From Dysgonomonas sp. PF1-14 (GTDB lineage: Bacteria; Bacteroidota; Bacteroidia; Bacteroidales; Dysgonomonadaceae): a DNA stretch of 64,000 bases. Made by a program: the position numbers and the translations under genes. How positions within the stretch are numbered: the stretch's first letter is position 1; each line of letters begins with the position of its first letter. The stretch lies in assembly GCF_029892965.1 (NCBI RefSeq), contig NZ_JARXWN010000005.1, forward strand, positions 1-64,000, written 5' to 3'. The notes under the pieces were generated by a model, which was not told where the DNA came from, did not search any database, and saw only the letters and a program-made list of their open reading frames with translations. This document shows, in pieces, positions 1 through 64,000 of this stretch.

Positions 1-164
1 AAATTCATGCCCCAGGGACGGGCAATGGCGGGATAGGTATTACCTGTAGATAAGGAATGCTTACTCTGTGTACCAACTAAGGGCGTGACATAGTCGGAAA
101 AATTCTGAGAATGTATAGTCAGAGACAAAAAACTAAGCAAACTGAGTAGTAGCCTTCTTTTCAT
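1..164 (-). CDS. GH92 alpha-mannosidase, N-terminal part (cut by window edge)
   Basis: Only the first 54 codons are in the window; the gene runs off its left end. The ATG at 164-162 opens a hydrophobic signal peptide (MKRRLLLSLLSFLSLTIHSQ) followed by NFSDYVTPLVGT and then GNTYPAIARPWGMN. This is the conserved start of the N-terminal beta-sandwich domain of GH92 exo-alpha-mannosidases, which are inverting and calcium-dependent. There is no lipobox cysteine, so the product is probably periplasmic after SPI cleavage, unlike the lipoprotein GH92 at 4596-6848. It is the last visible member of the minus-strand mannan cluster, 77 bp after the LamG lipoprotein gene. The family call is firm; linkage specificity cannot be read from this fragment. 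Confidence 0.9.
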   Translation of the reverse strand, partial: MKRRLLLSLLSFLSLTIHSQNFSDYVTPLVGTQSKHSLSTGNTYPAIARPWGMN

Positions 165-241
165 TTTTCATAGGGTTAAAAGGTAAGTATGCACACCTCA
201 ATACAAAGATAATGCATACTTACTCAAATTATACATTTGTA

Positions 242-1339
242 TTAATCAATAGTGTTCCATTGATATTCGCCGACTAGTTTCGCCGAATATTTTCCGGTTA
301 AGTCTTTAATATCTTCGTTATTTTCTACTGTAGATGTAAATGCCCATCCGCAAACCAAGTCAGATTCGGAACCGGTAACAAGAATTTCTTTGTCTTTAAT
401 TTTTCTTATTTCTTCTTCTGTTTTTGCAGATTTCCAGATATGGAAGTCCTTTATGTATCCAGACAATCGCCAGGCATCTGTCATTCCACCTACACCTGCC
501 GGTTGACCAAAAGCAACCATTGAGGTTTCGAGGTAATTCGATAGATAATTTTTACCTGCTTGAGCTGTCGCCTGATCCTTCAATTCACCATTCAGATATA
601 CTTTGATAACCTCAGGTCCTCCATTGATACCGTTTTCATCTATAACAGCCGCAAAGTGAGCCCATTGTTCAGTTGTAGCGAAATTTACTCCCGGCTCCAT
701 TAGCCCCCAGCTTTCAAGTCCGATAGTCATACGTACTCTTGAATTATCAAAATTATTGATTACCCAGCCTTTACGTGTTTGAGTTTCTCCATCTTCGTTG
801 AAACAGGATATGATGCTTCCGAATCCTTCTGTATATTTCAATTTAAACCACAACTCTACAGTGAATGCCTGCTTACCGGATTCCCCAAATTTAGAATAGT
901 TTGGGCTATAACCGAAGTCGATATATCCTCCGGCTCTGCCGTTTACATACAACTCAGCTTCCTTAAATTCAGGAGGTAGATCTTCCGCTCGTTGTGTTGC
1001 CTTAAAGTCCGCTATAGCTTTATTCGCATTAGCAATGGCACTATCCACCTTTTCCTGCGTTGGCTCTGTCTCTGTGCCGTTTCTGAAGAAGCGAATAGTT
1101 TTTTCTATCTGTATAACGGCATCGTCCAATATATATTTACTATCTTGTGGATACATATCCTTTTTGTCACCATATCGGGCATTATCCCGTAGTTGCACCA
1201 TTTCGTCACGAACGTCTTCCATTTGTGCTACAAATTTACTCACATCCACCATCTGATTGTTGTCATCATCGTCGGAACAAGATGTAAATACAAGTGCAGC
1301 GAACATTAACAATGTCAATAATTTAAGCATGTGTTTCAT
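242..1339 (-). CDS. Surface lipoprotein with N-terminal helical domain and C-terminal LamG/ConA-like domain
   Basis: 365 residues. A lipobox ends at Cys21 and is followed by SDDDD, the acidic pattern that in Bacteroidetes directs lipoproteins to the cell surface. Residues about 30-115 are charged and helical, resembling the DUF4972-type region of PUL lipoproteins. Residues about 125-365 form one LamG_3/concanavalin A-like jelly roll (AFTVELWFKLKY, GWVINNF, WAHFAAVID, GYIKDFHIWK). That half closely resembles the C-terminal half of the GH99-LamG enzyme just upstream (1376-3292), so one is probably a duplicate of the other. No catalytic motif is visible. The likely role is glycan binding at the surface next to the SusCD transporter; ligand specificity is inferred only from the neighbours. 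It lies 36 bp downstream of the GH99-LamG gene. Confidence 0.85.
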   Translation of the reverse strand: MKHMLKLLTLLMFAALVFTSCSDDDDNNQMVDVSKFVAQMEDVRDEMVQLRDNARYGDKKDMYPQDSKYILDDAVIQIEKTIRFFRNGTETEPTQEKVDSAIANANKAIADFKATQRAEDLPPEFKEAELYVNGRAGGYIDFGYSPNYSKFGESGKQAFTVELWFKLKYTEGFGSIISCFNEDGETQTRKGWVINNFDNSRVRMTIGLESWGLMEPGVNFATTEQWAHFAAVIDENGINGGPEVIKVYLNGELKDQATAQAGKNYLSNYLETSMVAFGQPAGVGGMTDAWRLSGYIKDFHIWKSAKTEEEIRKIKDKEILVTGSESDLVCGWAFTSTVENNEDIKDLTGKYSAKLVGEYQWNTID

Positions 1340-1375
1340 AATGTACTAATAATTAGATTATATAAAAATGTCTGT

Positions 1376-3292
1376 TTATTGAAGTGAAATCCATTGGTAA
1401 TCACCAACTAGTCGAGCAGAATACCTGCCTGTTAAATCTTTTATCTCCTGATTGTTGTTGGGTGTAGAATTGAATCTCCAGCCACAAACCAAATCGGGTT
1501 CGAAGCCTGAGACGTCAATGTTTTTATTCATTATTTTCCTGATCGTTTCTTCCGATTTTGCACCTTTCCAAATGTGGAAATCTTTGATATAGCCCGAAAG
1601 CCTCCAATCACTTGTCATACCACCAATACCGGCAGGCTGACCGAAAGCAATCATCGGGGTCTGCAAATAATTAGGCAGATAGTTTCCTCCGTCAAAAGAT
1701 GTACTCTGATCTTTCAGAACTCCATTTTGATATACTTTTACAACTACAGGTTTTCCATTAATATGTTCTCCATTGATTCCATTTTCATCTACTACAGCGG
1801 CAAAATGTACCCACTGTCCGGTGGTAGAGAAATCAAATCCGGGCTCTAATAATCCCCAGTTTTCCTGACCGACAGTCATTCTAAGTCTTGAATTGCTGAA
1901 GTTATTGATAACCCATCCTTTGCGAGTATGGGTCTGACTATCTTCATTGAAACAGGAAACTACACTGCCAAAGTTTTCTGTGTATTTTAGTTTTAGCCAT
2001 AGTTCAACAGTAAATGCTTGTTTTCCATTCTCCCCGAAGTTTGAATAATCGGGACTATAACCAAAGTCTATATATCCGCCATTTCTGCCATTTACATATA
2101 ATTCTGCTTTAGCTTGTTGTTTATTCTTCACAAACTCATTGACCCAATAAGCAGTCCTGTCCAGATAATAATCAGGGGCAAGGTTTCCATAATCTAAATA
2201 AGTGAAAGCCGGGCTGCTGAATGAACTGGCAGGTTCTATCTGCGAACCTTCATGCCACTCGTTAAATGAAGTTATAGATATATATTCAGTTCCTGTCTCT
2301 ATCGCTTTGCGGTACATATTGTCATAATATTGGCCGTTGTTACGATTGCGGGTAGTGGTGTCATTCCAGGGGCGAACACGTGTATCGATATATCCAGGAC
2401 CTACACTTGGGATAAATATTTTATTGTTTTGCTTTGCCCAAGCCTGTATAGATGCCCAATTAGAAGATGTGGAACCAAAGGTGAACCCTTCGGCTGCAAA
2501 ATATGTATAGAATCCATCAAAATTGGCAGTCAGTATAACAGATGGCTGAGAACTCATATTTTCTAACCATAATCCGATAACGTGCGAATCGTAGGCCGTA
2601 TTTCTTATTGTTCTACTGCCTGTAGGACTTAATAAGGTAGCCCATTCTGCTGCCGGAGTAAGATAAGAATCGTAGATAAAGAAAACAGGCTTGCCTTTCA
2701 GCCGGTAAAAAGCAGGATGGTTCCCATAGGTGTTTATCAGATGGGTTATACTCTCTTTCATTGTCGCAGCATTGCGTCCGCCATAAGGCTCGATATGGAA
2801 ACATACTTTCAGCTTATACTCATTTGCAATGTTAAGGAGCAGTGATATTTTTTCCGGTTCGGATGTACCCGTTTCGTTCCACCATGATAGCGCAACGACT
2901 CCCACCCGTGAGCGGACAAACATTTCCATATGCTGCCTTATCACAGCCGGATCCTTACTACTATAGGTTCCTAATTGCGGATAAAAATTGGCTGCAATAT
3001 CTCCATTTGTTCCGGGAATATAGCCTGTACTGGAAGTTTGTCCCGGACCGGGAAGAATATCATGCCCCCAATGGAAATAGCCATTGTCGAATTCAGCATT
3101 CCCATACCAGTTATAGTAAAACCCAAAAGTATTATAGTCCAAATTTTCGCTCGAAAGAGCTGTATTCTTTAATGTTGCAACGTCCGGTTTCTCGTCTGGT
3201 TTTTCAAGCATCTCGAGCTGACTGTTACAACCGAATAAAAAGGTTGCCATAAACAATAAAATCTGAATGGTTAACATGTGTCTTGTTTTCAT
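1376..3292 (-). CDS. GH99 endo-alpha-mannosidase/mannanase lipoprotein with C-terminal LamG domain
   Basis: 638 residues. The lipoprotein signal ends in FLFGC. Residues about 50-390 are a GH99 (beta/alpha)8 domain: LDYNTFGFYYNWYGN, WGHDILPGPG, VVALSWWNE, CFHIEPYGGR, PSVGPGYIDTR and FNEWHEGSQIEPA. E345 and E348 of the EWHEG motif match the two catalytic-site glutamates of characterised Bacteroides GH99 enzymes, which cut alpha-mannan internally through an unusual 1,2-anhydrosugar route. Residues about 395-638 are a LamG/ConA-like domain, probably a carbohydrate-binding module. It sits between a second GH99 gene (44 bp upstream) and the stand-alone LamG lipoprotein. The fold and family are clear; yeast-type alpha-mannan as substrate is inferred from GH99 plus GH92 plus SusCD. 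Confidence 0.92.
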   Translation of the reverse strand: MKTRHMLTIQILLFMATFLFGCNSQLEMLEKPDEKPDVATLKNTALSSENLDYNTFGFYYNWYGNAEFDNGYFHWGHDILPGPGQTSSTGYIPGTNGDIAANFYPQLGTYSSKDPAVIRQHMEMFVRSRVGVVALSWWNETGTSEPEKISLLLNIANEYKLKVCFHIEPYGGRNAATMKESITHLINTYGNHPAFYRLKGKPVFFIYDSYLTPAAEWATLLSPTGSRTIRNTAYDSHVIGLWLENMSSQPSVILTANFDGFYTYFAAEGFTFGSTSSNWASIQAWAKQNNKIFIPSVGPGYIDTRVRPWNDTTTRNRNNGQYYDNMYRKAIETGTEYISITSFNEWHEGSQIEPASSFSSPAFTYLDYGNLAPDYYLDRTAYWVNEFVKNKQQAKAELYVNGRNGGYIDFGYSPDYSNFGENGKQAFTVELWLKLKYTENFGSVVSCFNEDSQTHTRKGWVINNFSNSRLRMTVGQENWGLLEPGFDFSTTGQWVHFAAVVDENGINGEHINGKPVVVKVYQNGVLKDQSTSFDGGNYLPNYLQTPMIAFGQPAGIGGMTSDWRLSGYIKDFHIWKGAKSEETIRKIMNKNIDVSGFEPDLVCGWRFNSTPNNNQEIKDLTGRYSARLVGDYQWISLQ

Positions 3293-3336
3293 TTTTACAA
3301 ATTTTAAGTGTTGATTAAGTAATATGTGAGGTGTAC

Positions 3337-4494
3337 TTATTGGCTTCTAAACTCCTTGATCCAATAAGCTGTTCTTGTCAAATAATAGTCAGGAGCTAAG
3401 TCTCCGTAATTTAGATATGTAAATGCCGAACCGGTATAAGGTACAGCAGGCTCTATTTGCGACCCTTCATGCCACTCATTAAAGGAGGTTATAGAAATAA
3501 AGGACGCTTTGGATTCGATTGCTTTTTGATACATCACATCGTAATATTTACCGTCATTCCTGTTGCGGGTAGCTGATGTATTCCAAGGACGGATACGTGT
3601 ATCGATATATCCGGGCCCTACACTCGGTATAAATATTTTGTTATTGACTTCGGCCCACTTTTGCATTGTACCCCAATTGGTGGGAGTGGAGCCATAATTG
3701 AAGCCAAGTGAAGAAAAATAAGTATAAAATCCATCGAAGTGGGAATTGAGAATAACAGGTCCTTGTTTATCTACATTGTCGAGCCATAAACCAATAACAT
3801 AAGAATCATAGGCTGTATTCCTTATTGTAATAGCTCCATTCGGACTTAATAATTTTGCCCAATCTTCCGGCTCTATATTGTATGAATCGTAGATAAAGAA
3901 CATCGGTTTTCCATTCACTTTGTAAAATGCAGGATGATTACCATATTTATCAATAAGTTTTTTCATATTCTCTTTTAGATTTTCGGGGTTACGTCCTGAA
4001 TATGGTTCTAAATGGAAACAAACTTTTACTCCCGCTTTTTGTGCTTCATCCAATAAAAGTTGGTTCTTTTCGGCTTCCGCTGCCGTCTTCTCGTTCCACC
4101 AACTTACAGCAGCTACTCCAATACGAGCTTTTTTGAACATCTCCATGTGTTTCTTTACGATCTCGGGATCGCGATTGCTATACCTTCCTAGTTCGGGATA
4201 AAAGTTAGATGCAATATTTCCTTCTGTGCCGGGAATAGTACCGGGGCTGTTTCCTCCATTTGGATTCGGTGCTATTGCATGAGCCCAATGTGACATTCCC
4301 CCGTCGAACTGTTCATTCCCATACCAGTCGTAATAGAAACATATAGTATTGTAATCTAAAGTTGTATCATTTTCTTCTCCCGGTGGGTCAGGAGTGACAA
4401 TATCTTCCCCATTATCGCTGCTGCATCCTGTATAGGAAACCAGCATAAATAATGAGATCACTATACAAGCGATTATCAACAATTTTTCTTTCAT
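3337..4494 (-). CDS. GH99 endo-alpha-mannosidase/mannanase lipoprotein
   Basis: 385 residues: a lipoprotein signal (VSYTGC) followed by SSDNGED and a short Pro/acidic linker, then a single GH99 domain to the end. It shares most of its length with the catalytic half of the 1376-3292 protein (VSWWNEK, CFHLEPYSGRN, SVGPGYIDTRIRPWN, FNEWHEGSQIEPA). E340 and E343 are the expected active-site pair. There is no LamG module. The acidic residues after the cysteine suggest display on the cell surface, where an endo-acting enzyme would trim polymer for import by SusCD. The tandem arrangement with a modular paralogue suggests duplication followed by specialisation, for instance on different branch patterns (inference). 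The gene lies 101 bp downstream of the GH92 gene. Confidence 0.92.
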   Translation of the reverse strand: MKEKLLIIACIVISLFMLVSYTGCSSDNGEDIVTPDPPGEENDTTLDYNTICFYYDWYGNEQFDGGMSHWAHAIAPNPNGGNSPGTIPGTEGNIASNFYPELGRYSNRDPEIVKKHMEMFKKARIGVAAVSWWNEKTAAEAEKNQLLLDEAQKAGVKVCFHLEPYSGRNPENLKENMKKLIDKYGNHPAFYKVNGKPMFFIYDSYNIEPEDWAKLLSPNGAITIRNTAYDSYVIGLWLDNVDKQGPVILNSHFDGFYTYFSSLGFNYGSTPTNWGTMQKWAEVNNKIFIPSVGPGYIDTRIRPWNTSATRNRNDGKYYDVMYQKAIESKASFISITSFNEWHEGSQIEPAVPYTGSAFTYLNYGDLAPDYYLTRTAYWIKEFRSQ

Positions 4495-4595
4495 ATTTTC
4501 GGGTATTAATTAGTTTTACGGATATAACTTGAGCCGGATAGTTTTTTTGAAACTATCTAACGGTAATAAAATCAGATACTTTTATCGATTAAGGT

Positions 4596-6848
4596 CTAAT
4601 CTCCATTCATTTCAAAAGATGGTGGGACAGAACTCTTATCGGAAGCCCATTGTTTGTTCGGTTTTTCTCCCATAACAAATTCGAGTTTTCCTCCTTTCAT
4701 CAGATCCTGATGGGTAAACCACGATTTATTCCAGTCTAGCCCATTCAGTTTCGCAGATTGTATGTATTTATTCTTCGGTGAATAATTATGGCATACAATA
4801 TCGAATGTTTTGCCTTCTCCTAATTTCAGGCTTGCTTTCTCAAACATAGGACTTCCTATCACGTAGATTGGCAAACCGGGAGTAATGGGATAAAATCCAA
4901 GCTGCGAGAATACAACGAAAGCTGTCATGCCACCTCCGTCCTCATCGCCGGGTACCCCCATCAGGTCGTTTCTGAACCATTGACCCAGCAAAGTGCGAAT
5001 CCTCTTCTGTGTCCTCCATGCTTGCCCTGCATAATTGTAGAGGTAAGGTATATGGAGGCTGGGTTCGTTAGCCATAGAGAATTGACCGACATTTCCTGTA
5101 TGATCCGGAATTTGGGCATAAAACTCAAACTTACTTTTACCCAGAGGTGTATCATACATATTTTCCAGTTCATCGACAAAGGCATCGTCACCTCCCATCA
5201 GCGATATCAGATCGGCTATATTGTGAGGTACATCCCATCGATATACCCAGCCGTTGTTTTCTCCATAATAATCACGCGCTCCCTGTCCTCCGGAGTATCG
5301 GTAATCGAATGGTTCGACATAATTCCCATTCATATCTTTAGGGTGGAAAAACTTAGTGTCGGGATTAAACAATTTATGATAATTCAAACTTCTCTTCAGA
5401 AAATAAGAATAGTCGTCCTTTTTGCCTATATGCTTTGCGATCTGAGAAAGGCACCATTCGTCATATACTGTACCTAAGGTAACTGCTACAGGCTGTCTCT
5501 TTTCATAATCGTTCACATTCTCGACCGACTCTTTTTCTCCATACTTCAATGCCGGAAAATAGCCATTCTTTTTATAAAATTCATCCAGTATTCCGGCCTT
5601 ATCACCCGACCAAGGAATAAGTGTTTTTTCTGTAATACCTTTCTTACAGGCATCATAGGCCAGTTCCAGATTGAATCCGGTGAGTCCTTTTACATAAGCA
5701 TCTATAACGGTTGCTACTCCATGATTTGAATTCATCCTGCGGCTATCGCCTGTGATTTCGGGGAAGGTAGGCATCCAGAAATTGTCCATTTGCTCAGCCA
5801 TCCGTATAAATGAATTTATCATATGTACTTCTTTCTCCGGCTCTATGATGACCCTTAATGGATGAGTAGCACGGTATGTGTCCCAAATCCAGTCGTCGGT
5901 ATAGAATGGGATGCCATTATCACCATGCACTTTATCATCGAACGAACTGTAATACATCCCATCTTCCGAGATGCAAATCATACGCTCGTATGTACGGTAG
6001 AGTGATGTATAAAACAAGGTCTTGGAATCTTCACAATCCCCTTCAATACTGATCTTACCTAAAGTCTCATTCCACAAAGCCCGTCCGCGTTCTTTTACTT
6101 CATCAAAGCCAATGTCCTTGACCTCTCTGTAAAGGTTCTTTTTTGCCTGTTCTTCACTGATAAAGGATATACCATAACGTAAAAGCATAGATTCTGAACT
6201 CTCTTTGAACCTCATTACTATACAGGAGCTTCTTCCTTCTTCATTCATGAGGGAATCTATCTGCTCGGGAATGACCTCTGTTTCGAGAAACAAATAAACT
6301 CTTGTTGAAAAATCGCCTATTTGCTGATAACCCGAAACAGAATTACCTTCTGCTCTTAATACTCCATTCTTGCTATTGATAATCAGCGATGGAGTTCCTT
6401 CACTAAACTTGAATCTGTATATAGCAGATTGGTGAGATGGAGCATATTCCACATTGATATTATCCTCATTTAAGAATACCTGATAGTAATATGGCTTAAT
6501 TACTTCATTATCATACTCCAGTGGTATAACCGGAGATAACTGCTTATCTCCGGTAACGGGACTTATGGCAAAAGCCGAGTTTCCTCTATGGCTCGTAACG
6601 ATCACAGGCAAGCCTTTAATTTTATTTCCGGTATAATCATCCCTTTCCGGATACACCCTAAGCATGCTGTTTGGGAGATGAATGGTAGGGTAAGTAGGAA
6701 CCAGCAGATGGCTTATATTCCCTATGTATGGATTTACGTAGTCTACCGGCTCTTTTCCTACAATGCTTTTATCTGAGCAGTGTACCATTATCCCCAAAAT
6801 GAATGTGAGGGATATGACCTGAAGTATATTTTGTGATAAATTTTTCAT
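4596..6848 (-). CDS. GH92 exo-alpha-mannosidase lipoprotein
   Basis: 750 residues from the ATG at 6848, preferred over a GTG seven codons upstream because it gives a normal lipoprotein signal ending in MVHC. The N-terminal beta domain carries VDYVNPYIGN. The (alpha/alpha)6 catalytic domain carries TDDWIWDTYRATHPL, YGENNGWVYRWDVPHN, MANEPSLHIPYLYNYAG and GVPGDEDGGGMTAFVVFSQLGFYP. By comparison with characterised GH92 enzymes, E530 is the probable general acid and D635/D637 of the GDED motif the base pair region. The enzyme releases mannose from alpha-mannosides. It is 31 bp downstream of the DUF3823 gene in the PUL operon. It would finish degradation of oligosaccharides made by the GH99 enzymes; the precise linkage (1,2, 1,3 or 1,6) cannot be told from sequence alone. 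Confidence 0.93.
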   Translation of the reverse strand: MKNLSQNILQVISLTFILGIMVHCSDKSIVGKEPVDYVNPYIGNISHLLVPTYPTIHLPNSMLRVYPERDDYTGNKIKGLPVIVTSHRGNSAFAISPVTGDKQLSPVIPLEYDNEVIKPYYYQVFLNEDNINVEYAPSHQSAIYRFKFSEGTPSLIINSKNGVLRAEGNSVSGYQQIGDFSTRVYLFLETEVIPEQIDSLMNEEGRSSCIVMRFKESSESMLLRYGISFISEEQAKKNLYREVKDIGFDEVKERGRALWNETLGKISIEGDCEDSKTLFYTSLYRTYERMICISEDGMYYSSFDDKVHGDNGIPFYTDDWIWDTYRATHPLRVIIEPEKEVHMINSFIRMAEQMDNFWMPTFPEITGDSRRMNSNHGVATVIDAYVKGLTGFNLELAYDACKKGITEKTLIPWSGDKAGILDEFYKKNGYFPALKYGEKESVENVNDYEKRQPVAVTLGTVYDEWCLSQIAKHIGKKDDYSYFLKRSLNYHKLFNPDTKFFHPKDMNGNYVEPFDYRYSGGQGARDYYGENNGWVYRWDVPHNIADLISLMGGDDAFVDELENMYDTPLGKSKFEFYAQIPDHTGNVGQFSMANEPSLHIPYLYNYAGQAWRTQKRIRTLLGQWFRNDLMGVPGDEDGGGMTAFVVFSQLGFYPITPGLPIYVIGSPMFEKASLKLGEGKTFDIVCHNYSPKNKYIQSAKLNGLDWNKSWFTHQDLMKGGKLEFVMGEKPNKQWASDKSSVPPSFEMNGD

Positions 6849-6879
6849 ATCTTGTCTATTAGCTTGCACTTACAAAGGA

Positions 6880-7572
6880 TCACAAATCAATGTTCACTGC
6901 GGGTGCATAATTATATTTTGCTTCCGATGCACTGCTTATTGCACCTATACGGAAATAGTAACTGTTGCCTCTGGATATTTTACTGTAATTGTTTATATCC
7001 ATGATAATCTCATATTCAGCATCTTCTGCTACAGTATTCAGTTCATATGTCACACTTGCTGTTTGTATGCGATAGCCAACCGATATGTCGGGGTGGGCAA
7101 ACAAGGATATTGCTTTTACAGGCTCTCCTGATGTCTGTTGCATCCTGAATTTTGCTATAACCTTTCCATCCCTGAACTTAATATCGGTATTGGTGATACG
7201 GATGTATGGTATTACTTCGAATGTATGGGTATTTGCTCCTTTTTTCATCTGATACCTTATTGTGTCCTGTGGAATATAGTTTCCTTTGTTCATAATGATT
7301 TTATAATCACCCGAAAACATCAGATTATTCTGGAAAGTACCATCATTCTTGAGTACCATTGATTGTACCGGAGGATTATTCCAGCCCAGTTCGATAAAAT
7401 ATATTTTTGAGCCTTCCAGAATGTCCTGCTGTACCAGTTCTCCGGTTTCGAGGTCTCTGATCTCTCCCGAAAAGGAAGCGTTCGGAGCATAATCATCAAG
7501 ATTGTCTTTTTCGCACGAGGAAAAGATTCCTAAACAAACCAGTATGGCTATTATTGTCAAATTCTTTTTCAT
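6880..7572 (-). CDS. DUF3823 PUL lipoprotein
   Basis: 230 residues. Lipobox FSSC followed by EKDNLDDY, then the DUF3823 pattern NASFSGEIRDLETGELVQQD and a second beta-rich domain (about residues 125-230). DUF3823 proteins are found almost only directly downstream of susC/susD pairs in Bacteroidetes and consist of two immunoglobulin-like beta domains. They are thought to be surface glycan-binding accessory proteins (SusE/F or SGBP position), though few have been tested. Spacing is 26 bp after susD and 31 bp before the GH92 gene, so co-transcription is likely. No enzymatic motif is seen. Confidence 0.88.
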   Translation of the reverse strand: MKKNLTIIAILVCLGIFSSCEKDNLDDYAPNASFSGEIRDLETGELVQQDILEGSKIYFIELGWNNPPVQSMVLKNDGTFQNNLMFSGDYKIIMNKGNYIPQDTIRYQMKKGANTHTFEVIPYIRITNTDIKFRDGKVIAKFRMQQTSGEPVKAISLFAHPDISVGYRIQTASVTYELNTVAEDAEYEIIMDINNYSKISRGNSYYFRIGAISSASEAKYNYAPAVNIDL

Positions 7573-7598
7573 AATATTTTATATATTAAAGAGTCATT

Positions 7599-9569
7599 TT
7601 ATGGATTCTGTACAAGCCCGTTACTTCCTATACCCGGTATCTGTCTGTAATAACGTGAATAATTGAAAGTCTGATTATTATATCCCGGAGGATTCATTCT
7701 TACAAAAATATATTTTGGTGTAGCTTCGCGCAGATCAAGGAAAGGGACCAATGAGCGTTTCATTCTGTTTTCAAATGCTTTATGATAAGTTCTCCAACGT
7801 ATTAGATCCCATCGGCGTTTGTTCTCGAAAGCGAACTCTACAAATCTTTCTTTGCGGACATTATCTACAGTAAGAGCGATTTCGTCTTTATGTGCTGCTC
7901 TTTTGCGAACATCATTCAAGGCTTTTTTTCCGATTGTCTGCTCTGTGGTAGTAGGGGCAGAATGTTCTGTTACGGCCTCCGCATAATTTAGAAGGATTTC
8001 GGCATAACGAAATTCTATCCAGTCGTTCGAACCTTTATTCCACTCGGGAGTTACATCTTCTTTTTCCTGAAGGAATTTCCTTAACAAGAAGCCTGATCTG
8101 GTATAATTTCCGCCAACCGGACTGAATCCTGAATATTGATTGGCATTTTCTGAACCATAAGTATAGTATGTTTTGCCATCGAGACCGGTCACACTGGCAT
8201 CGGTACGGAAAATGTATGAACCATCGGGTTTGATAATACCACCTTGTATGATAATTGTTTTATCTTTCCACTCGGTACCCGGCAGTATCATTGTAGCCCA
8301 TAATCTGGCATCCTTATTTTCAAATATTTCATAAGGCTTATCCATCGGGAAAGAATAATAACCTGCATTCTTATCAAATCCTCCATAATTATTTTCATTT
8401 CCATCTACTCTTGTTTTTATTTGGCTACTCGTTCCCTTACCGTCATCTGTATAATCTTCATAGGTATCTACCAAATCGAGAGTCGGGTTCATTCTTCCCG
8501 GATGAGGCCAGCCACTAGCTGTCTGGTTAGGACGATACCAGATATCATAATTATGAGCCAATACCGTACCCGATGTATAACCTTTTACAAACATAGGCTC
8601 TTTTGTTCCTGAAAGTACATTGTTCGGGTTCTCAAACATTTGCTGGTAGTTGTTTATAGCATCTTCCTTTGTTGACGGGGTTGCGCCATATAAGCCGTAA
8701 TGCCCACTTTTCATCACCTCGTCGGAAGCCTCCATACATAATTTGTAATACCTGTCCGCTTCTTCGGCATCAATACCTGCCAGCTTTTGCTCTACTGCCG
8801 GCCCAGAAATACTCAGGTAAGGGGCATGCGTAAATTTGGCTACAGAAGCGGCATGAAGCGCTGCGCGCGATTTCAATGCTAAGGCTATCCACTTATTTGC
8901 GCGGCGAGTATCGGCAGGATTATCAGTCAACTTATTAGCAGCTATATCACATTCGCTCAGTATAAAATCCCATGTGTCTTTTTCGGTACTGCGGGGAACT
9001 TTCAGTGCTTCCAAATCTCCATCATACACCTGTACTTCTTTAATCAGAGGTACTCCTCCATAGCGTTTTGCCAAAGCATAATAGGTAAATGCCCGCAGGA
9101 ACGCAGCTTCTCCCTCCAATGCGCTTTTCTTATCGCCAGATACTTTTGTCAGGGTAGGAATGGTTTCTATCAGGCTGTTAATGTCGCGTATCAGGGTATA
9201 TATACCTCTCCACGATTTATATGTGCCTTTTTCATCTATATAGCCTTCCCAGAAGTTGAATCCTTCGTCTACATCATCATTAAACTCAGAGTGCATGGCT
9301 TCGTCACAGGCATGGGCCGCCGAACGTCCTCCATTATTAGGATCTGTATTCCCTATTCCAAGGCTAAAACCTTTATCGATGGCATATGAAAAATCCTCGA
9401 TAGGCAGACGCCCGTATAAGTTTGCCATATGCATGGCTATACCCTCTTCCGAATCGAGTACTTTATCAGCCGGCACTTTATTATTAGGCTCTACGTCCAG
9501 AATGTCGGTACATGCTGTAATGCCGGAAACGATACCTAATATCAGAATTAATTTATATATCTGTTTCAT
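7599..9569 (-). CDS. susD-like: SusD/RagB family glycan-binding lipoprotein
   Basis: 656 residues. The lipoprotein signal ends ITAC, followed by TDILDVEPNNKVPADKV, the classic SusD start. TPR-like helices cover the N-terminal half (SALEGEAAFLRAFTYYALAKRYGGVPL is the SusD signature). The C-terminal RagB/SusD part has WIEFRYAEILLNYAEAV and RRWDLIRWR. SusD proteins form the lid on the SusC barrel and capture oligosaccharides at the surface. It starts 12 bp after the susC stop. At over 650 residues it is on the long side for the family because of insertions in the middle. Confidence 0.95.
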   Translation of the reverse strand: MKQIYKLILILGIVSGITACTDILDVEPNNKVPADKVLDSEEGIAMHMANLYGRLPIEDFSYAIDKGFSLGIGNTDPNNGGRSAAHACDEAMHSEFNDDVDEGFNFWEGYIDEKGTYKSWRGIYTLIRDINSLIETIPTLTKVSGDKKSALEGEAAFLRAFTYYALAKRYGGVPLIKEVQVYDGDLEALKVPRSTEKDTWDFILSECDIAANKLTDNPADTRRANKWIALALKSRAALHAASVAKFTHAPYLSISGPAVEQKLAGIDAEEADRYYKLCMEASDEVMKSGHYGLYGATPSTKEDAINNYQQMFENPNNVLSGTKEPMFVKGYTSGTVLAHNYDIWYRPNQTASGWPHPGRMNPTLDLVDTYEDYTDDGKGTSSQIKTRVDGNENNYGGFDKNAGYYSFPMDKPYEIFENKDARLWATMILPGTEWKDKTIIIQGGIIKPDGSYIFRTDASVTGLDGKTYYTYGSENANQYSGFSPVGGNYTRSGFLLRKFLQEKEDVTPEWNKGSNDWIEFRYAEILLNYAEAVTEHSAPTTTEQTIGKKALNDVRKRAAHKDEIALTVDNVRKERFVEFAFENKRRWDLIRWRTYHKAFENRMKRSLVPFLDLREATPKYIFVRMNPPGYNNQTFNYSRYYRQIPGIGSNGLVQNP

Positions 9570-9581
9570 AGTTGTTATAAT

Positions 9582-12500
9582 TTAGAAGTTAGCAGTAAAG
9601 CCAAAATTGAAACTCTTCGTTAACGGATAGTTCATTCCTGCATTGTAAGAACCTTCTATTCTTTCCGGATCGAAAGGTTTAACAAATGCATCGGCGAACG
9701 TGAATAAATTGTATCCATTGATATAAAAACGGAGGTTGTCGATACCGACCTTTTTCATCAATGAGTTTGGCAGGGTATAGCCTAATTCTAATGTCTTCAA
9801 TCTTAGATATGAAGCATTTCTACGCCATATATCACTATTGTCCTTATATAAAGCCCCAACATCCTGTATCAGGCGTGATGCCGGCCATTTGCCGGAAACC
9901 CAGCGGCTATCGGGATCATACGGGTCTTCTTTATGCCATCTGTCGTGGAAATATTCGGGTGTATTCATACCCTTAGACCATAGAATCTCGGCATAAGTTT
10001 CGCTAAACTGAACGGTGTACATACCTGCCCCTTGGAATAATGCATAGATATCGAAGTTTTTCCATGATGCTTCTAAAGTGAGTCCGTAATGGATGAGTGG
10101 CGTTCCCGACCAGAAAACAGGCATTTTATCATTGTCGTCTATGATACCATCTCCATTTACATCTTTAAATATATAGTCTCCCGGTAATTCTTTGCTATTG
10201 CCCATTTCGCCATGCTGAACGACTCCATAATTTCTTATTTCTTCAGAATTGGTGAATTGTCCGGTAGTTTCGTAACCCCATACAAAGTCGTTCCAACGGT
10301 TCGACGATTGATTTCTCCATCTATCCCAGCTACTCACAAATGGTCCTCTTTCCACATAATTCATTTTTGTGCGGGCTAGGTTCATATTGGCCTTTACATT
10401 GTATGAAAAATCTCCTATTTTATTACGATGCCCTAGTGTGATTTCTATTCCTTTGGTTATATCACTGTTCAGGTTTTCCTGAGGGAGGCTGGCTCCGTAA
10501 GTATTAGGAAGTGATACTGTACGTGTAGCCAACAAACCTGTTCTATCTCGTCTGTATAGGTCAAATTCCATTGAAAACAGCCCATTGAATAATGAAAGAT
10601 CCATACCTATGTCAAGTAATTTAGCTCTATACCATGTAAGGTTCTGATTGGTAATAGACGGAGCACCGATTCCTGATAATGCTGTGCCATCAGTGAATTC
10701 ATATATACCTACATTCAGATTATATCCCGGTATATACTGGAAAGCATCTCCTGCATCCTGCCCTGATTTTCCGTAAGAAGCTCTGAATTTAAGATTGTCG
10801 ACAAAGTTGAATCTGTCTTTTATGAATTTCTCTTCCGAGGCACGCCATCCTATCGATCCCATTGGAAAGAATGCCCATCTGCTATCCGGTGCATACCGGT
10901 ACGAACCATCGTATCTGAAAGCGAGTTCGAGTAGGTATTTACCCATAAAATCATAGTTGAAACGGCCTACGTATGATATAAATGCCGATTCGTTAGACAT
11001 ACCACCCGACAGTTGATCTTTTATGCCTGCATAATCAATTTCATCGTATGTGTAAAGATCGTATTTACGCTCTATGCTAGACCAGTCATTCTTTTCTTGT
11101 TTTCTTTCATATACAAGTGTTCCGCTAACATTGTGTATGCTATTGAAAGTGCGGGCATAATTTATCTGTGCTTGTAAATCGAGCCGGTTTGCTTCATTGT
11201 TTCCTACTTGTATCAATGACGGATTATTATATACAGTCTCTATGTATTCGTCGTTGTCTGCCGAATATGTATATGTAGAGTATTTCTTTCTGATCCCTTT
11301 ATGCTTCTGTTGATTGTAATCATAGCCTAACTGTCCTTTAACCGATAATCCTTGAACAAAAGGAATGTCATATTTCAGAGAAAATGTAGACTGAAAATTT
11401 TTATTATGATAAGTGTGGTATCCTGTTAGGTCGGCATCAGCTAAAGCTATCGGATTGAATCCCATTTCCTGTGTGGCCAGATAGTTAGAATTATTATTCG
11501 CATAAGCCGGATTTGTTGGTAAGTTTATGCGGGTCTGTTTAAATATTTCGAAGAACGAGTTCCATGGCTGGCTGGTTTTATCCCATCTTCCGGAGAGGTT
11601 GATTCCTGCTACCAGTCCGTTCGCTATTTTTATATCTGCATTGGAACGGAAAGTGTATTTGTCATAATTCATATTGTTTGAGCGTAATAAACTCTCATCG
11701 CGGGCATAACCCAGACTGCCGAAGTATGAAATATTGTCAGATCCGCCCTGCATAGAGATTGTATGCTGGTGTTGTATCGAATTCTTTTTGAAAACATCAT
11801 CATATAAATTGGTGCTCTGATAACCCGGAGCACCTTGCTTCCACAATGCCAATTCTTCTTTGGTTACAAAAGGGTTACCATCGGCAAATATTGCTGCATC
11901 ATTTCTCATTTCCATGTATTGTGCGGCGTTTGCCATTTTAGGTATATCAGTCGGTTTTGAGATACCGATGTTAGATGAAAGAGTTATTCTGGTTTTTCCT
12001 TTTGCACCTCGTTTAGTAGTTACTATGATTGCGCCATTAGCAGAGTTCATACCATATATAGCTGCTGTCCCGTCCTTTAGGAAAGAGATACTTTCAATAT
12101 CTTCCGGATTTAATCGTTGAAAAGCATCAGCTCCATCGCGAACAATTCCGTCAATGATAAATAAAGGTGTTCCCAGTCCTCTGACATTAATATCAGATCT
12201 GAATTGTCCGGGCTCTCCGTCTTGTTGTCTGATTCTAAGACCAGACACTTTACCTTGTATAGACTGAGCTAGACTCGGAGATTTTGTCTTAATGATTTCG
12301 TCTGATTTTATATTCGAAATAGCTCCTGTAAGGCTTTCTTTCTTTTGTACACCATAAGCGACAACAACAATATCATCAAGTCTTACATTGTCTTCTTGTA
12401 ATTTTATATCCAGATAATCGGTGTTACTTATTTTTGCTTTATAAGATTTAAAGCCGATGTAAGATATCTCTATTTCTGTTCCGACAGGTATATTAAGAGA

Positions 12501-12713
12501 GAATGTCCCATCAACATCGGTCATTGTACTCTTTATAGGGGATGTTATCGATGCCCCTATTATAGGTTCTCCTCTATCGTCTGTTACTTTTCCCGAAATA
12601 ACGGGATTGGTCTGTGCCGCAACAAAACTGAAAGAAAGAGTAATACCTATCACAAAAAAAAGAAATCTTAAAAATGCTTTTTGTGATTTTTTCACACGCT
12701 TTCTTGTTTTCAT
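9582..12713 (-). CDS. susC-like: SusC/RagA family TonB-dependent outer-membrane transporter
   Basis: 1043 residues. Signal peptide to about residue 34, then a CarboxypepD_reg-like domain (VISGKVTDDRGEPIIGASI, about 38-115), a TonB box region (LDDIVVVAYGVQKKESLTGAIS), the plug domain (VRGLGTPLFIIDGIVRDG, FLKDGTAAIYGMNSANGAII) and a beta-barrel ending in an aromatic residue (GFTANF). It imports oligosaccharides captured by the partner SusD using TonB energy. It is the first gene of the PUL operon; a -7 box at 12839-12846 and TTAA repeats at 12859-12891 lie upstream. No N-terminal FecR-interacting (STN) domain is present, so control by an ECF sigma/anti-sigma pair is unlikely, which fits the adjacent dedicated regulator. 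Confidence 0.96.
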   Translation of the reverse strand: MKTRKRVKKSQKAFLRFLFFVIGITLSFSFVAAQTNPVISGKVTDDRGEPIIGASITSPIKSTMTDVDGTFSLNIPVGTEIEISYIGFKSYKAKISNTDYLDIKLQEDNVRLDDIVVVAYGVQKKESLTGAISNIKSDEIIKTKSPSLAQSIQGKVSGLRIRQQDGEPGQFRSDINVRGLGTPLFIIDGIVRDGADAFQRLNPEDIESISFLKDGTAAIYGMNSANGAIIVTTKRGAKGKTRITLSSNIGISKPTDIPKMANAAQYMEMRNDAAIFADGNPFVTKEELALWKQGAPGYQSTNLYDDVFKKNSIQHQHTISMQGGSDNISYFGSLGYARDESLLRSNNMNYDKYTFRSNADIKIANGLVAGINLSGRWDKTSQPWNSFFEIFKQTRINLPTNPAYANNNSNYLATQEMGFNPIALADADLTGYHTYHNKNFQSTFSLKYDIPFVQGLSVKGQLGYDYNQQKHKGIRKKYSTYTYSADNDEYIETVYNNPSLIQVGNNEANRLDLQAQINYARTFNSIHNVSGTLVYERKQEKNDWSSIERKYDLYTYDEIDYAGIKDQLSGGMSNESAFISYVGRFNYDFMGKYLLELAFRYDGSYRYAPDSRWAFFPMGSIGWRASEEKFIKDRFNFVDNLKFRASYGKSGQDAGDAFQYIPGYNLNVGIYEFTDGTALSGIGAPSITNQNLTWYRAKLLDIGMDLSLFNGLFSMEFDLYRRDRTGLLATRTVSLPNTYGASLPQENLNSDITKGIEITLGHRNKIGDFSYNVKANMNLARTKMNYVERGPFVSSWDRWRNQSSNRWNDFVWGYETTGQFTNSEEIRNYGVVQHGEMGNSKELPGDYIFKDVNGDGIIDDNDKMPVFWSGTPLIHYGLTLEASWKNFDIYALFQGAGMYTVQFSETYAEILWSKGMNTPEYFHDRWHKEDPYDPDSRWVSGKWPASRLIQDVGALYKDNSDIWRRNASYLRLKTLELGYTLPNSLMKKVGIDNLRFYINGYNLFTFADAFVKPFDPERIEGSYNAGMNYPLTKSFNFGFTANF

Positions 12714-12838
12714 AGTTGTAGTATTAATTAAAAAGTCTTTTATTTTTTCAGGTTCAGATTTCCATATTCATGCTCAATATTCAATTTCCCGGGTATGAAT
12801 TTTGTATAGCATTAACGGATTTTTTCGTTTTCCTGCTT

Positions 12839-12846
12839 CAAATATA
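12839..12846 (-). promoter_or_regulatory. Probable -7 element of the susC operon promoter
   Basis: On the minus strand this reads TATATTTG, matching the Bacteroidetes TAnnTTTG box, about 125 bp upstream of the susC start codon. No TTTG -33 element is visible at the right distance. The -33 position is instead covered by the 11-bp-spaced TTAA repeats, which is the layout expected of an activator-dependent promoter (inference). Confidence 0.5.
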
Positions 12847-12858
12847 AAGCAAGGGGGG

Positions 12859-12891
12859 TTAATCCTGCGTTAATCTATCATTAACACACGA
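12859..12891. promoter_or_regulatory. Candidate operator: three TTAA direct repeats, 11-bp period
   Basis: TTAATCCTGCG, TTAATCTATCA and TTAACACACGA start at 12859, 12870 and 12881, exactly one helical turn apart. The array begins 12 bp upstream of the susC -7 box. OmpR/PhoB and SARP winged-helix activators bind direct repeats of this spacing next to the promoter. The neighbouring gene encodes a protein with such a DNA-binding domain. Confidence 0.6.
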
Positions 12892-12990
12892 TGTGTATTT
12901 TTGTTAACAATGCGTAATTTGTTAAAGATCAGGAGGAAATGTAAGAAATAAATATTGAAATTATTTGATTAAAAGGCGAATTGAATAGCG

Positions 12991-13023
12991 TTAATCCTAC
13001 ATTAATTTTTCGTTAAATCACCA
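12991..13023. promoter_or_regulatory. Second TTAA direct-repeat array, 11-bp period, overlapping regulator stop codon
   Basis: TTAATCCTACA, TTAATTTTTCG and TTAAATCACCA start at 12991, 13002 and 13013. The first 20 bases align with the 12859 array with only a few differences (TTAATCCT-C-TTAAT). It lies 132 bp from the first array and runs into the 3' end of the regulator gene. It may be an upstream auxiliary site that allows looping or cooperative binding. Confidence 0.5.
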
Positions 13024-15602
13024 ATAATATCCTCATAAGTGAAGTCCGGCTTAGTGTTTAACAGGCCTATATAATCTTCACAAAATTTGTCATAACTTTG
13101 CTTTGATAAGCCCTTTTGTTTCATCTGATACAGTACCCTGCATTTGATGCGGATGGCTTCTTCGTCAATACTATCATGAATAAGTATTACATCTGAAATT
13201 TTCAGTAATAGTTTTGGGTCATCCTTTACTTCAGGCTTATTTATTATTTCTAGTAATACATCGACAAGTTTTGTGGAAAAATCAGATTTATAATCATCTG
13301 CCCATTCCTCATTTATATTGGGCAATAATGGTCCGGCCGAAGCTGTTGCTACAATCCGGCTAATTGTATTTTTATCGAGAAAATTTCTATCAAATTGGTT
13401 TATTAGCAGCGAAACCTCGCTATAGTCACAAGTTACATGTTCACCCAGATTTAGATACCAATAGCTGTTTTTATTAATTATCTCAACATCTCCTATATCT
13501 TGTAATAATAACCGGAGCTTTCTTATATTCACACGCCTGTTATTAGCAGCACTATCTTTATCCATTCCGAACCAGAATGTTTCATCTAGTCTTTGAGAAG
13601 TTGTTCCTTTGTCGTTCTTAATGGAATTTAAAAGGAGATATATCATTATTTGTTTGATAGTGGGCGAAAATTCGCCTGTAACATTCTCTCCGTCTTTATC
13701 ATAGATACGGAATCCTCCCAGTAGATATATAGCTGATTTCTGTAATTCTGTTTTTGGTTTTTCTTTTTTAGAATATTGTTCAATGTCTTTATTCTCATCT
13801 AAATCTATTTTTGGGAGTTTATTCTTTTTTCTGTAATATATGTATGCAAGAGAAAGGAGAAAAATAACAATGGCTATAAGGAGTAGGAATAGGAGTGATT
13901 TATTCTCTTTTTTCGAAGCTTCATAGGTTTGGATAAAATCTTTTGAGAGAGGAGGAAATGCTAAAGAATATATATCTATAACGGTTGACTCTCCCGACGC
14001 TGACTCCTGTTGTACTAAAGCATAAAGTGCTGATGTCTTCTGATATAAGAATAAATCGCAATATGATTTGATATCGAGAAAATTGTATTTGATAGAATCG
14101 CTTAAGATATGTATGGAAGGAGCCTCAGTATTTATGTCGAAAGAAGATAGATATAAAGACGAATAATATCTGTCATTGTTATATGTCAGGGCATATATTT
14201 TGTTTGCTTCAACATCAGCAATTAAAGAGTTACTAAATGTATAATGATTCTTGTCATTGACAAAAGACCATAGTCGAGTATATTCTTTTGTGTCTACATT
14301 TATTTTATAGAGGTCATAATAATTTCTGGGAGATTCTTCTTGCTTCCCGGATGCACTTCCATATCCGCCCAGAATCATGATGTTTTTCTCATCAAGGTTA
14401 CATAATGCACTTAAATAGCGAGGTTGAATGATCGAATCGAGAGATGCTACATTCCATTTAGCCGTATCGCTAATATCAATGGTAGATAATTGTGCATTGT
14501 ACCGATGTATTCCATATCCGCCAAAAACAACCAAACGGTTATTCTTATGGTCTATAAATCTGTTGTGATGTTGTCGGGTATCTACCTCTACAATAGATTG
14601 CTCGCTCCATTCTTTTTTATCGAAATCGAAGAAATTGAGCTTTGGTAAATCCGGATTGTAGGAAATAAGCTTATTCTGTTTATTATCGTACACCAATTGG
14701 CTTGACGAACCGACTCTGAAATAAGGATAACCTTTCTGTGGTATAATGGTATCCGTCCTGTTGCTATCCAGATGGTATGTATATATCCTGTCTCTGGTCA
14801 CTATAAATACCTTTCCTGTAATGGAATCATAGGTTATCTGCGGAAGAGGATTTATATTTGTACCATCCGTATTTAAAGTGAATGAAGCAATTTTACTCCA
14901 CCGGGTATGTTTATCTATTTCCCATACCGGGTTTTCTGCTATTGCCGGGCTTTTTGTTATTTCATCATATACTTCATCCTTATTGTGTGTAGATAACTCC
15001 CATTTATGTATTATTGTGTCCTTATTATCTTTGATGATAATATTCCTTATAGTCATGGGAGGTACATCATTTGTGTAGAAATGAATATTCCGGTTAGTTC
15101 CGAAGTAAATCTTTATATCGGAAAATTCGGTGATTGGCTGGGTTATTGTTTGTTCTTTATTATCTATCTGGATTTTAATATTCGCTTTATCAAAAGATAG
15201 CTTCACTTTAATCCACCTATCCTTAGCTATACTTACAGAGTCTTGGATAGATGTGGTTTCAACTACCTTGTCTACTTTTGTCAGTAAGAACTTTAACTTT
15301 GATTCTAATAAATAAGATATAACATCGAAACTTTCCGAATCATTGGATACTATACGGCATACATAACCATAGGTATGAAGCTCTTCCCTCAGTCTCAGGT
15401 CAAACTCTATCGAAAATCCTTCTTTTGAATATCTCATAGGTTTTTCAGCAGTGAGATTTAAGCCTGTACGTTCATCCTGATTTTTAGTATGGGCAGTAAA
15501 TGTAAGGCCCGAAGAATGGGATTGTTCATTTATCTGAGCAAACACATTTATTTTCCACAAGAATATAGTTAGTATAAGTATTATTAGAAGAATCTTTCTC
15601 AT
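13002..15602 (-). CDS. Membrane-spanning one-component PUL regulator: LamG-like/Kelch-like sensor, TM helix, OmpR/SARP-like winged helix, BTAD-like tail
   Basis: 866 residues. A signal peptide/N-terminal hydrophobic stretch (1-22) is followed by a LamG-like beta domain (about 28-205; FSIEFDLRLRE, DRWIKVKLSFD), then a beta-propeller region with Kelch-like blades (about 255-545; RLVVFGGYGIHRYN, IMILGGYGSAS). One strong membrane helix lies at about 567-590 (LLFLLLIAIVIFLLSLAYIYY), then a charged linker. A winged-helix domain follows at about 625-730 (YLLGGFRIYDKDG, NNRRVNIRKLRLLLQDIG), then a helical BTAD/TPR-like tail to 866. No kinase, receiver or AraC domain is present, so this is neither a hybrid two-component system nor a SusR. 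The sensor should lie in the periplasm and the DNA-binding part in the cytoplasm, as in ToxR/CadC with the topology reversed. It is encoded directly upstream of susC, 288 bp apart. Confidence 0.85.
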   Translation of the reverse strand: MRKILLIILILTIFLWKINVFAQINEQSHSSGLTFTAHTKNQDERTGLNLTAEKPMRYSKEGFSIEFDLRLREELHTYGYVCRIVSNDSESFDVISYLLESKLKFLLTKVDKVVETTSIQDSVSIAKDRWIKVKLSFDKANIKIQIDNKEQTITQPITEFSDIKIYFGTNRNIHFYTNDVPPMTIRNIIIKDNKDTIIHKWELSTHNKDEVYDEITKSPAIAENPVWEIDKHTRWSKIASFTLNTDGTNINPLPQITYDSITGKVFIVTRDRIYTYHLDSNRTDTIIPQKGYPYFRVGSSSQLVYDNKQNKLISYNPDLPKLNFFDFDKKEWSEQSIVEVDTRQHHNRFIDHKNNRLVVFGGYGIHRYNAQLSTIDISDTAKWNVASLDSIIQPRYLSALCNLDEKNIMILGGYGSASGKQEESPRNYYDLYKINVDTKEYTRLWSFVNDKNHYTFSNSLIADVEANKIYALTYNNDRYYSSLYLSSFDINTEAPSIHILSDSIKYNFLDIKSYCDLFLYQKTSALYALVQQESASGESTVIDIYSLAFPPLSKDFIQTYEASKKENKSLLFLLLIAIVIFLLSLAYIYYRKKNKLPKIDLDENKDIEQYSKKEKPKTELQKSAIYLLGGFRIYDKDGENVTGEFSPTIKQIMIYLLLNSIKNDKGTTSQRLDETFWFGMDKDSAANNRRVNIRKLRLLLQDIGDVEIINKNSYWYLNLGEHVTCDYSEVSLLINQFDRNFLDKNTISRIVATASAGPLLPNINEEWADDYKSDFSTKLVDVLLEIINKPEVKDDPKLLLKISDVILIHDSIDEEAIRIKCRVLYQMKQKGLSKQSYDKFCEDYIGLLNTKPDFTYEDIIGDLTKN

Positions 15603-15893
15603 TTATGAACTATTATTCAAAATAAAAGTAAAGATAATAAAATGAATATATAAATCATTAGTGTCTACTAAAAAATGGATGGTTGAATATATATACCTGA
15701 TATATACTAAATAACTGTTTATTATTCTATTGATATTTTTAAATATAAAACACAAAACATTTATTGTCATTTATTTATCGGAACTAACCTCTTCATCCCT
15801 CAGATACCAGAGGGAAAGGGAGAAAGGAGGTGTAATCTGATTGTATTGCGCCGGATAGCGGCTCAATAATAACATTATCGTTACAGATGAAGT

Positions 15894-16595
15894 ATGCTTT
15901 TTTTTGAATGGGTAGGCAAACCGGAATTGTTCAAAATGCGCAAGAATCATACTCTCGAATATGCGGATCTCGTTCCGCTGGCCTGCCTGCATATTACTTT
16001 AAACGGAAATAATATACAGTATTCGGTCAGGCACCTCTTAGTAGATGAAATACAGGACTATTCGCCCATCCAGTATAAAGTCTAACAGAAGCTTTACCCT
16101 TGTAGAAAAACCATTTTGGGCGATGTCCGGTCAGTCAGTAAACCCTTATGGCTCATCTACTGCGAAAATGATACGGAAAGCCTTTGCTTCGGGTGAAGTG
16201 ATGAAACTATGCAAGAGTTATCGTTCAACCTATGAGATTACTGAGTTTGCACAAAGGATTCGGAAAAGTAAAGAACTGAACCCCGTTGCTCGACATGGTG
16301 AGAAACCGCAAATCCTTAAATGCAAGAATGAGGAAGAAGAGATTTCTGTGATTATGGGACTGACAACTACTTCCAGGCAATCCGACTACAAATCACTTAG
16401 GATTATTTACAAAATTGAATTGTAAGCAAAAATCATAGCAGATAAGTTAAAAGCATATACAGATGATGTTTACTTTCTTTCCAGCCAGAGTTCCGCTTTC
16501 GTGCAAGGTATTATTATCACTTCTGCTCACATGGCAAAAGGGTTGGAGTTATATAGATAAGCTAATACCTTGCACCGGGAATATGTTGTATTACC
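15894..16595 (+). pseudogene. Decayed UvrD/Rep-like (HelD-type) helicase remnant
   Basis: Pieces of the C-terminal half of a HelD-like superfamily 1 helicase lie in several frames. HLLVDEIQDYSPIQY (motif II, around 16036) is followed by an in-frame stop at 16083-16085. A frame change leads to GQSVNPYGSS and LCKSYRSTYEITEFAQ (motif IV region, 16125-16260). After another stop near 16423 comes SAFVQGIIITSAHMAKGLE (motif V, about 16490-16555). There is no N-terminal part and no open frame long enough to be functional. The remnant ends against the 3' end of the aldo/keto reductase gene. The 290 bp between the PUL regulator and this remnant are AT-rich and show nothing I can name. Confidence 0.75.
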
Positions 16596-17571
16596 AATTA
16601 TTATGAATTTGTTTGCGAATGTATTTATCATATACTTCACGAACAATAGTCATTTCTTCATCTGAAAAAGAGGGTAGGGTAGACGCTTCCGCATTCTCGA
16701 TAATCTGTTTGGGAGAACTTGCTCCGGGAATAACTGTGCTAACTTCGGGGTACATTAAAATGTAACGTAAGGCTTTTGCCGATAAATTTTCTACATTTAA
16801 ATATGCTTTTAATTCTTGCGCAGCCTTAATTCCTGTCAGATAATCTATACCGGAAAAAGTCTCTCCCTTGTCAAAAAAGTCTCCGTTTCTATTAAAGGAA
16901 CGATGGTCATCTTTCCCAAAAGAGGTGTTTTCTGTATATTTCCCTGTCAATAGTCCGCTGGCTAAAGGCACACGCACTATTATACCTGTATTTTTCTCTT
17001 TTGCTTTGGCAAATAATTCCTCAGCAGGTTTCAACCGGAACATATTGAAAATTATTTCAATAGCAGAAATGTCATAATTCAAAGCTGCTAATGCTTCATC
17101 TACACGTTCCACACTTATACCGTAATGTTTAATTGCTCCCTGTTGTTTCAATTTATCCAAAGTTTCGAAGACCGCAGGGTTATGATAAACTTCTGTGGGA
17201 GGGCAATGCAACAGTATCAGATCAAGGTTTTCCACTTCCATATTATGTATGGAATCGAATACAAATTTTGTGATATTCTCTTCATTATAACTTTCCGCTA
17301 CGTGGGGATTTAATTTACGGCCACATTTTGTTACTACGTATATTTTATCTTTTTTGGTTTTCAGAAACTTACCAATGCTTTTTTCACTCATTCCGTTTTG
17401 ATAGATATCGGCCGTATCAAAAAAGTTAATACCTTGCTCGTAAGCTGCCTCCAGGGTGTTTTGCGCCATCTTCTCATCAAAGGCTTCTCCCCACTTTGAA
17501 CCAAGCTGCCAAGTTCCAAGCGAAACTTCACTCACCTTAAATCCTGTTTTCCCTAAAACTCTGTATTTCAT
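16591..17571 (-). CDS. Aldo/keto reductase family oxidoreductase
   Basis: 326 residues from the ATG at 17571 (MKYRVLGKTGFKVSEVSLGTWQLG). The frame stays open 34 codons further upstream but that stretch crosses the promoter and lacks family similarity. AKR (beta/alpha)8 signature elements are GINFFDTADIYQNGMSEKSIGKFL (catalytic Asp and Tyr), the Lys of YVVTKCGRK, LDLILLHCPP, and the NADPH-binding STVIPGASSPKQIIENAEA near the C-terminus. It reduces aldehydes or ketones with NADPH; the substrate is unknown. It is divergently transcribed from the hxlR gene, a pairing typical of electrophile- or aldehyde-responsive HxlR regulators and their detoxifying reductase target (inference). Confidence 0.92.
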   Translation of the reverse strand: MKYRVLGKTGFKVSEVSLGTWQLGSKWGEAFDEKMAQNTLEAAYEQGINFFDTADIYQNGMSEKSIGKFLKTKKDKIYVVTKCGRKLNPHVAESYNEENITKFVFDSIHNMEVENLDLILLHCPPTEVYHNPAVFETLDKLKQQGAIKHYGISVERVDEALAALNYDISAIEIIFNMFRLKPAEELFAKAKEKNTGIIVRVPLASGLLTGKYTENTSFGKDDHRSFNRNGDFFDKGETFSGIDYLTGIKAAQELKAYLNVENLSAKALRYILMYPEVSTVIPGASSPKQIIENAEASTLPSFSDEEMTIVREVYDKYIRKQIHNNW

Positions 17572-17623
17572 TACACTTAATAATTTATTGTATTTAGATG
17601 TTTGTTTCTTATCGTATTCTTTA

Positions 17624-17631
17624 CAAAGATA
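17624..17631 (-). promoter_or_regulatory. Probable -7 element for aldo/keto reductase
   Basis: Reads TATCTTTG on the minus strand (TAnnTTTG consensus), 53 bp upstream of the ATG at 17571. The opposing hxlR promoter box (TATCTTTG on the plus strand) is at 17723-17730. Confidence 0.55.
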
Positions 17632-17672
17632 GGATACATGATACAACTTGGCAATACATGAATAAATAATCA

Positions 17673-17704
17673 TATACTGACTAATTTATTCCTATACTGA
17701 TTAT
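17673..17704. promoter_or_regulatory. Direct repeat between divergent promoters, candidate HxlR operator
   Basis: TATACTGACTAA (17673-17684) and TATACTGATTAT (17693-17704) repeat with a 20-bp (two helical turn) spacing between the divergent -7 boxes. HxlR dimers bind such sites in the intergenic region of their own divergent gene pair. Suggestive only. Confidence 0.4.
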
Positions 17705-17722
17705 CAATACATAATAGATAAC

Positions 17723-17730
17723 TATCTTTG
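17723..17730 (+). promoter_or_regulatory. Probable -7 element for hxlR-type regulator
   Basis: TATCTTTG, matching TAnnTTTG, 22 bp upstream of the ATG at 17753. No clear TTTG -33 element. Confidence 0.5.
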
Positions 17731-17752
17731 CCATATAAAAAAATATTAGTTT

Positions 17753-18097
17753 ATGTACAAACGAAAAATACCCTTAGATTTATCGTGTGGTATCCGTATA
17801 GTAATGAGCATTATTGGTTCAAAATGGAAACCGTGCTTGATAGATGCTCTGAGAGATTCTCCCAAACGTCCCAGTGAGCTTCATCGTGAAATACCTGATG
17901 CTGTTTCACGTGTTCTAAATCAAAACCTGAGAGAACTGGAGGAACATGGTATTATCAAGAAAAAGATATTTGCAGAACTTCCTCCTCATAGTGAATATTC
18001 TTTGACTGATTTAGGGAGAAGTATATTACCGATTATAGACAGTATGGATGATTGGGGTGAAAAGCATCGGCCAATACTTGAAAAATTAGTGCTTTAA
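17753..18097 (+). CDS. HxlR family winged-helix transcriptional regulator
   Basis: 114 residues, the usual length for the family. The HxlR pattern is clear: IVMSIIGSKWKPCLIDALRDSPKRPSELHREIPDAVSRVLNQNLRELEEHGIIKKKIFAE (helix-turn-helix and wing) and HSEYSLTDLGRSILPIIDSMDDWGE. Cysteines at 12 and 24 could take part in thiol-based sensing as in YodB or HypR, but this is not testable from sequence. Divergent from the aldo/keto reductase gene, its probable target. The stop codon coincides with the left end of a MITE-like element (18096-18302). Confidence 0.92.
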   Translation: MYKRKIPLDLSCGIRIVMSIIGSKWKPCLIDALRDSPKRPSELHREIPDAVSRVLNQNLRELEEHGIIKKKIFAELPPHSEYSLTDLGRSILPIIDSMDDWGEKHRPILEKLVL

Positions 18098-18302
18098 CGT
18101 GAGTTCGAAATAATAGTATCTAAATATCAGCTAGTTATATGTTTTCTTTGTGAGCCTTGTGTAAAACCTTGTGCTCTTTGTGGTTAAATCTTATTTCTTT
18201 TACCACAAAGGACACAAAGAAAAACCACAAAGGGCACGAAATTTGCACCATATATTTTGGAAAACAATTGATTACATACTATTTTTATATCGAACTCACG
18301 TT
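18096..18302. mobile_element. MITE-like element with 13-bp terminal inverted repeats and 5-bp flanking duplication
   Basis: A 207-bp segment begins with AACGTGAGTTCGA (18096-18108) and ends with its exact complement TCGAACTCACGTT (18290-18302). Both sides are flanked by GCTTT (18091-18095 and 18303-18307), which looks like a target-site duplication. The inside is largely self-complementary: CTTTGTGGT (18176-18184) pairs with ACCACAAAG (18202-18210) and further Cys-free repeats of ACCACAAAG type surround it. No coding sequence is present. Insertion leaves the hxlR stop codon intact. Confidence 0.55.
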
Positions 18303-18382
18303 GCTTTAACAATACCCAAAAGTGAAATCAATTTTATTATTGGAAAAACAAAAGGGCTTATCTATGAATGATATGTAGAAAT

Positions 18383-18428
18383 CAGAGCAAAGTGCAGCCA
18401 ATATATAAATCGGCTACACCTTGCTCTG
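18383..18428 (-). terminator. Hairpin downstream of the 18450-19079 lipoprotein gene
   Basis: CAGAGCAA (18383-18390) pairs with TTGCTCTG (18421-18428), extended inward by GTG-AGCC/GGCT-CAC pairing around an AT-rich loop. It lies 22 bp beyond the stop codon. The T-tract on the minus strand is weak, so termination is probable rather than certain. Confidence 0.5.
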
Positions 18429-18449
18429 AGAAAATATCTTATATCAGTC

Positions 18450-19079
18450 TTACTTTTTCGTCACTGTAATCTTTACATCTTTGATATCAGTAAATTCTTT
18501 TTCTTCCTGAGGATTGAGTGAGAAGCTTACCAATGAATATTTACGTTCACCTGCCACTTTCTCTATTTCGGCATCTTTGGTCAGGAACACTTTACCGCTA
18601 TTGTTGGTACATTCAAATTTGCATTTATAAGTACCCTTCTCCATGATAATGAAATATGCATCTACTACAGGAGTCTCTTTATATTTTGCAAAATAATCGA
18701 GTGACACGCCAGAACAGAAATTGTCGGTGTATGGGAGCTTATCGTAATGGGTATCTACTTCTTCATTAAATCCGCCTGTGAATCCGTCTACCGCCTGTAC
18801 TACAGTGCGTCCGCCTACCGATGCTATTTTTTCGGCATGCTCGTCCAGAAATTTATCGAGGCTTCGGCCTACACCTACCGCTACTTTTCCGGCAGCATCG
18901 GCTGCTTTTTCGCTTACGCGTTCTCCATGTTCGTCAACGGCTTCGGCTACACCTTCTACTGCGCTAATACCTAATTCGGTGACACTTTTCGTTGCTTTTT
19001 TTACACAACCCGAACAAGAGCTGAATAGTGTGAGAGCAGCACATGATGCGGCAAGGGAGAATAAGAATACTTTCTTCAT
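18450..19079 (-). CDS. Putative lipoprotein with Ala/Val/Glu-rich helical region, function unknown
   Basis: 209 residues. Lipoprotein signal ending LFSSC at residue 22, followed by SGCVKKATKSV. Residues about 30-105 are rich in Ala, Val, Glu and Gly with heptad-like spacing (AVEGVAEAVDEHGERVSEKAADAAGKVAVGVG), suggesting an amphipathic helix or coiled coil. Residues about 115-209 are beta-rich and end in KVTVTKK-like strands, possibly an Ig-like fold. I do not recognise a family. The gene stands alone between two repeat elements: a MITE-like element downstream and MITE copy A 27 bp upstream of its start codon, so its promoter may lie within or beyond the MITE. Confidence 0.75.
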   Translation of the reverse strand: MKKVFLFSLAASCAALTLFSSCSGCVKKATKSVTELGISAVEGVAEAVDEHGERVSEKAADAAGKVAVGVGRSLDKFLDEHAEKIASVGGRTVVQAVDGFTGGFNEEVDTHYDKLPYTDNFCSGVSLDYFAKYKETPVVDAYFIIMEKGTYKCKFECTNNSGKVFLTKDAEIEKVAGERKYSLVSFSLNPQEEKEFTDIKDVKITVTKK

Positions 19080-19106
19080 AGTTTATAAAAGTTTATATAA
19101 TAGTAA

Positions 19107-19298
19107 GTAACTGTTTAAATTTGACCGAAAATATTTCATATAACTGTTTCTGATTATTCTTTGGCTCTTATTTTTATTCTTTCTTCTCTATTTTCCACTT
19201 TTCACTCTTGGTTTAGCCCGCTAAACCTGCGAATAAAAAGAAAAAAATATATTTGAAATAATACAAAATAAAATTGCCAATCAAATTTAAACAGTTAC
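19107..19298. mobile_element. 192-bp MITE, copy A
   Basis: Terminal inverted repeats GTAACTGTTTAAATTTGA (19107-19124) and its complement (19281-19298), flanked by TAA on both sides (19104-19106 and 19299-19301). A central palindrome, GGTTTAGC-CCGCTAAACC, lies at 19210-19227. Copy B at 36977-37168 is the same length in inverse orientation, with about nine mismatches by eye. There is no open reading frame. The inward-facing end sequence TAAATTTG fits the Bacteroidetes -7 box, so the element could supply a promoter to the lipoprotein gene at 18450-19079. Confidence 0.85.
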
Positions 19299-19396
19299 TA
19301 AAAGCCAAAGATAAAAAAGATAACGGAAAAGAGAATAACCGGAAAGAAAAAAATAGGCCAATACGGCATGTTTATGAAGAGGGTAGTGTGAAAAAA

Positions 19397-19425
19397 CGAA
19401 AGGAGCAGCACAGCCACTCCTTTCG
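19397..19425 (-). terminator. Rho-independent terminator of the ilv operon
   Basis: CGAAAGGAG (19397-19405) pairs with CTCCTTTCG (19417-19425). On the minus strand the hairpin is followed by six Us (19391-19396). It lies 21 bp past the ilvC stop codon. Confidence 0.85.
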
Positions 19426-19446
19426 TATATATAAGAAATCTTCTTA

Positions 19447-20493
19447 TTAGTTATTCTCAGGTCTCAGCTTGCGAACTACTGCACCTGTACGCCACATTTC
19501 GCTTTCGCGCAGGGCTTTCAGTTCTTCTTCCAGTTTTTCGCGGTAGTCAGGTTTAGAGTTAGTGTCGATAGAGCGTTGAGCTTCGTTTCCGTTGGCTACT
19601 TCCGAGTATAGTTTTGCAAATACCGGTTTTGTAGCATCGTGGAAAGGAGTCATCCAGTCCAATGCACCACGCTGAGCTGTTGTAGAACAGTTAGCATACA
19701 TCCAGTCCATACCTTTTTCAGCAAACAGAGGCATCAATGACTGTGTAAGTTCTTCTACAGTTTCGTTGAATGCTTCGGACGGAGAGTGACCGTTTTCGCG
19801 CAATACTTCGTACTGTGCAAGTAGTATTCCCTGTATGGCACCCATCAGCGTACCGCGTTCGCCAGTAAGGTCTGAATATACTTCACGTTTGAAATCTGTT
19901 TCGAACAGGTAGCCCGAACCTACGCCGATACCAAGTGATACGGTGCGCTCGAATGCGCGGCCTGTAGCATCCTGAAAAATGGCATAGCTTGAATTTAGTC
20001 CGCGTCCTTCGAGGAACATGCGGCGAAGGCTTGTACCCGATCCTTTAGGTGCAACAAGGATTACGTCCACATCTGCCGGAGGAACAATTCCTGTGCGCTC
20101 CTTGTATGTGATACCGAATCCGTGTGAGAAATACAGTGCTTTGCCTGCTGTAAGGTAAGGTTTCAGACGAGGCCATACTTCTATCTGTGCTGCGTCAGAC
20201 AGCAGGTATTGTATGATAGTACCTCTCTCGGCTGCTTCTTCTATGTCGAACAGGGTTTCTCCCGGTACCCAACCGTCGGCAATGGCTTTTTCCCATGTTT
20301 TACCACCTTTACGTTGTCCGATGATAACGTTGAATCCGTTATCGCGAAGGTTCAGAGCCTGTCCGGGACCTTGCACACCGTAACCGATAACCGCAATAGT
20401 TTCGTTTTTTAGTACTTCTCTTGCTTTTTCCAAAGGAAATTCTTCACGGGTAACCACATTTTCAGTTACTCCTCCAAAATTCATTTCTGCCAT
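19447..20493 (-). CDS. ilvC: Ketol-acid reductoisomerase
   Basis: 348 residues, the class I (short) length. Converts acetolactate or acetohydroxybutyrate to the dihydroxy acid with NADPH and Mg2+. The N-terminal Rossmann domain carries IAVIGYGVQGPGQALNLRDNGFNVIIGQRKG. The knotted C-terminal domain has metal-binding acidic positions around DLTGERGTLMGAIQGILLAQYEVLRENGHSPSEAFNETVEE. The cofactor loop after the second strand (GQRKGGKTW) differs from the RxxS pattern of E. coli-type enzymes. Last gene of the ilv operon, 52 bp after the thioesterase gene and followed by a terminator. Confidence 0.97.
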   Translation of the reverse strand: MAEMNFGGVTENVVTREEFPLEKAREVLKNETIAVIGYGVQGPGQALNLRDNGFNVIIGQRKGGKTWEKAIADGWVPGETLFDIEEAAERGTIIQYLLSDAAQIEVWPRLKPYLTAGKALYFSHGFGITYKERTGIVPPADVDVILVAPKGSGTSLRRMFLEGRGLNSSYAIFQDATGRAFERTVSLGIGVGSGYLFETDFKREVYSDLTGERGTLMGAIQGILLAQYEVLRENGHSPSEAFNETVEELTQSLMPLFAEKGMDWMYANCSTTAQRGALDWMTPFHDATKPVFAKLYSEVANGNEAQRSIDTNSKPDYREKLEEELKALRESEMWRTGAVVRKLRPENN

Positions 20494-20545
20494 TTTGTTT
20501 TTGTTTAATTAATTTAAAATCAAGTTTATAATTGTTTCTTATTTT

Positions 20546-21283
20546 CTATTTCCATGTTATTCTGGTCGAACATACATTGGTGTCGCCATCCTTCATTTCC
20601 AGTACATACACCCCATCACCTTCGTCGCGGCGGATGATGTCGAGCCTTGTACCGTATTTCCCTTCCGAGATATAGTTGATCTCGATGCGGCGAATCTCTT
20701 TCTCGCGAAACATGTCTATATCGAATACATCTACGAAGTGTTCAATATATTTCATGCTATTGAGGTGCTTGTTGATGTCCACATCACTGTATTTGACTGT
20801 GAAATCGGCAGCCTGTTCGTAATTGTCTTTCAGGGCTGGGATCTTCGTCATACCTTCTATCTCGGCCAGCTTGTCGGTATGTATATAATCCGACAATCCG
20901 TATAGCTCCAGCAAGTTGGTCGGCTTACGGGTTTTCAGGTCGATAGATGCCCATAGCGAACGGGCATAGCCGATAGTTTTGCCATCACTGTCTTCAAATG
21001 CGAAATGACGTTCGGTAAACAGCCTGTTGACACTTACAATCCATGTTTTGATAATGAATGTGGTATCATTCTTGGGATACTCAAATACTTCGATGGCTAT
21101 ACGTGACAATACCCATACGCGCTGCTGCGAAGTCATTTCGGAATAACCGAATCCGCGCTCGTCGGCATGTTTTGTTGCAGCCTGCAACATAAATCCGCCA
21201 ATCATGGGCAACGTGGCTTTTCCTCTGAAATCGGTCAGGTAAGCGTCTATCGTAAATTCGTATCGTCCAATGCGTTCTATCAT
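20546..21283 (-). CDS. Acyl-ACP thioesterase (FatA/FatB-like, double hotdog)
   Basis: 245 residues, the length of the bacterial acyl-ACP thioesterases of PF01643. Start: MIERIGRYEFTIDAYLTDFRGKATLPMIGGFMLQAATKHADERGFGYSEM. The first hotdog includes WVLSRIAIEVFEYPK and the second carries VKYSDVDINKHLNSMKYIEHFVD, the conserved Asn-His active-site segment. It hydrolyses acyl-ACP to free fatty acid. Its position between ilvN and ilvC is conserved in many Bacteroidales (established from general knowledge of these genomes). A plausible reason is that branched-chain precursors feed iso/anteiso fatty acid synthesis, linking the two pathways (inference). Confidence 0.92.
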   Translation of the reverse strand: MIERIGRYEFTIDAYLTDFRGKATLPMIGGFMLQAATKHADERGFGYSEMTSQQRVWVLSRIAIEVFEYPKNDTTFIIKTWIVSVNRLFTERHFAFEDSDGKTIGYARSLWASIDLKTRKPTNLLELYGLSDYIHTDKLAEIEGMTKIPALKDNYEQAADFTVKYSDVDINKHLNSMKYIEHFVDVFDIDMFREKEIRRIEINYISEGKYGTRLDIIRRDEGDGVYVLEMKDGDTNVCSTRITWK

Positions 21284-21351
21284 ATCAGAATATTTAAAAA
21301 TTAGTAATTAACAGTTAAAGTGTCTGCAATTTACAATTAACAATTCAAACA

Positions 21352-21912
21352 TTAACTGTTAGCTACTGATTTTTCCTTATACTTTTTGTCCAGTTCGGCA
21401 AGCATATCGCTTAGTCTCTCTATTTTAGACTTGGTAATAGCTACGCGCCCCGAACGGATAAACTGCAATACACCAATGCTCTTACTCAGCTCTTCGAAGA
21501 GGTCTTGCGTTTCCTGATAATGCCCTGTTTTTTCCAACACTACATTGTTCTCGTTGATGTCGAGTATGCGTGCGTTATGCTTACGTACCAGTTCTTCAAC
21601 TGAGGTTATTTTCAGAAAGTCAGCTGACGAAAGTTTATACAAAGCTATTTCCTGAAAAATAAGCTCTTCGTTCGTGTTATAATACGATTTCAGTACATCT
21701 ACACGCTTGTCTATTTGCAGGACTACCTTTTTGATCGTCTCTTCGTCGCAAAAAACAGTTATGGTAAACTTGTGTATGCCTTCGAGTGCTGATGCCGAGA
21801 CAGACAGGGTTTCTATATTCAGTTGGCGACGTGTGAAAACACTGGTTACCTGACTAAGCAGACCTACTGTGTTTTCGGAAAATATGGTTATTGTATATAA
21901 TGTTTTATCCAT
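21352..21912 (-). CDS. ilvN: Acetolactate synthase small (regulatory) subunit
   Basis: 186 residues. An ACT domain at about 4-80 (LYTITIFSENTVGLLSQVTSVFTRRQLNIETLSVSASALEGIHKFTITV) is followed by the ALS small-subunit C-terminal domain (about 95-180; ELALYKLSS, QFIRSGRVAITK). It binds branched-chain amino acids and gives feedback control to the catalytic IlvB subunit. Lies 89 bp downstream of ilvB; that gap contains a TTAGCAAATT/AATTTGCTAA inverted repeat. Confidence 0.95.
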   Translation of the reverse strand: MDKTLYTITIFSENTVGLLSQVTSVFTRRQLNIETLSVSASALEGIHKFTITVFCDEETIKKVVLQIDKRVDVLKSYYNTNEELIFQEIALYKLSSADFLKITSVEELVRKHNARILDINENNVVLEKTGHYQETQDLFEELSKSIGVLQFIRSGRVAITKSKIERLSDMLAELDKKYKEKSVANS

Positions 21913-21944
21913 AATTTTAATTTCTAAATTTGAGAATTAGCATA

Positions 21945-21981
21945 TTAGCAAATTAAAATAATCCATTATCAAATTTGCTAA
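21945..21981. repeat. Inverted repeat between ilvB and ilvN
   Basis: TTAGCAAATT (21945-21954) pairs with AATTTGCTAA (21972-21981). Related half-sites (ATTAGCATATTAGC, GAATTCGCTAAT) sit on either side, so the 89-bp gap is made of variants of one short motif. It could be an mRNA hairpin that adjusts ilvN expression or a simple intergenic repeat; I cannot decide. Confidence 0.4.
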
Positions 21982-22001
21982 TTTCCGAATTCGCTAATTA
22001 A

Positions 22002-23705
22002 TTATTCATTCCCCAATAATATATTCGTTACACAAGTGCCTGCCGGAACCATCGGGTAAACCATTCCTTTGGTTTCTACCTGTACATCGAGCAAGTACGC
22101 GCCTTTGTGAGCCAGCATACGTGCAATCGCGCTATCCAGATCGGCACGTTCCGATACTTTCTCGGCTGCAATATTGTATGCGTCTGCTATCTTTACAAAG
22201 TCGGGGTTGTTCATTGTCGTTTCGGAATAACGCTCATCAAAGAAGAGTTCCTGCCACTGGCGCACCATGCCTAAGAAATGATTGTTGAGGATAATAATCT
22301 TTACATCTACATTGTATTGCATTATCGTGCCCAGTTCCTGTATAGTCATTTGTATGCCGCCATCGCCTACAAATAGGCATACAGTGCGGTCGGGAGTGCC
22401 GTATTTCGCACCTATGGCAGCGGGTAATCCGAATCCCATCGTTCCCAGTCCGCCCGAAGTAACTACACTGCGCGTCTGTTTGTATCTGAAGTAGCGTACA
22501 GCCATCATCTGGTGCTGGCCTACATCAGTTACAAGAACAGCCTTATTACCAGTGGCTTCGCTGATCTTATTGATAACCTCGCCCATTTTCAGTTGTCCCG
22601 AATCGGGATATAGCTCATTTTTGATAACTACATTGTACTCTCTTTCGTAGCACTTCTTAAACTCACCCAGCCAATCGGGGTATGTTTTTTGTTTCAGCAG
22701 CGCGGTAACCTGTGGCAATGTATCTTTCACATCGCCTAAAACGCGTGCTGTAACGGTTACATTCTTATTTATCTCGGCTTTGTCTATATCGAAGTGAATC
22801 ACTTTCGCCTGTTTGGCGTAAGTTTTCAGATCACCTGTCACCCGATCGTCGAAACGCATACCTACAGCAATAAGTACATCGCATTCGTTTGTCATCTGGT
22901 TAGGAGCTACATTGCCGTGCATACCCAGCATTCCTACGTGCAGCGGATGATCGGAAGGCATAGCCGATAGTCCCAGAACGGTGGCTGCAACGGGGATACC
23001 TGATTTTTCGGCAAAGGCGATAAATTCTTTTTCAGCATTGCCGAGAATCACACCCTGACCAACTAATACAAGCGGTTTTTTTGCTTCGTTTATAATCTGT
23101 GCAGCCGTTTCTATTTCCGATTGCTTTACATCAGGTTTCGGCTGATAGCTGCGTATAAAGTCTGTTTTCTCGTATTTGTAAGTGTCAAACAATCCGAATT
23201 GCGCGTCTTTCGTTATATCCAGTATCACAGGGCCGGGACGTCCGGTAGAGGCAATGTAGAATGCCCGCGATACAGCCCAAGCAATGTCTTCGGGGCGGCG
23301 TATCTGGTATGCCCATTTGGTAACAGGTTGCATAATGCCTACTACATCGGCCTCCTGAAAGGCATCACTCCCCAAGAGCGATGAAGCTACCTGTCCCGAA
23401 ATGACAACGATAGGCGTACTGTCTATCATAGCATCGGCAATTCCTGTTACGGTATTGGTTGCACCAGGACCCGATGTTACCAGTGCTACACCTACTTTTC
23501 CCGATGTACGGGCATAGCCTTGTGCTGCGTGTGTTGCACCTTGTTCGTGGCGTACCAGTATATGATTTATTTCTTTCTTGTAGTCGTACAGACAGTCGAA
23601 TACGGGCATTATAGCTCCACCCGGATATCCGAATATAGTGTCTACCCCTTCATTCAGTAATGATTGTATAAGAGCCTGACTTCCTGTTATTTTGTTATTA
23701 TCCAT
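22002..23705 (-). CDS. ilvB: Acetolactate synthase large (catalytic) subunit
   Basis: 567 residues. Thiamine diphosphate enzyme condensing pyruvate with pyruvate or 2-ketobutyrate. N-terminal TPP-pyrimidine domain with GYPGGAIMPVFDCLYD and VRHEQGATHAAQGYAR (catalytic Glu), central FAD-type domain (HVGMLGMHGN), C-terminal TPP-pyrophosphate domain with the GDGGIQMTIQELGTIMQYN motif and NNHFLGMVRQWQELFF. It forms the holoenzyme with IlvN encoded just downstream. It starts 16 bp after the MDR reductase gene. Confidence 0.97.
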   Translation of the reverse strand: MDNNKITGSQALIQSLLNEGVDTIFGYPGGAIMPVFDCLYDYKKEINHILVRHEQGATHAAQGYARTSGKVGVALVTSGPGATNTVTGIADAMIDSTPIVVISGQVASSLLGSDAFQEADVVGIMQPVTKWAYQIRRPEDIAWAVSRAFYIASTGRPGPVILDITKDAQFGLFDTYKYEKTDFIRSYQPKPDVKQSEIETAAQIINEAKKPLVLVGQGVILGNAEKEFIAFAEKSGIPVAATVLGLSAMPSDHPLHVGMLGMHGNVAPNQMTNECDVLIAVGMRFDDRVTGDLKTYAKQAKVIHFDIDKAEINKNVTVTARVLGDVKDTLPQVTALLKQKTYPDWLGEFKKCYEREYNVVIKNELYPDSGQLKMGEVINKISEATGNKAVLVTDVGQHQMMAVRYFRYKQTRSVVTSGGLGTMGFGLPAAIGAKYGTPDRTVCLFVGDGGIQMTIQELGTIMQYNVDVKIIILNNHFLGMVRQWQELFFDERYSETTMNNPDFVKIADAYNIAAEKVSERADLDSAIARMLAHKGAYLLDVQVETKGMVYPMVPAGTCVTNILLGNE

Positions 23706-23721
23706 GATTTTATGTAGATAC

Positions 23722-24711
23722 TTATTGAACTTGAATGATATATTTCGTTTCTGTATTATTCTTTTTCATTTCTGCCAGATGTTGAGGCAGGTTGTCAAAG
23801 CTATTGACGGTGTAATTTCTGAGCCTGAGCGTACCGTTGCCTATTTTGCCCAGAAGTGTTTCCCCGTCCTGCATCAATGCTGCTACCTGTTTGTCGGTAG
23901 CATATTTGTGAAAGGCTCCGAGTGCTATCTCATGCAAAGAGATACAAGTGCTGAATGCTGATAGCGGAGCCACTTCGACTCGGTCTTGTATGGCGACCAT
24001 ATGTCCGTAATATCCGAGCATCGGGGCAAGGCTTGCTGCGTGTTGTCTGTTTACGGTATCAAATGCTGCATCGAAAAGGTTGCCGTTGAGCGATTCTACC
24101 ATTTTACTTTGCCACCCGGTTTCTTTATAGTCTATAGCTTTGATAACACCCATCCTTAAAAATTCGGTATGGTGTTTTGTGCTTGCCGTTACATATACAC
24201 GTGCATTGGCTGCTATAAGCAATTGTGTGAGGAAATATCCGACTGAGCCACCTGCACCACTTACAAGTACATTCCTACCACTGATGGCGGGTACTTTGCA
24301 GAATGCCTGCCACGCCGTTAGGGAAGGGCAGGGGAACGATGCGGCTGCAAAGTCACTTACCTTGTCGGGTATGTACATCAGTGCACGTCCTGCAACAATG
24401 GTATGTGTGCTAAAGCTGCCGTCGCGCGACAAGTCGGTATGATAACAAACTCTGGAGCCTGTGCGCAGATGCCCCATATTTTTGCCTGTAGCTATAATTA
24501 TGCCGGCAGCATCTACTCCGGGTACTGTATCGGGTTTCCATTCGGGATGGCCTCTTTCGATCAGTTTCCAATCCACAGGATTCAGACCTATGGCTGTGTT
24601 TTGTATAAGGACTTCGTTTTCACCTAAATTCCTTATCTTTTTATCTTTGAGTATGAGATCGGTGGGTTCACCTTTTTGTTGCCAGCACCACGATTTAGCA
24701 GTTATTTCCAT
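23722..24711 (-). CDS. Zinc-independent medium-chain dehydrogenase/reductase (quinone oxidoreductase-like)
   Basis: 329 residues. GroES-like N-terminal domain (ENEVLIQNTAIGLNPVDWKL, PGVDAAGIIIATG) and a Rossmann domain with the nucleotide-binding turn VLVSGAGGSVGYFLTQL. The zinc ligands of alcohol dehydrogenases are absent, which places it with the quinone reductase/enoyl reductase branch of the MDR superfamily. It is wedged between the DUF2628 genes and ilvB inside the ilv operon, with gaps of 15-16 bp, so it is transcribed with them. Whether it contributes to branched-chain metabolism or is simply carried along is not known. Confidence 0.88.
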   Translation of the reverse strand: MEITAKSWCWQQKGEPTDLILKDKKIRNLGENEVLIQNTAIGLNPVDWKLIERGHPEWKPDTVPGVDAAGIIIATGKNMGHLRTGSRVCYHTDLSRDGSFSTHTIVAGRALMYIPDKVSDFAAASFPCPSLTAWQAFCKVPAISGRNVLVSGAGGSVGYFLTQLLIAANARVYVTASTKHHTEFLRMGVIKAIDYKETGWQSKMVESLNGNLFDAAFDTVNRQHAASLAPMLGYYGHMVAIQDRVEVAPLSAFSTCISLHEIALGAFHKYATDKQVAALMQDGETLLGKIGNGTLRLRNYTVNSFDNLPQHLAEMKKNNTETKYIIQVQ

Positions 24712-24726
24712 TTTATGGTCAGAATA

Positions 24727-25248
24727 TTAAAAATAAAGACTTTTCATATAATTGGTAAAAGCATAAATTCCTATTGTGAGTACAAATACGGCAAAGGCTA
24801 CAACCGCAGGCCCTACAAGCGAAACTCCGCCTTCCTGCTCTATATTATCCAGTTGTGCTTCTGTACTTACATACATTTCTTTTGCCCGCTTTACGGTACG
24901 CTGTGCCTTTTTCATATAGAAAACATTGCCGTAGCAACTAGTTAATATAATTCCGGTAAACAATGTTGCTTTGTATGTATATATGCCGAGAACGAACAGA
25001 ATGAAATTGTTGAGAAACCCTATTCCCAGTACAAGGATGATCAGTTCTATGTACATCTTGCGATAGGCAAGCCAGAAGATGCTGAACAGAAATGCATAGG
25101 GATTGAATATAATGGATTCGCCCGCAAGCAGTCTCTTATATATTTTTTCATAATAGTCGGCACTTTTGCCGAAGAAAGTCCTGTAATAAAGGCTTTCGTC
25201 TATTATGTTGTTCAGTTCTGTCTCGTTATTTTGATCGTTGTACTCCAT
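24727..25248 (-). CDS. DUF2628-type membrane protein
   Basis: 173 residues. The DUF2628 pattern SLYYRTFFGKSADYYEKIYKRLLAGESIIFNPYAFLFSIFWLAYRKMYIELIIL is clear: a soluble N-terminal helix, then two close membrane helices (about 57-100) and a C-terminal membrane helix (about 145-168, VGPAVVAFAVFVLTIGIYAF). It is a paralogue of the next gene upstream, with the same layout. Function unknown. Located in the ilv operon, six bp after its paralogue. Confidence 0.8.
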   Translation of the reverse strand: MEYNDQNNETELNNIIDESLYYRTFFGKSADYYEKIYKRLLAGESIIFNPYAFLFSIFWLAYRKMYIELIILVLGIGFLNNFILFVLGIYTYKATLFTGIILTSCYGNVFYMKKAQRTVKRAKEMYVSTEAQLDNIEQEGGVSLVGPAVVAFAVFVLTIGIYAFTNYMKSLYF

Positions 25249-25254
25249 TTTAAA

Positions 25255-25752
25255 TTACATTACAGGATCACCCATTATAAATACTACAAATATAAAAAGG
25301 GCAATAAAAAATAACATCGGAATAGCGACTATAAGTAAAGAATCCAATATGTTGGTGCCACCTTCTTCTGATATGTACGAGAACTTATCACCTATTTTAT
25401 CATATTCATTCGCTTTTTCTATTGTTCTCATAGCTTTTTTTATATATAAATAATTACCTAAAAGCCCTAGTGTGAAAGAAAATATACCAAACGACAATAA
25501 GAAAAAAGAAGCTCCGAAAATAATGCCTGCTATATAGAGTCCGATATGAATCAATCCAATAATGATGGTCTCGATAGTCATTCTACGATAACAGAACCAA
25601 AATATGTTGCCAATGAGTGCATAGATATTTAAGTTGATGATAACTCCTTTTTTAACTTTATCTAAACACCTCAGATAATAATCTTCGCTGCTGCCAAAAA
25701 ATGCTGTATACATGGCTCTTTCTTCTATTTCTTTTAGAGGATCTCCTTCCAT
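25255..25752 (-). CDS. DUF2628-type membrane protein (paralogue)
   Basis: 165 residues. AMYTAFFGSSEDYYLRCLDKVKKGVIINLNIYALIGNIFWFCYRRMTIETIIIGLI matches its neighbour position by position, followed by hydrophobic segments and a C-terminal helix (LLIVAIPMLFFIALFIFVVFIM). It begins four bp after ilvD, so translation may be coupled. Tandem duplication inside an amino acid operon is unusual; no function is known to me. Confidence 0.8.
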   Translation of the reverse strand: MEGDPLKEIEERAMYTAFFGSSEDYYLRCLDKVKKGVIINLNIYALIGNIFWFCYRRMTIETIIIGLIHIGLYIAGIIFGASFFLLSFGIFSFTLGLLGNYLYIKKAMRTIEKANEYDKIGDKFSYISEEGGTNILDSLLIVAIPMLFFIALFIFVVFIMGDPVM

Positions 25753-25756
25753 TATA

Positions 25757-27589
25757 TTATTCCACTATCCTTATCGCACCTTTATCTGCCGAACTTACCA
25801 TGCTTGCATACGCACGCAGGGCTTTTGATACATAACGTTCCCTGTCGGGTTTGAAGGCGTTATTGCCTTTGGCGAGTTCTTCGTTGCGGCGTGCATCCAG
25901 TTCTGCATCCGACAGTTTTACGTTGATGGAACGTTCCGGTATGTTTATTTCTATGATGTCGCCATTGCGAACCAATCCGATAGCTCCGCCCGATGCTGCT
26001 TCGGGTGAAACGTGACCGATAGATAATCCCGAAGTGCCGCCCGAGAAACGTCCGTCAGTGATGAGGGCGCATTCTTTACCCAGATGTTTCGATTTGATGT
26101 AGGATGTAGGGTAGAGCATTTCCTGCATACCCGGCCCGCCTTTCGGCCCTTCGTAAGTGATGACTACTACATCTCCGGCTACTACCTCTCCTTTGAGGAT
26201 CCCTTCGCAGGCTGCATCCTGTGAAGGGAATACTTTTGCCGTTCCAGAGAATTTGAAAATACTTTCGTCTACGCCTGCTGTTTTCACTACGCAGCCGTCG
26301 AGGGCTATATTTCCTTTCAGTATGGCTAGTCCGCCATCTTTAGTGTAAGCGTGTTCCATGTCACGGATGCAACCTTCAGTTCTGTCTGTGTCTAAGCTTG
26401 GGAAGTAATTGTCCTGAGATCCCATTACCAGATTGAAACGGTTTCCGGGAGCCGATTTATATAATATCTCGGCTTCTCTGGATATAATAATGCTCTTGGT
26501 GATGTCGTATTTGTCTATTGCCTGAGCGAGTGTCATGCCGTCGGCACGCGATACCGATGTGTCTATCAGTCCGCCTTTGGCCAGTTCGTTCATTATACCC
26601 AGAATACCACCGGCACGGTTTACATCCTGTATATGGTATTTCTGCGTATTAGGTGCTACTTTACACAGACATGGCGTTTTGCGCGAAAGCTTATCTATGT
26701 CGTCCATTGTAAAATCCACTTCGCCTTCCTGTGCTATAGCCAGCAGGTGAAGTATTGTATTTGTAGAACCTCCCATTGCTATGTCGAGTGTCATGGCATT
26801 GAGGAAAGCCGTTTTGGTGGCTATATTGCGTGGCAGTACCGACAGGTCGCCGTCGCGGTAGTAGCGGTAAGCATTGGTTACGATTTGTTTTGCCGCATCG
26901 GTGAATAATTTCAGACGATTGGCATGGGTGGCTACCACTGTGCCATTGCCCGGCAAGGCAAGTCCGATTGCTTCGTTTAGGCAGTTCATCGAGTTGGCTG
27001 TAAACATACCCGAACACGATCCGCAGGTAGGGCAGGCGGCTTTTTCAATAGCTTCTACTTCCTTGTCGGAAACAGTATCGTCAGCAGCTTTTATCATGGC
27101 ATCTATCAAGTCTAGATGTTGGTTGTTCAGTTCTCCGGCTTCCATCGGCCCTCCGGATACAAATATGGTGGGGATGTTCAACCGCATGGCAGCCATCAGC
27201 ATTCCAGGTGTGATTTTGTCGCAGTTGCTGATACATACCATTGCATCAGCCTTATGGGCATTTACCATGTATTCTACACTATCGGCGATCAGGTCACGCG
27301 AGGGTAGGGAGTAGAGCATTCCATCGTGCCCCATCGCTATACCATCATCAATGGCTATGGTATTGAATTCGGCAGCAAAACAGCCTAATGCTTCTATTTC
27401 TGCTTTTATTTTCTGTCCTATATTGTGAAGGTGAACGTGTCCCGGTACAAATTGCGTGAAAGAATTGACAATGGCAATAAGCGGTTTACCCATTTGTTCT
27501 TCTTTCATTCCATTTGCCCTCCACAGGGCTCTTGCTCCGGCCATCCGCCTTCCTTGTGTACTTGTTGAACTTCTTAATGTAAATCCCAT
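25757..27589 (-). CDS. ilvD: Dihydroxy-acid dehydratase
   Basis: 610 residues, the length of the E. coli enzyme. The Fe-S enzyme dehydrates dihydroxyisovalerate and dihydroxymethylvalerate to the 2-keto acids. Cluster and active-site motifs are visible: [54 protein letters not shown], and near the C-terminus [24 protein letters not shown] with the catalytic Ser. It is the first structural gene of the ilv operon. The attenuator hairpin ends about 70 nt upstream of its start codon. Confidence 0.97.
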
Positions 27590-27658
27590 ATCTTTTTTAT
27601 TCCTTGTAAGCCTTTAGCTTATAGCTATCAGCAATTATAATTAAATAGGCAACTTTTA

Positions 27659-27692
27659 TAAAAAAAAGCCTTTCTCATACTTGAGAAAGGCT
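27659..27692 (-). terminator. Attenuator terminator of the ilv operon
   Basis: In the leader RNA, AGCCUUUCUC (27692-27683) pairs with GAGAAAGGCU (27676-27667) in a perfect 10-bp stem with a 6-nt loop, followed by eight Us (27667-27660). It stands between the leader peptide and ilvD, not after a gene, so it acts as a conditional terminator. Its 5' arm can pair instead with 27748-27740. Confidence 0.85.
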
Positions 27693-27739
27693 ATATCTAT
27701 TTTTATCCCTTAGATTTCTTTTTAATATCTATATACATA

Positions 27740-27748
27740 CCTTTCTCA
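27740..27748 (-). promoter_or_regulatory. Antiterminator strand overlapping the leader stop codon
   Basis: UGAGAAAGG (27748-27740) is perfectly complementary to CCUUUCUCA (27690-27682), the 5' arm of the terminator. It begins with the UGA stop codon of the leader peptide. A ribosome that finishes the leader masks it and lets the terminator form; a ribosome stalled in the Ile/Val/Leu run leaves it free to pair and blocks the terminator. Confidence 0.8.
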
Positions 27749-27811
27749 TTTATTCTGACCGACGAGGAGAATATCAATGACGAGGACGATATGTAAAAAG
27801 CAATTTGTCAT
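27746..27811 (-). CDS. ilvL: ilv operon leader peptide, 21 residues
   Basis: ATG at 27811-27809, TGA at 27748-27746. The peptide starts MTNCFL and continues H-I-V-L-V-I-D-I-L-L-V-G-QNK. Ten of 21 residues are Ile, Leu or Val, nine of them within ten codons, which is the hallmark of branched-chain amino acid attenuators (ilvL/leuL type). It follows a Bacteroidetes promoter by about 15 nt of untranslated leader. It precedes antiterminator and terminator segments positioned exactly for ribosome-mediated control of ilvD. The gene is too short for ordinary gene callers. Confidence 0.85.
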   Translation of the reverse strand: MTNCFLHIVLVIDILLVGQNK

Positions 27812-27833
27812 TATTTCTAACTAAAAGTGATCA

Positions 27834-27863
27834 CAAAGTTATAAACTTTTTTTTAGAAACAAA
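27834..27863 (-). promoter_or_regulatory. ilv operon promoter
   Basis: On the minus strand TTTG (27863-27860) and TAACTTTG (27841-27834), separated by 18 bp, fit the Bacteroidetes -33/-7 consensus (TTTG and TAnnTTTG). The predicted start is near 27827, 15 nt upstream of the leader peptide ATG. Confidence 0.75.
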
Positions 27864-28018
27864 TTTTATTCGTGTTTTTTTACTGTAAATTAGAGAAAAG
27901 TGTAACTCAATGTTGTGAAAATGCTGATTATGTTTATATATTTCAACTATCCGGCATCGTATTGCATCATATTAATATAACGATCAAACATTAATTATAA
28001 ACTTAACTATCTAAACTA

Positions 28019-28174
28019 ATGAAGAACATCTTTCTGCTGTTAATTGGCATTGCCATGACTATATTATTGACCGGCTGCCCCGGAGACAATGATGATGAGC
28101 AACTACTGAAACTGACTGTAATCGATGCCGAAAACAAGACAGGAGTAGTGACAATAAGTGTAAGACAATTCTGA
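28019..28174 (+). CDS. Small lipoprotein, 51 residues
   Basis: ATG at 28019, TGA at 28172. MKNIFLLLIGIAMTILLTGC is a clean lipoprotein signal with lipobox LTGC, followed by PGDNDDEQLLKLTVIDAENK, acidic right after the cysteine as in surface-exposed Bacteroidetes lipoproteins, and a short beta-strand-like tail. The mature form would be only 32 residues. It is followed at once by a strong terminator hairpin, supporting a real transcription unit. No homologue is known to me. It is divergent from the ilv operon and convergent with pheS. Confidence 0.7.
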   Translation: MKNIFLLLIGIAMTILLTGCPGDNDDEQLLKLTVIDAENKTGVVTISVRQF

Positions 28175-28181
28175 TAAAAAG

Positions 28182-28209
28182 AAAGCTATCTGTCTGCACA
28201 GATAGCTTT
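28182..28209. terminator. Bidirectional terminator between small lipoprotein gene and pheS
   Basis: AAAGCTATCTGT (28182-28193) pairs with ACAGATAGCTTT (28198-28209), a 12-bp stem with a four-base loop, flanked by A-tract and T-tract. It serves the small lipoprotein gene on the plus strand and pheS on the minus strand. Confidence 0.85.
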
Positions 28210-28235
28210 TTGTATTTATAAGTATGTTGTGGTTT

Positions 28236-29255
28236 TTAGTGTGCACTTTCGAACTGATCGAGGAAGCGTTTGTCGTTTTCCGAAAACATACGCAGGTCTT
28301 TTACCCTGTATTTGAGGTTGGTAATACGCTCGATACCCATACCCAATGCGTAACCGGAATATACTTTGCTGTCGATTCCGCAATTTTCGAGTACGTTAGG
28401 GTCTACCATACCGCAACCTAAGATTTCTACCCACCCTGTGTGTTTGCAGAACGGACAGCCTTTTCCGCCACAGATATTACATGATATATCCATTTCGGCA
28501 CTAGGCTCAGTGAACGGGAAATACGACGGGCGCAGTCGTATCTTTGTGTCTTCTCCAAACATTTCTTTTGCAAAGAACAATAGTACTTGTCTCAGATCGG
28601 CAAATGATACATTTTTGTCAATATATAAAGCTTCTACCTGATGGAAGAAACAGTGTGCGCGGTAAGAAATAGCCTCGTTACGGTAAACACGTCCCGGACA
28701 GATAATCCGTACCGGTGGTTGTTGCTTTTCCATTACGCGGGTTTGTACCGATGAGGTATGTGTGCGCAGAACAATCTCGGGGCTGCGTGCAATGAAGAAT
28801 GTATCTTGCATATCGCGTGCCGGATGATCTTCTGCAAAGTTAAGCGCCGAGAAAACGTGCCAGTCATCTTCTATTTCAGGGCCTTCGGCTATAGAGAAAC
28901 CAAGACGGCGAAATATATCACAGATTTCTTTTTTGACAATAGACATCGGATGGCGTGTACCCAATTCTATCGGGGCGGCAGTGCGGGTAAGGTCTATAAT
29001 GTTATCAGTTGTTTGTACATTTTCCAATGAGTCTTTCAGCTGATTGATACGCTCCTGTGCTTTTTCCTTCAGTTCGTTGAGCTTCATGCCCACTTCGCGC
29101 TTCTGGTCGGATGCTACATTACGGAAGTCATTCATCAGTTCCGATATTTCACCTTTCTTGCTCAGGTATTTTATACGCAGCGCTTCTATTTCGTCAGCCT
29201 TAGAGGCTTTCAGATTGTCTATTTCGGACAGTAGCCTGTTTATTTTGTCAATCAT
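28236..29255 (-). CDS. pheS: Phenylalanyl-tRNA synthetase alpha subunit
   Basis: 339 residues. N-terminal coiled coil (about 1-90), then the class II catalytic core: HPMSIVKKEICDIFRRLGFSIAEGPEIEDDWHVFSALNFAEDHPARDMQDTFF (motif 1 region), RTHTSSVQTRVM, PGRVYRNEAISYRAHCFFHQVEALYID (motif 2), and GMGIERI (motif 3). It forms the alpha2-beta2 enzyme with PheT, which in this genome is encoded 26 kb away (55490-57955) rather than in the pheST operon seen in many bacteria. Confidence 0.97.
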   Translation of the reverse strand: MIDKINRLLSEIDNLKASKADEIEALRIKYLSKKGEISELMNDFRNVASDQKREVGMKLNELKEKAQERINQLKDSLENVQTTDNIIDLTRTAAPIELGTRHPMSIVKKEICDIFRRLGFSIAEGPEIEDDWHVFSALNFAEDHPARDMQDTFFIARSPEIVLRTHTSSVQTRVMEKQQPPVRIICPGRVYRNEAISYRAHCFFHQVEALYIDKNVSFADLRQVLLFFAKEMFGEDTKIRLRPSYFPFTEPSAEMDISCNICGGKGCPFCKHTGWVEILGCGMVDPNVLENCGIDSKVYSGYALGMGIERITNLKYRVKDLRMFSENDKRFLDQFESAH

Positions 29256-29442
29256 GTATTTAAATTATAATGCGAGTTATTATAAATTGCTTGATAAACT
29301 GATAACAGTTTTTACAATCAGGGTACAAAAATACACTTTTCTTTCTTTATAGGCTATTTTAATGTGTTTTTATTTTATATCTGTCTTAACTATTAAATTT
29401 GTTTTTATGTCAATTTATTTCAGGATGGGATATAATACAATA

Positions 29443-29474
29443 AAAAAGGATGTCTCTTACGGGACATCCTTTTT
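29443..29474 (-). terminator. Terminator downstream of the OmpA-family gene
   Basis: AAAAAGGATGTC (29443-29454) pairs with GACATCCTTTTT (29463-29474) in a 12-bp stem, with an A/T-rich flank that gives a U-tract in either direction. It lies 34 bp after the stop codon at 29508. Confidence 0.8.
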
Positions 29475-29507
29475 CTTACCTGATATTCTTTTTGATTTCC
29501 TTCTGTA

Positions 29508-30662
29508 TTATTTTCCTGTTGCAGTAAATACTACTACGCGATTCCACTCGTCAGTTGGGAACAATTGTTCTTTGTCTCCACTGGCTTTAGTAGTGATGCG
29601 ACTAGGTGCGATGTCATATTTTTCGATCAACACTTTAGCAACAGCCTGAGCGCGTTGTTCAGAAAGTCTTTGGTTAACAGCAGCAGTACCTGTGCTCTTA
29701 TCAGCATATCCTGTAACTGTAACTTTCACATTCGGATTGTCTTTCAGATAACGGGCAGCATTGTAGATGTTGATATCCTGATTCTTTTCTAGCTGAGCGC
29801 TACCAAGACGGAATACAACAACTGCATTCATCAGTACTTCAGTTTCTTCTGTAACTTCTTTAGTTTCTTTCACGATAACCTGAGGTTCCGGTTTAACAGC
29901 AAGTTCACGTTTCAGTCTGTCTATTTCACCGTCTTTGCCATTCAGCGCAGCTTTCAGAGCGTTAACTTCATTGTTAACTCTTCTCAATGCTTCAGGATCT
30001 CCTTCTGTAACAGTTCTGAAACCGCTCTTACCTAAGTTGAATTTAAGACCCAACATAGCATCGATCACACCGTCGTATGGTTTGTCAAATACGCGTCCGT
30101 TAAAATCATCACGTAACAAGTTTCCTGCAACCTCAAGGTTGATACTTGCTACCTGGCTCAAACGAAAATCAAACATAAATCCTGCGCGCGGAGTGATAAG
30201 ATTAGTCGGTCTGTATATGCCGTTCTTAGAGTTTTTGAATCCATGTGTATAACCTAATCCGGCAATTCCATATAGATTAAATACTCTGTCCTCCTTGTAT
30301 GGAAGGAAAGCGTTAGTAAGGTTTACCAATCCGTCTAAGTTAGCCTGAACATATTTTACTTTATAGGTTCCGCTTGTTTTGCTGTCAACTTCGTAGTAGT
30401 TTTTAGATTCCCATCCGCCAACACCTAAACGTGCGCCGAATACCGGAGTGAAAAGCTTACCGAATGATAATGCAACATGAGGGGCAATAACGTCACCAAA
30501 AGAAGATGCTTTGTGGTTCTCGCTGATTGTGTAATTAATTCCGCCTTGTAGTTGGATAAACCAGTTATCTCCTGCTTTTGAAGGAGCTACCACTGATTCT
30601 TGTGCTAAAGCAGGCATTGCAGTCATGGCAATCGCTGCGATACTTAATACTAGTTTTTTCAT
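29508..30662 (-). CDS. OmpA family outer-membrane protein
   Basis: 384 residues. Signal peptide to ALAQ (about 21). Residues 30-215 form an eight-strand-type beta-barrel (NWFIQLQGGINYTISE, FGARLGVGGWESKNYY, LYGIAGLGYTHGF). A short coiled coil follows (about 220-255; ALRRVNNEVNALKAALNGKDGEIDRLKREL). The OmpA C-terminal peptidoglycan-binding domain comes at about 275-384 (VTVTGYADKSTGTAAVNQRLSEQRAQAVAKVL). It anchors the outer membrane to peptidoglycan and is usually abundant in Bacteroidales. A TACCTTTG promoter box lies at 30720-30727. Confidence 0.94.
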   Translation of the reverse strand: MKKLVLSIAAIAMTAMPALAQESVVAPSKAGDNWFIQLQGGINYTISENHKASSFGDVIAPHVALSFGKLFTPVFGARLGVGGWESKNYYEVDSKTSGTYKVKYVQANLDGLVNLTNAFLPYKEDRVFNLYGIAGLGYTHGFKNSKNGIYRPTNLITPRAGFMFDFRLSQVASINLEVAGNLLRDDFNGRVFDKPYDGVIDAMLGLKFNLGKSGFRTVTEGDPEALRRVNNEVNALKAALNGKDGEIDRLKRELAVKPEPQVIVKETKEVTEETEVLMNAVVVFRLGSAQLEKNQDINIYNAARYLKDNPNVKVTVTGYADKSTGTAAVNQRLSEQRAQAVAKVLIEKYDIAPSRITTKASGDKEQLFPTDEWNRVVVFTATGK

Positions 30663-30719
30663 TTTAATAATTATTGTTACTTAATAACTAGAACAACATA
30701 CTTTACACATTGTTCGCAA

Positions 30720-30727
30720 CAAAGGTA
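30720..30727 (-). promoter_or_regulatory. Probable -7 element of the ompA promoter
   Basis: Reads TACCTTTG on the minus strand (TAnnTTTG), about 58 bp upstream of the OmpA start. The remaining 30728-30982 spacer up to the antiporter gene is AT-rich with long A and T runs; I see no gene in it. Confidence 0.6.
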
Positions 30728-30982
30728 CAATATTTTATTTTATAATAAATTTGTTAAATCAGAATAAATTGCTATAACCTTTATAAAAGTCTTGTTGTCA
30801 AAAAGGAACAGATAAAAGTGAGACGTGAAAAAAAGAAAAAAATCTCTCTTTTAAATGTCTCTTTGGTCTTTTATTTTCATAAACCATTTTTTTTTGATAT
30901 TTTTATGTGCCGAAATTCCTCATTACGGCACTTTATCAGAGATCAAAATAATTACACAACTTATAATATATAAAGACAATAT

Positions 30983-33352
30983 ATGGCTCACCTACCTGAC
31001 TTTATCAGTGACCTGGCGATTATCCTAATTACAGCCGGGATAGTAACTATTATATTTAAAAGACTCAAACAACCGGTTGTCTTAGGTTATATTGTAGCCG
31101 GATTCCTTGCCAGCCTGCATTTCAAAAATTTCATCGAAAGCCTTGTTGTGAAAATAACAGGAGTTGCTCCCGATCAGGTAGCTAATGTATTTAAGGCATT
31201 GCCTGAGATTTCAGATATGGCAAACGTTACTATCTGGTCTGAACTGGGTGTTATTTTCCTGTTGTTTGCCTTAGGATTGGAATTTAGCTTCAAAAAACTA
31301 ATGGATGTGGGTGGAAAGGCTTCCATTGCCACACTGATCAATCTGGGCTCGATGATAATAATCGGCTATCTGGCAGGGCAGCTTTTCATCTCACAACTAA
31401 TAGAAGGCTGGACTACGATGGATAGCATCTATCTGGGCTGTATGCTCTCGATGTCATCTACCACCATTATTATAAAGGCCTTTAACGATATGGGACTGCA
31501 AAAGAAGAAGTTTGCAGGTATTGTGTTCGGCATGCTCATTGTAGAAGACCTCGCCGCCATTGTGATGATGGTATTGCTCACTACGTTTGCCGTAAGCCAG
31601 CATTTCGAAACCGGTGAGCTGGCGAATAGTATCGTCAGCCTGCTGTTCTTCATGCTTATCTGGTTTGTCGTTGGTATCTATATGATTCCTACCATGTTGA
31701 AAAAACTGAAGAAATACCTGAATGATGAAACCCTGCTTATCGTCGCCATTGGGCTATGCCTGGGAATGGTGTATTTTGCTACAGCGGTAGGATTCTCAGC
31801 GGCATTGGGCGCATTCATCATGGGGTCTATTCTTGCCGAAACGGTAGAGTCTAAACATATAGAACATCTGATAGAGCCTTTGAAAAATCTTTTTGGTGCA
31901 GTATTCTTCGTGTCGGTAGGTATGATGATCGATCCGGCCGTTATCGGCGAATACAGCATTCTTATCCTTATCCTTACATTGGTAATACTTATCGGACGTC
32001 CGTTCTTTGCGGCTATTGGTGTACTTGCATCGGGTGAAGGACTCAAGGTGGCTGTGCAATCTGGTTTCAGCCTTGCGCAGATAGGGGAGTTCTCTTTCAT
32101 TATAGCTACACTGGGTATGAGTCTGGGGGTGATTACCGAAACACTGTATCCTATTATTGTAGCTGTATCGGTGATAACCACTTTTACCACACCTTATTGT
32201 ATCAAATATTCTGACAATGTATATGGTTGGATAGAAAAGCGCATACCCAACAAATGGGAAAAGCTTATACATGGCTACAGTGCATCAGGTTATGATACGG
32301 TTAATAAGCAAACCGACTGGAAAAAGTTATTGCAAAGTATCTTGACACTTGTTGCTATTTATTTCACTATATCTATAGCGATTCTGCTTGTATTCCAGAA
32401 TTTTATCACACCATATATAGTGGAGTGGATGCCGGGAATATGGGGGAATATACTGGCTGCTATCATTACATTGGTACTGATGGCTCCATTTCTGCGTGCC
32501 ATAATGATGAAGAAAAACCGTTCGGAAGAGTTCAAAAACTTGTGGGGAGACAATCGCCTGAACAAAGGAGCACTTATTTCTCTTATCGCTTTCCGTATTA
32601 TTATATGTGTAGTACTGGTATTGATGGTACTCATTCCGTTATTCCCTAGACTGACTGTGCTGATGGTGATTATTTCGCTAGTTGTGGTGACACTTATCAT
32701 ATTCTCTCAAGGGTTTAAAGCACAGTCGCGTAAGATTGAGGCACGATTTCTCGAAAACCTTAACCTGAAACAACGGATGGATGAGAAGAAAGCCGCTATA
32801 CTGCCCACCGTAGCCAACGACCTGCGATCAAAGAATATACATATAGAAGAGTTTGAAATTTCGCAGAACTCGCCAAGTATAGGCAAATCGCTGCGTGAAC
32901 TCAATTTCAGACAGAAAACGGGTGTAAATGTAGTAACTATAATCAGGGGTAGTAAAAAGATAAATATACCTGATGGTAATGAGCGGCTCTATCCGTTCGA
33001 TAAACTGGTAGTGTCGGGATCTGATGATGAAATGCAGCAGTTGTCGCAATACCTACAAGATAAGCGTGCGCAGGTCTCTAATATGGAAGAAGAAGCGCAG
33101 CACCATATCAGCCTGTCTCAATATCTGGTAGTACCCGAGTCACCGCTTATCGGCAAAACCATTGGCGGTGCAGGCATCCGTGAAAAAACCGAATGTATGG
33201 TGATAGGTATCGACAGGGGCGATGAATCCATTATACAGTTTACAGCCGGTTTTATGTTCGAAGAGGGTGACGTGATATGGCTTGCAGGTGAAAAAGAGAA
33301 ACTGAATTCGTTTGAAGAAAACATCAGCGATCTGACACCGCTCATACCATAA
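30983..33352 (+). CDS. CPA2-family monovalent cation:proton antiporter with two TrkA-C (RCK_C) domains
   Basis: 789 residues. Residues about 1-400 are a Na+/H+ exchanger domain with some 12 helices (PVVLGYIVAGFLASLHF, LFALGLEFSFKKL, FVSVGMMIDPAVI, AQIGEFSFIIATLGMSLG), as in KefB/KefC. There is no Rossmann RCK_N domain; instead residues about 445-595 add four further hydrophobic helices (ILTLVAIYFTISIAILLVFQNF, IIICVVLVLMVLIPLF). Two RCK_C ligand-binding domains follow at about 625-705 and 715-785 (SPSIGKSLRELNFRQKTGVNVVTIIRG; SPLIGKTIGGAGIREKTECMVIGIDRG). It probably exchanges K+ or Na+ for H+ under control of a small ligand such as a cyclic dinucleotide (inference). It stands alone upstream of the Fpg/Nei-like gene. 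Confidence 0.9.
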   Translation: MAHLPDFISDLAIILITAGIVTIIFKRLKQPVVLGYIVAGFLASLHFKNFIESLVVKITGVAPDQVANVFKALPEISDMANVTIWSELGVIFLLFALGLEFSFKKLMDVGGKASIATLINLGSMIIIGYLAGQLFISQLIEGWTTMDSIYLGCMLSMSSTTIIIKAFNDMGLQKKKFAGIVFGMLIVEDLAAIVMMVLLTTFAVSQHFETGELANSIVSLLFFMLIWFVVGIYMIPTMLKKLKKYLNDETLLIVAIGLCLGMVYFATAVGFSAALGAFIMGSILAETVESKHIEHLIEPLKNLFGAVFFVSVGMMIDPAVIGEYSILILILTLVILIGRPFFAAIGVLASGEGLKVAVQSGFSLAQIGEFSFIIATLGMSLGVITETLYPIIVAVSVITTFTTPYCIKYSDNVYGWIEKRIPNKWEKLIHGYSASGYDTVNKQTDWKKLLQSILTLVAIYFTISIAILLVFQNFITPYIVEWMPGIWGNILAAIITLVLMAPFLRAIMMKKNRSEEFKNLWGDNRLNKGALISLIAFRIIICVVLVLMVLIPLFPRLTVLMVIISLVVVTLIIFSQGFKAQSRKIEARFLENLNLKQRMDEKKAAILPTVANDLRSKNIHIEEFEISQNSPSIGKSLRELNFRQKTGVNVVTIIRGSKKINIPDGNERLYPFDKLVVSGSDDEMQQLSQYLQDKRAQVSNMEEEAQHHISLSQYLVVPESPLIGKTIGGAGIREKTECMVIGIDRGDESIIQFTAGFMFEEGDVIWLAGEKEKLNSFEENISDLTPLIP

Positions 33353-33397
33353 TATATTTAGTATTATTGTTTTTAGTCATTAAAACAAAAGCTATTT

Positions 33398-34228
33398 ATG
33401 ATTGAGATCCCCGAATCAACAACAATAAGCCGTCAGTCCGAAACTATATTATCAGGCAAACGGATAAAGGAAGTTGTGCAGGCTACCAGTCCGCACAAAT
33501 TTACGTGGTACAACGGAGACCCTTTGCTGTACTCCGATATGCTTGTCGGTCGGAAAATAGAGTCGGTGAGAGGACATGGAGCTTATATCGACATACTTTG
33601 CGACAATGATACATATATCTCGATAGGTGATGGCACCAATCTGAAATATTATCCGGCGATAGAAAAGCATCCTGCTAAACATCAATTACTCATTGTATTT
33701 GATGATGGTAGCTTTATAGCCTTCACCGTTTCCATGTATGGGGCTATATTTGCCTATACAGGTGAAATGGATAATTTCTATCATCGCAACAGTCTCAACA
33801 GTATCTCTCCGCTCGATGATGCTTTCGATAAGGCTTATTTTGACAATATATTTAAAAGTGTTAAGAAAGACATATCGATAAAAGCCCTGCTGGCGACCGA
33901 GCAGCGTATTCCCGGATTGGGTAACGGTGTATTGCAGGACATACTGTTCAATGCAGGTATTCATCCGAAACGAAAGATATCCACTCTTTCCGATCTCGAA
34001 AAAGAAGACTTGTACCATTGCCTGAAAGTCACACTGCAAAGCATGACCGATAAGGGTGGACGCGATACAGAGAAAGACTTTTATGGAAACTACGGTAAAT
34101 ATAAATGTCTACTGAGTAAGAATACCTACAAAGAGCCTTGCCCTAACTGTGGCGGAAACATCATAAAAGAAGCCTATCTGGGTGGCACTATCTACTATTG
34201 TCCTTCGTGCCAGCAGGAGAAGATTTAA
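33398..34228 (+). CDS. Fpg/Nei-family DNA glycosylase homologue lacking the N-terminal proline
   Basis: 276 residues. The H2TH fold is clear (IPGLGNGVLQDILFNAGIHPKRKISTLSD) and a C-terminal zinc finger has two CPxC pairs (CPNCGG and CPSCQ). The protein starts MIEIPES where active Fpg/Nei enzymes start MPELPE; the nucleophilic Pro2 that forms the Schiff base is Ile here, while Glu3, Pro5 and Glu6 are kept. It is a recognisable sub-branch with MIE(L/I)PE starts. It may act as a monofunctional glycosylase, a lesion-binding protein or on RNA or another substrate; lyase activity by the usual mechanism is not expected. It starts 45 bp after the antiporter gene. Confidence 0.85.
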   Translation: MIEIPESTTISRQSETILSGKRIKEVVQATSPHKFTWYNGDPLLYSDMLVGRKIESVRGHGAYIDILCDNDTYISIGDGTNLKYYPAIEKHPAKHQLLIVFDDGSFIAFTVSMYGAIFAYTGEMDNFYHRNSLNSISPLDDAFDKAYFDNIFKSVKKDISIKALLATEQRIPGLGNGVLQDILFNAGIHPKRKISTLSDLEKEDLYHCLKVTLQSMTDKGGRDTEKDFYGNYGKYKCLLSKNTYKEPCPNCGGNIIKEAYLGGTIYYCPSCQQEKI

Positions 34229-34267
34229 CCACAAAAGACACAGATATTATACAATATGCTCTGAAAA

Positions 34268-34816
34268 ATGATAAACCATAAAACCAACTTCTATATCATA
34301 ACTGGTGGACCCGGAGTAGGGAAGACCACCTTGCTCGATGAGCTTGCCCGCAGGGGATACCACTATGTGCCCGAAGTGGCACGCGACATTATCCGGCAGC
34401 AGATTGCAACAGGTGGAGACGCTTTGCCTTGGGCAGATGCCCGCAAGTATTCAGACATGATGCTTTCCCGTTCGGTGGATGATTTTGTGAGACTATCCGT
34501 TTCTGATGAACTGTACTTCTTCGACAGAGGGATACCCGATACCTACGGATACGAGAGGCTTATAGGGCTGGATATGAGTGAGAAACTGAAAGAAGCTGTT
34601 GCAATATACCGTTACAATCCGGTTGTATTCATTCTGCCCGCTTGGAAAGAGATATATGAAACCGATAGCGAACGCAAACAGGATTTTGAAGAAGCTGTGG
34701 CTACCTATCATGTAATGACTGAGATATACAGCGAATTAGGCTACACACCTGTCGAAGTGCCGACACTACCTGTTAAAGAACGAGCCGACTTTGTTCTAAA
34801 TCAGTTGGGAATATAA
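34268..34816 (+). CDS. AAA_28-type P-loop NTPase/kinase-like protein
   Basis: 182 residues. Walker A is GGPGVGKTT at residues 13-21. The pattern continues YHYVPEVARDIIRQQIATGGDALPW and a Walker B-like LYFFDRGIPDTYGYERL. Members resemble nucleotide kinase-like ATPases; Bacteroidales often carry one copy. The substrate is unknown. Its stop codon is directly next to the stop of the convergent phosphatase gene (34816/34817) with no bases between. Confidence 0.85.
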   Translation: MINHKTNFYIITGGPGVGKTTLLDELARRGYHYVPEVARDIIRQQIATGGDALPWADARKYSDMMLSRSVDDFVRLSVSDELYFFDRGIPDTYGYERLIGLDMSEKLKEAVAIYRYNPVVFILPAWKEIYETDSERKQDFEEAVATYHVMTEIYSELGYTPVEVPTLPVKERADFVLNQLGI

Positions 34817-35869
34817 TCAGTACAGATATTTATCCTTCATTTTAGGAATATCTACACCTAGCACATTGGTCAGGTAATTTTCTACCGAGCCATGATCTTT
34901 CTTTATGCGGTTGAGCCCTGCCTGTATAAATTCGGGCTTTACTGTAAACAGAGAAGCTAGAGCCGGATTTATAGCCTTGTATTTAGCATATTTGTTAGCA
35001 AGGTAGCTGTTCGACAGCATATAGTCCTGTAATATTGTATGTTCGTCTACACCCAATGCCCACAGGAACAATGCCGCTCCCATACCTGTGCGGTCTTTAC
35101 CTGCCGAACAGTGGAACATTAGCGGTACATCGTTTTCGCTTTGCAGCAAGGCAAAGAATTTTCTGTACTGGCTTATACTTGCTGAATCGCTCACCAGAAG
35201 TTCATTCATGCCCATCATCAGCGTGTCGGCTTTCATCTCTGTAAGGTTCTCCAGATCGGCTTTTACCGCTCCCATCAAGTTACCCGGATTAATCGGATAT
35301 TTATAATTTTGCTTTACCGAAGCAGGGTTGAGATCAGGTTGCTCGTTCATTTCTTCTTCCGATCTGAAATCGACAATAGACTCCAGTGGTATCGAAGACA
35401 GGTAGTGTAGGTCTGCATCTGTAAGACTGTGCAAGTCATCGGAACGAAATACTTTGCCCCATTTCACATGTTTGCCGTCTGTAGTGACATATCCGCCCAG
35501 ATCGCGAAAGTTGTATCCGCCTGTCATTGGTAAATGCCTGTCAGATACAATGGCTTTTCCCTCTTCTGTTTCTATCACGAAGTAGGAACGAACCGAATCG
35601 GGTACATTCAATGGAAATGTACCGCTGTCCATTCCTTGGGCTATCGGGTTAGTCATATCTATATTATCGGGAGACAGGCCTGCATAGATTTTCCACAACC
35701 CTTTGGTGTATATCTGTATCGAAGCTGCTTTGGTAGACTTTTCGCGTATAATAGTTATATTTTTCGAAATATCTTTTCCCGAATATCCAACTGTTGACCC
35801 CGTATTCTTATTGCATGAAGACATAGCACCTGATATTATAAGTATGAGTAATATATTCAATTTGTTCAT
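34817..35869 (-). CDS. Secreted tyrosine-protein phosphatase (Y_phosphatase3) lipoprotein
   Basis: 350 residues. Lipobox MSSC at residue 18. An N-terminal Ig-like beta region (about 35-110) is followed by a dual-specificity/tyrosine phosphatase domain (about 115-340): GGYNFRDLGGYVTTDGKHVKWGKVFRSDDLHSLT and the P-loop HCSAGKDRTGMG with catalytic Cys254 and the Arg six residues on. Related enzymes include LipA/IphP-type phosphatases acting on phosphotyrosine or phosphoinositides. As a lipoprotein it would act in the periplasm or on the cell surface, so a host or environmental phosphate ester is possible (inference). Confidence 0.9.
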   Translation of the reverse strand: MNKLNILLILIISGAMSSCNKNTGSTVGYSGKDISKNITIIREKSTKAASIQIYTKGLWKIYAGLSPDNIDMTNPIAQGMDSGTFPLNVPDSVRSYFVIETEEGKAIVSDRHLPMTGGYNFRDLGGYVTTDGKHVKWGKVFRSDDLHSLTDADLHYLSSIPLESIVDFRSEEEMNEQPDLNPASVKQNYKYPINPGNLMGAVKADLENLTEMKADTLMMGMNELLVSDSASISQYRKFFALLQSENDVPLMFHCSAGKDRTGMGAALFLWALGVDEHTILQDYMLSNSYLANKYAKYKAINPALASLFTVKPEFIQAGLNRIKKDHGSVENYLTNVLGVDIPKMKDKYLY

Positions 35870-36080
35870 CTGTGATTTTTTTATCGTTGCAAGTTAGTTA
35901 AAAAAACTGTACTTAAACAGATAGCGATAAAACGGTATGGCCGTCAGGGAAAAGACTTCCGGCATGATATTGCTGTATTTCAGATCGTTGTGTCGAAGTT
36001 CAATAAATGTTAAATATGGTGATCCGATTAAACTTCTAACCTCAAATTATATCTAACCACATAGAAACATTAAAAAAACT

Positions 36081-36923
36081 ATGATTATGAAAAGATTATT
36101 TTTATCAATAGCTATAATAGCTTGTATGTCTTTGACAGCAACAGTAGGAGCACAAGAATCGAGAAGAGGAGGAAGAGAAGTTGCAAAGGAATTGAATCTG
36201 ACAGCAGATCAACAGCAGAAAATGGAGGCTGCAAAGGCTGATATGGATGCAAAAATGAAAGAACTGAGAGATAACAAATCTCTTAGTAAAGAAGATAGGA
36301 TGGCAAAAATGAAAGAGTTGCGCGAACAGCATCAGGCAGCATGTAACAATATACTGACTCCTGAACAACAGGCTAAAGCGAAAGAACTGAAAGCCAAAAG
36401 AGGAGAGAGAATGAAAGACGGCCGCAAAGGAAAAGGCAGAGACGGTAAAAGTACGGCTATGCGTCCTTACAGAGGACAAATGGACAAAGGTATATTGGCA
36501 CAGCATGGCAACAGGATGAAAGACCTGAACCTGACTGACGATCAGAAGCAAAAGATCAAAGCGTTGAACGATGAGTACAGAACAAAAACGAAAGAACTTT
36601 CGCAAAAACACCGCGACGATCTGAATAAGATATATACTCCTGAGCAGCAGGCTAAACTGAAAGATATGCGCAAAAGGCCTGCCAGAGACGGTAAATTTGC
36701 ATTCAACGGTAAGCGAGGTAGCTTCAATCTTGATGAAGCAAGCAAGGCTAAACTAAAAAGTCTGAAAGAAGATTTTATAAAACAGAAACAAGCTGTAGAA
36801 CTGAGCCGTATAGCTCCTGATGCACAGAAGCAGAAGATATCAGAACTACGTGAGAACTATAAAAAAGAAAGACGCCAGATCATGACGGATGCCTGCAAGG
36901 CTAAAGAAAATCAACCTGTATAA
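36081..36923 (+). CDS. LTXXQ-motif (Spy/CpxP-like) periplasmic protein with three repeats
   Basis: 280 residues from MIMKR (or two codons later at MKRLFL). Signal peptide to VGAQ. The mature part is about 30% Lys/Arg/Glu/Gln and helical. The Spy/CpxP pattern appears as LTADQQQKMEAAKADMDAKMKELR with ILTPEQQAK, then LTDDQKQKIKALNDEYRTKTKELS with IYTPEQQAK, and a third unit starting FNLDEASKAKLKSLKEDF. Spy-type proteins are ATP-independent periplasmic chaperones. The protein is about twice the usual length because of the repeats. Followed by a terminator at 36949-36975. Confidence 0.85.
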   Translation: MIMKRLFLSIAIIACMSLTATVGAQESRRGGREVAKELNLTADQQQKMEAAKADMDAKMKELRDNKSLSKEDRMAKMKELREQHQAACNNILTPEQQAKAKELKAKRGERMKDGRKGKGRDGKSTAMRPYRGQMDKGILAQHGNRMKDLNLTDDQKQKIKALNDEYRTKTKELSQKHRDDLNKIYTPEQQAKLKDMRKRPARDGKFAFNGKRGSFNLDEASKAKLKSLKEDFIKQKQAVELSRIAPDAQKQKISELRENYKKERRQIMTDACKAKENQPV

Positions 36924-36948
36924 CACTTATTATATATTTATTCCAAAG

Positions 36949-36975
36949 GCTGTTGGTATTACCGACAGCTTTTTT
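36949..36975 (+). terminator. Terminator of the LTXXQ gene
   Basis: GCTGTTGGT (36949-36957) pairs with ACCGACAGC (36961-36969, one G-U pair), followed by six Ts (36970-36975). MITE copy B is inserted right at the end of the T-tract. Confidence 0.85.
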
Positions 36976-36976
36976 A

Positions 36977-37168
36977 GTAACTGTTTAAATTTGATTGGCT
37001 CTCTTATTTTGTATTATATCAAATATATTTTTTTCTTTTTATTCGCAGGTTTAGCGGGCTAAACCAGGAGTGAAAAGTAGAAAATAGAGAAGAAAGAATA
37101 AAAATAAGAGTCAAAGAATAATCAGAAACAGTTATATGAAATATTTTCGGTCAAATTCAAACAGCTAC
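36977..37168. mobile_element. 192-bp MITE, copy B
   Basis: Same element as 19107-19298 in inverse orientation and of equal length. Ends are GTAACTGTTTAAATTTGA (36977-36994) and TCAAATTCAAACAGCTAC (37151-37168), the right end with two changes. Flanking TTA on both sides (36974-36976 and 37169-37171) is a three-base target duplication. The central palindrome GGTTTAGC-GGGCTAAACC is at 37048-37065. The spacer from 37172 to 37410 before yebC holds no gene; it has a direct repeat of GTAACTTGTAACT (37360-37372 and 37386-37398). Confidence 0.85.
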
Positions 37169-37410
37169 TTAATGTGATGCAAATATCATTCGGAAAAGCT
37201 CATGCGTGTATTGGTGGCATATGTGCATGATTTTTATACATCAGACAATTATATTGAGGAATAAGTGTAACAATTGAAATTCTTCACTCTTAATTTTTCA
37301 TTCTTCATTTACTTTTCATACTTTTGCCTAGCGAAAAATAAAACTGATTTATTGACCGTAACTTGTAACTGCCCCATAGGGCAAAGTAACTTGTAACTAA
37401 AAATATATTT

Positions 37411-38139
37411 ATGGGAAGAGCGTTTGAATACCGCAAAGCGACAAAGCTGAAACGCTGGGGCAACATGGCCCGTGTGTTCACAAAATTAGGCAGACAAATA
37501 ACAATAGCAGCTAAAGAAGGCGGTCCCGAGCCGGATACTAATCCGCGTCTGCGTGTATTGATGCAACAGGCGAAGAAGGAAAACATGCCTAAGGACAATG
37601 TAGAACGTGCTATAAAGAAAGCTATATCGAAAGACGAGGCCGACTATAAAGAGGTGAATTACGAAGGCTATGGCCCTTACGGAATCGCCATTTTCGTAGA
37701 GACCGCAACAGATAACCCTACACGTACAGTAGCCAATGTACGCAGCTATTTCAACAAACATGGAGGTTCGCTGGGAACATCGGGCAGCCTTGAATTCTTG
37801 TTTGAGCACAAATGTGTATTCAAAATTTCAACGAAAGAAGGAGTTTCACTCGAAGACCTCGAACTGGAACTGATCGACTTCGGTGTGGATGAAGTAGAAC
37901 AGGATGGTGACGATATAATCCTGTATGGCGAATTCAAGTCATATTCTGACATACAAAAGTATCTGGAAGAAAACGAATTTGAAATTCACAGTGCAGAGTT
38001 TGAGCGTATTCCTAACGATCTGAAAGAACTGACAAAAGAGCAACAGGAACAGATTCAGAAATTGCTGGATAAATTTGACGACGATGACGATGTACAGAAC
38101 GTTTTCCACAATATGAAGGAAGATGTAGAGGAAGAATAA
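37411..38139 (+). CDS. yebC: YebC/PmpR family protein
   Basis: 242 residues, the standard family length. MGRAFEYRKATKLKRWGNMARVFTKLGRQITIAAKEGG is the conserved N-terminus, followed by ARVLMQQAKKENMPKDNVERAIKKA and EGYGPYGIAIFVETATDNPTRTVANVRSYFNKHGG. YebC proteins were annotated as transcription regulators; YebC-type proteins have also been shown to help ribosomes translate proline-rich stretches. Cytoplasmic. Followed by a strong terminator. Confidence 0.95.
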   Translation: MGRAFEYRKATKLKRWGNMARVFTKLGRQITIAAKEGGPEPDTNPRLRVLMQQAKKENMPKDNVERAIKKAISKDEADYKEVNYEGYGPYGIAIFVETATDNPTRTVANVRSYFNKHGGSLGTSGSLEFLFEHKCVFKISTKEGVSLEDLELELIDFGVDEVEQDGDDIILYGEFKSYSDIQKYLEENEFEIHSAEFERIPNDLKELTKEQQEQIQKLLDKFDDDDDVQNVFHNMKEDVEEE

Positions 38140-38162
38140 AGAATAGTCTCATATACAATGCA

Positions 38163-38196
38163 AAAACTGTAGGATAGCCATCTTACAGTTTTTTTA
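38163..38196 (+). terminator. Terminator of yebC
   Basis: AAAACTGTAGGAT (38163-38175) pairs with ATCTTACAGTTTT (38180-38192) in a 13-bp stem with loop AGCC, followed by Ts to 38196. Confidence 0.88.
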
Positions 38197-38197
38197 T

Positions 38198-38205
38198 TAC
38201 ATTTG
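38198..38205 (+). promoter_or_regulatory. Probable -7 element for the T9SS Plug gene
   Basis: TACATTTG matches TAnnTTTG, 26 bp upstream of the ATG at 38231 and just after the yebC terminator. No exact -33 TTTG. Confidence 0.5.
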
Positions 38206-38230
38206 CAGTAGAACGCATCAATCAAAGATC

Positions 38231-39487
38231 ATGAAATATTCACTAATTTGCCTATTACTTCTGAGTTGTTACGGCATACTGAATGCTCAGGCATACCGTA
38301 CACAGGCTATCTCTCCTGAAATACATACCATACAGGTGAATGTGAATGGTAATCAAAGCCTGAATCCGGTAATCAGACTTAATAGCGGAGACAGGATATA
38401 TATTAGTTTCGACCGTATAGCCGAGAATTCGTACGACCGGTTGCGTTATCGCATCCTGCATTGCGATGCATACTGGCTACCTAGTACCGGAATATCAGAC
38501 ATAGACTATCTGGATGGGTTCAACGACAACCTGATAGAAGATTACAACCCGTCGGTAAATACAACAGTGGACTATACACATTTTAGCTTGTCTATACCCA
38601 ACAAAGACACAGGCGTCAGGCTATCAGGGAATTATACTGTAGAGGTGTACGAAGAAGGCATCCCCGACAGAGTGCTTCTTACTGCATGCTTTTCGGTAGT
38701 AGATCCCATGCTGAGCATTGGTGTTACCATATCATCGAACACTGATATCGATTTCAACCGTCATCATCAGCAGTTGTCGTTTACCTTGCATCATCAGAAT
38801 CTCAATATCCGCGATCCGCGTAGTGATCTGTTTGTTTTTGTTCAACAGAATAACAGGCTCGATAATGAACGGAAGAACGTAAAACCTACTTATATCAATC
38901 CGGGTAAACTAATCTACGAACACAATAAGGAATTGATATTCGAAGCGGGAAATGAATACCGCCGTTTCGAGACATCGAGCTACCGCTACAATGGCATGAA
39001 TGTGGGACATATAGAATATGTGCGTCCCGGCTACGAGATGGATATTGTAACAGATAAGGTGAAAGCAAACCGCACGTATAGCTACGATCAGGATCAGAAC
39101 GGACGTTTCTATATCCGCAGCAACGATACGGAACTCAGCGATACGGAAGCCGATTATTTTACTACCAACTTCTCACTGCCGATGGATAGCCCGCTGAATG
39201 AGGATATATATATAAACGGAGCTTTTACAAATAACACTTTTTCCGATACGTACAAGATGAAGTACGACTTCAAGAATAAGGAATACCGCCTGTCGCTATT
39301 ATTAAAGCAGGGTTTGTACAACTATCAGTATCTGGTGAAGGATGTCAACAAATTTTCGACAGCAAAAACAGAAGGTAATTACTTCGAGGCAGAAAACGAA
39401 TATACGGTGTATGTGTATTACCGTCCTACAGGACAGCGTTACGATAGCCTTATAGGTGTGCAGACTATGCGTTCACGAGATAAGTAG
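38231..39487 (+). CDS. Type IX secretion system Plug protein (DUF5103)
   Basis: 418 residues. Signal peptide to about NAQ (20). The whole mature part matches the DUF5103 family: IHTIQVNVNGNQSLNPVIRLNSGDRIYISFD, YRILHCDAYWLPSTGISDIDYLDGFNDNLIEDY, and the C-terminal GLYNYQYLVKD with NEYTVYVYYRPTGQRYDSLIG. DUF5103 was identified as the Plug that closes the periplasmic opening of the SprA translocon of the T9SS in Flavobacterium. Length fits. Its presence implies that the organism has a type IX system encoded elsewhere; none of the other Spr/Por genes are in this window. Confidence 0.85.
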   Translation: MKYSLICLLLLSCYGILNAQAYRTQAISPEIHTIQVNVNGNQSLNPVIRLNSGDRIYISFDRIAENSYDRLRYRILHCDAYWLPSTGISDIDYLDGFNDNLIEDYNPSVNTTVDYTHFSLSIPNKDTGVRLSGNYTVEVYEEGIPDRVLLTACFSVVDPMLSIGVTISSNTDIDFNRHHQQLSFTLHHQNLNIRDPRSDLFVFVQQNNRLDNERKNVKPTYINPGKLIYEHNKELIFEAGNEYRRFETSSYRYNGMNVGHIEYVRPGYEMDIVTDKVKANRTYSYDQDQNGRFYIRSNDTELSDTEADYFTTNFSLPMDSPLNEDIYINGAFTNNTFSDTYKMKYDFKNKEYRLSLLLKQGLYNYQYLVKDVNKFSTAKTEGNYFEAENEYTVYVYYRPTGQRYDSLIGVQTMRSRDK

Positions 39488-39495
39488 TATATTCA

Positions 39496-40680
39496 CTAAG
39501 CTTTGCGGCAAACAATCAGCACTTTCCTATCATCGGATAGTGTAGTGGCGAAAATATAAATATCTCCTCCCTCTTTTAGTTTAGTTTTTTTGCGGATTTC
39601 CTGTACCGACAGGGGAAAGTTGCGTGTAGTTATATTGGCCTGTCCGATCTTCGAAAGATATTCCTTTATATCCTGCTTACTTAGCGAACAGATATGCTCT
39701 ATCTCAAATCTTCGCCCCTGAAAATCGGTTCTCAGTTCATCAGAAGTATACAAATGACTGCTCGGATGCAGTTTTCGGAAAGAATATTCAGCAGCAATAC
39801 TTTTGTATGCTCCGGCTTTCAGTATGGAGGTATTCGGCTCGTACAGATATTTATCCGGTTGCGAAGCGTAATTTACAATGGCAGTTTCTTCGCCTTCCCT
39901 GCTAAAAGTATATGAATCAGTATTATTCCCTGCTATATTGATACAATGGTATAAGGTTTTGTCAGCCGTTTTCCTCTTAATGAAAAGCAATTCTTTCACT
40001 TCATTGTTTACGCTGATTATATGAACGTCTGAAATATTCCTCATCGAGCGTACAGCTAATGATATATCGAGCATAGGTGACAATTTAATCATTACCATAT
40101 CAGCTTTCTCGTCCAACAAATCTTCTATAGCAAGTATATCGGGTGTGCAATCCGATATCAGCACAGTTTTTTTACCTGTATCATCCCTGCGGGCAGGGTC
40201 GATATATATCATAGATACAGGCTGCATATCGGTCAGATAATCCGTACCATTACTATTGACGACTGTTGCATTATTTAAGCCCAACACTTCGAAATTGTGG
40301 CGGGCTATAGCAGCCAGCTCCGGTTGGAGTTCTACATACACTGCTTCCTTGAAACCCGTAGAAAGAAATGAAAAATCGACACCAAGCCCTCCCGTCAGAT
40401 CAGCCATAGATGTACCTTCACACAAAGCGGCTTTGTAACGTGCGGTCTGCTCCGATGAACTTTGCTCCATCGACAGCGATTTAGAATATATAATATGATC
40501 ACTGGAATACCATGAAGGAATTTTGCTTTTAGCAATCTTGCGTCCCGAAATCTGCCTAATGGCAAGTTCCATATCTATATCGGGATATTTCTTCGATTTC
40601 AGAGCCAGAGAATGTACATCGTCTTGCTCGTGCTCGTTTACAAAGCGGATCAGATCGGGAGACAGATTTATTTCTTCCAT
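39496..40680 (-). CDS. Class I SAM-dependent methyltransferase with C-terminal THUMP-like domain
   Basis: 394 residues. N-terminal helical part (1-95), a Rossmann methyltransferase core with the SAM motif MADLTGGLGVDFSFLS and the acidic strand VYVELQPELAAIARHN, and SMIYIDPARRDDTGKK as the NPP(Y/F)-like position (DPAR). C-terminal residues about 300-394 form the THUMP-like domain (ITTRNFPLSVQEIRKKTKLKEGG). Likely an RNA methyltransferase; the target is unknown. The start codon overlaps the end of the tamB-like gene by 13 bp, so the two are probably translated from one transcript. Confidence 0.88.
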   Translation of the reverse strand: MEEINLSPDLIRFVNEHEQDDVHSLALKSKKYPDIDMELAIRQISGRKIAKSKIPSWYSSDHIIYSKSLSMEQSSSEQTARYKAALCEGTSMADLTGGLGVDFSFLSTGFKEAVYVELQPELAAIARHNFEVLGLNNATVVNSNGTDYLTDMQPVSMIYIDPARRDDTGKKTVLISDCTPDILAIEDLLDEKADMVMIKLSPMLDISLAVRSMRNISDVHIISVNNEVKELLFIKRKTADKTLYHCINIAGNNTDSYTFSREGEETAIVNYASQPDKYLYEPNTSILKAGAYKSIAAEYSFRKLHPSSHLYTSDELRTDFQGRRFEIEHICSLSKQDIKEYLSKIGQANITTRNFPLSVQEIRKKTKLKEGGDIYIFATTLSDDRKVLIVCRKA

Positions 40681-43600
40681 TTCAGAAAATGGCTTAATGA
40701 ACTGTCGCGCCTTGCCGAATCGGGGACTATAGGTTTGATCGTATCCGTTTTAGGCATTATTCTCAAACGCTTGTTTTTAAACAAGTCTCCTATTCCGTCA
40801 AAGTCTTTCTTATAAACAATACCGACACCTTGTGTCTGTGTTGCTTTATCTGATCTGGCACTGGTGTAATAATATTTCTCATTATAATGATTATAAGCCT
40901 TTATACGCCATGTTCCCGAATTATTCAACAAGTATTCTATATCCACATCGGTGATCATGGCTTCTTGATTCAGGTTTATATCATTTCGGTATCCGAAGTT
41001 ACCATTTATAAGCAATCTATCGTTGAGTAATCTACTAGACAGGATAATTTCGGCTTCAGTAGACGTCATTTCACTGTCACTGTAACGTATATTTGTCCCG
41101 AGCTGCCAACGGTCGTCTATCTGGCTTACAATCTTAGTCAACTGGTTTGACAAAGTAGCCGAAGCGACTGCCGCAAAATCGGAAGTCTTGTTTTCCCGAT
41201 TATCGTCTGGAGTATAGAATTTAGACATGATGAGCAACATGGCAACCTGCTTGTTGATCATATCTTCGGTATTGATAATACTTTTCAACTGGCGTTCTAC
41301 CTCTGCATCGGACGAAGGGAAATCTATATCGAGCCCCACGTTAGGATGCCTCAATGGCCCTGACAGATTCAGCACACAGTTGACCGGAATAGTTGTCAAT
41401 CCTGTACTTTCCACCATATATCGGCTCAGGTCGGTCAGGTTGGCTGTAATCTTGTATATGGCCTGCACACCAAGTACAGCCTGGAAAGGGTCTCCGTCGA
41501 ACCGCACACTACTGCCATCCTGAATAGTAAATCGCCTTTCCATAATACGCTGGAATGTAAAGTTGTAGCTACCTCTGTTGATATTATATGTTCCATACAG
41601 GCGAGGTGATGACTTTGTACTCCACGAAAACTGCATGGCTCCGCTACCCGAACCCCGCAATATATCTCCGCCAATAGGGTCCATTACCAGTTCGACTACG
41701 GCATCGGGCGTAGCATCTACATAGAAATTCATATTGATTTCCATATCGGAACTGGTCTGTATAGGCGCAGGTTGGTTAGAAGCTGTAGTAAGCGAATCAG
41801 TCGGCTCTTTCGATTTGAATTTGAGGAACGAATATTCGTTTACATATTCTTCCATAAAGTTCATACGCACCACCGTATTTTGTTCTGTACGCATACGTAT
41901 GTCTATATCTACTACCTTTTCGTCACCGCTGATAGAGCCGTTACCACTGGCAAACACTTTTCCGTAGAATAACGGATTCTGTACGGGCGTAGCATTATAC
42001 AAGAGGAAGTTGCTGGCTCTGAGATCGACCAGATACATGAAATTCTGGAAAAAGTCATGCGATACTTTACCACTTGCCAGTGCCTTATTCTTATTCTGAT
42101 CGAGCAATGTTATATCGTTGAAGTAAATAAGGTCTTTCTTCATATAGACCGTATCGGTAAACGAGTATCTGGTATTTAGGAAATTAATACCCAATTCACC
42201 GTTTTGGATAAACGCCTTCCCTTCGACAGTTACATTCGAAAAGTCTCCGTAAAGATGGACATTACCTGTGCCACGTCCCTTAATACCCTGAAATACAGCT
42301 TCTGCATACTTGTTGAGGAAACCTATATCTACACTATCGGCATCGAAGTTGATAGAAAGCCTCTGTTTGATAGGATCGAGCTCGCCATCCACTTTTGTCT
42401 GTTTGTTTTCTTTACTCACAATGAGTCCGTCCAACACGACCTTATTTGTTTCTTCATCGAGTTCGCTGAATAGATTAAGATTACCCAGATCGGTACCATT
42501 GAACTTAAAGTCCGATACCTGCAAACGCGTATTAGCATACGGTTTGTTCTCTATCGTAGAGAAGAATATATTACCGGTAGCCGCTCCGCCAAATTGCAGG
42601 GCATCTATAGCCAATGTCTGGAAAACATATTCCAGATTGATATTCTTCAATTCGGCTTTCAAGATATCGTTCGTGTTCTTTTGCGAATATTTTCCGTTTA
42701 TATTTATCTCTTGGCTACCATCATCGTTGTACACTCGGAAATTATTTACGGCATAAAGTCCCTGCTGTATCTGTATATGCGATTTCTCCATTTTCCAGCT
42801 TGCGTTATTCAATAGCAATTCGCTAGGGAAAACATCTATATCTATTTTTAGAGGATCTGTATCTTCTCTGGTAAACAATGTAGCTATGGAAAATTCTCCT
42901 TTTGCCTTTTGCTTTCCGTTGTTGAGCAGGGCTATATTGGTATTTACCAGATTGTCTTTTATGTGAGCTTTCAGCGTTATATCGTTTGTCACATCCTTCT
43001 TGCCCAGTACCAGAGCATTTATGGTTGCATCTATGACATTGTCGGGATTGTTTAGTATGACGTATCCCGATTGTATGGCTGTTCCGGCTGCCTTAACAGA
43101 CGGCACAAATGCCTCAACTTTAAATTTGTCCTGCACACTGTTGTAGAATCCTACTATTTTGGCAGGGCTCAGTATGGTCACAGGCAGATTGAGTACATTG
43201 CTCAGGCTTTCGGTATTGTTGACCTGAAACTGGAAGTCCATAATATTAACTTTATCTTCGGGCTTCTTCTTATCGTTTCGTTTAATCAATGCCGGCAGGT
43301 ATTCGTACAATGTTTGTTGTACACTGTTGATCAACGAAGAAAAGGAATACGATCCGCTGATTTCTCCTTTGAGCAAGTCTGACGTTATTTTCAGATTGCG
43401 GGCTTCTTCCTCTCCCGATACTTCCACCAGCAACTGATTCATAAGGAAGAGCTTATCTTCTCTGATAAAGTCAATGGAGTCTACTTTTATATATCCTTTT
43501 GCATTATCAATATTCTTTCCTGCAAAATTAGCATCGACAACAAATGACAGATACGAATGTTGCATCTTCTCTGCAATATGCAGATCGTCGAGCTGTACGT

Positions 43601-45131
43601 TTTTTACACGCGCTTTAAAATCGAGGATAGGATTTTCCTTATCAGTCATATCCATCAGCCCATTGATACTCAACAACCCATTCGGATCGTTTATATCAAC
43701 TTGCCCGTCCAGTTTCATCCCGTCATAACTGGCATCAAGTGCTATATCTTTGTAAGTATATCCTTTGTAGTCGAACGAATGAATATCTCCTTCTGCACTG
43801 CCTCTGATCTTTCCATATTTTGGTTTTTCCAGATCGACTGTCAGATTAAGACTTGCTTTATCTAAATCTTTATTTTCAAGTAGTCTCCCCAGTTCAAAAT
43901 TATTTGTAGATACTTTCCCCTGAACAAATGAACTTACGCCCGGCTTCGGATCAAATCCGAACAAGACATCGGTATTGACAATGCCCAGAGCTGTTTCGAG
44001 ACTTCCGAATGCTGTAAGCTGCTTAAGGTAGCCCGACACATCACCCTCAAAAGAAATGGTACCCAGACGCCTCAACTCCTGAGGCAATTGTGTCCTATTT
44101 TTAGAAAAGTTATTTACAATACTTTCTATTTCATTGCTACTGAGTTTCAGCTCGTCTATGCTACCCAGTATATACATTTTGTCTTTATTCCTCAGATCTT
44201 TTATTTCGGTATTCGACACCAGATGCAGTTCCTTACCATAATCGAGTATAAGGTCTTTTACATTCAGGTCGTCTATCGAACCTTGTATGTGTGCCTGCAA
44301 CGTTACTTCATCCTTGAAATGCTGTAATGCGGAAGTAAATGCCGCTACATCTTTTGGCGCTATGCGCGACGGAGCAATGATACAGTCAAGCGTAGCATAA
44401 TCAAGAATCTTTGCCGTATCGCTGTTAGGTGTAAGATCGAGTTCACACCTGTCGAATTGCAGATGAGAGGATGGTAAATGAAGATTGAAACCTCTGACTG
44501 AGGCTTTCTTTCCCTTAGTAATCAGCCTGAATACCAGATCGGATATTTCCACTCCGCTTTTTTCTTTCAAACTGATCTTTTTCACCTGTATATTCAGCGA
44601 ATCAGACGCCAAAGACTTCAACGCAAGCTTTGCATGCAGGTCTGATACCCGAATATGATTGGCATCGAACGACAAAGAGTCTTTGAAAGGTTTGCCATGT
44701 ACATCGTATGTAAAATGTCCGTTGGTAACATTGACGGAATTAACGACAAAATCAATCTTATTCTTTGGTTTGCTGTCGTCCTGCGGTTTGAAGGCATCTA
44801 TTATGTACTGGATGTTCAATGGCGCTACCGAATCTTGTTTCGACAGATGTACTTCAAAGTCGGTGAGCCATGCCGATGTGATAACAATACGCCCTTCAAG
44901 CAGAGAAAGAAGGTCTACACCGGCAGAGATCCTGTCTGCCATCAGTATTTTTTCGTTATTCTGTCCGTAAAGATATACACTGTCGAGTTCGAGTGTATTC
45001 ACCGGCTTGAAATGGAGTTTGCCGATGCCAAATTCGGTTCCCATCTTATTTTTCAGTTCTTTTACAATAAGGTCTTTTGCATATTCCTGAAATGCAGGCA
45101 TATTCAATAAACCATAAAGTAGTATTGCCAA
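40668..45131 (-). CDS. TamB/YtfN-like translocation and assembly module (DUF490) protein
   Basis: About 1487 residues from a TTG at 45131; the true start is unclear. The open frame continues 21 codons upstream to a TAA at 45195-45197 and encodes a membrane helix (IKRFKQIFLSVLGIFAGLAILLYG), the expected signal anchor, but holds no ATG, GTG or TTG. After NMPAFQEYAKDLIVKELKNKMG come AsmA/TamB-type beta repeats over more than 1000 residues. The conserved TamB C-terminal domain is at about 1080-1480 (GNGSISGDEKVVDIDIRM, GGDILRGSGSGAMQFSW, LNLSGPLRHPNVGLDIDFPSSD, LQLGTNIRYSDSE). Such proteins form bridge-like lipid conduits between inner and outer membranes or help outer-membrane protein assembly. 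It overlaps the methyltransferase gene downstream by 13 bp. Confidence 0.88.
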   Translation of the reverse strand: MAILLYGLLNMPAFQEYAKDLIVKELKNKMGTEFGIGKLHFKPVNTLELDSVYLYGQNNEKILMADRISAGVDLLSLLEGRIVITSAWLTDFEVHLSKQDSVAPLNIQYIIDAFKPQDDSKPKNKIDFVVNSVNVTNGHFTYDVHGKPFKDSLSFDANHIRVSDLHAKLALKSLASDSLNIQVKKISLKEKSGVEISDLVFRLITKGKKASVRGFNLHLPSSHLQFDRCELDLTPNSDTAKILDYATLDCIIAPSRIAPKDVAAFTSALQHFKDEVTLQAHIQGSIDDLNVKDLILDYGKELHLVSNTEIKDLRNKDKMYILGSIDELKLSSNEIESIVNNFSKNRTQLPQELRRLGTISFEGDVSGYLKQLTAFGSLETALGIVNTDVLFGFDPKPGVSSFVQGKVSTNNFELGRLLENKDLDKASLNLTVDLEKPKYGKIRGSAEGDIHSFDYKGYTYKDIALDASYDGMKLDGQVDINDPNGLLSINGLMDMTDKENPILDFKARVKNVQLDDLHIAEKMQHSYLSFVVDANFAGKNIDNAKGYIKVDSIDFIREDKLFLMNQLLVEVSGEEEARNLKITSDLLKGEISGSYSFSSLINSVQQTLYEYLPALIKRNDKKKPEDKVNIMDFQFQVNNTESLSNVLNLPVTILSPAKIVGFYNSVQDKFKVEAFVPSVKAAGTAIQSGYVILNNPDNVIDATINALVLGKKDVTNDITLKAHIKDNLVNTNIALLNNGKQKAKGEFSIATLFTREDTDPLKIDIDVFPSELLLNNASWKMEKSHIQIQQGLYAVNNFRVYNDDGSQEININGKYSQKNTNDILKAELKNINLEYVFQTLAIDALQFGGAATGNIFFSTIENKPYANTRLQVSDFKFNGTDLGNLNLFSELDEETNKVVLDGLIVSKENKQTKVDGELDPIKQRLSINFDADSVDIGFLNKYAEAVFQGIKGRGTGNVHLYGDFSNVTVEGKAFIQNGELGINFLNTRYSFTDTVYMKKDLIYFNDITLLDQNKNKALASGKVSHDFFQNFMYLVDLRASNFLLYNATPVQNPLFYGKVFASGNGSISGDEKVVDIDIRMRTEQNTVVRMNFMEEYVNEYSFLKFKSKEPTDSLTTASNQPAPIQTSSDMEINMNFYVDATPDAVVELVMDPIGGDILRGSGSGAMQFSWSTKSSPRLYGTYNINRGSYNFTFQRIMERRFTIQDGSSVRFDGDPFQAVLGVQAIYKITANLTDLSRYMVESTGLTTIPVNCVLNLSGPLRHPNVGLDIDFPSSDAEVERQLKSIINTEDMINKQVAMLLIMSKFYTPDDNRENKTSDFAAVASATLSNQLTKIVSQIDDRWQLGTNIRYSDSEMTSTEAEIILSSRLLNDRLLINGNFGYRNDINLNQEAMITDVDIEYLLNNSGTWRIKAYNHYNEKYYYTSARSDKATQTQGVGIVYKKDFDGIGDLFKNKRLRIMPKTDTIKPIVPDSARRDSSLSHFLKWKK

Positions 45132-45320
45132 TCCGGCAAAAATACCCAGAACCGATAAGAATATTTGCTTAAATCGTTTTATAACACTCTTTTTTTATTT
45201 GTACAAAAGTATCAAAAAAAAGTATCTGATGTCTTATTGAGCCCTCGTTATATGTCTTCTTTATTTTACTATTAAGATATTTTATAGAAATTGTGATTCA
45301 GACTGTGTCACAAAAAGGGG

Positions 45321-45418
45321 TATATCTTTATCTTTCCAGCCGGTTTACTCAGACGTAAACATCTCTTATCTGCTCACCCTGGCAGGAGAAAGCACTTCAT
45401 ACAGAAAAAGATAATATA
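45321..45418. other. Possible structured element in the gap between ABC exporter and tamB-like genes
   Basis: An outer 8-bp helix (45328-45335 with 45407-45414) encloses two small hairpins: GTTTAC/GTAAAC (45343-45348 and 45355-45360) and TGCT...AGCA with an inner CCT/AGG (45371-45394). The layout resembles a three-way junction. It is 190 bp upstream of the tamB-like start on the minus strand. It does not match a riboswitch or ribozyme class I know; it may be a new leader RNA or coincidence. Confidence 0.25.
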
Positions 45419-45428
45419 TCACAATATC

Positions 45429-47234
45429 TTAATTATCAACACCCTTGTCATCGTCGTCGTCCAATGTCTTCGATATCTTATCTATATTGAGGCTACGAGC
45501 CATAGCATCGAATATTTCTTTGTAAGTTCCTTCCTGATGATAAATTTCTTCGTGTGTACCTGATTCTACAACCCGCCCGTTCTTCATTACGTATATACGG
45601 TCAGAGTCTATTATTTGTGAAATACTGTGTGATATGATGATTACCGTACGGTCTTTTTTTATGGCATCCAAGCTATTCTTGATCTGCTCGGTAGCCACTG
45701 CATCGAGGCTTGCGGTAGGCTCATCGAGGAAGATGATCGGCGGATTCTTGAGGAACATACGTGCAATGGCTATCTTTTGTTGCTGCCCACCCGACAAGGA
45801 TAAAGCTGATGTCTGATAGCCATTCTCGAAAGTCATTATCTGATCGTGAATATATGATTTCTTGGCGGCATCGATTACCTCATCCTGTGTAGCATCTGGC
45901 TTCCCATAGCGGATATTCTCTTCTATCGTTCCGTTAAATATATGATTTTTCTGCAATACCAACCCTATATTTTCGCGTAGGTATGCTGTATCATAATCTT
46001 TGAGAGATACACCGTCGAGAAGTATTTCACCCGAATCGGGACTATAAAACTTATCCAACAGATTTATCAACGTACTTTTACCTGCGCCCGATAGACCGAC
46101 TAATGCAGTAGTCTGTCCCGGCAGTATTTCCATATTTATGTCGTACAATGTCTGTATAGCATTATCGGGATAGGTGAAGTCAACTTTCTTTATCTGGAAT
46201 TTTCCCCATACGCGCCCCTTATAGCTGCCCGAATGCTCTATTTGATGATCGGCTTTGAGTATATCAAAAAAGCTTTCGGAATATATCAGCGCATCGTTCA
46301 TTTGATCATATATGCGGTGCAACTGACGTATAGGAGCCGATACGTTGTTGAACAGCAATATATGGAACATAATAGCCCCTATCGTCATTTCGCCGATAAG
46401 TACAAAATATGCCGTAAGTATAATGATAATAACAATACCTATCTGCTCTACAAAACTTTTGAGTCCATCGAACAGGAAACTGATCTTACGCGTCTTCATC
46501 TGCGCATCGGTCAGGCTGTTTTGCAGATCCATCTGCTTTTTGCTTTCTATATTTTCGCGGATAAAAGATTTGATGACAGTAATGGATTCCAATATACCTA
46601 AAATGCCCTGGCTTTTATTCTCTCTCAAGTCTTTGATCGACCGCCGTGCGCCACTCATCTTTATAGCTTGTGTGCGGCTTACATAGTAGTAGATCGGTAT
46701 AATACACAGTCCCACCAACCCGACATAGAAATTAGCATTAAACATCATTATCAGTGCCACGATGGAATTGGCAAATAGCGGCAATATATCTATAAAGAAA
46801 TTCTGCACCAATCGGGTAAGGCTTTCCACCCCCCTGTCGATTCGTGCCTGCATTTTTCCGGGTTGATTGCCTCCCGAGGTGTAGAATGCAAGCTGATAGG
46901 TCAATATTTTATCTATAACAGACTGGGCAAGGTCTTTGGCTATGAATATGCGAAGCTTTTCGCCATAGAATTTCTGCCCGAACTGTATGAATGAATTGAT
47001 GATCTCCTTAGAGATGAGTATAACCGAAATGGTGACGAGTATCGACAGCCCTTCCTGCAAGCCTTTATGTCCTTCTACCAGCGCATTGATCTCGTCTACA
47101 GTATAGCGCAGCACCCACGCATTCACCTGAGCGGTGAGCGATCCGATAAGTGTAAGTACCAACGCCAGGACGACCAGCCAGCGATAAGGATAAACGTAAG
47201 GTTTCAGGTTTTTGAATAGCTCGAATAACGACAT
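45429..47234 (-). CDS. ABC exporter, fused permease and ATPase (MsbA/LmrA type)
   Basis: 601 residues. Six membrane helices in residues about 15-320 (WLVVLALVLTLIGSLTAQ, DILPLFANSIVALIMMF, IGIVIIIILTAYFVLIG), then one nucleotide-binding domain: Walker A ALVGLSGAGKST, Q-loop GLVLQKNHIFNG, signature LSLSGGQQQKIAIARMFLKNPPIIFLDEPTASLDA, and the H-loop VIIISHSISQI. It works as a dimer. Typical substrates are lipids, lipid A, peptides or drugs; nothing in the sequence fixes one. The C-terminal tail is acidic (LDDDDDKGVDN). A TATATTTG promoter box is at 47250-47257. Confidence 0.93.
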   Translation of the reverse strand: MSLFELFKNLKPYVYPYRWLVVLALVLTLIGSLTAQVNAWVLRYTVDEINALVEGHKGLQEGLSILVTISVILISKEIINSFIQFGQKFYGEKLRIFIAKDLAQSVIDKILTYQLAFYTSGGNQPGKMQARIDRGVESLTRLVQNFFIDILPLFANSIVALIMMFNANFYVGLVGLCIIPIYYYVSRTQAIKMSGARRSIKDLRENKSQGILGILESITVIKSFIRENIESKKQMDLQNSLTDAQMKTRKISFLFDGLKSFVEQIGIVIIIILTAYFVLIGEMTIGAIMFHILLFNNVSAPIRQLHRIYDQMNDALIYSESFFDILKADHQIEHSGSYKGRVWGKFQIKKVDFTYPDNAIQTLYDINMEILPGQTTALVGLSGAGKSTLINLLDKFYSPDSGEILLDGVSLKDYDTAYLRENIGLVLQKNHIFNGTIEENIRYGKPDATQDEVIDAAKKSYIHDQIMTFENGYQTSALSLSGGQQQKIAIARMFLKNPPIIFLDEPTASLDAVATEQIKNSLDAIKKDRTVIIISHSISQIIDSDRIYVMKNGRVVESGTHEEIYHQEGTYKEIFDAMARSLNIDKISKTLDDDDDKGVDN

Positions 47235-47249
47235 TGTGCAAAGTTTTTA

Positions 47250-47257
47250 CAAATATA
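47250..47257 (-). promoter_or_regulatory. Probable -7 element for the ABC exporter
   Basis: Reads TATATTTG on the minus strand, only 16 bp upstream of the ATG at 47234, which gives a very short 5' leader. Confidence 0.5.
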
Positions 47258-47302
47258 ACTTTTTATCGGATTCTTTGGTTCACCTATACCGAAGAATATT
47301 TA

Positions 47303-47310
47303 TATCTTTG
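47303..47310 (+). promoter_or_regulatory. Probable -7 element for the ion channel gene
   Basis: TATCTTTG matches TAnnTTTG. A TTTG lies at 47274-47277, slightly further upstream than usual (25 bp). The distance to the ATG at 47426 is about 115 bp, so a longer leader is predicted. Confidence 0.45.
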
Positions 47311-47425
47311 GTGCGACCTAAAGTCACAGACTTTTTTATTGTTCTTGTAGGCATAGCAACCAGAGAAAGTTATGACACAAGAGTATATCACTAGAAACTT
47401 TCTGTCACTTACACTAATATAACTT

Positions 47426-48208
47426 ATGCTCAAAATACTATTGAATAACCGCTTCATAGGCGGAGCTATACTGCTGAATACGTTAATAACCATTCTATTG
47501 ACGTTTAATACTCCCGTAAACGGGTTGCTGGAAATTGCTGATCATCTGATCACCATCTTGTTCCTTACAGAAATTATTTATAAGATACATACATACAAAA
47601 AAGATTTTTTTAAGGATGCAACCAATGTTTTCGATATGATACTGATATTGGTGGCATCTATACCGCTGTTTCTTATATTACTCGGCAAGCATCCGACTGA
47701 TCTCAACTATATATTGTTACTCAGGATATTCAAGTTATTCAAGTTTATCAGGTTTGGTAAGTTTATCCCCAACTTTAAGAAGCTGCTTAAAGACTTCAAC
47801 AGGGCTCTGAAAGCATCTATCAGCCTGATACTCGGCGCACTGATTATGCTTATTATTATCAGTACCATCCTTACCTATATATTCAAAGAATCGTACCCTT
47901 CCTTGTTTGGCAATCCGTTCGAATCGGCATATACAGTATTCCGTATGCTTACGGTAGAAGGTTGGTACGAAATACCCGACCTTATGTCGGAAGGAATACC
48001 CTATATTTCGTCAGTCATGATAAGGCTGTTCTTTTCCATATTTGTGTTTGTAGGCGGCATGCTGGGGATGTCGTTCGTCACTTCCCTTATTGTAGACGAA
48101 CTGGCATCGGACAACAATGACGAACTTATATCGCATGTGAAACAACTTGAAAGTAAGATCGATGAATTGCACGAGATGAACAAGAAACTGATGGATAAGT
48201 TGAAATAA
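47426..48208 (+). CDS. Voltage-gated ion channel, BacNav-like (ion transporter family)
   Basis: 260 residues, the size of single-repeat bacterial sodium channels such as NaChBac and NavAb. Six membrane helices are visible: S1-S3 in residues 10-90, an S4 with basic residues at regular steps (LRIFKLFKFIRFGKF, about 100-115), an S4-S5 linker, S5 (ASISLILGALIMLIIISTILTYIF), a pore loop and S6 (LFFSIFVFVGGMLGMSFVTSLIV). The selectivity filter reads TVEGWYEI where BacNav has T-L-E-S-W-x. A C-terminal coiled coil (ELISHVKQLESKIDELHEMNKKL) should mediate tetramer assembly, as in BacNav. Ion choice is uncertain because of the Ser to Gly change after the filter Glu. Confidence 0.85.
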   Translation: MLKILLNNRFIGGAILLNTLITILLTFNTPVNGLLEIADHLITILFLTEIIYKIHTYKKDFFKDATNVFDMILILVASIPLFLILLGKHPTDLNYILLLRIFKLFKFIRFGKFIPNFKKLLKDFNRALKASISLILGALIMLIIISTILTYIFKESYPSLFGNPFESAYTVFRMLTVEGWYEIPDLMSEGIPYISSVMIRLFFSIFVFVGGMLGMSFVTSLIVDELASDNNDELISHVKQLESKIDELHEMNKKLMDKLK

Positions 48209-48297
48209 CAACAGCAGACTGTCCCCAAAATTTCTTTCTTTTGCTTAAAATAGTCTTAAGCATCGCTAAAAGGGTAAGAATAATACCAGATTATTTT

Positions 48298-48305
48298 TAT
48301 CTTTG
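48298..48305 (+). promoter_or_regulatory. Probable -7 element for recR
   Basis: TATCTTTG, matching TAnnTTTG, 24 bp upstream of the ATG at 48329. No clear -33 TTTG. Confidence 0.5.
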
Positions 48306-48328
48306 CGGGCGATTTATCAGGAATTGTT

Positions 48329-48952
48329 ATGAACCAAAAATATCCTTCAACTCTTCTCGAAAATGCGGTAAACGAATTTGCCAAGCTGCCCGGCATCGGA
48401 CGAAAGACAGCTTTGCGGCTTATTCTGCATTTGCTGAGACAAGACAATACTGTGGTCGACAATTTCTCTGAAGCCCTTGTAAAACTCAAGCATGAGGTAA
48501 GATACTGCAATGTGTGCCACAATATAAGTGACGACGAAGTGTGCCCTATCTGTAAGGACAAGTCGCGCGATTCATCTATTGTCTGTGTGGTAGAAAATAT
48601 AAAAGAAGTGATGGCAATAGAAAACACCATGCAATACAGAGGCTTATACCATGTATTGGGAGGTATCATTTCGCCGATAGACGGAATAGGCCCTGCCGAC
48701 CTCGAAATAAATTCGCTGGTAGAACGCGTAGCTCAGGGTAATATCAAAGAAATAATACTGGCACTAAGCACAACGATGGAAGGTGATACCACCAACTTTT
48801 ACATATATAAAAAACTAAATCCATTCGACCTTAAAGTATCGATGATAGCACGAGGGATATCTATTGGCGACGAAATTGAATATGCCGACGAAGTCACTCT
48901 CGGGCGTTCGATACTCAACAGAACTTTATTTAACGAATCATACAGAATGTAG
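48329..48952 (+). CDS. recR: Recombination mediator RecR
   Basis: 207 residues. N-terminal helix-hairpin-helix ([27 protein letters not shown]), four-Cys zinc finger ([17 protein letters not shown]), Toprim domain ([43 protein letters not shown]) and the conserved C-terminal part ([11 protein letters not shown]). RecR works with RecO and RecF to load RecA at gaps. Nearly all RecR features are present and length is standard. Confidence 0.97.
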
Positions 48953-49010
48953 ATGCAAGAATATTATCGTTTACTACAGAATAAAATTCTGTATATATGA
49001 TAATTATAAT

Positions 49011-49018
49011 TATATTTG
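49011..49018 (+). promoter_or_regulatory. Probable -7 element for the HAD-like gene
   Basis: TATATTTG, matching TAnnTTTG, 68 bp upstream of the ATG at 49086. It supports the start at 49086 and not the upstream in-frame codons that overlap recR. Confidence 0.5.
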
Positions 49019-49085
49019 CATCTCTTTTTTAAGAAAACCGACTCTAACAAACAAAACTAAGAATACTAAACTAAAAATATACAAT

Positions 49086-49541
49086 ATGATTATTGCTGTA
49101 GATTTTGACGGTACGGTCGTAGAACATGAATATCCAAAAATCGGACGTCCGATTCCTTTTGCTATAGAAACATTGCTGCAATTACAAAAAGACGGGCATA
49201 CACTGCTTATGTGGACGGTACGCAGCGGACGATTGTTACAGGAGGCAGTGGACTATTGTGCCGAAAAAGGGCTGGTGTATTACGCTGCCAACAAGAATCA
49301 TCCCGATGAAGATGTAGCGACTGCATCCCGCAAATTAGACGCCGATCTGTTTATAGATGACCGCAATTTGGGCGGATTGCCTGATTGGGGCGTTATCTAT
49401 CACGCCATTAAGGCAATGGAAAAAGGCGAAACCTCATTTGAAAGAATAATGATGTCGTCAGGTGAAAACCAACGTGTACGCCGCAGAAAGAAGAACTTCT
49501 TTATTCGCTTGGGCGAAATGTTTGAGAAAGATAAATACTAA
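49086..49541 (+). CDS. Small HAD-superfamily hydrolase
   Basis: 151 residues from the ATG at 49086. The frame is open back to 48864 but that part overlaps recR and looks like noise. HAD motif I is MIIAVDFDGTVVEHEY with the catalytic Asp pair. Motif II is LLMWTVRSGR (Thr/Ser), motif III/IV is DADLFIDDRNLGG. No cap domain is present. A basic tail follows (RVRRRKKNFFIRLGEMFEK). Typical Bacteroidetes HAD-like protein of unknown substrate; phosphatase activity is probable. It is followed by the DUF5672 gene. Confidence 0.85.
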   Translation: MIIAVDFDGTVVEHEYPKIGRPIPFAIETLLQLQKDGHTLLMWTVRSGRLLQEAVDYCAEKGLVYYAANKNHPDEDVATASRKLDADLFIDDRNLGGLPDWGVIYHAIKAMEKGETSFERIMMSSGENQRVRRRKKNFFIRLGEMFEKDKY

Positions 49542-49598
49542 AAGCATATACTTCTACAGGCTAATATAGTGCAAGACAAATCAGAGAAAGAGAATATC

Positions 49599-50387
49599 AT
49601 GGTAAAAGACACAACAGTAAATGTGCTGATACCAATGTATAAACAGGAGATGACCGGTTTAGAGAAAATCTCTTTCAATAATATATACAATACACTAAAC
49701 AGCCATCCGATTACGGTAATAAAGCCCGAATCACTGGATCTGTCGGCACTGAAAGAAGAATATCCGCTGATCGCTTTCGAATCGTTCGACGACACATATT
49801 TTAAAGGAATTACCGGATACAACAGGCTGCTTTTGTCAGCTGTATTTTACGAACGCTTCCTTAACCACACATACATCCTTATATGCCAATTGGACTCCTA
49901 TGTATTCAGAGACGAATTACTGCACTTTTGCAGCAAGGATTATGATTACATAGGTGCCCCTTGGCTGAAAAAGAAAATCTACCAAAACTTTATAATGACC
50001 TTCTTGTTAGACAATAAAAAGAAAAGGTATAACAAGAAAGACAAACCTTGTAGACAAAATCTATACAATAAGGTCGGCAATGGCGGATTTTCGCTAAGGA
50101 AAACACAAAGCTTTTGCCATGCTATAGAAAGGCATGCAGAACGTATAGCTTTCTATCTCTCACACGAAAACGTGCCTTTATACAACGAGGACGTATTCTG
50201 GGCGATAGAAGTACCTGAATTCAAATACCCTCCGGTACAAGAAGCCATGCAATTTGCTTTCGACAAATATCCGGCCTATTGCTACGAACTTAATGGTAAC
50301 CAATTGCCATTTGGTTGTCATGGATGGTATAAACGAAAATGGAAAGGATTCTGGAAAGAATTCATTAACTTTGACGAGAAAGTATAA
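49599..50387 (+). CDS. DUF5672 glycosyltransferase-like protein
   Basis: 262 residues from the ATG at 49599; a GTG ten codons upstream (49569) is an alternative. The sequence has VNVLIPMYKQEMTGLEKISFNNIYNTLNSHPITVIKP, YILICQLDSYVFRDELLHFCSKDYDYIGAPWLKKK (a D-x-D-like QLDSY position), KVGNGGFSLRKTQSFC and NEDVFWAIEVPEF, the pattern of DUF5672, which is a GT-A-like nucleotide-sugar transferase fold. It would act at the cytoplasmic face in cell-surface glycan synthesis. There is no signal peptide. The neighbours give no pathway. Confidence 0.82.
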   Translation: MVKDTTVNVLIPMYKQEMTGLEKISFNNIYNTLNSHPITVIKPESLDLSALKEEYPLIAFESFDDTYFKGITGYNRLLLSAVFYERFLNHTYILICQLDSYVFRDELLHFCSKDYDYIGAPWLKKKIYQNFIMTFLLDNKKKRYNKKDKPCRQNLYNKVGNGGFSLRKTQSFCHAIERHAERIAFYLSHENVPLYNEDVFWAIEVPEFKYPPVQEAMQFAFDKYPAYCYELNGNQLPFGCHGWYKRKWKGFWKEFINFDEKV

Positions 50388-50405
50388 CCCTTAATCGTCA
50401 GTCGT

Positions 50406-50933
50406 ATGCTTCTTAAAAATACAGAAATCCTATTGCGGGCAGTGGAACCCGAAGATTTGGACACCCTCTACAAATGGGAAAATTCCACAGCACTGTGGAT
50501 ACATGGCAACACGCTTGCTCCCTACTCAAAGCTTGTATTACGTCAATATATAAATGATGCTCTGGAAATGGATATCTATCAGAGCAGGCAGTTGCGCCTG
50601 ATGGTAGACCTTGCAGGCAGTGATACAACCATAGGCACTGTAGACCTGTATGATATAGATGGACATCACCGCCGTGCCGGAATAGGCATACTCATCGATG
50701 AAAATTACCGCCAGAAAGGATATGCCTCACAGGCACTATTGCTGATGCAGGAATATGCTTTCAACTTTTTATACCTCCACCAGTTGTATGCTTACATATC
50801 GGTGAGTAACATTAAGAGTATCAGCTTGTTTGAGAAATCAGATTATAAAGAGGTCGGTGTGTTAAAAGATTGGATTCAGCGTAGCGAAACATTTGAGGAC
50901 GTACGTTTGTTCCAATTACTAAACGTTAAATAA
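50406..50933 (+). CDS. GNAT family N-acetyltransferase
   Basis: 175 residues. RimJ/RimL-like layout: ILLRAVEPEDLDTLYKWENS at the start, IGTVDLYDIDGHHRRAGIGILIDENYRQKGYASQALLLMQEYAF with the acetyl-CoA pyrophosphate loop (YRQKGYASQ), and NIKSISLFEKSDYKEVG. It could acetylate a ribosomal protein, a small amine or SpeG-like polyamine. It ends four bp before the Sua5-like gene, suggesting one transcript. Confidence 0.88.
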   Translation: MLLKNTEILLRAVEPEDLDTLYKWENSTALWIHGNTLAPYSKLVLRQYINDALEMDIYQSRQLRLMVDLAGSDTTIGTVDLYDIDGHHRRAGIGILIDENYRQKGYASQALLLMQEYAFNFLYLHQLYAYISVSNIKSISLFEKSDYKEVGVLKDWIQRSETFEDVRLFQLLNVK

Positions 50934-50937
50934 CAGC

Positions 50938-51501
50938 ATGAACGAAGATATAAAAAAAGCATTCGACACACTGGTAGCCGGCGGACTCATTCTTTACCCT
51001 ACCGATACCATCTGGGGAATAGGCTGTGATGCAACGAACGAAGAAGCTGTACGTAAAGTGTATGAACTGAAAAAACGCAACGATAGTAAAGCGCTTATCA
51101 CTTTACTAGACAATTCAGTGAAGCTGGACTACTACATAAACGGCGTACCCGAAATAGCATGGGATCTGATAGAAGTATCGGATAAGCCACTGACCATAAT
51201 ATACGACAACGCCCGCAATCTTGCATCTAACCTGATAGCCGAAGACGGCAGCATTGCTATCCGCATTACCAAAGAGGAATTTTCGCATAAGCTGTGCCAG
51301 CGTTTCCGTAAGGCTCTTGTATCTACATCGGCAAATATAAGCGGAGAACCGTCTCCGGCCAACTTTAGCGAGATCAGTGAAGAGATAAAGAGCGGTGTCG
51401 ATTATATTGTAGGCTACAGACAGGACGACATATCTAAATCGAAAGCCTCGAGCATTATCAAACTTGGCAAATCGGGAGAAGTAAAAATAATAAGAGAATA
51501 G
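50938..51501 (+). CDS. Threonylcarbamoyl-AMP synthase-like protein (Sua5/YciO/YrdC)
   Basis: 187 residues, the short TsaC-like length. GGLILYPTDTIWGIGCDATNEEAVRKVYELKKRNDSKALITLL is the conserved N-terminal KxR/SxN region, followed by PEIAWDLIEVSDKPLTIIYDNA, IAIRITKEEF and SANISGEPSPANFSEISEEI. It makes threonylcarbamoyl-AMP for t6A37 in ANN-decoding tRNAs. Some members of the YciO branch have lost this role, so the assignment to TsaC is likely but not certain. It lies three bp upstream of the pentapeptide-repeat gene. Confidence 0.88.
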   Translation: MNEDIKKAFDTLVAGGLILYPTDTIWGIGCDATNEEAVRKVYELKKRNDSKALITLLDNSVKLDYYINGVPEIAWDLIEVSDKPLTIIYDNARNLASNLIAEDGSIAIRITKEEFSHKLCQRFRKALVSTSANISGEPSPANFSEISEEIKSGVDYIVGYRQDDISKSKASSIIKLGKSGEVKIIRE

Positions 51502-51504
51502 ACA

Positions 51505-52071
51505 ATGGCTAAAACCCGCGACGACCTTAAAATAGACGGTAAATCTTTCACTGATGGGATAGACAAGAAAATATACGACCAGTGCATATTTTCTAACTGT
51601 GACTTCTCTAACGCGAAGATACATTCGTGCAATTTCACCGATTGCACCTTTGTGAACTGCAACGTGTCTATGACCGACTTCCACAACACTACGTTAAATA
51701 ATGTGGTATTCGTAAACTGCAAGATACTCGGGGTAAAGTTCAACTATTGCCACGATTTCATTTTTGAGGTAAGCTTCGATAACTGTATTCTCGATTATAG
51801 TTCGTTTGAGAAGCGAAAGATGAGTAAAACCATCTTCAAAAACTCATCGCTGAAAGGAGTAGATTTTGGTGAAGCCGATTTGAAACAGGCTCAGTTTACA
51901 GAATGTGACCTCAACGAAGCAATATTCTACGATACCAATATTCAGGAAGCCGATTTTACCTCTGCCTACAATTACGTTATAGACCTTAGCCAGAATTATA
52001 TAAAGAAAGCTCGTTTCTCTAAAAATGAATTAATTGGGCTACTCAGTCAGTTCGATATAGTTATTGAATAA
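51505..52071 (+). CDS. Pentapeptide-repeat protein
   Basis: 188 residues, almost all of it tandem A(D/N)LXX-type units: CIFSNCDFSNAKIHSCNFTD, CTFVNCNVSMTDF, SSLKGVDFGEADLKQAQF, CDLNEAIFYDTNIQEADF. It should form a right-handed quadrilateral beta helix, similar in size to Qnr/MfpA proteins (about 180-218 residues) that mimic DNA and shield gyrase. Qnr-like function cannot be claimed from repeats alone, and most chromosomal family members have no known role. Its stop codon touches that of the convergent AddB-like gene (52071/52072). Confidence 0.9.
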   Translation: MAKTRDDLKIDGKSFTDGIDKKIYDQCIFSNCDFSNAKIHSCNFTDCTFVNCNVSMTDFHNTTLNNVVFVNCKILGVKFNYCHDFIFEVSFDNCILDYSSFEKRKMSKTIFKNSSLKGVDFGEADLKQAQFTECDLNEAIFYDTNIQEADFTSAYNYVIDLSQNYIKKARFSKNELIGLLSQFDIVIE

Positions 52072-54963
52072 CTACTTCTTACAGATATTTGTAAATATAC
52101 ACCAGCGGCAAGCCTCACCCGTAGGAGTCTGGTCGAATGGCACTTGCGGATCGAATATCTCTTCGAGACAGGCATCAAAATAGGTCTTAAATTCATCCCT
52201 GTATTCCGAAAAGTCAGTAATGCGCTCATCGTCTCTTCCCGATCTGCGGATAACATCAGGATCAAACTTTGTGTCGAACAGATTGCGCAGATAGTATATA
52301 CCTGGTTCCAATATCTTGTCGGGGTGATCTGCCAGATAGAGGTGTGAATACATAAACACCTGCATAACAGCTTTCGGGCGGTCTTTCATTTCCTTATCGA
52401 ACAGGTCTTTCATTTCCTTATAACGAAGTACGCCCTTTCCCGTCTTGTAGTCGATGATACGGGTGTGTCTTTTCACTTCGTCCACGCGGTCGATAATCCC
52501 TTTCAGCGAAACTGTTTTACCCGAAGGGAGCTGGTAGTTTGATTTTATACGTTCCTCTGCATCGATATATACAAACGGCGTCAGTTTAGCATCGGTAGCC
52601 AATACCTGCCTGATGTATTTGCGCAAGACTTCACCCGTCAGGTAGTTCTGTCCTGTGAGCCTTTTTATCTTATCCGACTTAAAATAGTTTTCGGCAAACG
52701 AACGCTCGATAGTAGCTGTCAGCAGCTTATCGTCCTTACTTATCTTATGCAGCAGATCGGCAGTTATCATTTTCCCTTTGAAGGGTTCGTACAACCATTC
52801 CATCACAGCATGAAAGATAGTTCCGAATGTGCTGGCCTCTATTGTTTCGGCTATCTCGTCTTCCTCAGCCATACCCTCTACCACAGAGAAATAGAATTGC
52901 AGCGGACAGTTCAGGTATGTGTTAATAGAACTAGCCGAAAGCCGTTTGTCGCCCCCTTGCAGAAATACGTTCATCTTCTCCAGTATCTGCGGAGTTTTCT
53001 TTATAGAAATAGCAAGGCTCTCGGCAGAAGACACCTTATATACAGCCAGTTTTTCCCTTATATCGAAATGATTAGGGTACAAATGTTTTATCTGATTAAA
53101 ATAGCGGCTCACTTCGCCCGATTGCAACCCTTCGGTGCGTGTATCGTATAGGAGATAGATGCGTTTGGCTCGGTTTATCATCCTATAGAAATGGTACGAG
53201 AATATACTGTCTTGATGCTCGTATGTAGGCAGATCGAATCCTTTTCGTAGATTGTAGGGAATGAACGAACTGGCAGCCTTTTTCAGAGGGAAGATGCCTT
53301 CGTTCATCGAAAGGATGATAAGGTTGTCAAAATCCAGCGCGCGGGTTTCCAATACCCCCATCACCTGCAAGCCCGACAAAGGCTCTCCGCTGAATGGCAC
53401 GCTGATACCGACAATCAGTTTTTTCAACAGTTTGAAGTAAGTCTCTACCGACATATCAGATGAAACGTCCTTTACTGTCTCGTCCATCTTATTTACTGTC
53501 TTATAATACTCGACAATGAATTCGCCTTCTATATCTGCCGATCGGGCACTAACCACCTCTTCATCATCATCTTTCTTGTCTTTTACTGACAAAGATAGTT
53601 TGAGAGTAGACAAGATGGAGCGCAGATAATCGGGTATATCAGCCCAGACTGTTATCGGGCGAAATATCATCTTCAGCAACGGATGTCCCAGAAAATCCCT
53701 GTCGGGAACTATCACCCTGTTGTACTGTACTATATTTTGTCTGAGCCGTTTAGCTTCATCTTCCGCTATGTTTGTTATATACCGATGATTGAGTATTGCC
53801 AGCACAGGCTTGTAGTAAAAGCCGGTATAATTGTCTGATTTTCGTACATTACGTTGCAGCTCGAAAATATGCTCCATCAATCCCGAGATAGAACTATTAC
53901 CCAGGCTGTAACCCATTGTCACATTTATCTTATCTATCTCTTCAGGGATAGAGTATAATGCGGGCAATAGCAAATTCTCGTCAGGCAGTACCAATGCCGT
54001 ATTCATAGCCTGATCGGACGAAACGATCTGCTTCTCTTCCAACAGGGTTTTGATAACAGGATATACATGCTTTGCCTGTCCCACAGCCGACGGTATGCCG
54101 ATGACCTCTATTATAGGCTTTTCCATAGTCAGTTCTTCGGGACTTAGTTCCAACTGTGTCGGGAACAGCATTTTGTTCTTGTCTATGAAGAATGATGCCT
54201 TGTTTTGCTTATCGCGAACAAGTGGTGATGAGTAGTCCCAATAAAAATCGGCTATTCCTCTCTTGTGCAAGTATCTGAGTAGTTTCTCTTCCGATATACT
54301 GTGTCCGTTGAGCCCGACAAATACAACCTTTTCGAATGGCAGGCGATAATCCATATTTTTAGCCAGTCGGTCTGCCACATCTCTGAATATCATGCCCTCA
54401 TAAGCCAACCCCTTTGCCGTAAGCCGCTCACGCAATGAGGTATAAAGCTGAAAAAGTACCTCCCACATCTCCAGAAAGTCTTTCTTCTTATCATTCTCTC
54501 CTATAGGTAGGAAATTAGACCAGAAACGACGAATAGCTTCAATCTGATCGGACGTGAGGAAATCGAATCCTGCATCTATCTCTTTCAGGTCGCGGATATT
54601 GCGGAAAAGCTGCTGTGCATCTACCATATATTTATCCACATCATCGAAGTCGTTGAGCAGCATTTCGCCCCAATAGAGAAACTCATCGAAAGTTTCCTGC
54701 GTGCGACTGATCTCCTTATATATATCGTATAGCAGAAAAAGCATCTCTATGCGGTCAGCCTTTTTGTAAGGGCTCAGTTTGTCGAAAAGGTCGGTAACCG
54801 TAAGTATCTCCGGCGAGAATAAAGGTTTATTGGCTATCTGAGCCAGATAGTGCTGAAAGAATATCCCGGCTCTGCGATTGGGGAACACAAAGGTATAACG
54901 GCTTATCTGCGCGCCGAAATTCTTATAATATACCTGTGCGACATTGTATAGGAATGGGATCAT
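52072..54963 (-). CDS. AddB/RecB-type PD-(D/E)XK nuclease family protein
   Basis: 963 residues. The N-terminal part resembles the AddB helicase-like region, with FVFPNRRAGIFFQHYL in place of a working Walker A, so it is probably not an active ATPase. GLNGHSISEEKLLRYL, LSGLQVMGVLETRALDFDNLIILSMNEGIFP and FIPYNLRKGFDLPTYEHQDS are typical of this Bacteroidetes family. The C-terminal nuclease (about 690-963) has LSASSINTYLNCPLQFYF, the PD-(D/E)XK core GIIDRVDEVKRHTRIIDYKTGK, and a C-x2-C-x5-C cluster (CRWCIFTNIC) that with the upstream Cys can hold a 4Fe-4S centre. The partner AddA-type helicase is not in the window. Likely role: double-strand break end resection. Confidence 0.9.
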   Translation of the reverse strand: MIPFLYNVAQVYYKNFGAQISRYTFVFPNRRAGIFFQHYLAQIANKPLFSPEILTVTDLFDKLSPYKKADRIEMLFLLYDIYKEISRTQETFDEFLYWGEMLLNDFDDVDKYMVDAQQLFRNIRDLKEIDAGFDFLTSDQIEAIRRFWSNFLPIGENDKKKDFLEMWEVLFQLYTSLRERLTAKGLAYEGMIFRDVADRLAKNMDYRLPFEKVVFVGLNGHSISEEKLLRYLHKRGIADFYWDYSSPLVRDKQNKASFFIDKNKMLFPTQLELSPEELTMEKPIIEVIGIPSAVGQAKHVYPVIKTLLEEKQIVSSDQAMNTALVLPDENLLLPALYSIPEEIDKINVTMGYSLGNSSISGLMEHIFELQRNVRKSDNYTGFYYKPVLAILNHRYITNIAEDEAKRLRQNIVQYNRVIVPDRDFLGHPLLKMIFRPITVWADIPDYLRSILSTLKLSLSVKDKKDDDEEVVSARSADIEGEFIVEYYKTVNKMDETVKDVSSDMSVETYFKLLKKLIVGISVPFSGEPLSGLQVMGVLETRALDFDNLIILSMNEGIFPLKKAASSFIPYNLRKGFDLPTYEHQDSIFSYHFYRMINRAKRIYLLYDTRTEGLQSGEVSRYFNQIKHLYPNHFDIREKLAVYKVSSAESLAISIKKTPQILEKMNVFLQGGDKRLSASSINTYLNCPLQFYFSVVEGMAEEDEIAETIEASTFGTIFHAVMEWLYEPFKGKMITADLLHKISKDDKLLTATIERSFAENYFKSDKIKRLTGQNYLTGEVLRKYIRQVLATDAKLTPFVYIDAEERIKSNYQLPSGKTVSLKGIIDRVDEVKRHTRIIDYKTGKGVLRYKEMKDLFDKEMKDRPKAVMQVFMYSHLYLADHPDKILEPGIYYLRNLFDTKFDPDVIRRSGRDDERITDFSEYRDEFKTYFDACLEEIFDPQVPFDQTPTGEACRWCIFTNICKK

Positions 54964-55070
54964 TCTTCGATTTTTCTATGACAAGTACAAAGGTACTAAT
55001 TTATAAATAATGCGAATCAGTATTTGATGTTATATCAAATAAACCTTCTATTATTTTCTACTGCGCGCAA

Positions 55071-55413
55071 TCACAGATTGCGCGCTCCGGCAACGGCTGT
55101 GGCATCGTATGTGAATCTGCCCTGTGTCACCGGAATCCATTTCCCCTTGTTCGTTACAGCCCATTGGTTATCAAACTGTACTTTACGAGTAAGCTAGCCC
55201 TGTTTCGGTTACTATAAACCATGAAGAGAATTTCGTTTGCGGATTTGTCCAGTCTGTTACTCTTGCCGGATTAATAAAGTTACGGCTTTGTTGTCTGCCG
55301 GTGATATAGGTGTTTCCATCCAGCGGGATACTAACAATAGGGTTGTAGATTTACCCTGCGATATTGCTACACAAGAGCAGACCGCAGGCAATAGATAATA
55401 ATGTCTTTTTCAT
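55071..55413 (-). pseudogene. Broken gene for a small secreted protein
   Basis: An ATG at 55413 opens a normal signal peptide (MKKTLLSIACGLLLCSNIAG) that is cut by TAA at codon 21. The same frame then resumes as IYNPIVSIPLDGNTYITGRQ and NFINPARVTDWTNPQTKFSSWFIVTETG, meets another TAA near 55190, and continues after a frameshift as RKVQFDNQWAVTNKGKWIPV and TYDATAVAGARN to a stop at 55071. Three segments of consistent coding character in two frames indicate a recently broken gene. I do not recognise the family. Confidence 0.6.
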
Positions 55414-55446
55414 TGGGCGGTTATGGGTTTAGGTTCTTATAAGTAT

Positions 55447-55473
55447 AAAAGGGCTCTGAGATGGAGCCCTTTT
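55447..55473 (-). terminator. Terminator of pheT
   Basis: AAAAGGGCTC (55447-55456) pairs with GAGCCCTTTT (55464-55473), 10-bp stem with a 7-base loop, giving a U-tract on the minus strand 17 bp after the pheT stop codon. Confidence 0.85.
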
Positions 55474-55489
55474 GTATTTCTGTCAGCTA

Positions 55490-57955
55490 TCAGCGCAGTT
55501 GCGCACCGAGTTCGCTTTCGAGTGATTTCTGTATCTTTTGCATGATGGTGTCTATCTGTTTGTCGTTCAGTGTTTTTTCATCATCCTGCAATACGAAGTT
55601 CACTGCATACGACTTTTTGCCATCGGGCAGATTTTTGCCTTCGTAGACATCAAACAGGGTTATATCTTTCAGCAACTTCCGTTCGGTTTTGTATGCGATT
55701 TTTTCTATCTGATCGAACAATATATTTTTATCCAATAGCAGAGCTAAGTCGCGTTTAACGGCAGGGAATTTGGATATTTCGCTGTATGTGATGCTGTGTT
55801 TCCTTATCTCTTTCATCAGCGAATCCCAGTTGAGTTCGGCAAAGTAGACCTCTGTATTTATATCGAGGGCTTTCAGTGTCTTTTTGTTTACAATACCAAG
55901 CATTCCCAGCGATTTACCTTTGCCTTTAGCCTGTATGTCGATGGCAGCGCTGAATATTTCGTTCGATGTCTGCACATAATCATATCTGCTGGATGAAATT
56001 CCCAGACGCGTCAGTACATTTTCTACATAGGCTTTCAACTGATAGACGGACGATTTTTCGTTGGCAGCAGCCCAGCTGTTGTCTACACTGTTGCCGCTAA
56101 GCCATAGCCCCAGACGGAAATCTTCAGCGTATTCGCGCAGATTATCACCTTCCACCTTCTTGTCAGCATCGTAGTAATAGCAATTTCCAAATTCATAGAA
56201 ACGTATATCTGAGTTCTGACGGTTGCGGTTATAAGCAATACTTTCCAATCCTCCGTACAATAATGTCTGACGCATAACGCTCAGATCGGCACTCAACGGA
56301 TTAATCAGATGTACACAATGTTTGATAGGGTACAATTCCGATTCGGCATAGTAAGACTCTTTAGTCAGCGAGTTGTTCATTATTTCGTAGAATCCACCGC
56401 CTGTAAGCTGTTCGGAAATAAGATTCTGCAAATCGTAACTTTTGTCGGTAGCCGACTGATACGAAAGGCTCGATTTTACTTCCTCGCCGATCTCAACATT
56501 GTTGTAGCCATATACACGCAGTATGTCTTCTATCACGTCCACATCGCGCAATACGTCTACCCTGTATGTCGGTATAGACAGGGTAAGTATGTCACCGTCT
56601 TCTTTTTCTATACCTATTTCGAGGCTGTCGAGTATAGATTTTACAGTTTCTTTATCTATATGTTTTCCGATAAGTGTATTTACCTTGTTGTAAGATAATT
56701 CTACTATCGGTTTTTGTATCGGATTAGGGTATATATCCTGTATTTCGCCTGTAATCTTACCGCCTGCTATCTGTTGTATCAGCATGGCTGTATATTTCAG
56801 TACATAGAGCGTATCGTTAGGGTCACAACCGCGTTCGAAACGGAAAGACGAATCTGTATTCAAGCCGTGACGGCGTGCTGTCTTGCGTATCCATGTAGGA
56901 TTGAAGTAAGCACATTCGAGGAATATATCTTTTGTGTTTTCTGTTACGCCCGATTTCACACCCCCGAAAACACCTCCGATACACATCCCTTCTTTGTCGT
57001 TGCATATCATCAGATCTCTGTCGCTGAGCGTGCGTTCTACTTCATCCAGTGTTACAAACTTAGTTCCTTCGGGCAATGTTTTCACTATTACCTGTCCGCC
57101 TGTTATATGTGCCGCATCGAATGCATGGAACGGATGTCCTAGTCCGAGCATGGCATAGTTTGTAATATCTACTATATTGTTGATTGGACGCTGACCTATA
57201 AGGGTTAGCTTATTTTTCAGCCATTCAGGGCTTTCTTTTACTTCTACACCTTTTATGGTGATACCTGCATAGCGTGGGCAGGCTTCGGTATTCTCTACCT
57301 TTATGCCGATACCGCCATTCGGCTCATCTATTTTAAAGTTATCTACAGACGGCAGATGTAGACTACCTTTCAGCTTATTCTGTTTCAGATATGCTGCAAG
57401 GTCACGTGCCACACCATAATGCGAAGCTCCGTCTATGCGGTTAGGCGTAATATCTACTTCGAGTACATATTCACTCTTTATATTGTAATATTCCTTAGCC
57501 GGAGTACCTACTTTGGCATCGGCAGGTAATACGATGATTCCGGCATGGCTGGTACCCAGCCCGATTTCGTCTTCGGCACATATCATACCGAAAGATTCGG
57601 TTCCTCTGATCTTCGATCTTTTTATCTTAAACGGCTCGTCGCCAGAATACAATGTTGTGCCGACAAGTGCTACTACTACTTTCTGTCCGGCAGCTACATT
57701 CGGTGCGCCGCATACTATCTGTAAGGGTTCACCTTCTCCTACATTTACAGTTGTAACGTGCAGATGGTCGGAATCGGGATGGTCTACGCAGGTAAGGACT
57801 TCGCCTATAACAAGGCCTTCGAGTCCTCCTTTGATGGTTTCCACTTCTTCTACTCCGCCTGTCTCGAGCCCCAGAGAGGTGAGGGCGGCAGATGTTTCTT
57901 CCGGTGATAAATCGAAATCGAGGTAATCTTTCAACCAGTTGTAAGAAATATTCAT
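55490..57955 (-). CDS. pheT: Phenylalanyl-tRNA synthetase beta subunit
   Basis: 821 residues from the ATG at 57955 (MNISYNWLKDYLDFDLSPEE). The frame is open 12 codons upstream, but this start matches the family. Domains in order: the tRNA-binding OB fold at about 40-150 (VIGEVLTCVDHPDSDHLHVTTVNVGEGEPLQIVCGAPNVAAGQKVVVA), the B3/B4 editing domain at about 210-390 (MLGLGHPFHAFDAAHI, LNTDSSFRFERGCDPN), B5 (YPNPIQKPIVELSYNKVNTLIG), the catalytic-like core, and the C-terminal FDX-ACB domain (YSEISKFPAVKRDLALLLDKNILFDQI). The alpha subunit is encoded separately at 28236-29255. Confidence 0.96.
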   Translation of the reverse strand: MNISYNWLKDYLDFDLSPEETSAALTSLGLETGGVEEVETIKGGLEGLVIGEVLTCVDHPDSDHLHVTTVNVGEGEPLQIVCGAPNVAAGQKVVVALVGTTLYSGDEPFKIKRSKIRGTESFGMICAEDEIGLGTSHAGIIVLPADAKVGTPAKEYYNIKSEYVLEVDITPNRIDGASHYGVARDLAAYLKQNKLKGSLHLPSVDNFKIDEPNGGIGIKVENTEACPRYAGITIKGVEVKESPEWLKNKLTLIGQRPINNIVDITNYAMLGLGHPFHAFDAAHITGGQVIVKTLPEGTKFVTLDEVERTLSDRDLMICNDKEGMCIGGVFGGVKSGVTENTKDIFLECAYFNPTWIRKTARRHGLNTDSSFRFERGCDPNDTLYVLKYTAMLIQQIAGGKITGEIQDIYPNPIQKPIVELSYNKVNTLIGKHIDKETVKSILDSLEIGIEKEDGDILTLSIPTYRVDVLRDVDVIEDILRVYGYNNVEIGEEVKSSLSYQSATDKSYDLQNLISEQLTGGGFYEIMNNSLTKESYYAESELYPIKHCVHLINPLSADLSVMRQTLLYGGLESIAYNRNRQNSDIRFYEFGNCYYYDADKKVEGDNLREYAEDFRLGLWLSGNSVDNSWAAANEKSSVYQLKAYVENVLTRLGISSSRYDYVQTSNEIFSAAIDIQAKGKGKSLGMLGIVNKKTLKALDINTEVYFAELNWDSLMKEIRKHSITYSEISKFPAVKRDLALLLDKNILFDQIEKIAYKTERKLLKDITLFDVYEGKNLPDGKKSYAVNFVLQDDEKTLNDKQIDTIMQKIQKSLESELGAQLR

Positions 57956-58100
57956 ATATAGTTGTTTATATTTTTCAAAAAAGTCCGTCAAAAATACAAA
58001 ATATATTTCATTCGGTCATAAGTATCGCGGTATAGATGTATGATTTTTGATATTGTATGAGAAGTTTATCTATAATATGAGAGTAATTATAAATTATGAA

Positions 58101-58368
58101 TGTAGGGGCTGATTGAATCAGCCCGATTGGAAACAGCGTTCTTTGAATTGATAAATCGGCCGAGCCAATAAAAATTAGCGTAAAGAGAGAAAAAAACAGT
58201 GCAAAATGTGTAATGTTTGTGAGGTTTTAGTTAAAAAACCACCTCACCCCAACCCTCTCCGAAGGGAGAGGGAGTTGCAAAGCCCTGAAAAGGGAATGCT
58301 GTAGGGGGCGAATCCATGTGTTCGCCCGATAACCGGATAGACGGGCAGACACGCGATCAGCCCCTACA
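58101..58368. repeat. Repeat-rich spacer bounded by 13-bp inverted repeats
   Basis: TGTAGGGGCTGAT (58101-58113) and its exact complement ATCAGCCCCTACA (58356-58368) enclose 240 bp without genes. Inside are another related unit (GTAGGGGGCGAATCC around 58301 with TTCGCCCG and GACGGGCAGACACGCGATCAGC), a CCTCTCCGAAGGGAGAGG hairpin (about 58254-58271) and a second short copy (GCTGATTGAATCAGCCCG). Such GGGGCGAAT/TTCGCCCG palindromes are common intergenic repeats in Bacteroidetes. Confidence 0.6.
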
Positions 58369-58460
58369 AAAAGGAGGGATTTGTACTAACAGGCTAGTAC
58401 ACTAAAGACTAGTAAACTGTATAACTTTTGTTAGCTTTTAGTTAAAACCAACTGTACAAA

Positions 58461-58721
58461 CTATTTCTTCTGTTTATATTTATAAGGTTCTAATTGCTTA
58501 TCCAGTGATTTGCCGACTCTGGTATTCAGGTCCGAAGGTACGTTATATGTATCACAATGAATCATACAGTAATTACAGTTTTCAACGCATTTTCGATCAC
58601 AATCAGGATAACCGCATTCGTCGAATCCCAGAAGAGAGTTAATAACTGCACAAGAACTGAAAGAAGCAGACATGATCAGAAGCAGAGCTATAGTTAAAAG
58701 TGTTTTCATCGTGTGTTGCAT
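58461..58721 (-). CDS. Small cysteine-rich lipoprotein
   Basis: 86 residues from 58721, or 82 from the internal Met at 58709 (MKTLLTIALLLIMSASFSSC). Lipobox FSSC. The mature part has six cysteines in a tight block: DECGYPDCDRKCVENCNYCMIHCDTY, spaced C-x4-C-x3-C-x3-C-x2-C-x3-C, followed by a Lys-rich tail. The block could bind a metal or Fe-S centre, or form three disulfides in the periplasm. I do not recognise a family and no neighbour suggests a function. The gene stands alone between repeat-rich DNA and the divergent AraC-MGMT gene. Confidence 0.72.
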   Translation of the reverse strand: MQHTMKTLLTIALLLIMSASFSSCAVINSLLGFDECGYPDCDRKCVENCNYCMIHCDTYNVPSDLNTRVGKSLDKQLEPYKYKQKK

Positions 58722-58891
58722 CGTAATAATAAGGACAAATATAATGAAAAAGAGTGAGTTTTGTCAGGTTTTAGTTAAAATGAATATTACAAACAGGATA
58801 ACAAAAGGAGCTCATTGCTTACCGCAAGATTCGGGTTTATTTTGATTTCGTATACTATTACTTTTACATTATTATTCTAAATTTACAGATT

Positions 58892-59728
58892 ATGAAAGAG
58901 CAGGAAAAAATAGATTTCATTCGTATAAAAGATGCGATAAATTATATATCGGACAACTATACTTCTCAGCCCGATCTGGACAAGGTGGCAGCACATATAT
59001 CGCTCAGCCCATACCACTTTCAGCGTATGTTTACTGAGTGGGCGGGTGTCAGCCCTAAAAAGTTTCTGCAATACATCAGTATCGAGAATGCTAAAAAGAT
59101 GCTGAAAGAAAGTAGGGCCACACTATTTGATACGGCATACGAAGTCGGATTGTCGGGCACAGGGCGTCTGCACGACCTCTTTATGAATATAGAAGGTATG
59201 ACACCGGGCGAGTATAAGAACGGTGGCGAGAATCTTACAATAAACTATAGTTTTACTGAAACACCCTTTGGCGAAATACTGATTGCATCCACTGATAAAG
59301 GCATCTGCTACATGGCCTTTGCTGACGACAGGGGAGTAGCCTTATCGGAGTTGGAAATACTGTTCCCGAATGCGGGATACAGGCAGTTGACAGATGGTAT
59401 GCAACAGAATGCGCTGCACATTTTTCACCAAGACTGGACAAGCCTCGAACAGATAAAGCTGCACATAAAAGGTACTGACTTTCAGCTAAAAGTATGGGAA
59501 ACGCTCCTTAAAATCCCTGCCGGACAGGTAGCTGCATACGGCGACATAGCTGCCTGTGTAGATAGTGTGAACGCAAGCAGGGCAGTAGGAACAGCCATAG
59601 CTGAGAATCCTGTGGCTTATCTGATACCATGCCACCGCGTGATAAGGTCGTCGGGCGTACTCGGGCAATACCATTGGGACAGTGGGCGAAAAGCTGCTCT
59701 GATAGGGTGGGAAAGAGCCCGGTTTTAG
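58892..59728 (+). CDS. AraC-HTH/O6-methylguanine-DNA methyltransferase fusion (Ada-like)
   Basis: 278 residues. AraC-type helix-turn-helix at about 10-108 (DLDKVAAHISLSPYHFQRMFTEWAGVSPKKFLQYISIENAKKML, DTAYEVGLSGTGRLHDLFMNIEGMTPGEYK), then an MGMT domain at about 120-278: VWETLLKIPAGQVAAYGDIA and PVAYLIPCHRVIRSSGVLGQYHW with the acceptor Cys247. The enzyme removes methyl or alkyl groups from O6 of guanine. The zinc-binding methyl-phosphotriester-sensing domain of E. coli Ada (about 90 residues with four Cys) is missing. Activation of the HTH half must therefore work differently, or the domain acts only as DNA-binding support (inference). Confidence 0.93.
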   Translation: MKEQEKIDFIRIKDAINYISDNYTSQPDLDKVAAHISLSPYHFQRMFTEWAGVSPKKFLQYISIENAKKMLKESRATLFDTAYEVGLSGTGRLHDLFMNIEGMTPGEYKNGGENLTINYSFTETPFGEILIASTDKGICYMAFADDRGVALSELEILFPNAGYRQLTDGMQQNALHIFHQDWTSLEQIKLHIKGTDFQLKVWETLLKIPAGQVAAYGDIAACVDSVNASRAVGTAIAENPVAYLIPCHRVIRSSGVLGQYHWDSGRKAALIGWERARF

Positions 59729-59788
59729 AAATACGGAATTTGTTGAATCTTGCTGTATGTCGGGTATTGTATATTTCAAAAAAAATCT

Positions 59789-59796
59789 TATTTTTG
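59789..59796 (+). promoter_or_regulatory. Probable -7 element for the NfeD-flotillin operon
   Basis: TATTTTTG, matching TAnnTTTG, about 43 bp upstream of the ATG at 59840. Confidence 0.5.
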
Positions 59797-59839
59797 TATT
59801 AGTCTAATGAAAACATAACTATAAAACCAAACTGCAATT

Positions 59840-60415
59840 ATGAAAGAGTTCTTTGCCAGCATGGATTCTACACAACAAGTCTATTGGTATATCGCCATCA
59901 TAGCCAGTGTCGTATTCATCATTCAAACCATAATGTCGTTTATCGGTGCCGATACTGATACGGGTGTAGATGCCGATTTCGATAGTAATCTGGATGGAGG
60001 AGACCACCCGTTCCAACTGTTCTCGCTCCGCAATCTGGTGAACTTCTTTCTGGGCTTCGGCTGGACGGGAGCATCGCTATATACGGCTATTGACAATAAG
60101 ATAGTGCTGGGTATTATCGCCCTGATTGTGGGTATAGTATTTATCGCTATATTCTTCTTTGTCATCAGACTACTGATGCGATTGTCGGAAGACAATACCT
60201 TCAAGCTTGAAGATACGGTAGGTAAGACCGCTGATGTTTATATGACCATTCCTGCTGCAAAATCGGGTAAGGGTAAGATATTTATCAGTGTGCGCGGCTC
60301 TACTCACGAACTGGGTGCGGTGACAACAAGTGCAAATGAAATCAAAAATGGCTCCATTGTGAAAGTGCTTGCACTGGAAGGCGACATACTGGTAGTAGCT
60401 CCACTGAATGAGTAA
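59840..60415 (+). CDS. NfeD-like (YuaF-type) membrane protein with OB fold
   Basis: 191 residues. Membrane helix at about 12-36 (VYWYIAIIASVVFIIQTIMSFIG), an acidic periplasmic or cytosolic loop (ADTDTGVDADFDSNLDGGD), two further helices at about 58-112 (LVNFFLGFGWTGASLYTAI, LGIIALIVGIVFIAIFFFVIRLLMRL), then an OB-fold domain at about 125-190 (LEDTVGKTADVYMTIPAAKSGKGKIFISVRGS, NGSIVKVLALEGDILVVAPL). YuaF-type NfeD proteins partner with flotillins encoded next door and act with them in membrane microdomain organisation. It lies 33 bp upstream of the flotillin gene. Confidence 0.9.
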   Translation: MKEFFASMDSTQQVYWYIAIIASVVFIIQTIMSFIGADTDTGVDADFDSNLDGGDHPFQLFSLRNLVNFFLGFGWTGASLYTAIDNKIVLGIIALIVGIVFIAIFFFVIRLLMRLSEDNTFKLEDTVGKTADVYMTIPAAKSGKGKIFISVRGSTHELGAVTTSANEIKNGSIVKVLALEGDILVVAPLNE

Positions 60416-60448
60416 ATTGAATAATAAATATAAATTTAAATTGAAACT

Positions 60449-62068
60449 ATGATTGATGGATTATTAGGAGGAGGAGTTACGGTAGGCGTAGTCCTCGTAG
60501 TAGTTGTAATCGTCCTGATTTTGGTGATGACCTCGCGGTACAAGCGTTGTCCCTCAGACAAGATCTTGGTCGTTTACGGAAAAACAGGCGGGGCTTCGGC
60601 CAAGTGTATCCATGGCGGTGGTTCGTTTATATGGCCTGTAATTCAGGATTTTGCGTATCTCGATCTGAAACCGATTTCGATAGAGGCCAATCTGACCAGT
60701 GCGCTGAGTAAGCAGAACATTCGTGTAGACGTGCCTTGTCGCTTTACGATAGCTATTTCGACGGAGAAAGAAAATATGAACAATGCTGCCGAGAGGCTTT
60801 TAGGTCTGACTACAGCTCAGATAAAAGAAGTAGCAAACGATATTCTGTTCGGACAGTTGCGTCTGGTTATTGCTACCATGATGATCGAAGAGATCAACTC
60901 CGACCGCGATAAGTTCCTTGACAATATTGCCAAGAACGTGGATACCGAACTTCGCAAAATAGGTCTGAAACTGATAAACGTGAACGTAACGGACATCAAT
61001 GACGAATCGGGCTATATAGAGGCATTGGGAAAGGAAGCTGCTGCCAAAGCAATAAATGAAGCGAAGGTAAGCGTTGCCGAACAAGAAAAAATGGGGGAAA
61101 CAGGTAAAGCTATCGCAGACAGACAACGCGACGTGCAGATTGCCGAAACCCACAGAGACAGAGATGTTTCTATTGCTATTGCCCAGAAAGATAAGGAAGT
61201 AAGTATTGCCGGAGCATTCAGGGATGAGTCTATCGGTAAGGCTGAAGCAGACAGAGATACACGTGTAAAAACAGCCGAAGCTAATGCAATAGCCGTAAAA
61301 GGTGAAAATACAGCGAAGATAGAAATTGCCGGATCTGATGCTTTGCGTCGTGAGAAGGAAGCGGAAGCTGCACGCCTTGCTGTTGCTGCCGAAAAAGTGC
61401 AACAGGCAAAAGCTCTCGAAGAAGCTTATCAGGCAGAGCAGAAAGCCGAAATGGCACGTTCGGAAAGAGAACGTTCTACCCAGATAGCCAATGTAGTAGT
61501 TCCTGCTGAGATAGAAAAACAAAAGGTAATTATAGAAGCACAGGCAGTAGCCGAGCGTATGCGGGAACAGGCTAAAGGGGAAGCTGATGCTATCTTTGCC
61601 AAAATGGATGCCGAAGCACGCGGTTTGTTCGAGATATTATCCAAACAAGCTGAAGGTTATAAAGGCGTGGTTGGTGCGGCTAACGGCGATCCGGTGGCAG
61701 CTTATCAGCTATTGTTGATAGAGAAATTGCCCGAGTTGGTTAAAACACAGGTTGAAGCTATCAAGAATCTTAAAATTGATAAAGTTACTGTATGGGATTC
61801 TGCGGGAGGTAATGCGAATGGTAATACGACCACAGCTAATTTCGTGTCGGGGCTGATGAAGTCTGTTCCTCCGTTGAACGATCTGTTCAATATGGCGGGA
61901 ATGGGTCTTCCGTCTTATTTGAAAGGTGATGCTGAAAAATCGGGAGTGACTATTCCGTTAGCATCGGCAGAAGAAAAGAAAGAAGAGCCGATAGTGGAAG
62001 TAAAGGAAGAGCCTAAAGTAGAGACTAAGCCTGCACCGGAAGCGAAAAAAGACGACAAGAAGAAGTAA
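60449..62068 (+). CDS. Flotillin-like protein
   Basis: 539 residues. An N-terminal hydrophobic hairpin (VTVGVVLVVVVIVLILVMTS, about 9-28) is followed by the SPFH/PHB domain (CPSDKILVVYGKTGGASAKCIHGGGSFIWPVIQDFAYLDLKPISIEANLTSALSKQNIRVDVPCRFTIAIS). The flotillin domain has Ala/Glu repeats over about 200-390 (KAINEAKVSVAEQEKMG, ARLAVAAEKVQQAKALEEAYQAEQKAEM). The C-terminus is a Glu/Lys/Pro tail (EEKKEEPIVEVKEEPKVET). It resembles bacterial FloT/YuaG, which oligomerises in lipid-raft-like domains. NfeD directly upstream supports this. Followed by a hairpin terminator. Confidence 0.94.
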   Translation: MIDGLLGGGVTVGVVLVVVVIVLILVMTSRYKRCPSDKILVVYGKTGGASAKCIHGGGSFIWPVIQDFAYLDLKPISIEANLTSALSKQNIRVDVPCRFTIAISTEKENMNNAAERLLGLTTAQIKEVANDILFGQLRLVIATMMIEEINSDRDKFLDNIAKNVDTELRKIGLKLINVNVTDINDESGYIEALGKEAAAKAINEAKVSVAEQEKMGETGKAIADRQRDVQIAETHRDRDVSIAIAQKDKEVSIAGAFRDESIGKAEADRDTRVKTAEANAIAVKGENTAKIEIAGSDALRREKEAEAARLAVAAEKVQQAKALEEAYQAEQKAEMARSERERSTQIANVVVPAEIEKQKVIIEAQAVAERMREQAKGEADAIFAKMDAEARGLFEILSKQAEGYKGVVGAANGDPVAAYQLLLIEKLPELVKTQVEAIKNLKIDKVTVWDSAGGNANGNTTTANFVSGLMKSVPPLNDLFNMAGMGLPSYLKGDAEKSGVTIPLASAEEKKEEPIVEVKEEPKVETKPAPEAKKDDKKK

Positions 62069-62095
62069 TCATTTGATTATCAGATATAAATAAAG

Positions 62096-62122
62096 GAGCG
62101 GATACAGTCAATGTATCCGCTC
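62096..62122 (+). terminator. Terminator of the NfeD-flotillin operon
   Basis: GAGCGGATAC (62096-62105) pairs with GTATCCGCTC (62113-62122) with a 7-base loop, followed by TTTCT. It lies 28 bp after the flotillin stop and 27 bp before the convergent DUF1080 gene, so it may serve both. Confidence 0.8.
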
Positions 62123-62148
62123 TTTCTATCTGGCTGTATATGAACCCA

Positions 62149-63438
62149 TTATAGGGTTTTTAGATTCAGATTGCGCCACAGGACTTTGATGCCGCCACCA
62201 TCGTGTATTTGCAGGGCGATGCGTCCTTGTCCTTTGCCTATCATCTCATCATCGAGTGTTACCATTTCTTCACCGTTGAGCCATGTAGTTACCTTATTGC
62301 CCTGAACCAGTATGCGCATGGTGTTCCAGTCGCCTACTTTAAGGAACTCTTCTTTCTCCTTCGGTATCTGTATCAGCCATCCGCGTCCGTACGACTCATA
62401 TATGCCGCCTGTACCATGCCCTTTAGGAGCTACTTCTACCTGCCATCCGTTGACCTTCACACCTTCTTCGATGAACGAACGGATAAATACTCCGGAGTTG
62501 CCATCGGCTTCTTGTTTGAACTCTACAGTGAGGTCGAAGTCGTCATAATACTCGCGTGTGGCAAGATAGCCGTATTGCTTGTCTGGGCCGCTTTCACAAA
62601 CCAGCAAGTCGTCTTTTACATACCATTTTTCGGTGCCATAGGCTTCCCATCCGTTAAGGTCTTTGCCGTTGAACAAGCTTACTTCCTTAGTCTTGCGTGG
62701 CAGCTCTTTTATCTTTATGTTGCGAAACGAAGCCGGAGAACCATGATCTTGCAGGCAAATAACACCTTTGTGTGCCAGTCCGTACTCAGGTGCATTATTC
62801 CACTTGCCACTGTTCTTACGGGCAAACCAGTCGTCCGTCCACGCTTCAAACTCCAGTATCTTTACTCCATTGAGCCAATGCTCTACATGACCATTGTCGA
62901 ATACGATGCGGGCATTGTTCCATTCTCCCTGAGGGTTTACCTTCATCTTAGTAGTGTCGGGCAGATACATGGCGTAATCTACACCAAGACGTTGCCAAGG
63001 TTCGAGTACTCCGTCGAAGTTAGGCTCGTCTATCAGCTGATATTCGGGGCCTGTAACGTAAGGCACTTTGTATTGCGGACGCTCTACTACATGGTACAGC
63101 ATCCCACTGTTTCCACCTTTTGATAGTTTCCAGTCCCAGGACAGTTCGAAGTTCTCATATTGCTTGTCGGTAACAATGTAGCCGCTGGCATCACTGCCAT
63201 CTCCTTTAGCCTGAATACATCCGTCTACTACATGCCACGGCTGAGTGAGGGCAGTGCCGTTGTAGTCGCGCCATCCGGTCATTGTAGTACCGTCAAACAG
63301 CAGTTGCCAGCCTTCGGCTTTTTCTTTCTCGGAGAGGGTGTTATGCTGTGGCTCGCTATTACACGATGCCAACGACAATGCTATTGCCGAACCTAACAGC
63401 AACAAGCTCTGAGAAGTCAATTCTTTTAATGATTTCAT
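62149..63438 (-). CDS. Double-DUF1080 (3-keto-disaccharide hydrolase family) lipoprotein
   Basis: 429 residues from the ATG at 63438, chosen because it gives a lipoprotein signal (lipobox SLASC); the frame is open 25 codons upstream. Two DUF1080 domains follow in tandem: about 40-225 (GWQLLFDGTTMTGWRDYNG, NFELSWDWKLSKGGNSGMLYHV, GEWNNARIVFDNGHVEHWLNGVKILEFE) and about 235-428 (VSLFNGKDLNGWEAYG, DDFDLTVEFKQEADGNSGVFIRS, GDWNTMRILVQGNKVTTWLNGEEMV). DUF1080 proteins have a concanavalin-like jelly roll. Some cleave 3-keto-glucosides after oxidation by a GMC or Gfo/Idh oxidoreductase. No such oxidoreductase is encoded next to it here, so the role is only a family-level prediction. Confidence 0.9.
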   Translation of the reverse strand: MKSLKELTSQSLLLLGSAIALSLASCNSEPQHNTLSEKEKAEGWQLLFDGTTMTGWRDYNGTALTQPWHVVDGCIQAKGDGSDASGYIVTDKQYENFELSWDWKLSKGGNSGMLYHVVERPQYKVPYVTGPEYQLIDEPNFDGVLEPWQRLGVDYAMYLPDTTKMKVNPQGEWNNARIVFDNGHVEHWLNGVKILEFEAWTDDWFARKNSGKWNNAPEYGLAHKGVICLQDHGSPASFRNIKIKELPRKTKEVSLFNGKDLNGWEAYGTEKWYVKDDLLVCESGPDKQYGYLATREYYDDFDLTVEFKQEADGNSGVFIRSFIEEGVKVNGWQVEVAPKGHGTGGIYESYGRGWLIQIPKEKEEFLKVGDWNTMRILVQGNKVTTWLNGEEMVTLDDEMIGKGQGRIALQIHDGGGIKVLWRNLNLKTL

Positions 63439-63648
63439 GTGTAAATAATTTAGTTTAAGGGTTATACGGAGTGTATCCATAATGCCGAGCATTAATGCAT
63501 CACCGATACACATATTTCGTACCGATTAGGGTTAATACTTATTAATATTGCGATAAAGATAGATAAAAGTGATAAGATAGGGAGTATCTATCATGCTATA
63601 TTAGAATAAATTAAGAGATAGGGTGGGGTTATTAAACTCTATGAGTTT

Positions 63649-63761
63649 CCCCGCCTAAAAGGCGGGGGCTTGAAATACCCTCTAAGAAGACTTTAGTCAA
63701 ATCTCTTTTGGCTAAAGCCATTTCAAATTATCAGCCTTGTTCCTCCACTTGAAAGTGGAGG
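63649..63761. repeat. REP-like pair of intergenic hairpins
   Basis: CCCCGCCT (63649-63656) pairs with AGGCGGGG (63660-63667), and CCTCCACTT (63742-63750) with AAGTGGAGG (63753-63761). Between them lie ACTTTAGTC and GGCTAAAGCC. The two hairpins have the same loop style and opposite context (CCGCCT...GGGGGCTTGAAAT versus ...CTTGAAAGTGGAGGCAATT), typical of paired REP elements. It is in the 421-bp gap between the DUF1080 gene and murQ; the rest of that gap shows nothing else I can identify. Confidence 0.55.
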
Positions 63762-63859
63762 CAATTGATAGAATAAGACGACTCTGTTATCCTGACCAAC
63801 GGGAAAGATATCTTTCGATAGAATAGATGCTTCACCTCCGTTCAGCATGACGAATCTTT

Positions 63860-64000
63860 TTATTTGTTATCCTCGCGGTAGGCATCTACAGCCTTTTTCA
63901 CTGAGCCATGCAGTAACAAGAGCCGCTGCGATTGCTCATAGTCGAGCCCCAGTTCTTCCGAGACCATGCGCGTGCCCCTGTCTACCAGCTTAGCATTCGA
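63860..64000 (-). CDS. murQ: N-acetylmuramic acid 6-phosphate etherase, C-terminal part (cut by window edge)
   Basis: The last 46 codons are inside the window, with the stop at 63860-63862. The reading NAKLVDRGTRMVSEELGLD, YEQSQRLLLLHGSVKKAVDAY matches the conserved C-terminal helical tail of MurQ (NxKLxxRxxRI...L...GG/HxSVKxA). MurQ splits the lactyl ether of MurNAc-6-phosphate to give GlcNAc-6-phosphate in peptidoglycan recycling. The sugar isomerase domain is outside the window, so the call rests on the tail only. Confidence 0.75.
   Translation of the reverse strand, partial: SNAKLVDRGTRMVSEELGLDYEQSQRLLLLHGSVKKAVDAYREDNK

Follow-up and report, generated by a model that had tools for sequence, protein, structure and literature searches.

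A probable ribosome-mediated attenuator in front of ilvD in Dysgonomonas sp. PF1-14, with counterparts in other Bacteroidales

In the window, by which we mean the whole 64,000-nucleotide stretch of Dysgonomonas sp. PF1-14 DNA that was analysed, the minus strand carries, in this order, ilvD (dihydroxy-acid dehydratase, 25757–27589; NF009103 1072 bits, TIGR00110 789.5 bits), genes for two small proteins, an oxidoreductase-like gene, ilvB (acetolactate synthase large subunit, 22002–23705; TIGR00118 720 bits), ilvN (acetolactate synthase small subunit, 21352–21912; TIGR00119 84 bits, above cut-off), a weak thioesterase match and ilvC (ketol-acid reductoisomerase, 19447–20493; TIGR00465 329 bits). 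The two small proteins in the gap between ilvD and ilvB (23722–25752) had no NCBIfam match, and the oxidoreductase-like gene there was below its cut-offs. Gene order suggests that ilvB, ilvN and ilvC share one transcript with ilvD. Among the best 80 named contigs, the closest named ilvD was that of Dysgonomonas mossii (90%). The same genome has a second, distant IlvD-like gene (C4:153537–155189; L002), which is below the family cut-off and lacks a leader of the kind described here.

Upstream of ilvD the same strand carries a Bacteroidetes-type promoter, composed of TTTG (27863–27860), an 18-nt gap and TAACTTTG (27841–27834); we take TTTG/TAnnTTTG to be the promoter consensus of the Bacteroidetes. 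A 21-codon leader peptide frame, MTNCFLHIVLVIDILLVGQNK (27811–27746, with its UGA at 27748–27746), follows, in which ten codons specify Ile, Leu or Val, nine of them within codons 8–17. The stop codon opens a 9-nt antiterminator segment, UGAGAAAGG (27748–27740), that is perfectly complementary to CCUUUCUCA (27690–27682). The latter is part of the 5' arm AGCCUUUCUCA (27692–27682), which folding and aligned pairing place in both the antiterminator and a predicted intrinsic terminator (27692–27660; an 11-bp stem, a 4-nt AGUA loop and eight Us, from folding and alignment), and ilvD, the first gene 3' of the leader, starts 70 nt past the U tract. The parts observed at this site are confirmed: re-reading the minus strand returned the leader frame and its nine-in-ten codon run as originally predicted, and the coordinates of the UGA-led segment and of its perfect complement in the 5' arm were borne out on rechecking. 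Two details were amended. The terminator lies where it had been placed and has its eight Us, with a stem of 11 bp by folding rather than 10 bp, and the promoter is present, with 22 nt rather than 15 nt between the end of its -7 box and the leader ATG; a distance of 15 nt would suit the interval from the putative start site to the ATG.

Each of these parts is improbable by chance without being decisive, and the main weight of the argument is the comparison with relatives. Among 5000 dinucleotide shuffles of the 300 nt preceding ilvD, 3 had an ATG frame in which a ten-codon run contained nine Ile, Leu or Val, and the pairing of the segment region with the 5' arm was matched by 5 of 2000 mononucleotide shuffles. 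Dinucleotide shuffles gave an equally good fold energy in 1 of 200 cases for 27658–27735, in 3 of 200 for the whole leader and in 18 of 200 for 27658–27770. Rfam 15 gave no match at the ilvD site at gathering score, RF01692 included; no tRNAs or Rfam families were found in the 64-kb window, and the 271-nt leader region had no match in a plasmid collection. Eleven Rfam matches on 27560–27900 at a relaxed threshold (PyrR, PyrG_leader, Phe_leader and others) were far under their cut-offs and were taken as chance.

For the comparison, 120 ilvD loci were assembled from the genus, from the family outside the genus (15 read) and from the best 80 named contigs; an ilvD match was present in 24 of 25 genus genomes and in 60 of 66 family genomes. 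A leader was called where an ATG frame with at least seven Ile, Leu or Val in ten codons lay no more than 500 nt upstream of ilvD. Leaders were called in this way at 88 of the 120 loci and at 84 once three duplicates (L041, L042 and L043, on the same contigs as L025, L005 and L007) and one spurious frame (L105) had been removed. By record label, these 84 include Bacteroides, Phocaeicola, Parabacteroides, Tannerella, Paludibacter and Barnesiella. Absence of the leader frame from relatives had been named in advance as grounds for abandoning the original prediction; the frame is kept in all 24 genus genomes with an ilvD match, each of which also has the hairpin, and in other Bacteroidales. A hairpin 3' of the leader was found at all 84 loci by a lenient finder (at least eight pairs, and at least five Us in the last 3 plus next 8 nt) and at 63 by a strict one, which required an unbroken stem and 7 T in 11; the 21 that failed include Phocaeicola vulgatus ATCC 8482 (L099), with its short U tract. 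In fixed 300-nt windows, 82 of 113 loci reached seven Ile, Leu or Val in ten codons; dinucleotide shuffles did so in 94 of 3390 cases (2.8%) and reverse strands in 7 of 113. At 82 of the 84 loci the 60 nt before the leader ATG contain TAnnTTTG, against 3.5% of mononucleotide shuffles, and as a motif it speaks against a transcription start downstream of the leader. Two contig labels look wrong: a 'Prevotella'-labelled contig (L041) shares its length and its leader with L025, from the genus Dysgonomonas, and a 'Pseudoflavonifractor'-labelled contig (L116) has an ilvD that is 78% identical to that of the window.

The encoded peptides are hydrophobic and 17–31 residues long, and their sequences vary between groups while the coding of Ile, Leu and Val is kept, with all three amino acids present in 82 of the 84. 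In at least nine loci (L073, L076, L082, L088, L092, L098, L102, L114 and L120) the reading frame extends through the antiterminator segment to a stop about 20 nt beyond it, where a terminating ribosome would sit downstream of the segment; overlap of the stop codon with the segment is therefore not general.

About 26 of the 114 usable ilvD loci have no such leader. The 36 loci outside the 84 comprise these 26, the three duplicates, four in which the element is present but sub-threshold or truncated where the contig ends (L047, L057, L061 and L091), two with too little upstream DNA (L053 and L090) and one distant paralogue, the L002 gene mentioned above. One leader-less locus of the Bacteroidia (L104) has the motif hairpin before ilvD; the others had neither an Ile/Leu/Val frame at threshold nor, close to ilvD, the hairpin core string within an element of this type, a search that diverged copies may escape. 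Of the 15 loci read from the rest of the family, nine lack the leader, so that the element is not universal.

Across the 84 loci, the duplex between segment and arm has a median energy of -17.0 kcal/mol (weakest -10.3), a strength equalled by 18 of 1680 mononucleotide shuffles. In 67 loci the own arm pairs better than the average of 25 foreign arms, and in the remaining 17 it pairs no better. An alignment (A1) was made of 67 of the 82 distinct cut-outs, leaving out near-copies (L009, L013, L015 and L017), three further loci (L109, L112 and L113) and eight whose leader passes the segment (the nine listed above, L082 excepted). Compensatory stem changes, which had been proposed as a check, were found in part. 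The antiterminator has a paired fraction of 94.5%, 4 of its 9 pairs have changed on both sides, and neither its pairing nor its score was reached by any of 500 column shuffles; for the terminator the figures are 96.9% and 7 of 11 pairs. The covariation score does not favour the true register of the antiterminator (0.126, 12 cells) over a slide of +2 columns (0.128, 12 cells), and it is the paired percentage that separates the two (94.5 vs 68.5); support for the antiterminator thus comes from that percentage and from swaps of whole segments. In these, segment and arm have changed together, as in GCGGAAAGG/CCUUUCCGC of the Barnesiella-labelled L107, AGGGAAAGG/CCUUUCCCU of the Paludibacteraceae-labelled L091 and GGAGAAAGG/CCUUUCUCC of Parabacteroides.

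One explanation for these data is that the RNA and not the ribosome is the sensor, as in a riboswitch or a protein-binding leader, for which a terminator and an antiterminator alone would suffice and with which the strong conservation of the GAGAAAGG/CCUUUCUC core could be reconciled. We consider this very unlikely. The RNAalifold consensus of the 67 sequences is the terminator alone, with no aptamer fold beyond it, the site lacks an Rfam match at gathering score, and upstream it is the coding of Ile, Leu and Val that is kept, in sequences that differ by group. Conservation of the core is itself expected from three-way pairing, and CCUUUCUC is nearly invariant, as befits a strand obliged to pair with two partners.

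We propose instead that the ilv operon is under the control of a ribosome-mediated transcription attenuator, and we hold this with high confidence. RNA polymerase would start some 15 nt upstream of the leader ATG, and a ribosome would then translate the 21-codon leader. When charged Ile-, Leu- and Val-tRNA are plentiful, the ribosome would reach the UGA and cover UGAGAAAGG, leaving CCUUUCUCA free to pair with the 3' arm once that is made, and transcription would stop after the eight Us. Should any one of the three amino acids be short, the ribosome would stall in codons 8–17, and the free UGAGAAAGG would take CCUUUCUCA before the 3' arm of the terminator exists; with CCUUUCUCA captured, the polymerase would enter ilvD and then, to judge by gene order, ilvB, ilvN and ilvC. 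The spacing is in keeping with this. The Ile/Leu/Val run ends 12 nt before the segment in the window, and the distance from the last such codon to the segment has a median of 11 nt over the 84 loci (range 7–41), which is about the downstream reach of a ribosome, given as up to 12 nt (PMC4833913).

Folding was calculated for the window transcript cut before the 3' arm, with a ribosome stalled at codon 8, 10, 12, 14, 16 or 17, at the stop codon, or absent. The probability of the antiterminator was 0.97–0.98 in the stalled states, 0.00 with the ribosome at the stop and 0.92 without a ribosome, and of the modelled ribosome positions only the stop codon excludes it. Across the 84 loci, the antiterminator was above 0.5 in 83 when the ribosome was stalled, below 0.1 in 83 when it was at the stop and above 0.5 in 64 without a ribosome. 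The footprint of the ribosome was assumed, and at the stop it masks the segment by construction, so the calculation is a test of geometry only. Before the 5' arm has been made, the transcript can adopt a 1:2-type structure of -16.4 kcal/mol, a candidate for a protector hairpin like those of trp and his leaders, and once the arm is present the antiterminator fold is lower (-22.9). At equilibrium, the full-length RNA has the terminator at 0.88–0.97 in all eight modelled states; as the terminator always wins there, the decision must fall during transcription, that is, under kinetic control.

Codon choice in the leaders is strong. All three Val codons of the window leader are GTC, though in ten neighbouring genes GTC makes up 6% of the codons for Val; of the leader's four Leu codons three are CTC, against 13% in the same genes. 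When expectations are drawn from each locus's own ilvD, the 84 leaders have 182 GTC codons where about 43 are expected, 12 GTA where about 102 are expected and 193 ATT where about 90 are expected, and the genus leaders have 82 CTC codons against about 11. ATA is avoided among the Ile codons of the 84 leaders. The biased codons may serve starvation sensitivity, RNA structure or both.

A covariance model of the ilv element, R1, was used to look for further copies. In the same genome it scored 104.5 bits at the ilvD site, 49.4 bits at a MLAHSIIISSLIILWRNLG leader with terminator before leuA (C10:60307–60435; L192) and 35.1 bits at MNFLLTNTFWWWHSQLKRS (WWW) before trpB (C11:18691–18812; L193), the identities of LeuA and TrpB having been checked with NCBIfam. 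The trpB site is Bacteroid-trp by RF01692 (53.5 bits, cut-off 49) and served as a positive control. A His leader, MNKTMHHHHFILLPCGK (HHHH), with a terminator lies upstream of hisG in the same genome (contig C2; L286). Two aspartate kinase genes above the family cut-off had no obvious leader in about 420 nt upstream. Weaker R1 matches in this genome (L195–L200) looked like chance on reading.

In a sample of the order, the gene downstream of the element at 65 loci was ilvD (39), leuA (21), ilvB (2, at one site), gltB (1), hisG (1) or another gene (1). These loci are mostly the best-scoring ones, with two sites in twice (L218/L231 and L227/L230) and L201, L202, L205 and L206 not recounted; their downstream genes were named by short motifs that we take to be characteristic, five of the proteins being checked with NCBIfam. 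In six Bacteroidales genomes (L230–L235) two R1 matches stand in series, before ilvD in five and before ilvB in one. Each serial copy has an Ile/Leu/Val frame and a terminator, with segment-to-arm duplexes of -8.0 to -17.7 kcal/mol, and the first frame starts with ATG in L230 and with GTG in L234. Another R1 match (L239) lies before a gene for the large subunit of glutamate synthase, with a frame, MKTKHTSFANKHAYKHNKIVQ, that is rich in Lys, His and Asn and not in Ile, Leu and Val.

Ten of 16 R1 matches read in a sample of the class have an Ile/Leu/Val-rich frame, followed by ilvD, leuA, ilvB, ilvE or an ilvN-like gene (five checked with NCBIfam, the ilvN-like one below cut-off), and six do not. 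R1 matched at E <= 0.001 in 73 of 149 genomes of the order and 56 of 148 of the class, counts that are not taken as prevalence given these six matches. Among 40 further upstream regions read from the class and phylum, L155 and L175, which belong to one other family of the class, have directly before ilvD a terminator and an Ile/Val leader of another type; L151 and L152, from the window's own order, have a leader of the Bacteroidales type, and L184 and a few others are less clear candidates. In that other family, L280 likewise has a differing Ile/Val leader and a terminator before an ilvN-like gene, with a second R1 match about 30 nt on.

The six class matches without an Ile/Leu/Val leader, and the hairpin that L104 keeps before ilvD without one, are what might be expected if the hairpin were a constitutive terminator, ending an unrelated short transcript or read-through from upstream, and the leader frame were incidental. 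We give this very little credence, as the leader, its Ile/Leu/Val content, the promoter box and the complementary segment co-occur in most of the 84 loci, far above shuffles. A reading in which the product of the frame is a functional small (membrane) protein and termination is secondary would suit the hydrophobic peptides of 17–31 residues and the slight excess of synonymous codon differences in frame (0.25, against 0.16 out of frame, in 13 genus leaders of 20 codons), but this is scarcely credible when the peptide sequences diverge widely while Ile/Leu/Val content stays, the trpB and hisG leaders hold Trp and His instead, and the stop codon in the window sits at the antiterminator.

On balance, we favour the view that leader-peptide attenuation broadly governs amino-acid biosynthesis in Bacteroidales (ilvD, leuA, ilvB, trp, his and perhaps glutamate synthase), with two Ile/Leu/Val attenuators acting as a two-step gate in some lineages. 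Were such broad and stacked attenuation real, transcription and translation would be tightly coupled in this phylum. Bacteroidetes ribosomes hardly use Shine–Dalgarno pairing. As the mechanism needs a ribosome that keeps pace with the polymerase, transcription–translation coupling in Bacteroidetes becomes a simple reporter question. The Bacteroidales gain a concrete and widely conserved candidate sensor of branched-chain amino acids that is absent from Rfam 15, and R1 could help annotation.

The ilvGMEDA, leu, trp and his attenuators of Escherichia coli combine codons for the product amino acid with a terminator and a mutually exclusive antiterminator, ribosome position being the switch. The ilvD leader shares its regulatory codons, terminator, exclusive antiterminator and proposed ribosome-position switch with them and is likened to them by this arrangement. 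It differs in that its segment opens with the stop codon, its promoter is of the Bacteroidetes type and any protector hairpin is putative; unlike the textbook design, its cut transcript favours the antiterminator when no ribosome is present (0.92). Branched-chain leader-peptide attenuation is described for Actinobacteria (PMC1262725, PMC11857589) and Staphylococcus aureus (PMC5794164); it concerns the same amino acids and pathway, in other phyla. Tandem attenuators are reported for Salmonella mgtCBR (PMC3641672), where two leader frames stand in series before one operon as in our six tandem sites; its genes and signals are different, and the pairs found here repeat an Ile/Leu/Val leader.

Within the Bacteroidetes, a transcriptome study of Flavobacterium psychrophilum speaks of 'strong clues' for leader-peptide attenuation before amino-acid operons (PMC9723704); this is the same phylum as the ilvD site, and the passage gives no sites or alignment. 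The ilvD leaders of Flavobacteriaceae type (a probable family assignment) differ in sequence from the Bacteroidales type. A transcript map of B. thetaiotaomicron mentions small frames reminiscent of leader-peptide attenuation (PMC7366714). In the literature covered, which comprised titles, the openings of abstracts and passages, no ilvD or leuA attenuator in Bacteroidales was found; two older comparative studies, Vitreschak 2004 and Lopatovskaya 2010, may include related predictions. A closely comparable element is Bacteroid-trp (RF01692), a predicted leader-peptide element of the same phylum that is listed by Weinberg et al. 2010 (PMC2864571). It has the same order of leader then terminator, and R1 reaches its site at 35.1 bits; it has Trp codons and trp genes, and the ilvD site is without an RF01692 match. 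The reading of the ilvD leader as a classical ilv/leu attenuator is supported, and the remark that such leaders are much better known from other phyla than from Bacteroidetes is qualified by Bacteroid-trp and by the general statement on F. psychrophilum (PMC9723704). The element is not surprising in principle; it is solid, occurs widely across the order and is missing from Rfam, a new family with the mechanism of a classical ribosome-mediated attenuator, one already predicted in Bacteroidetes for trp.
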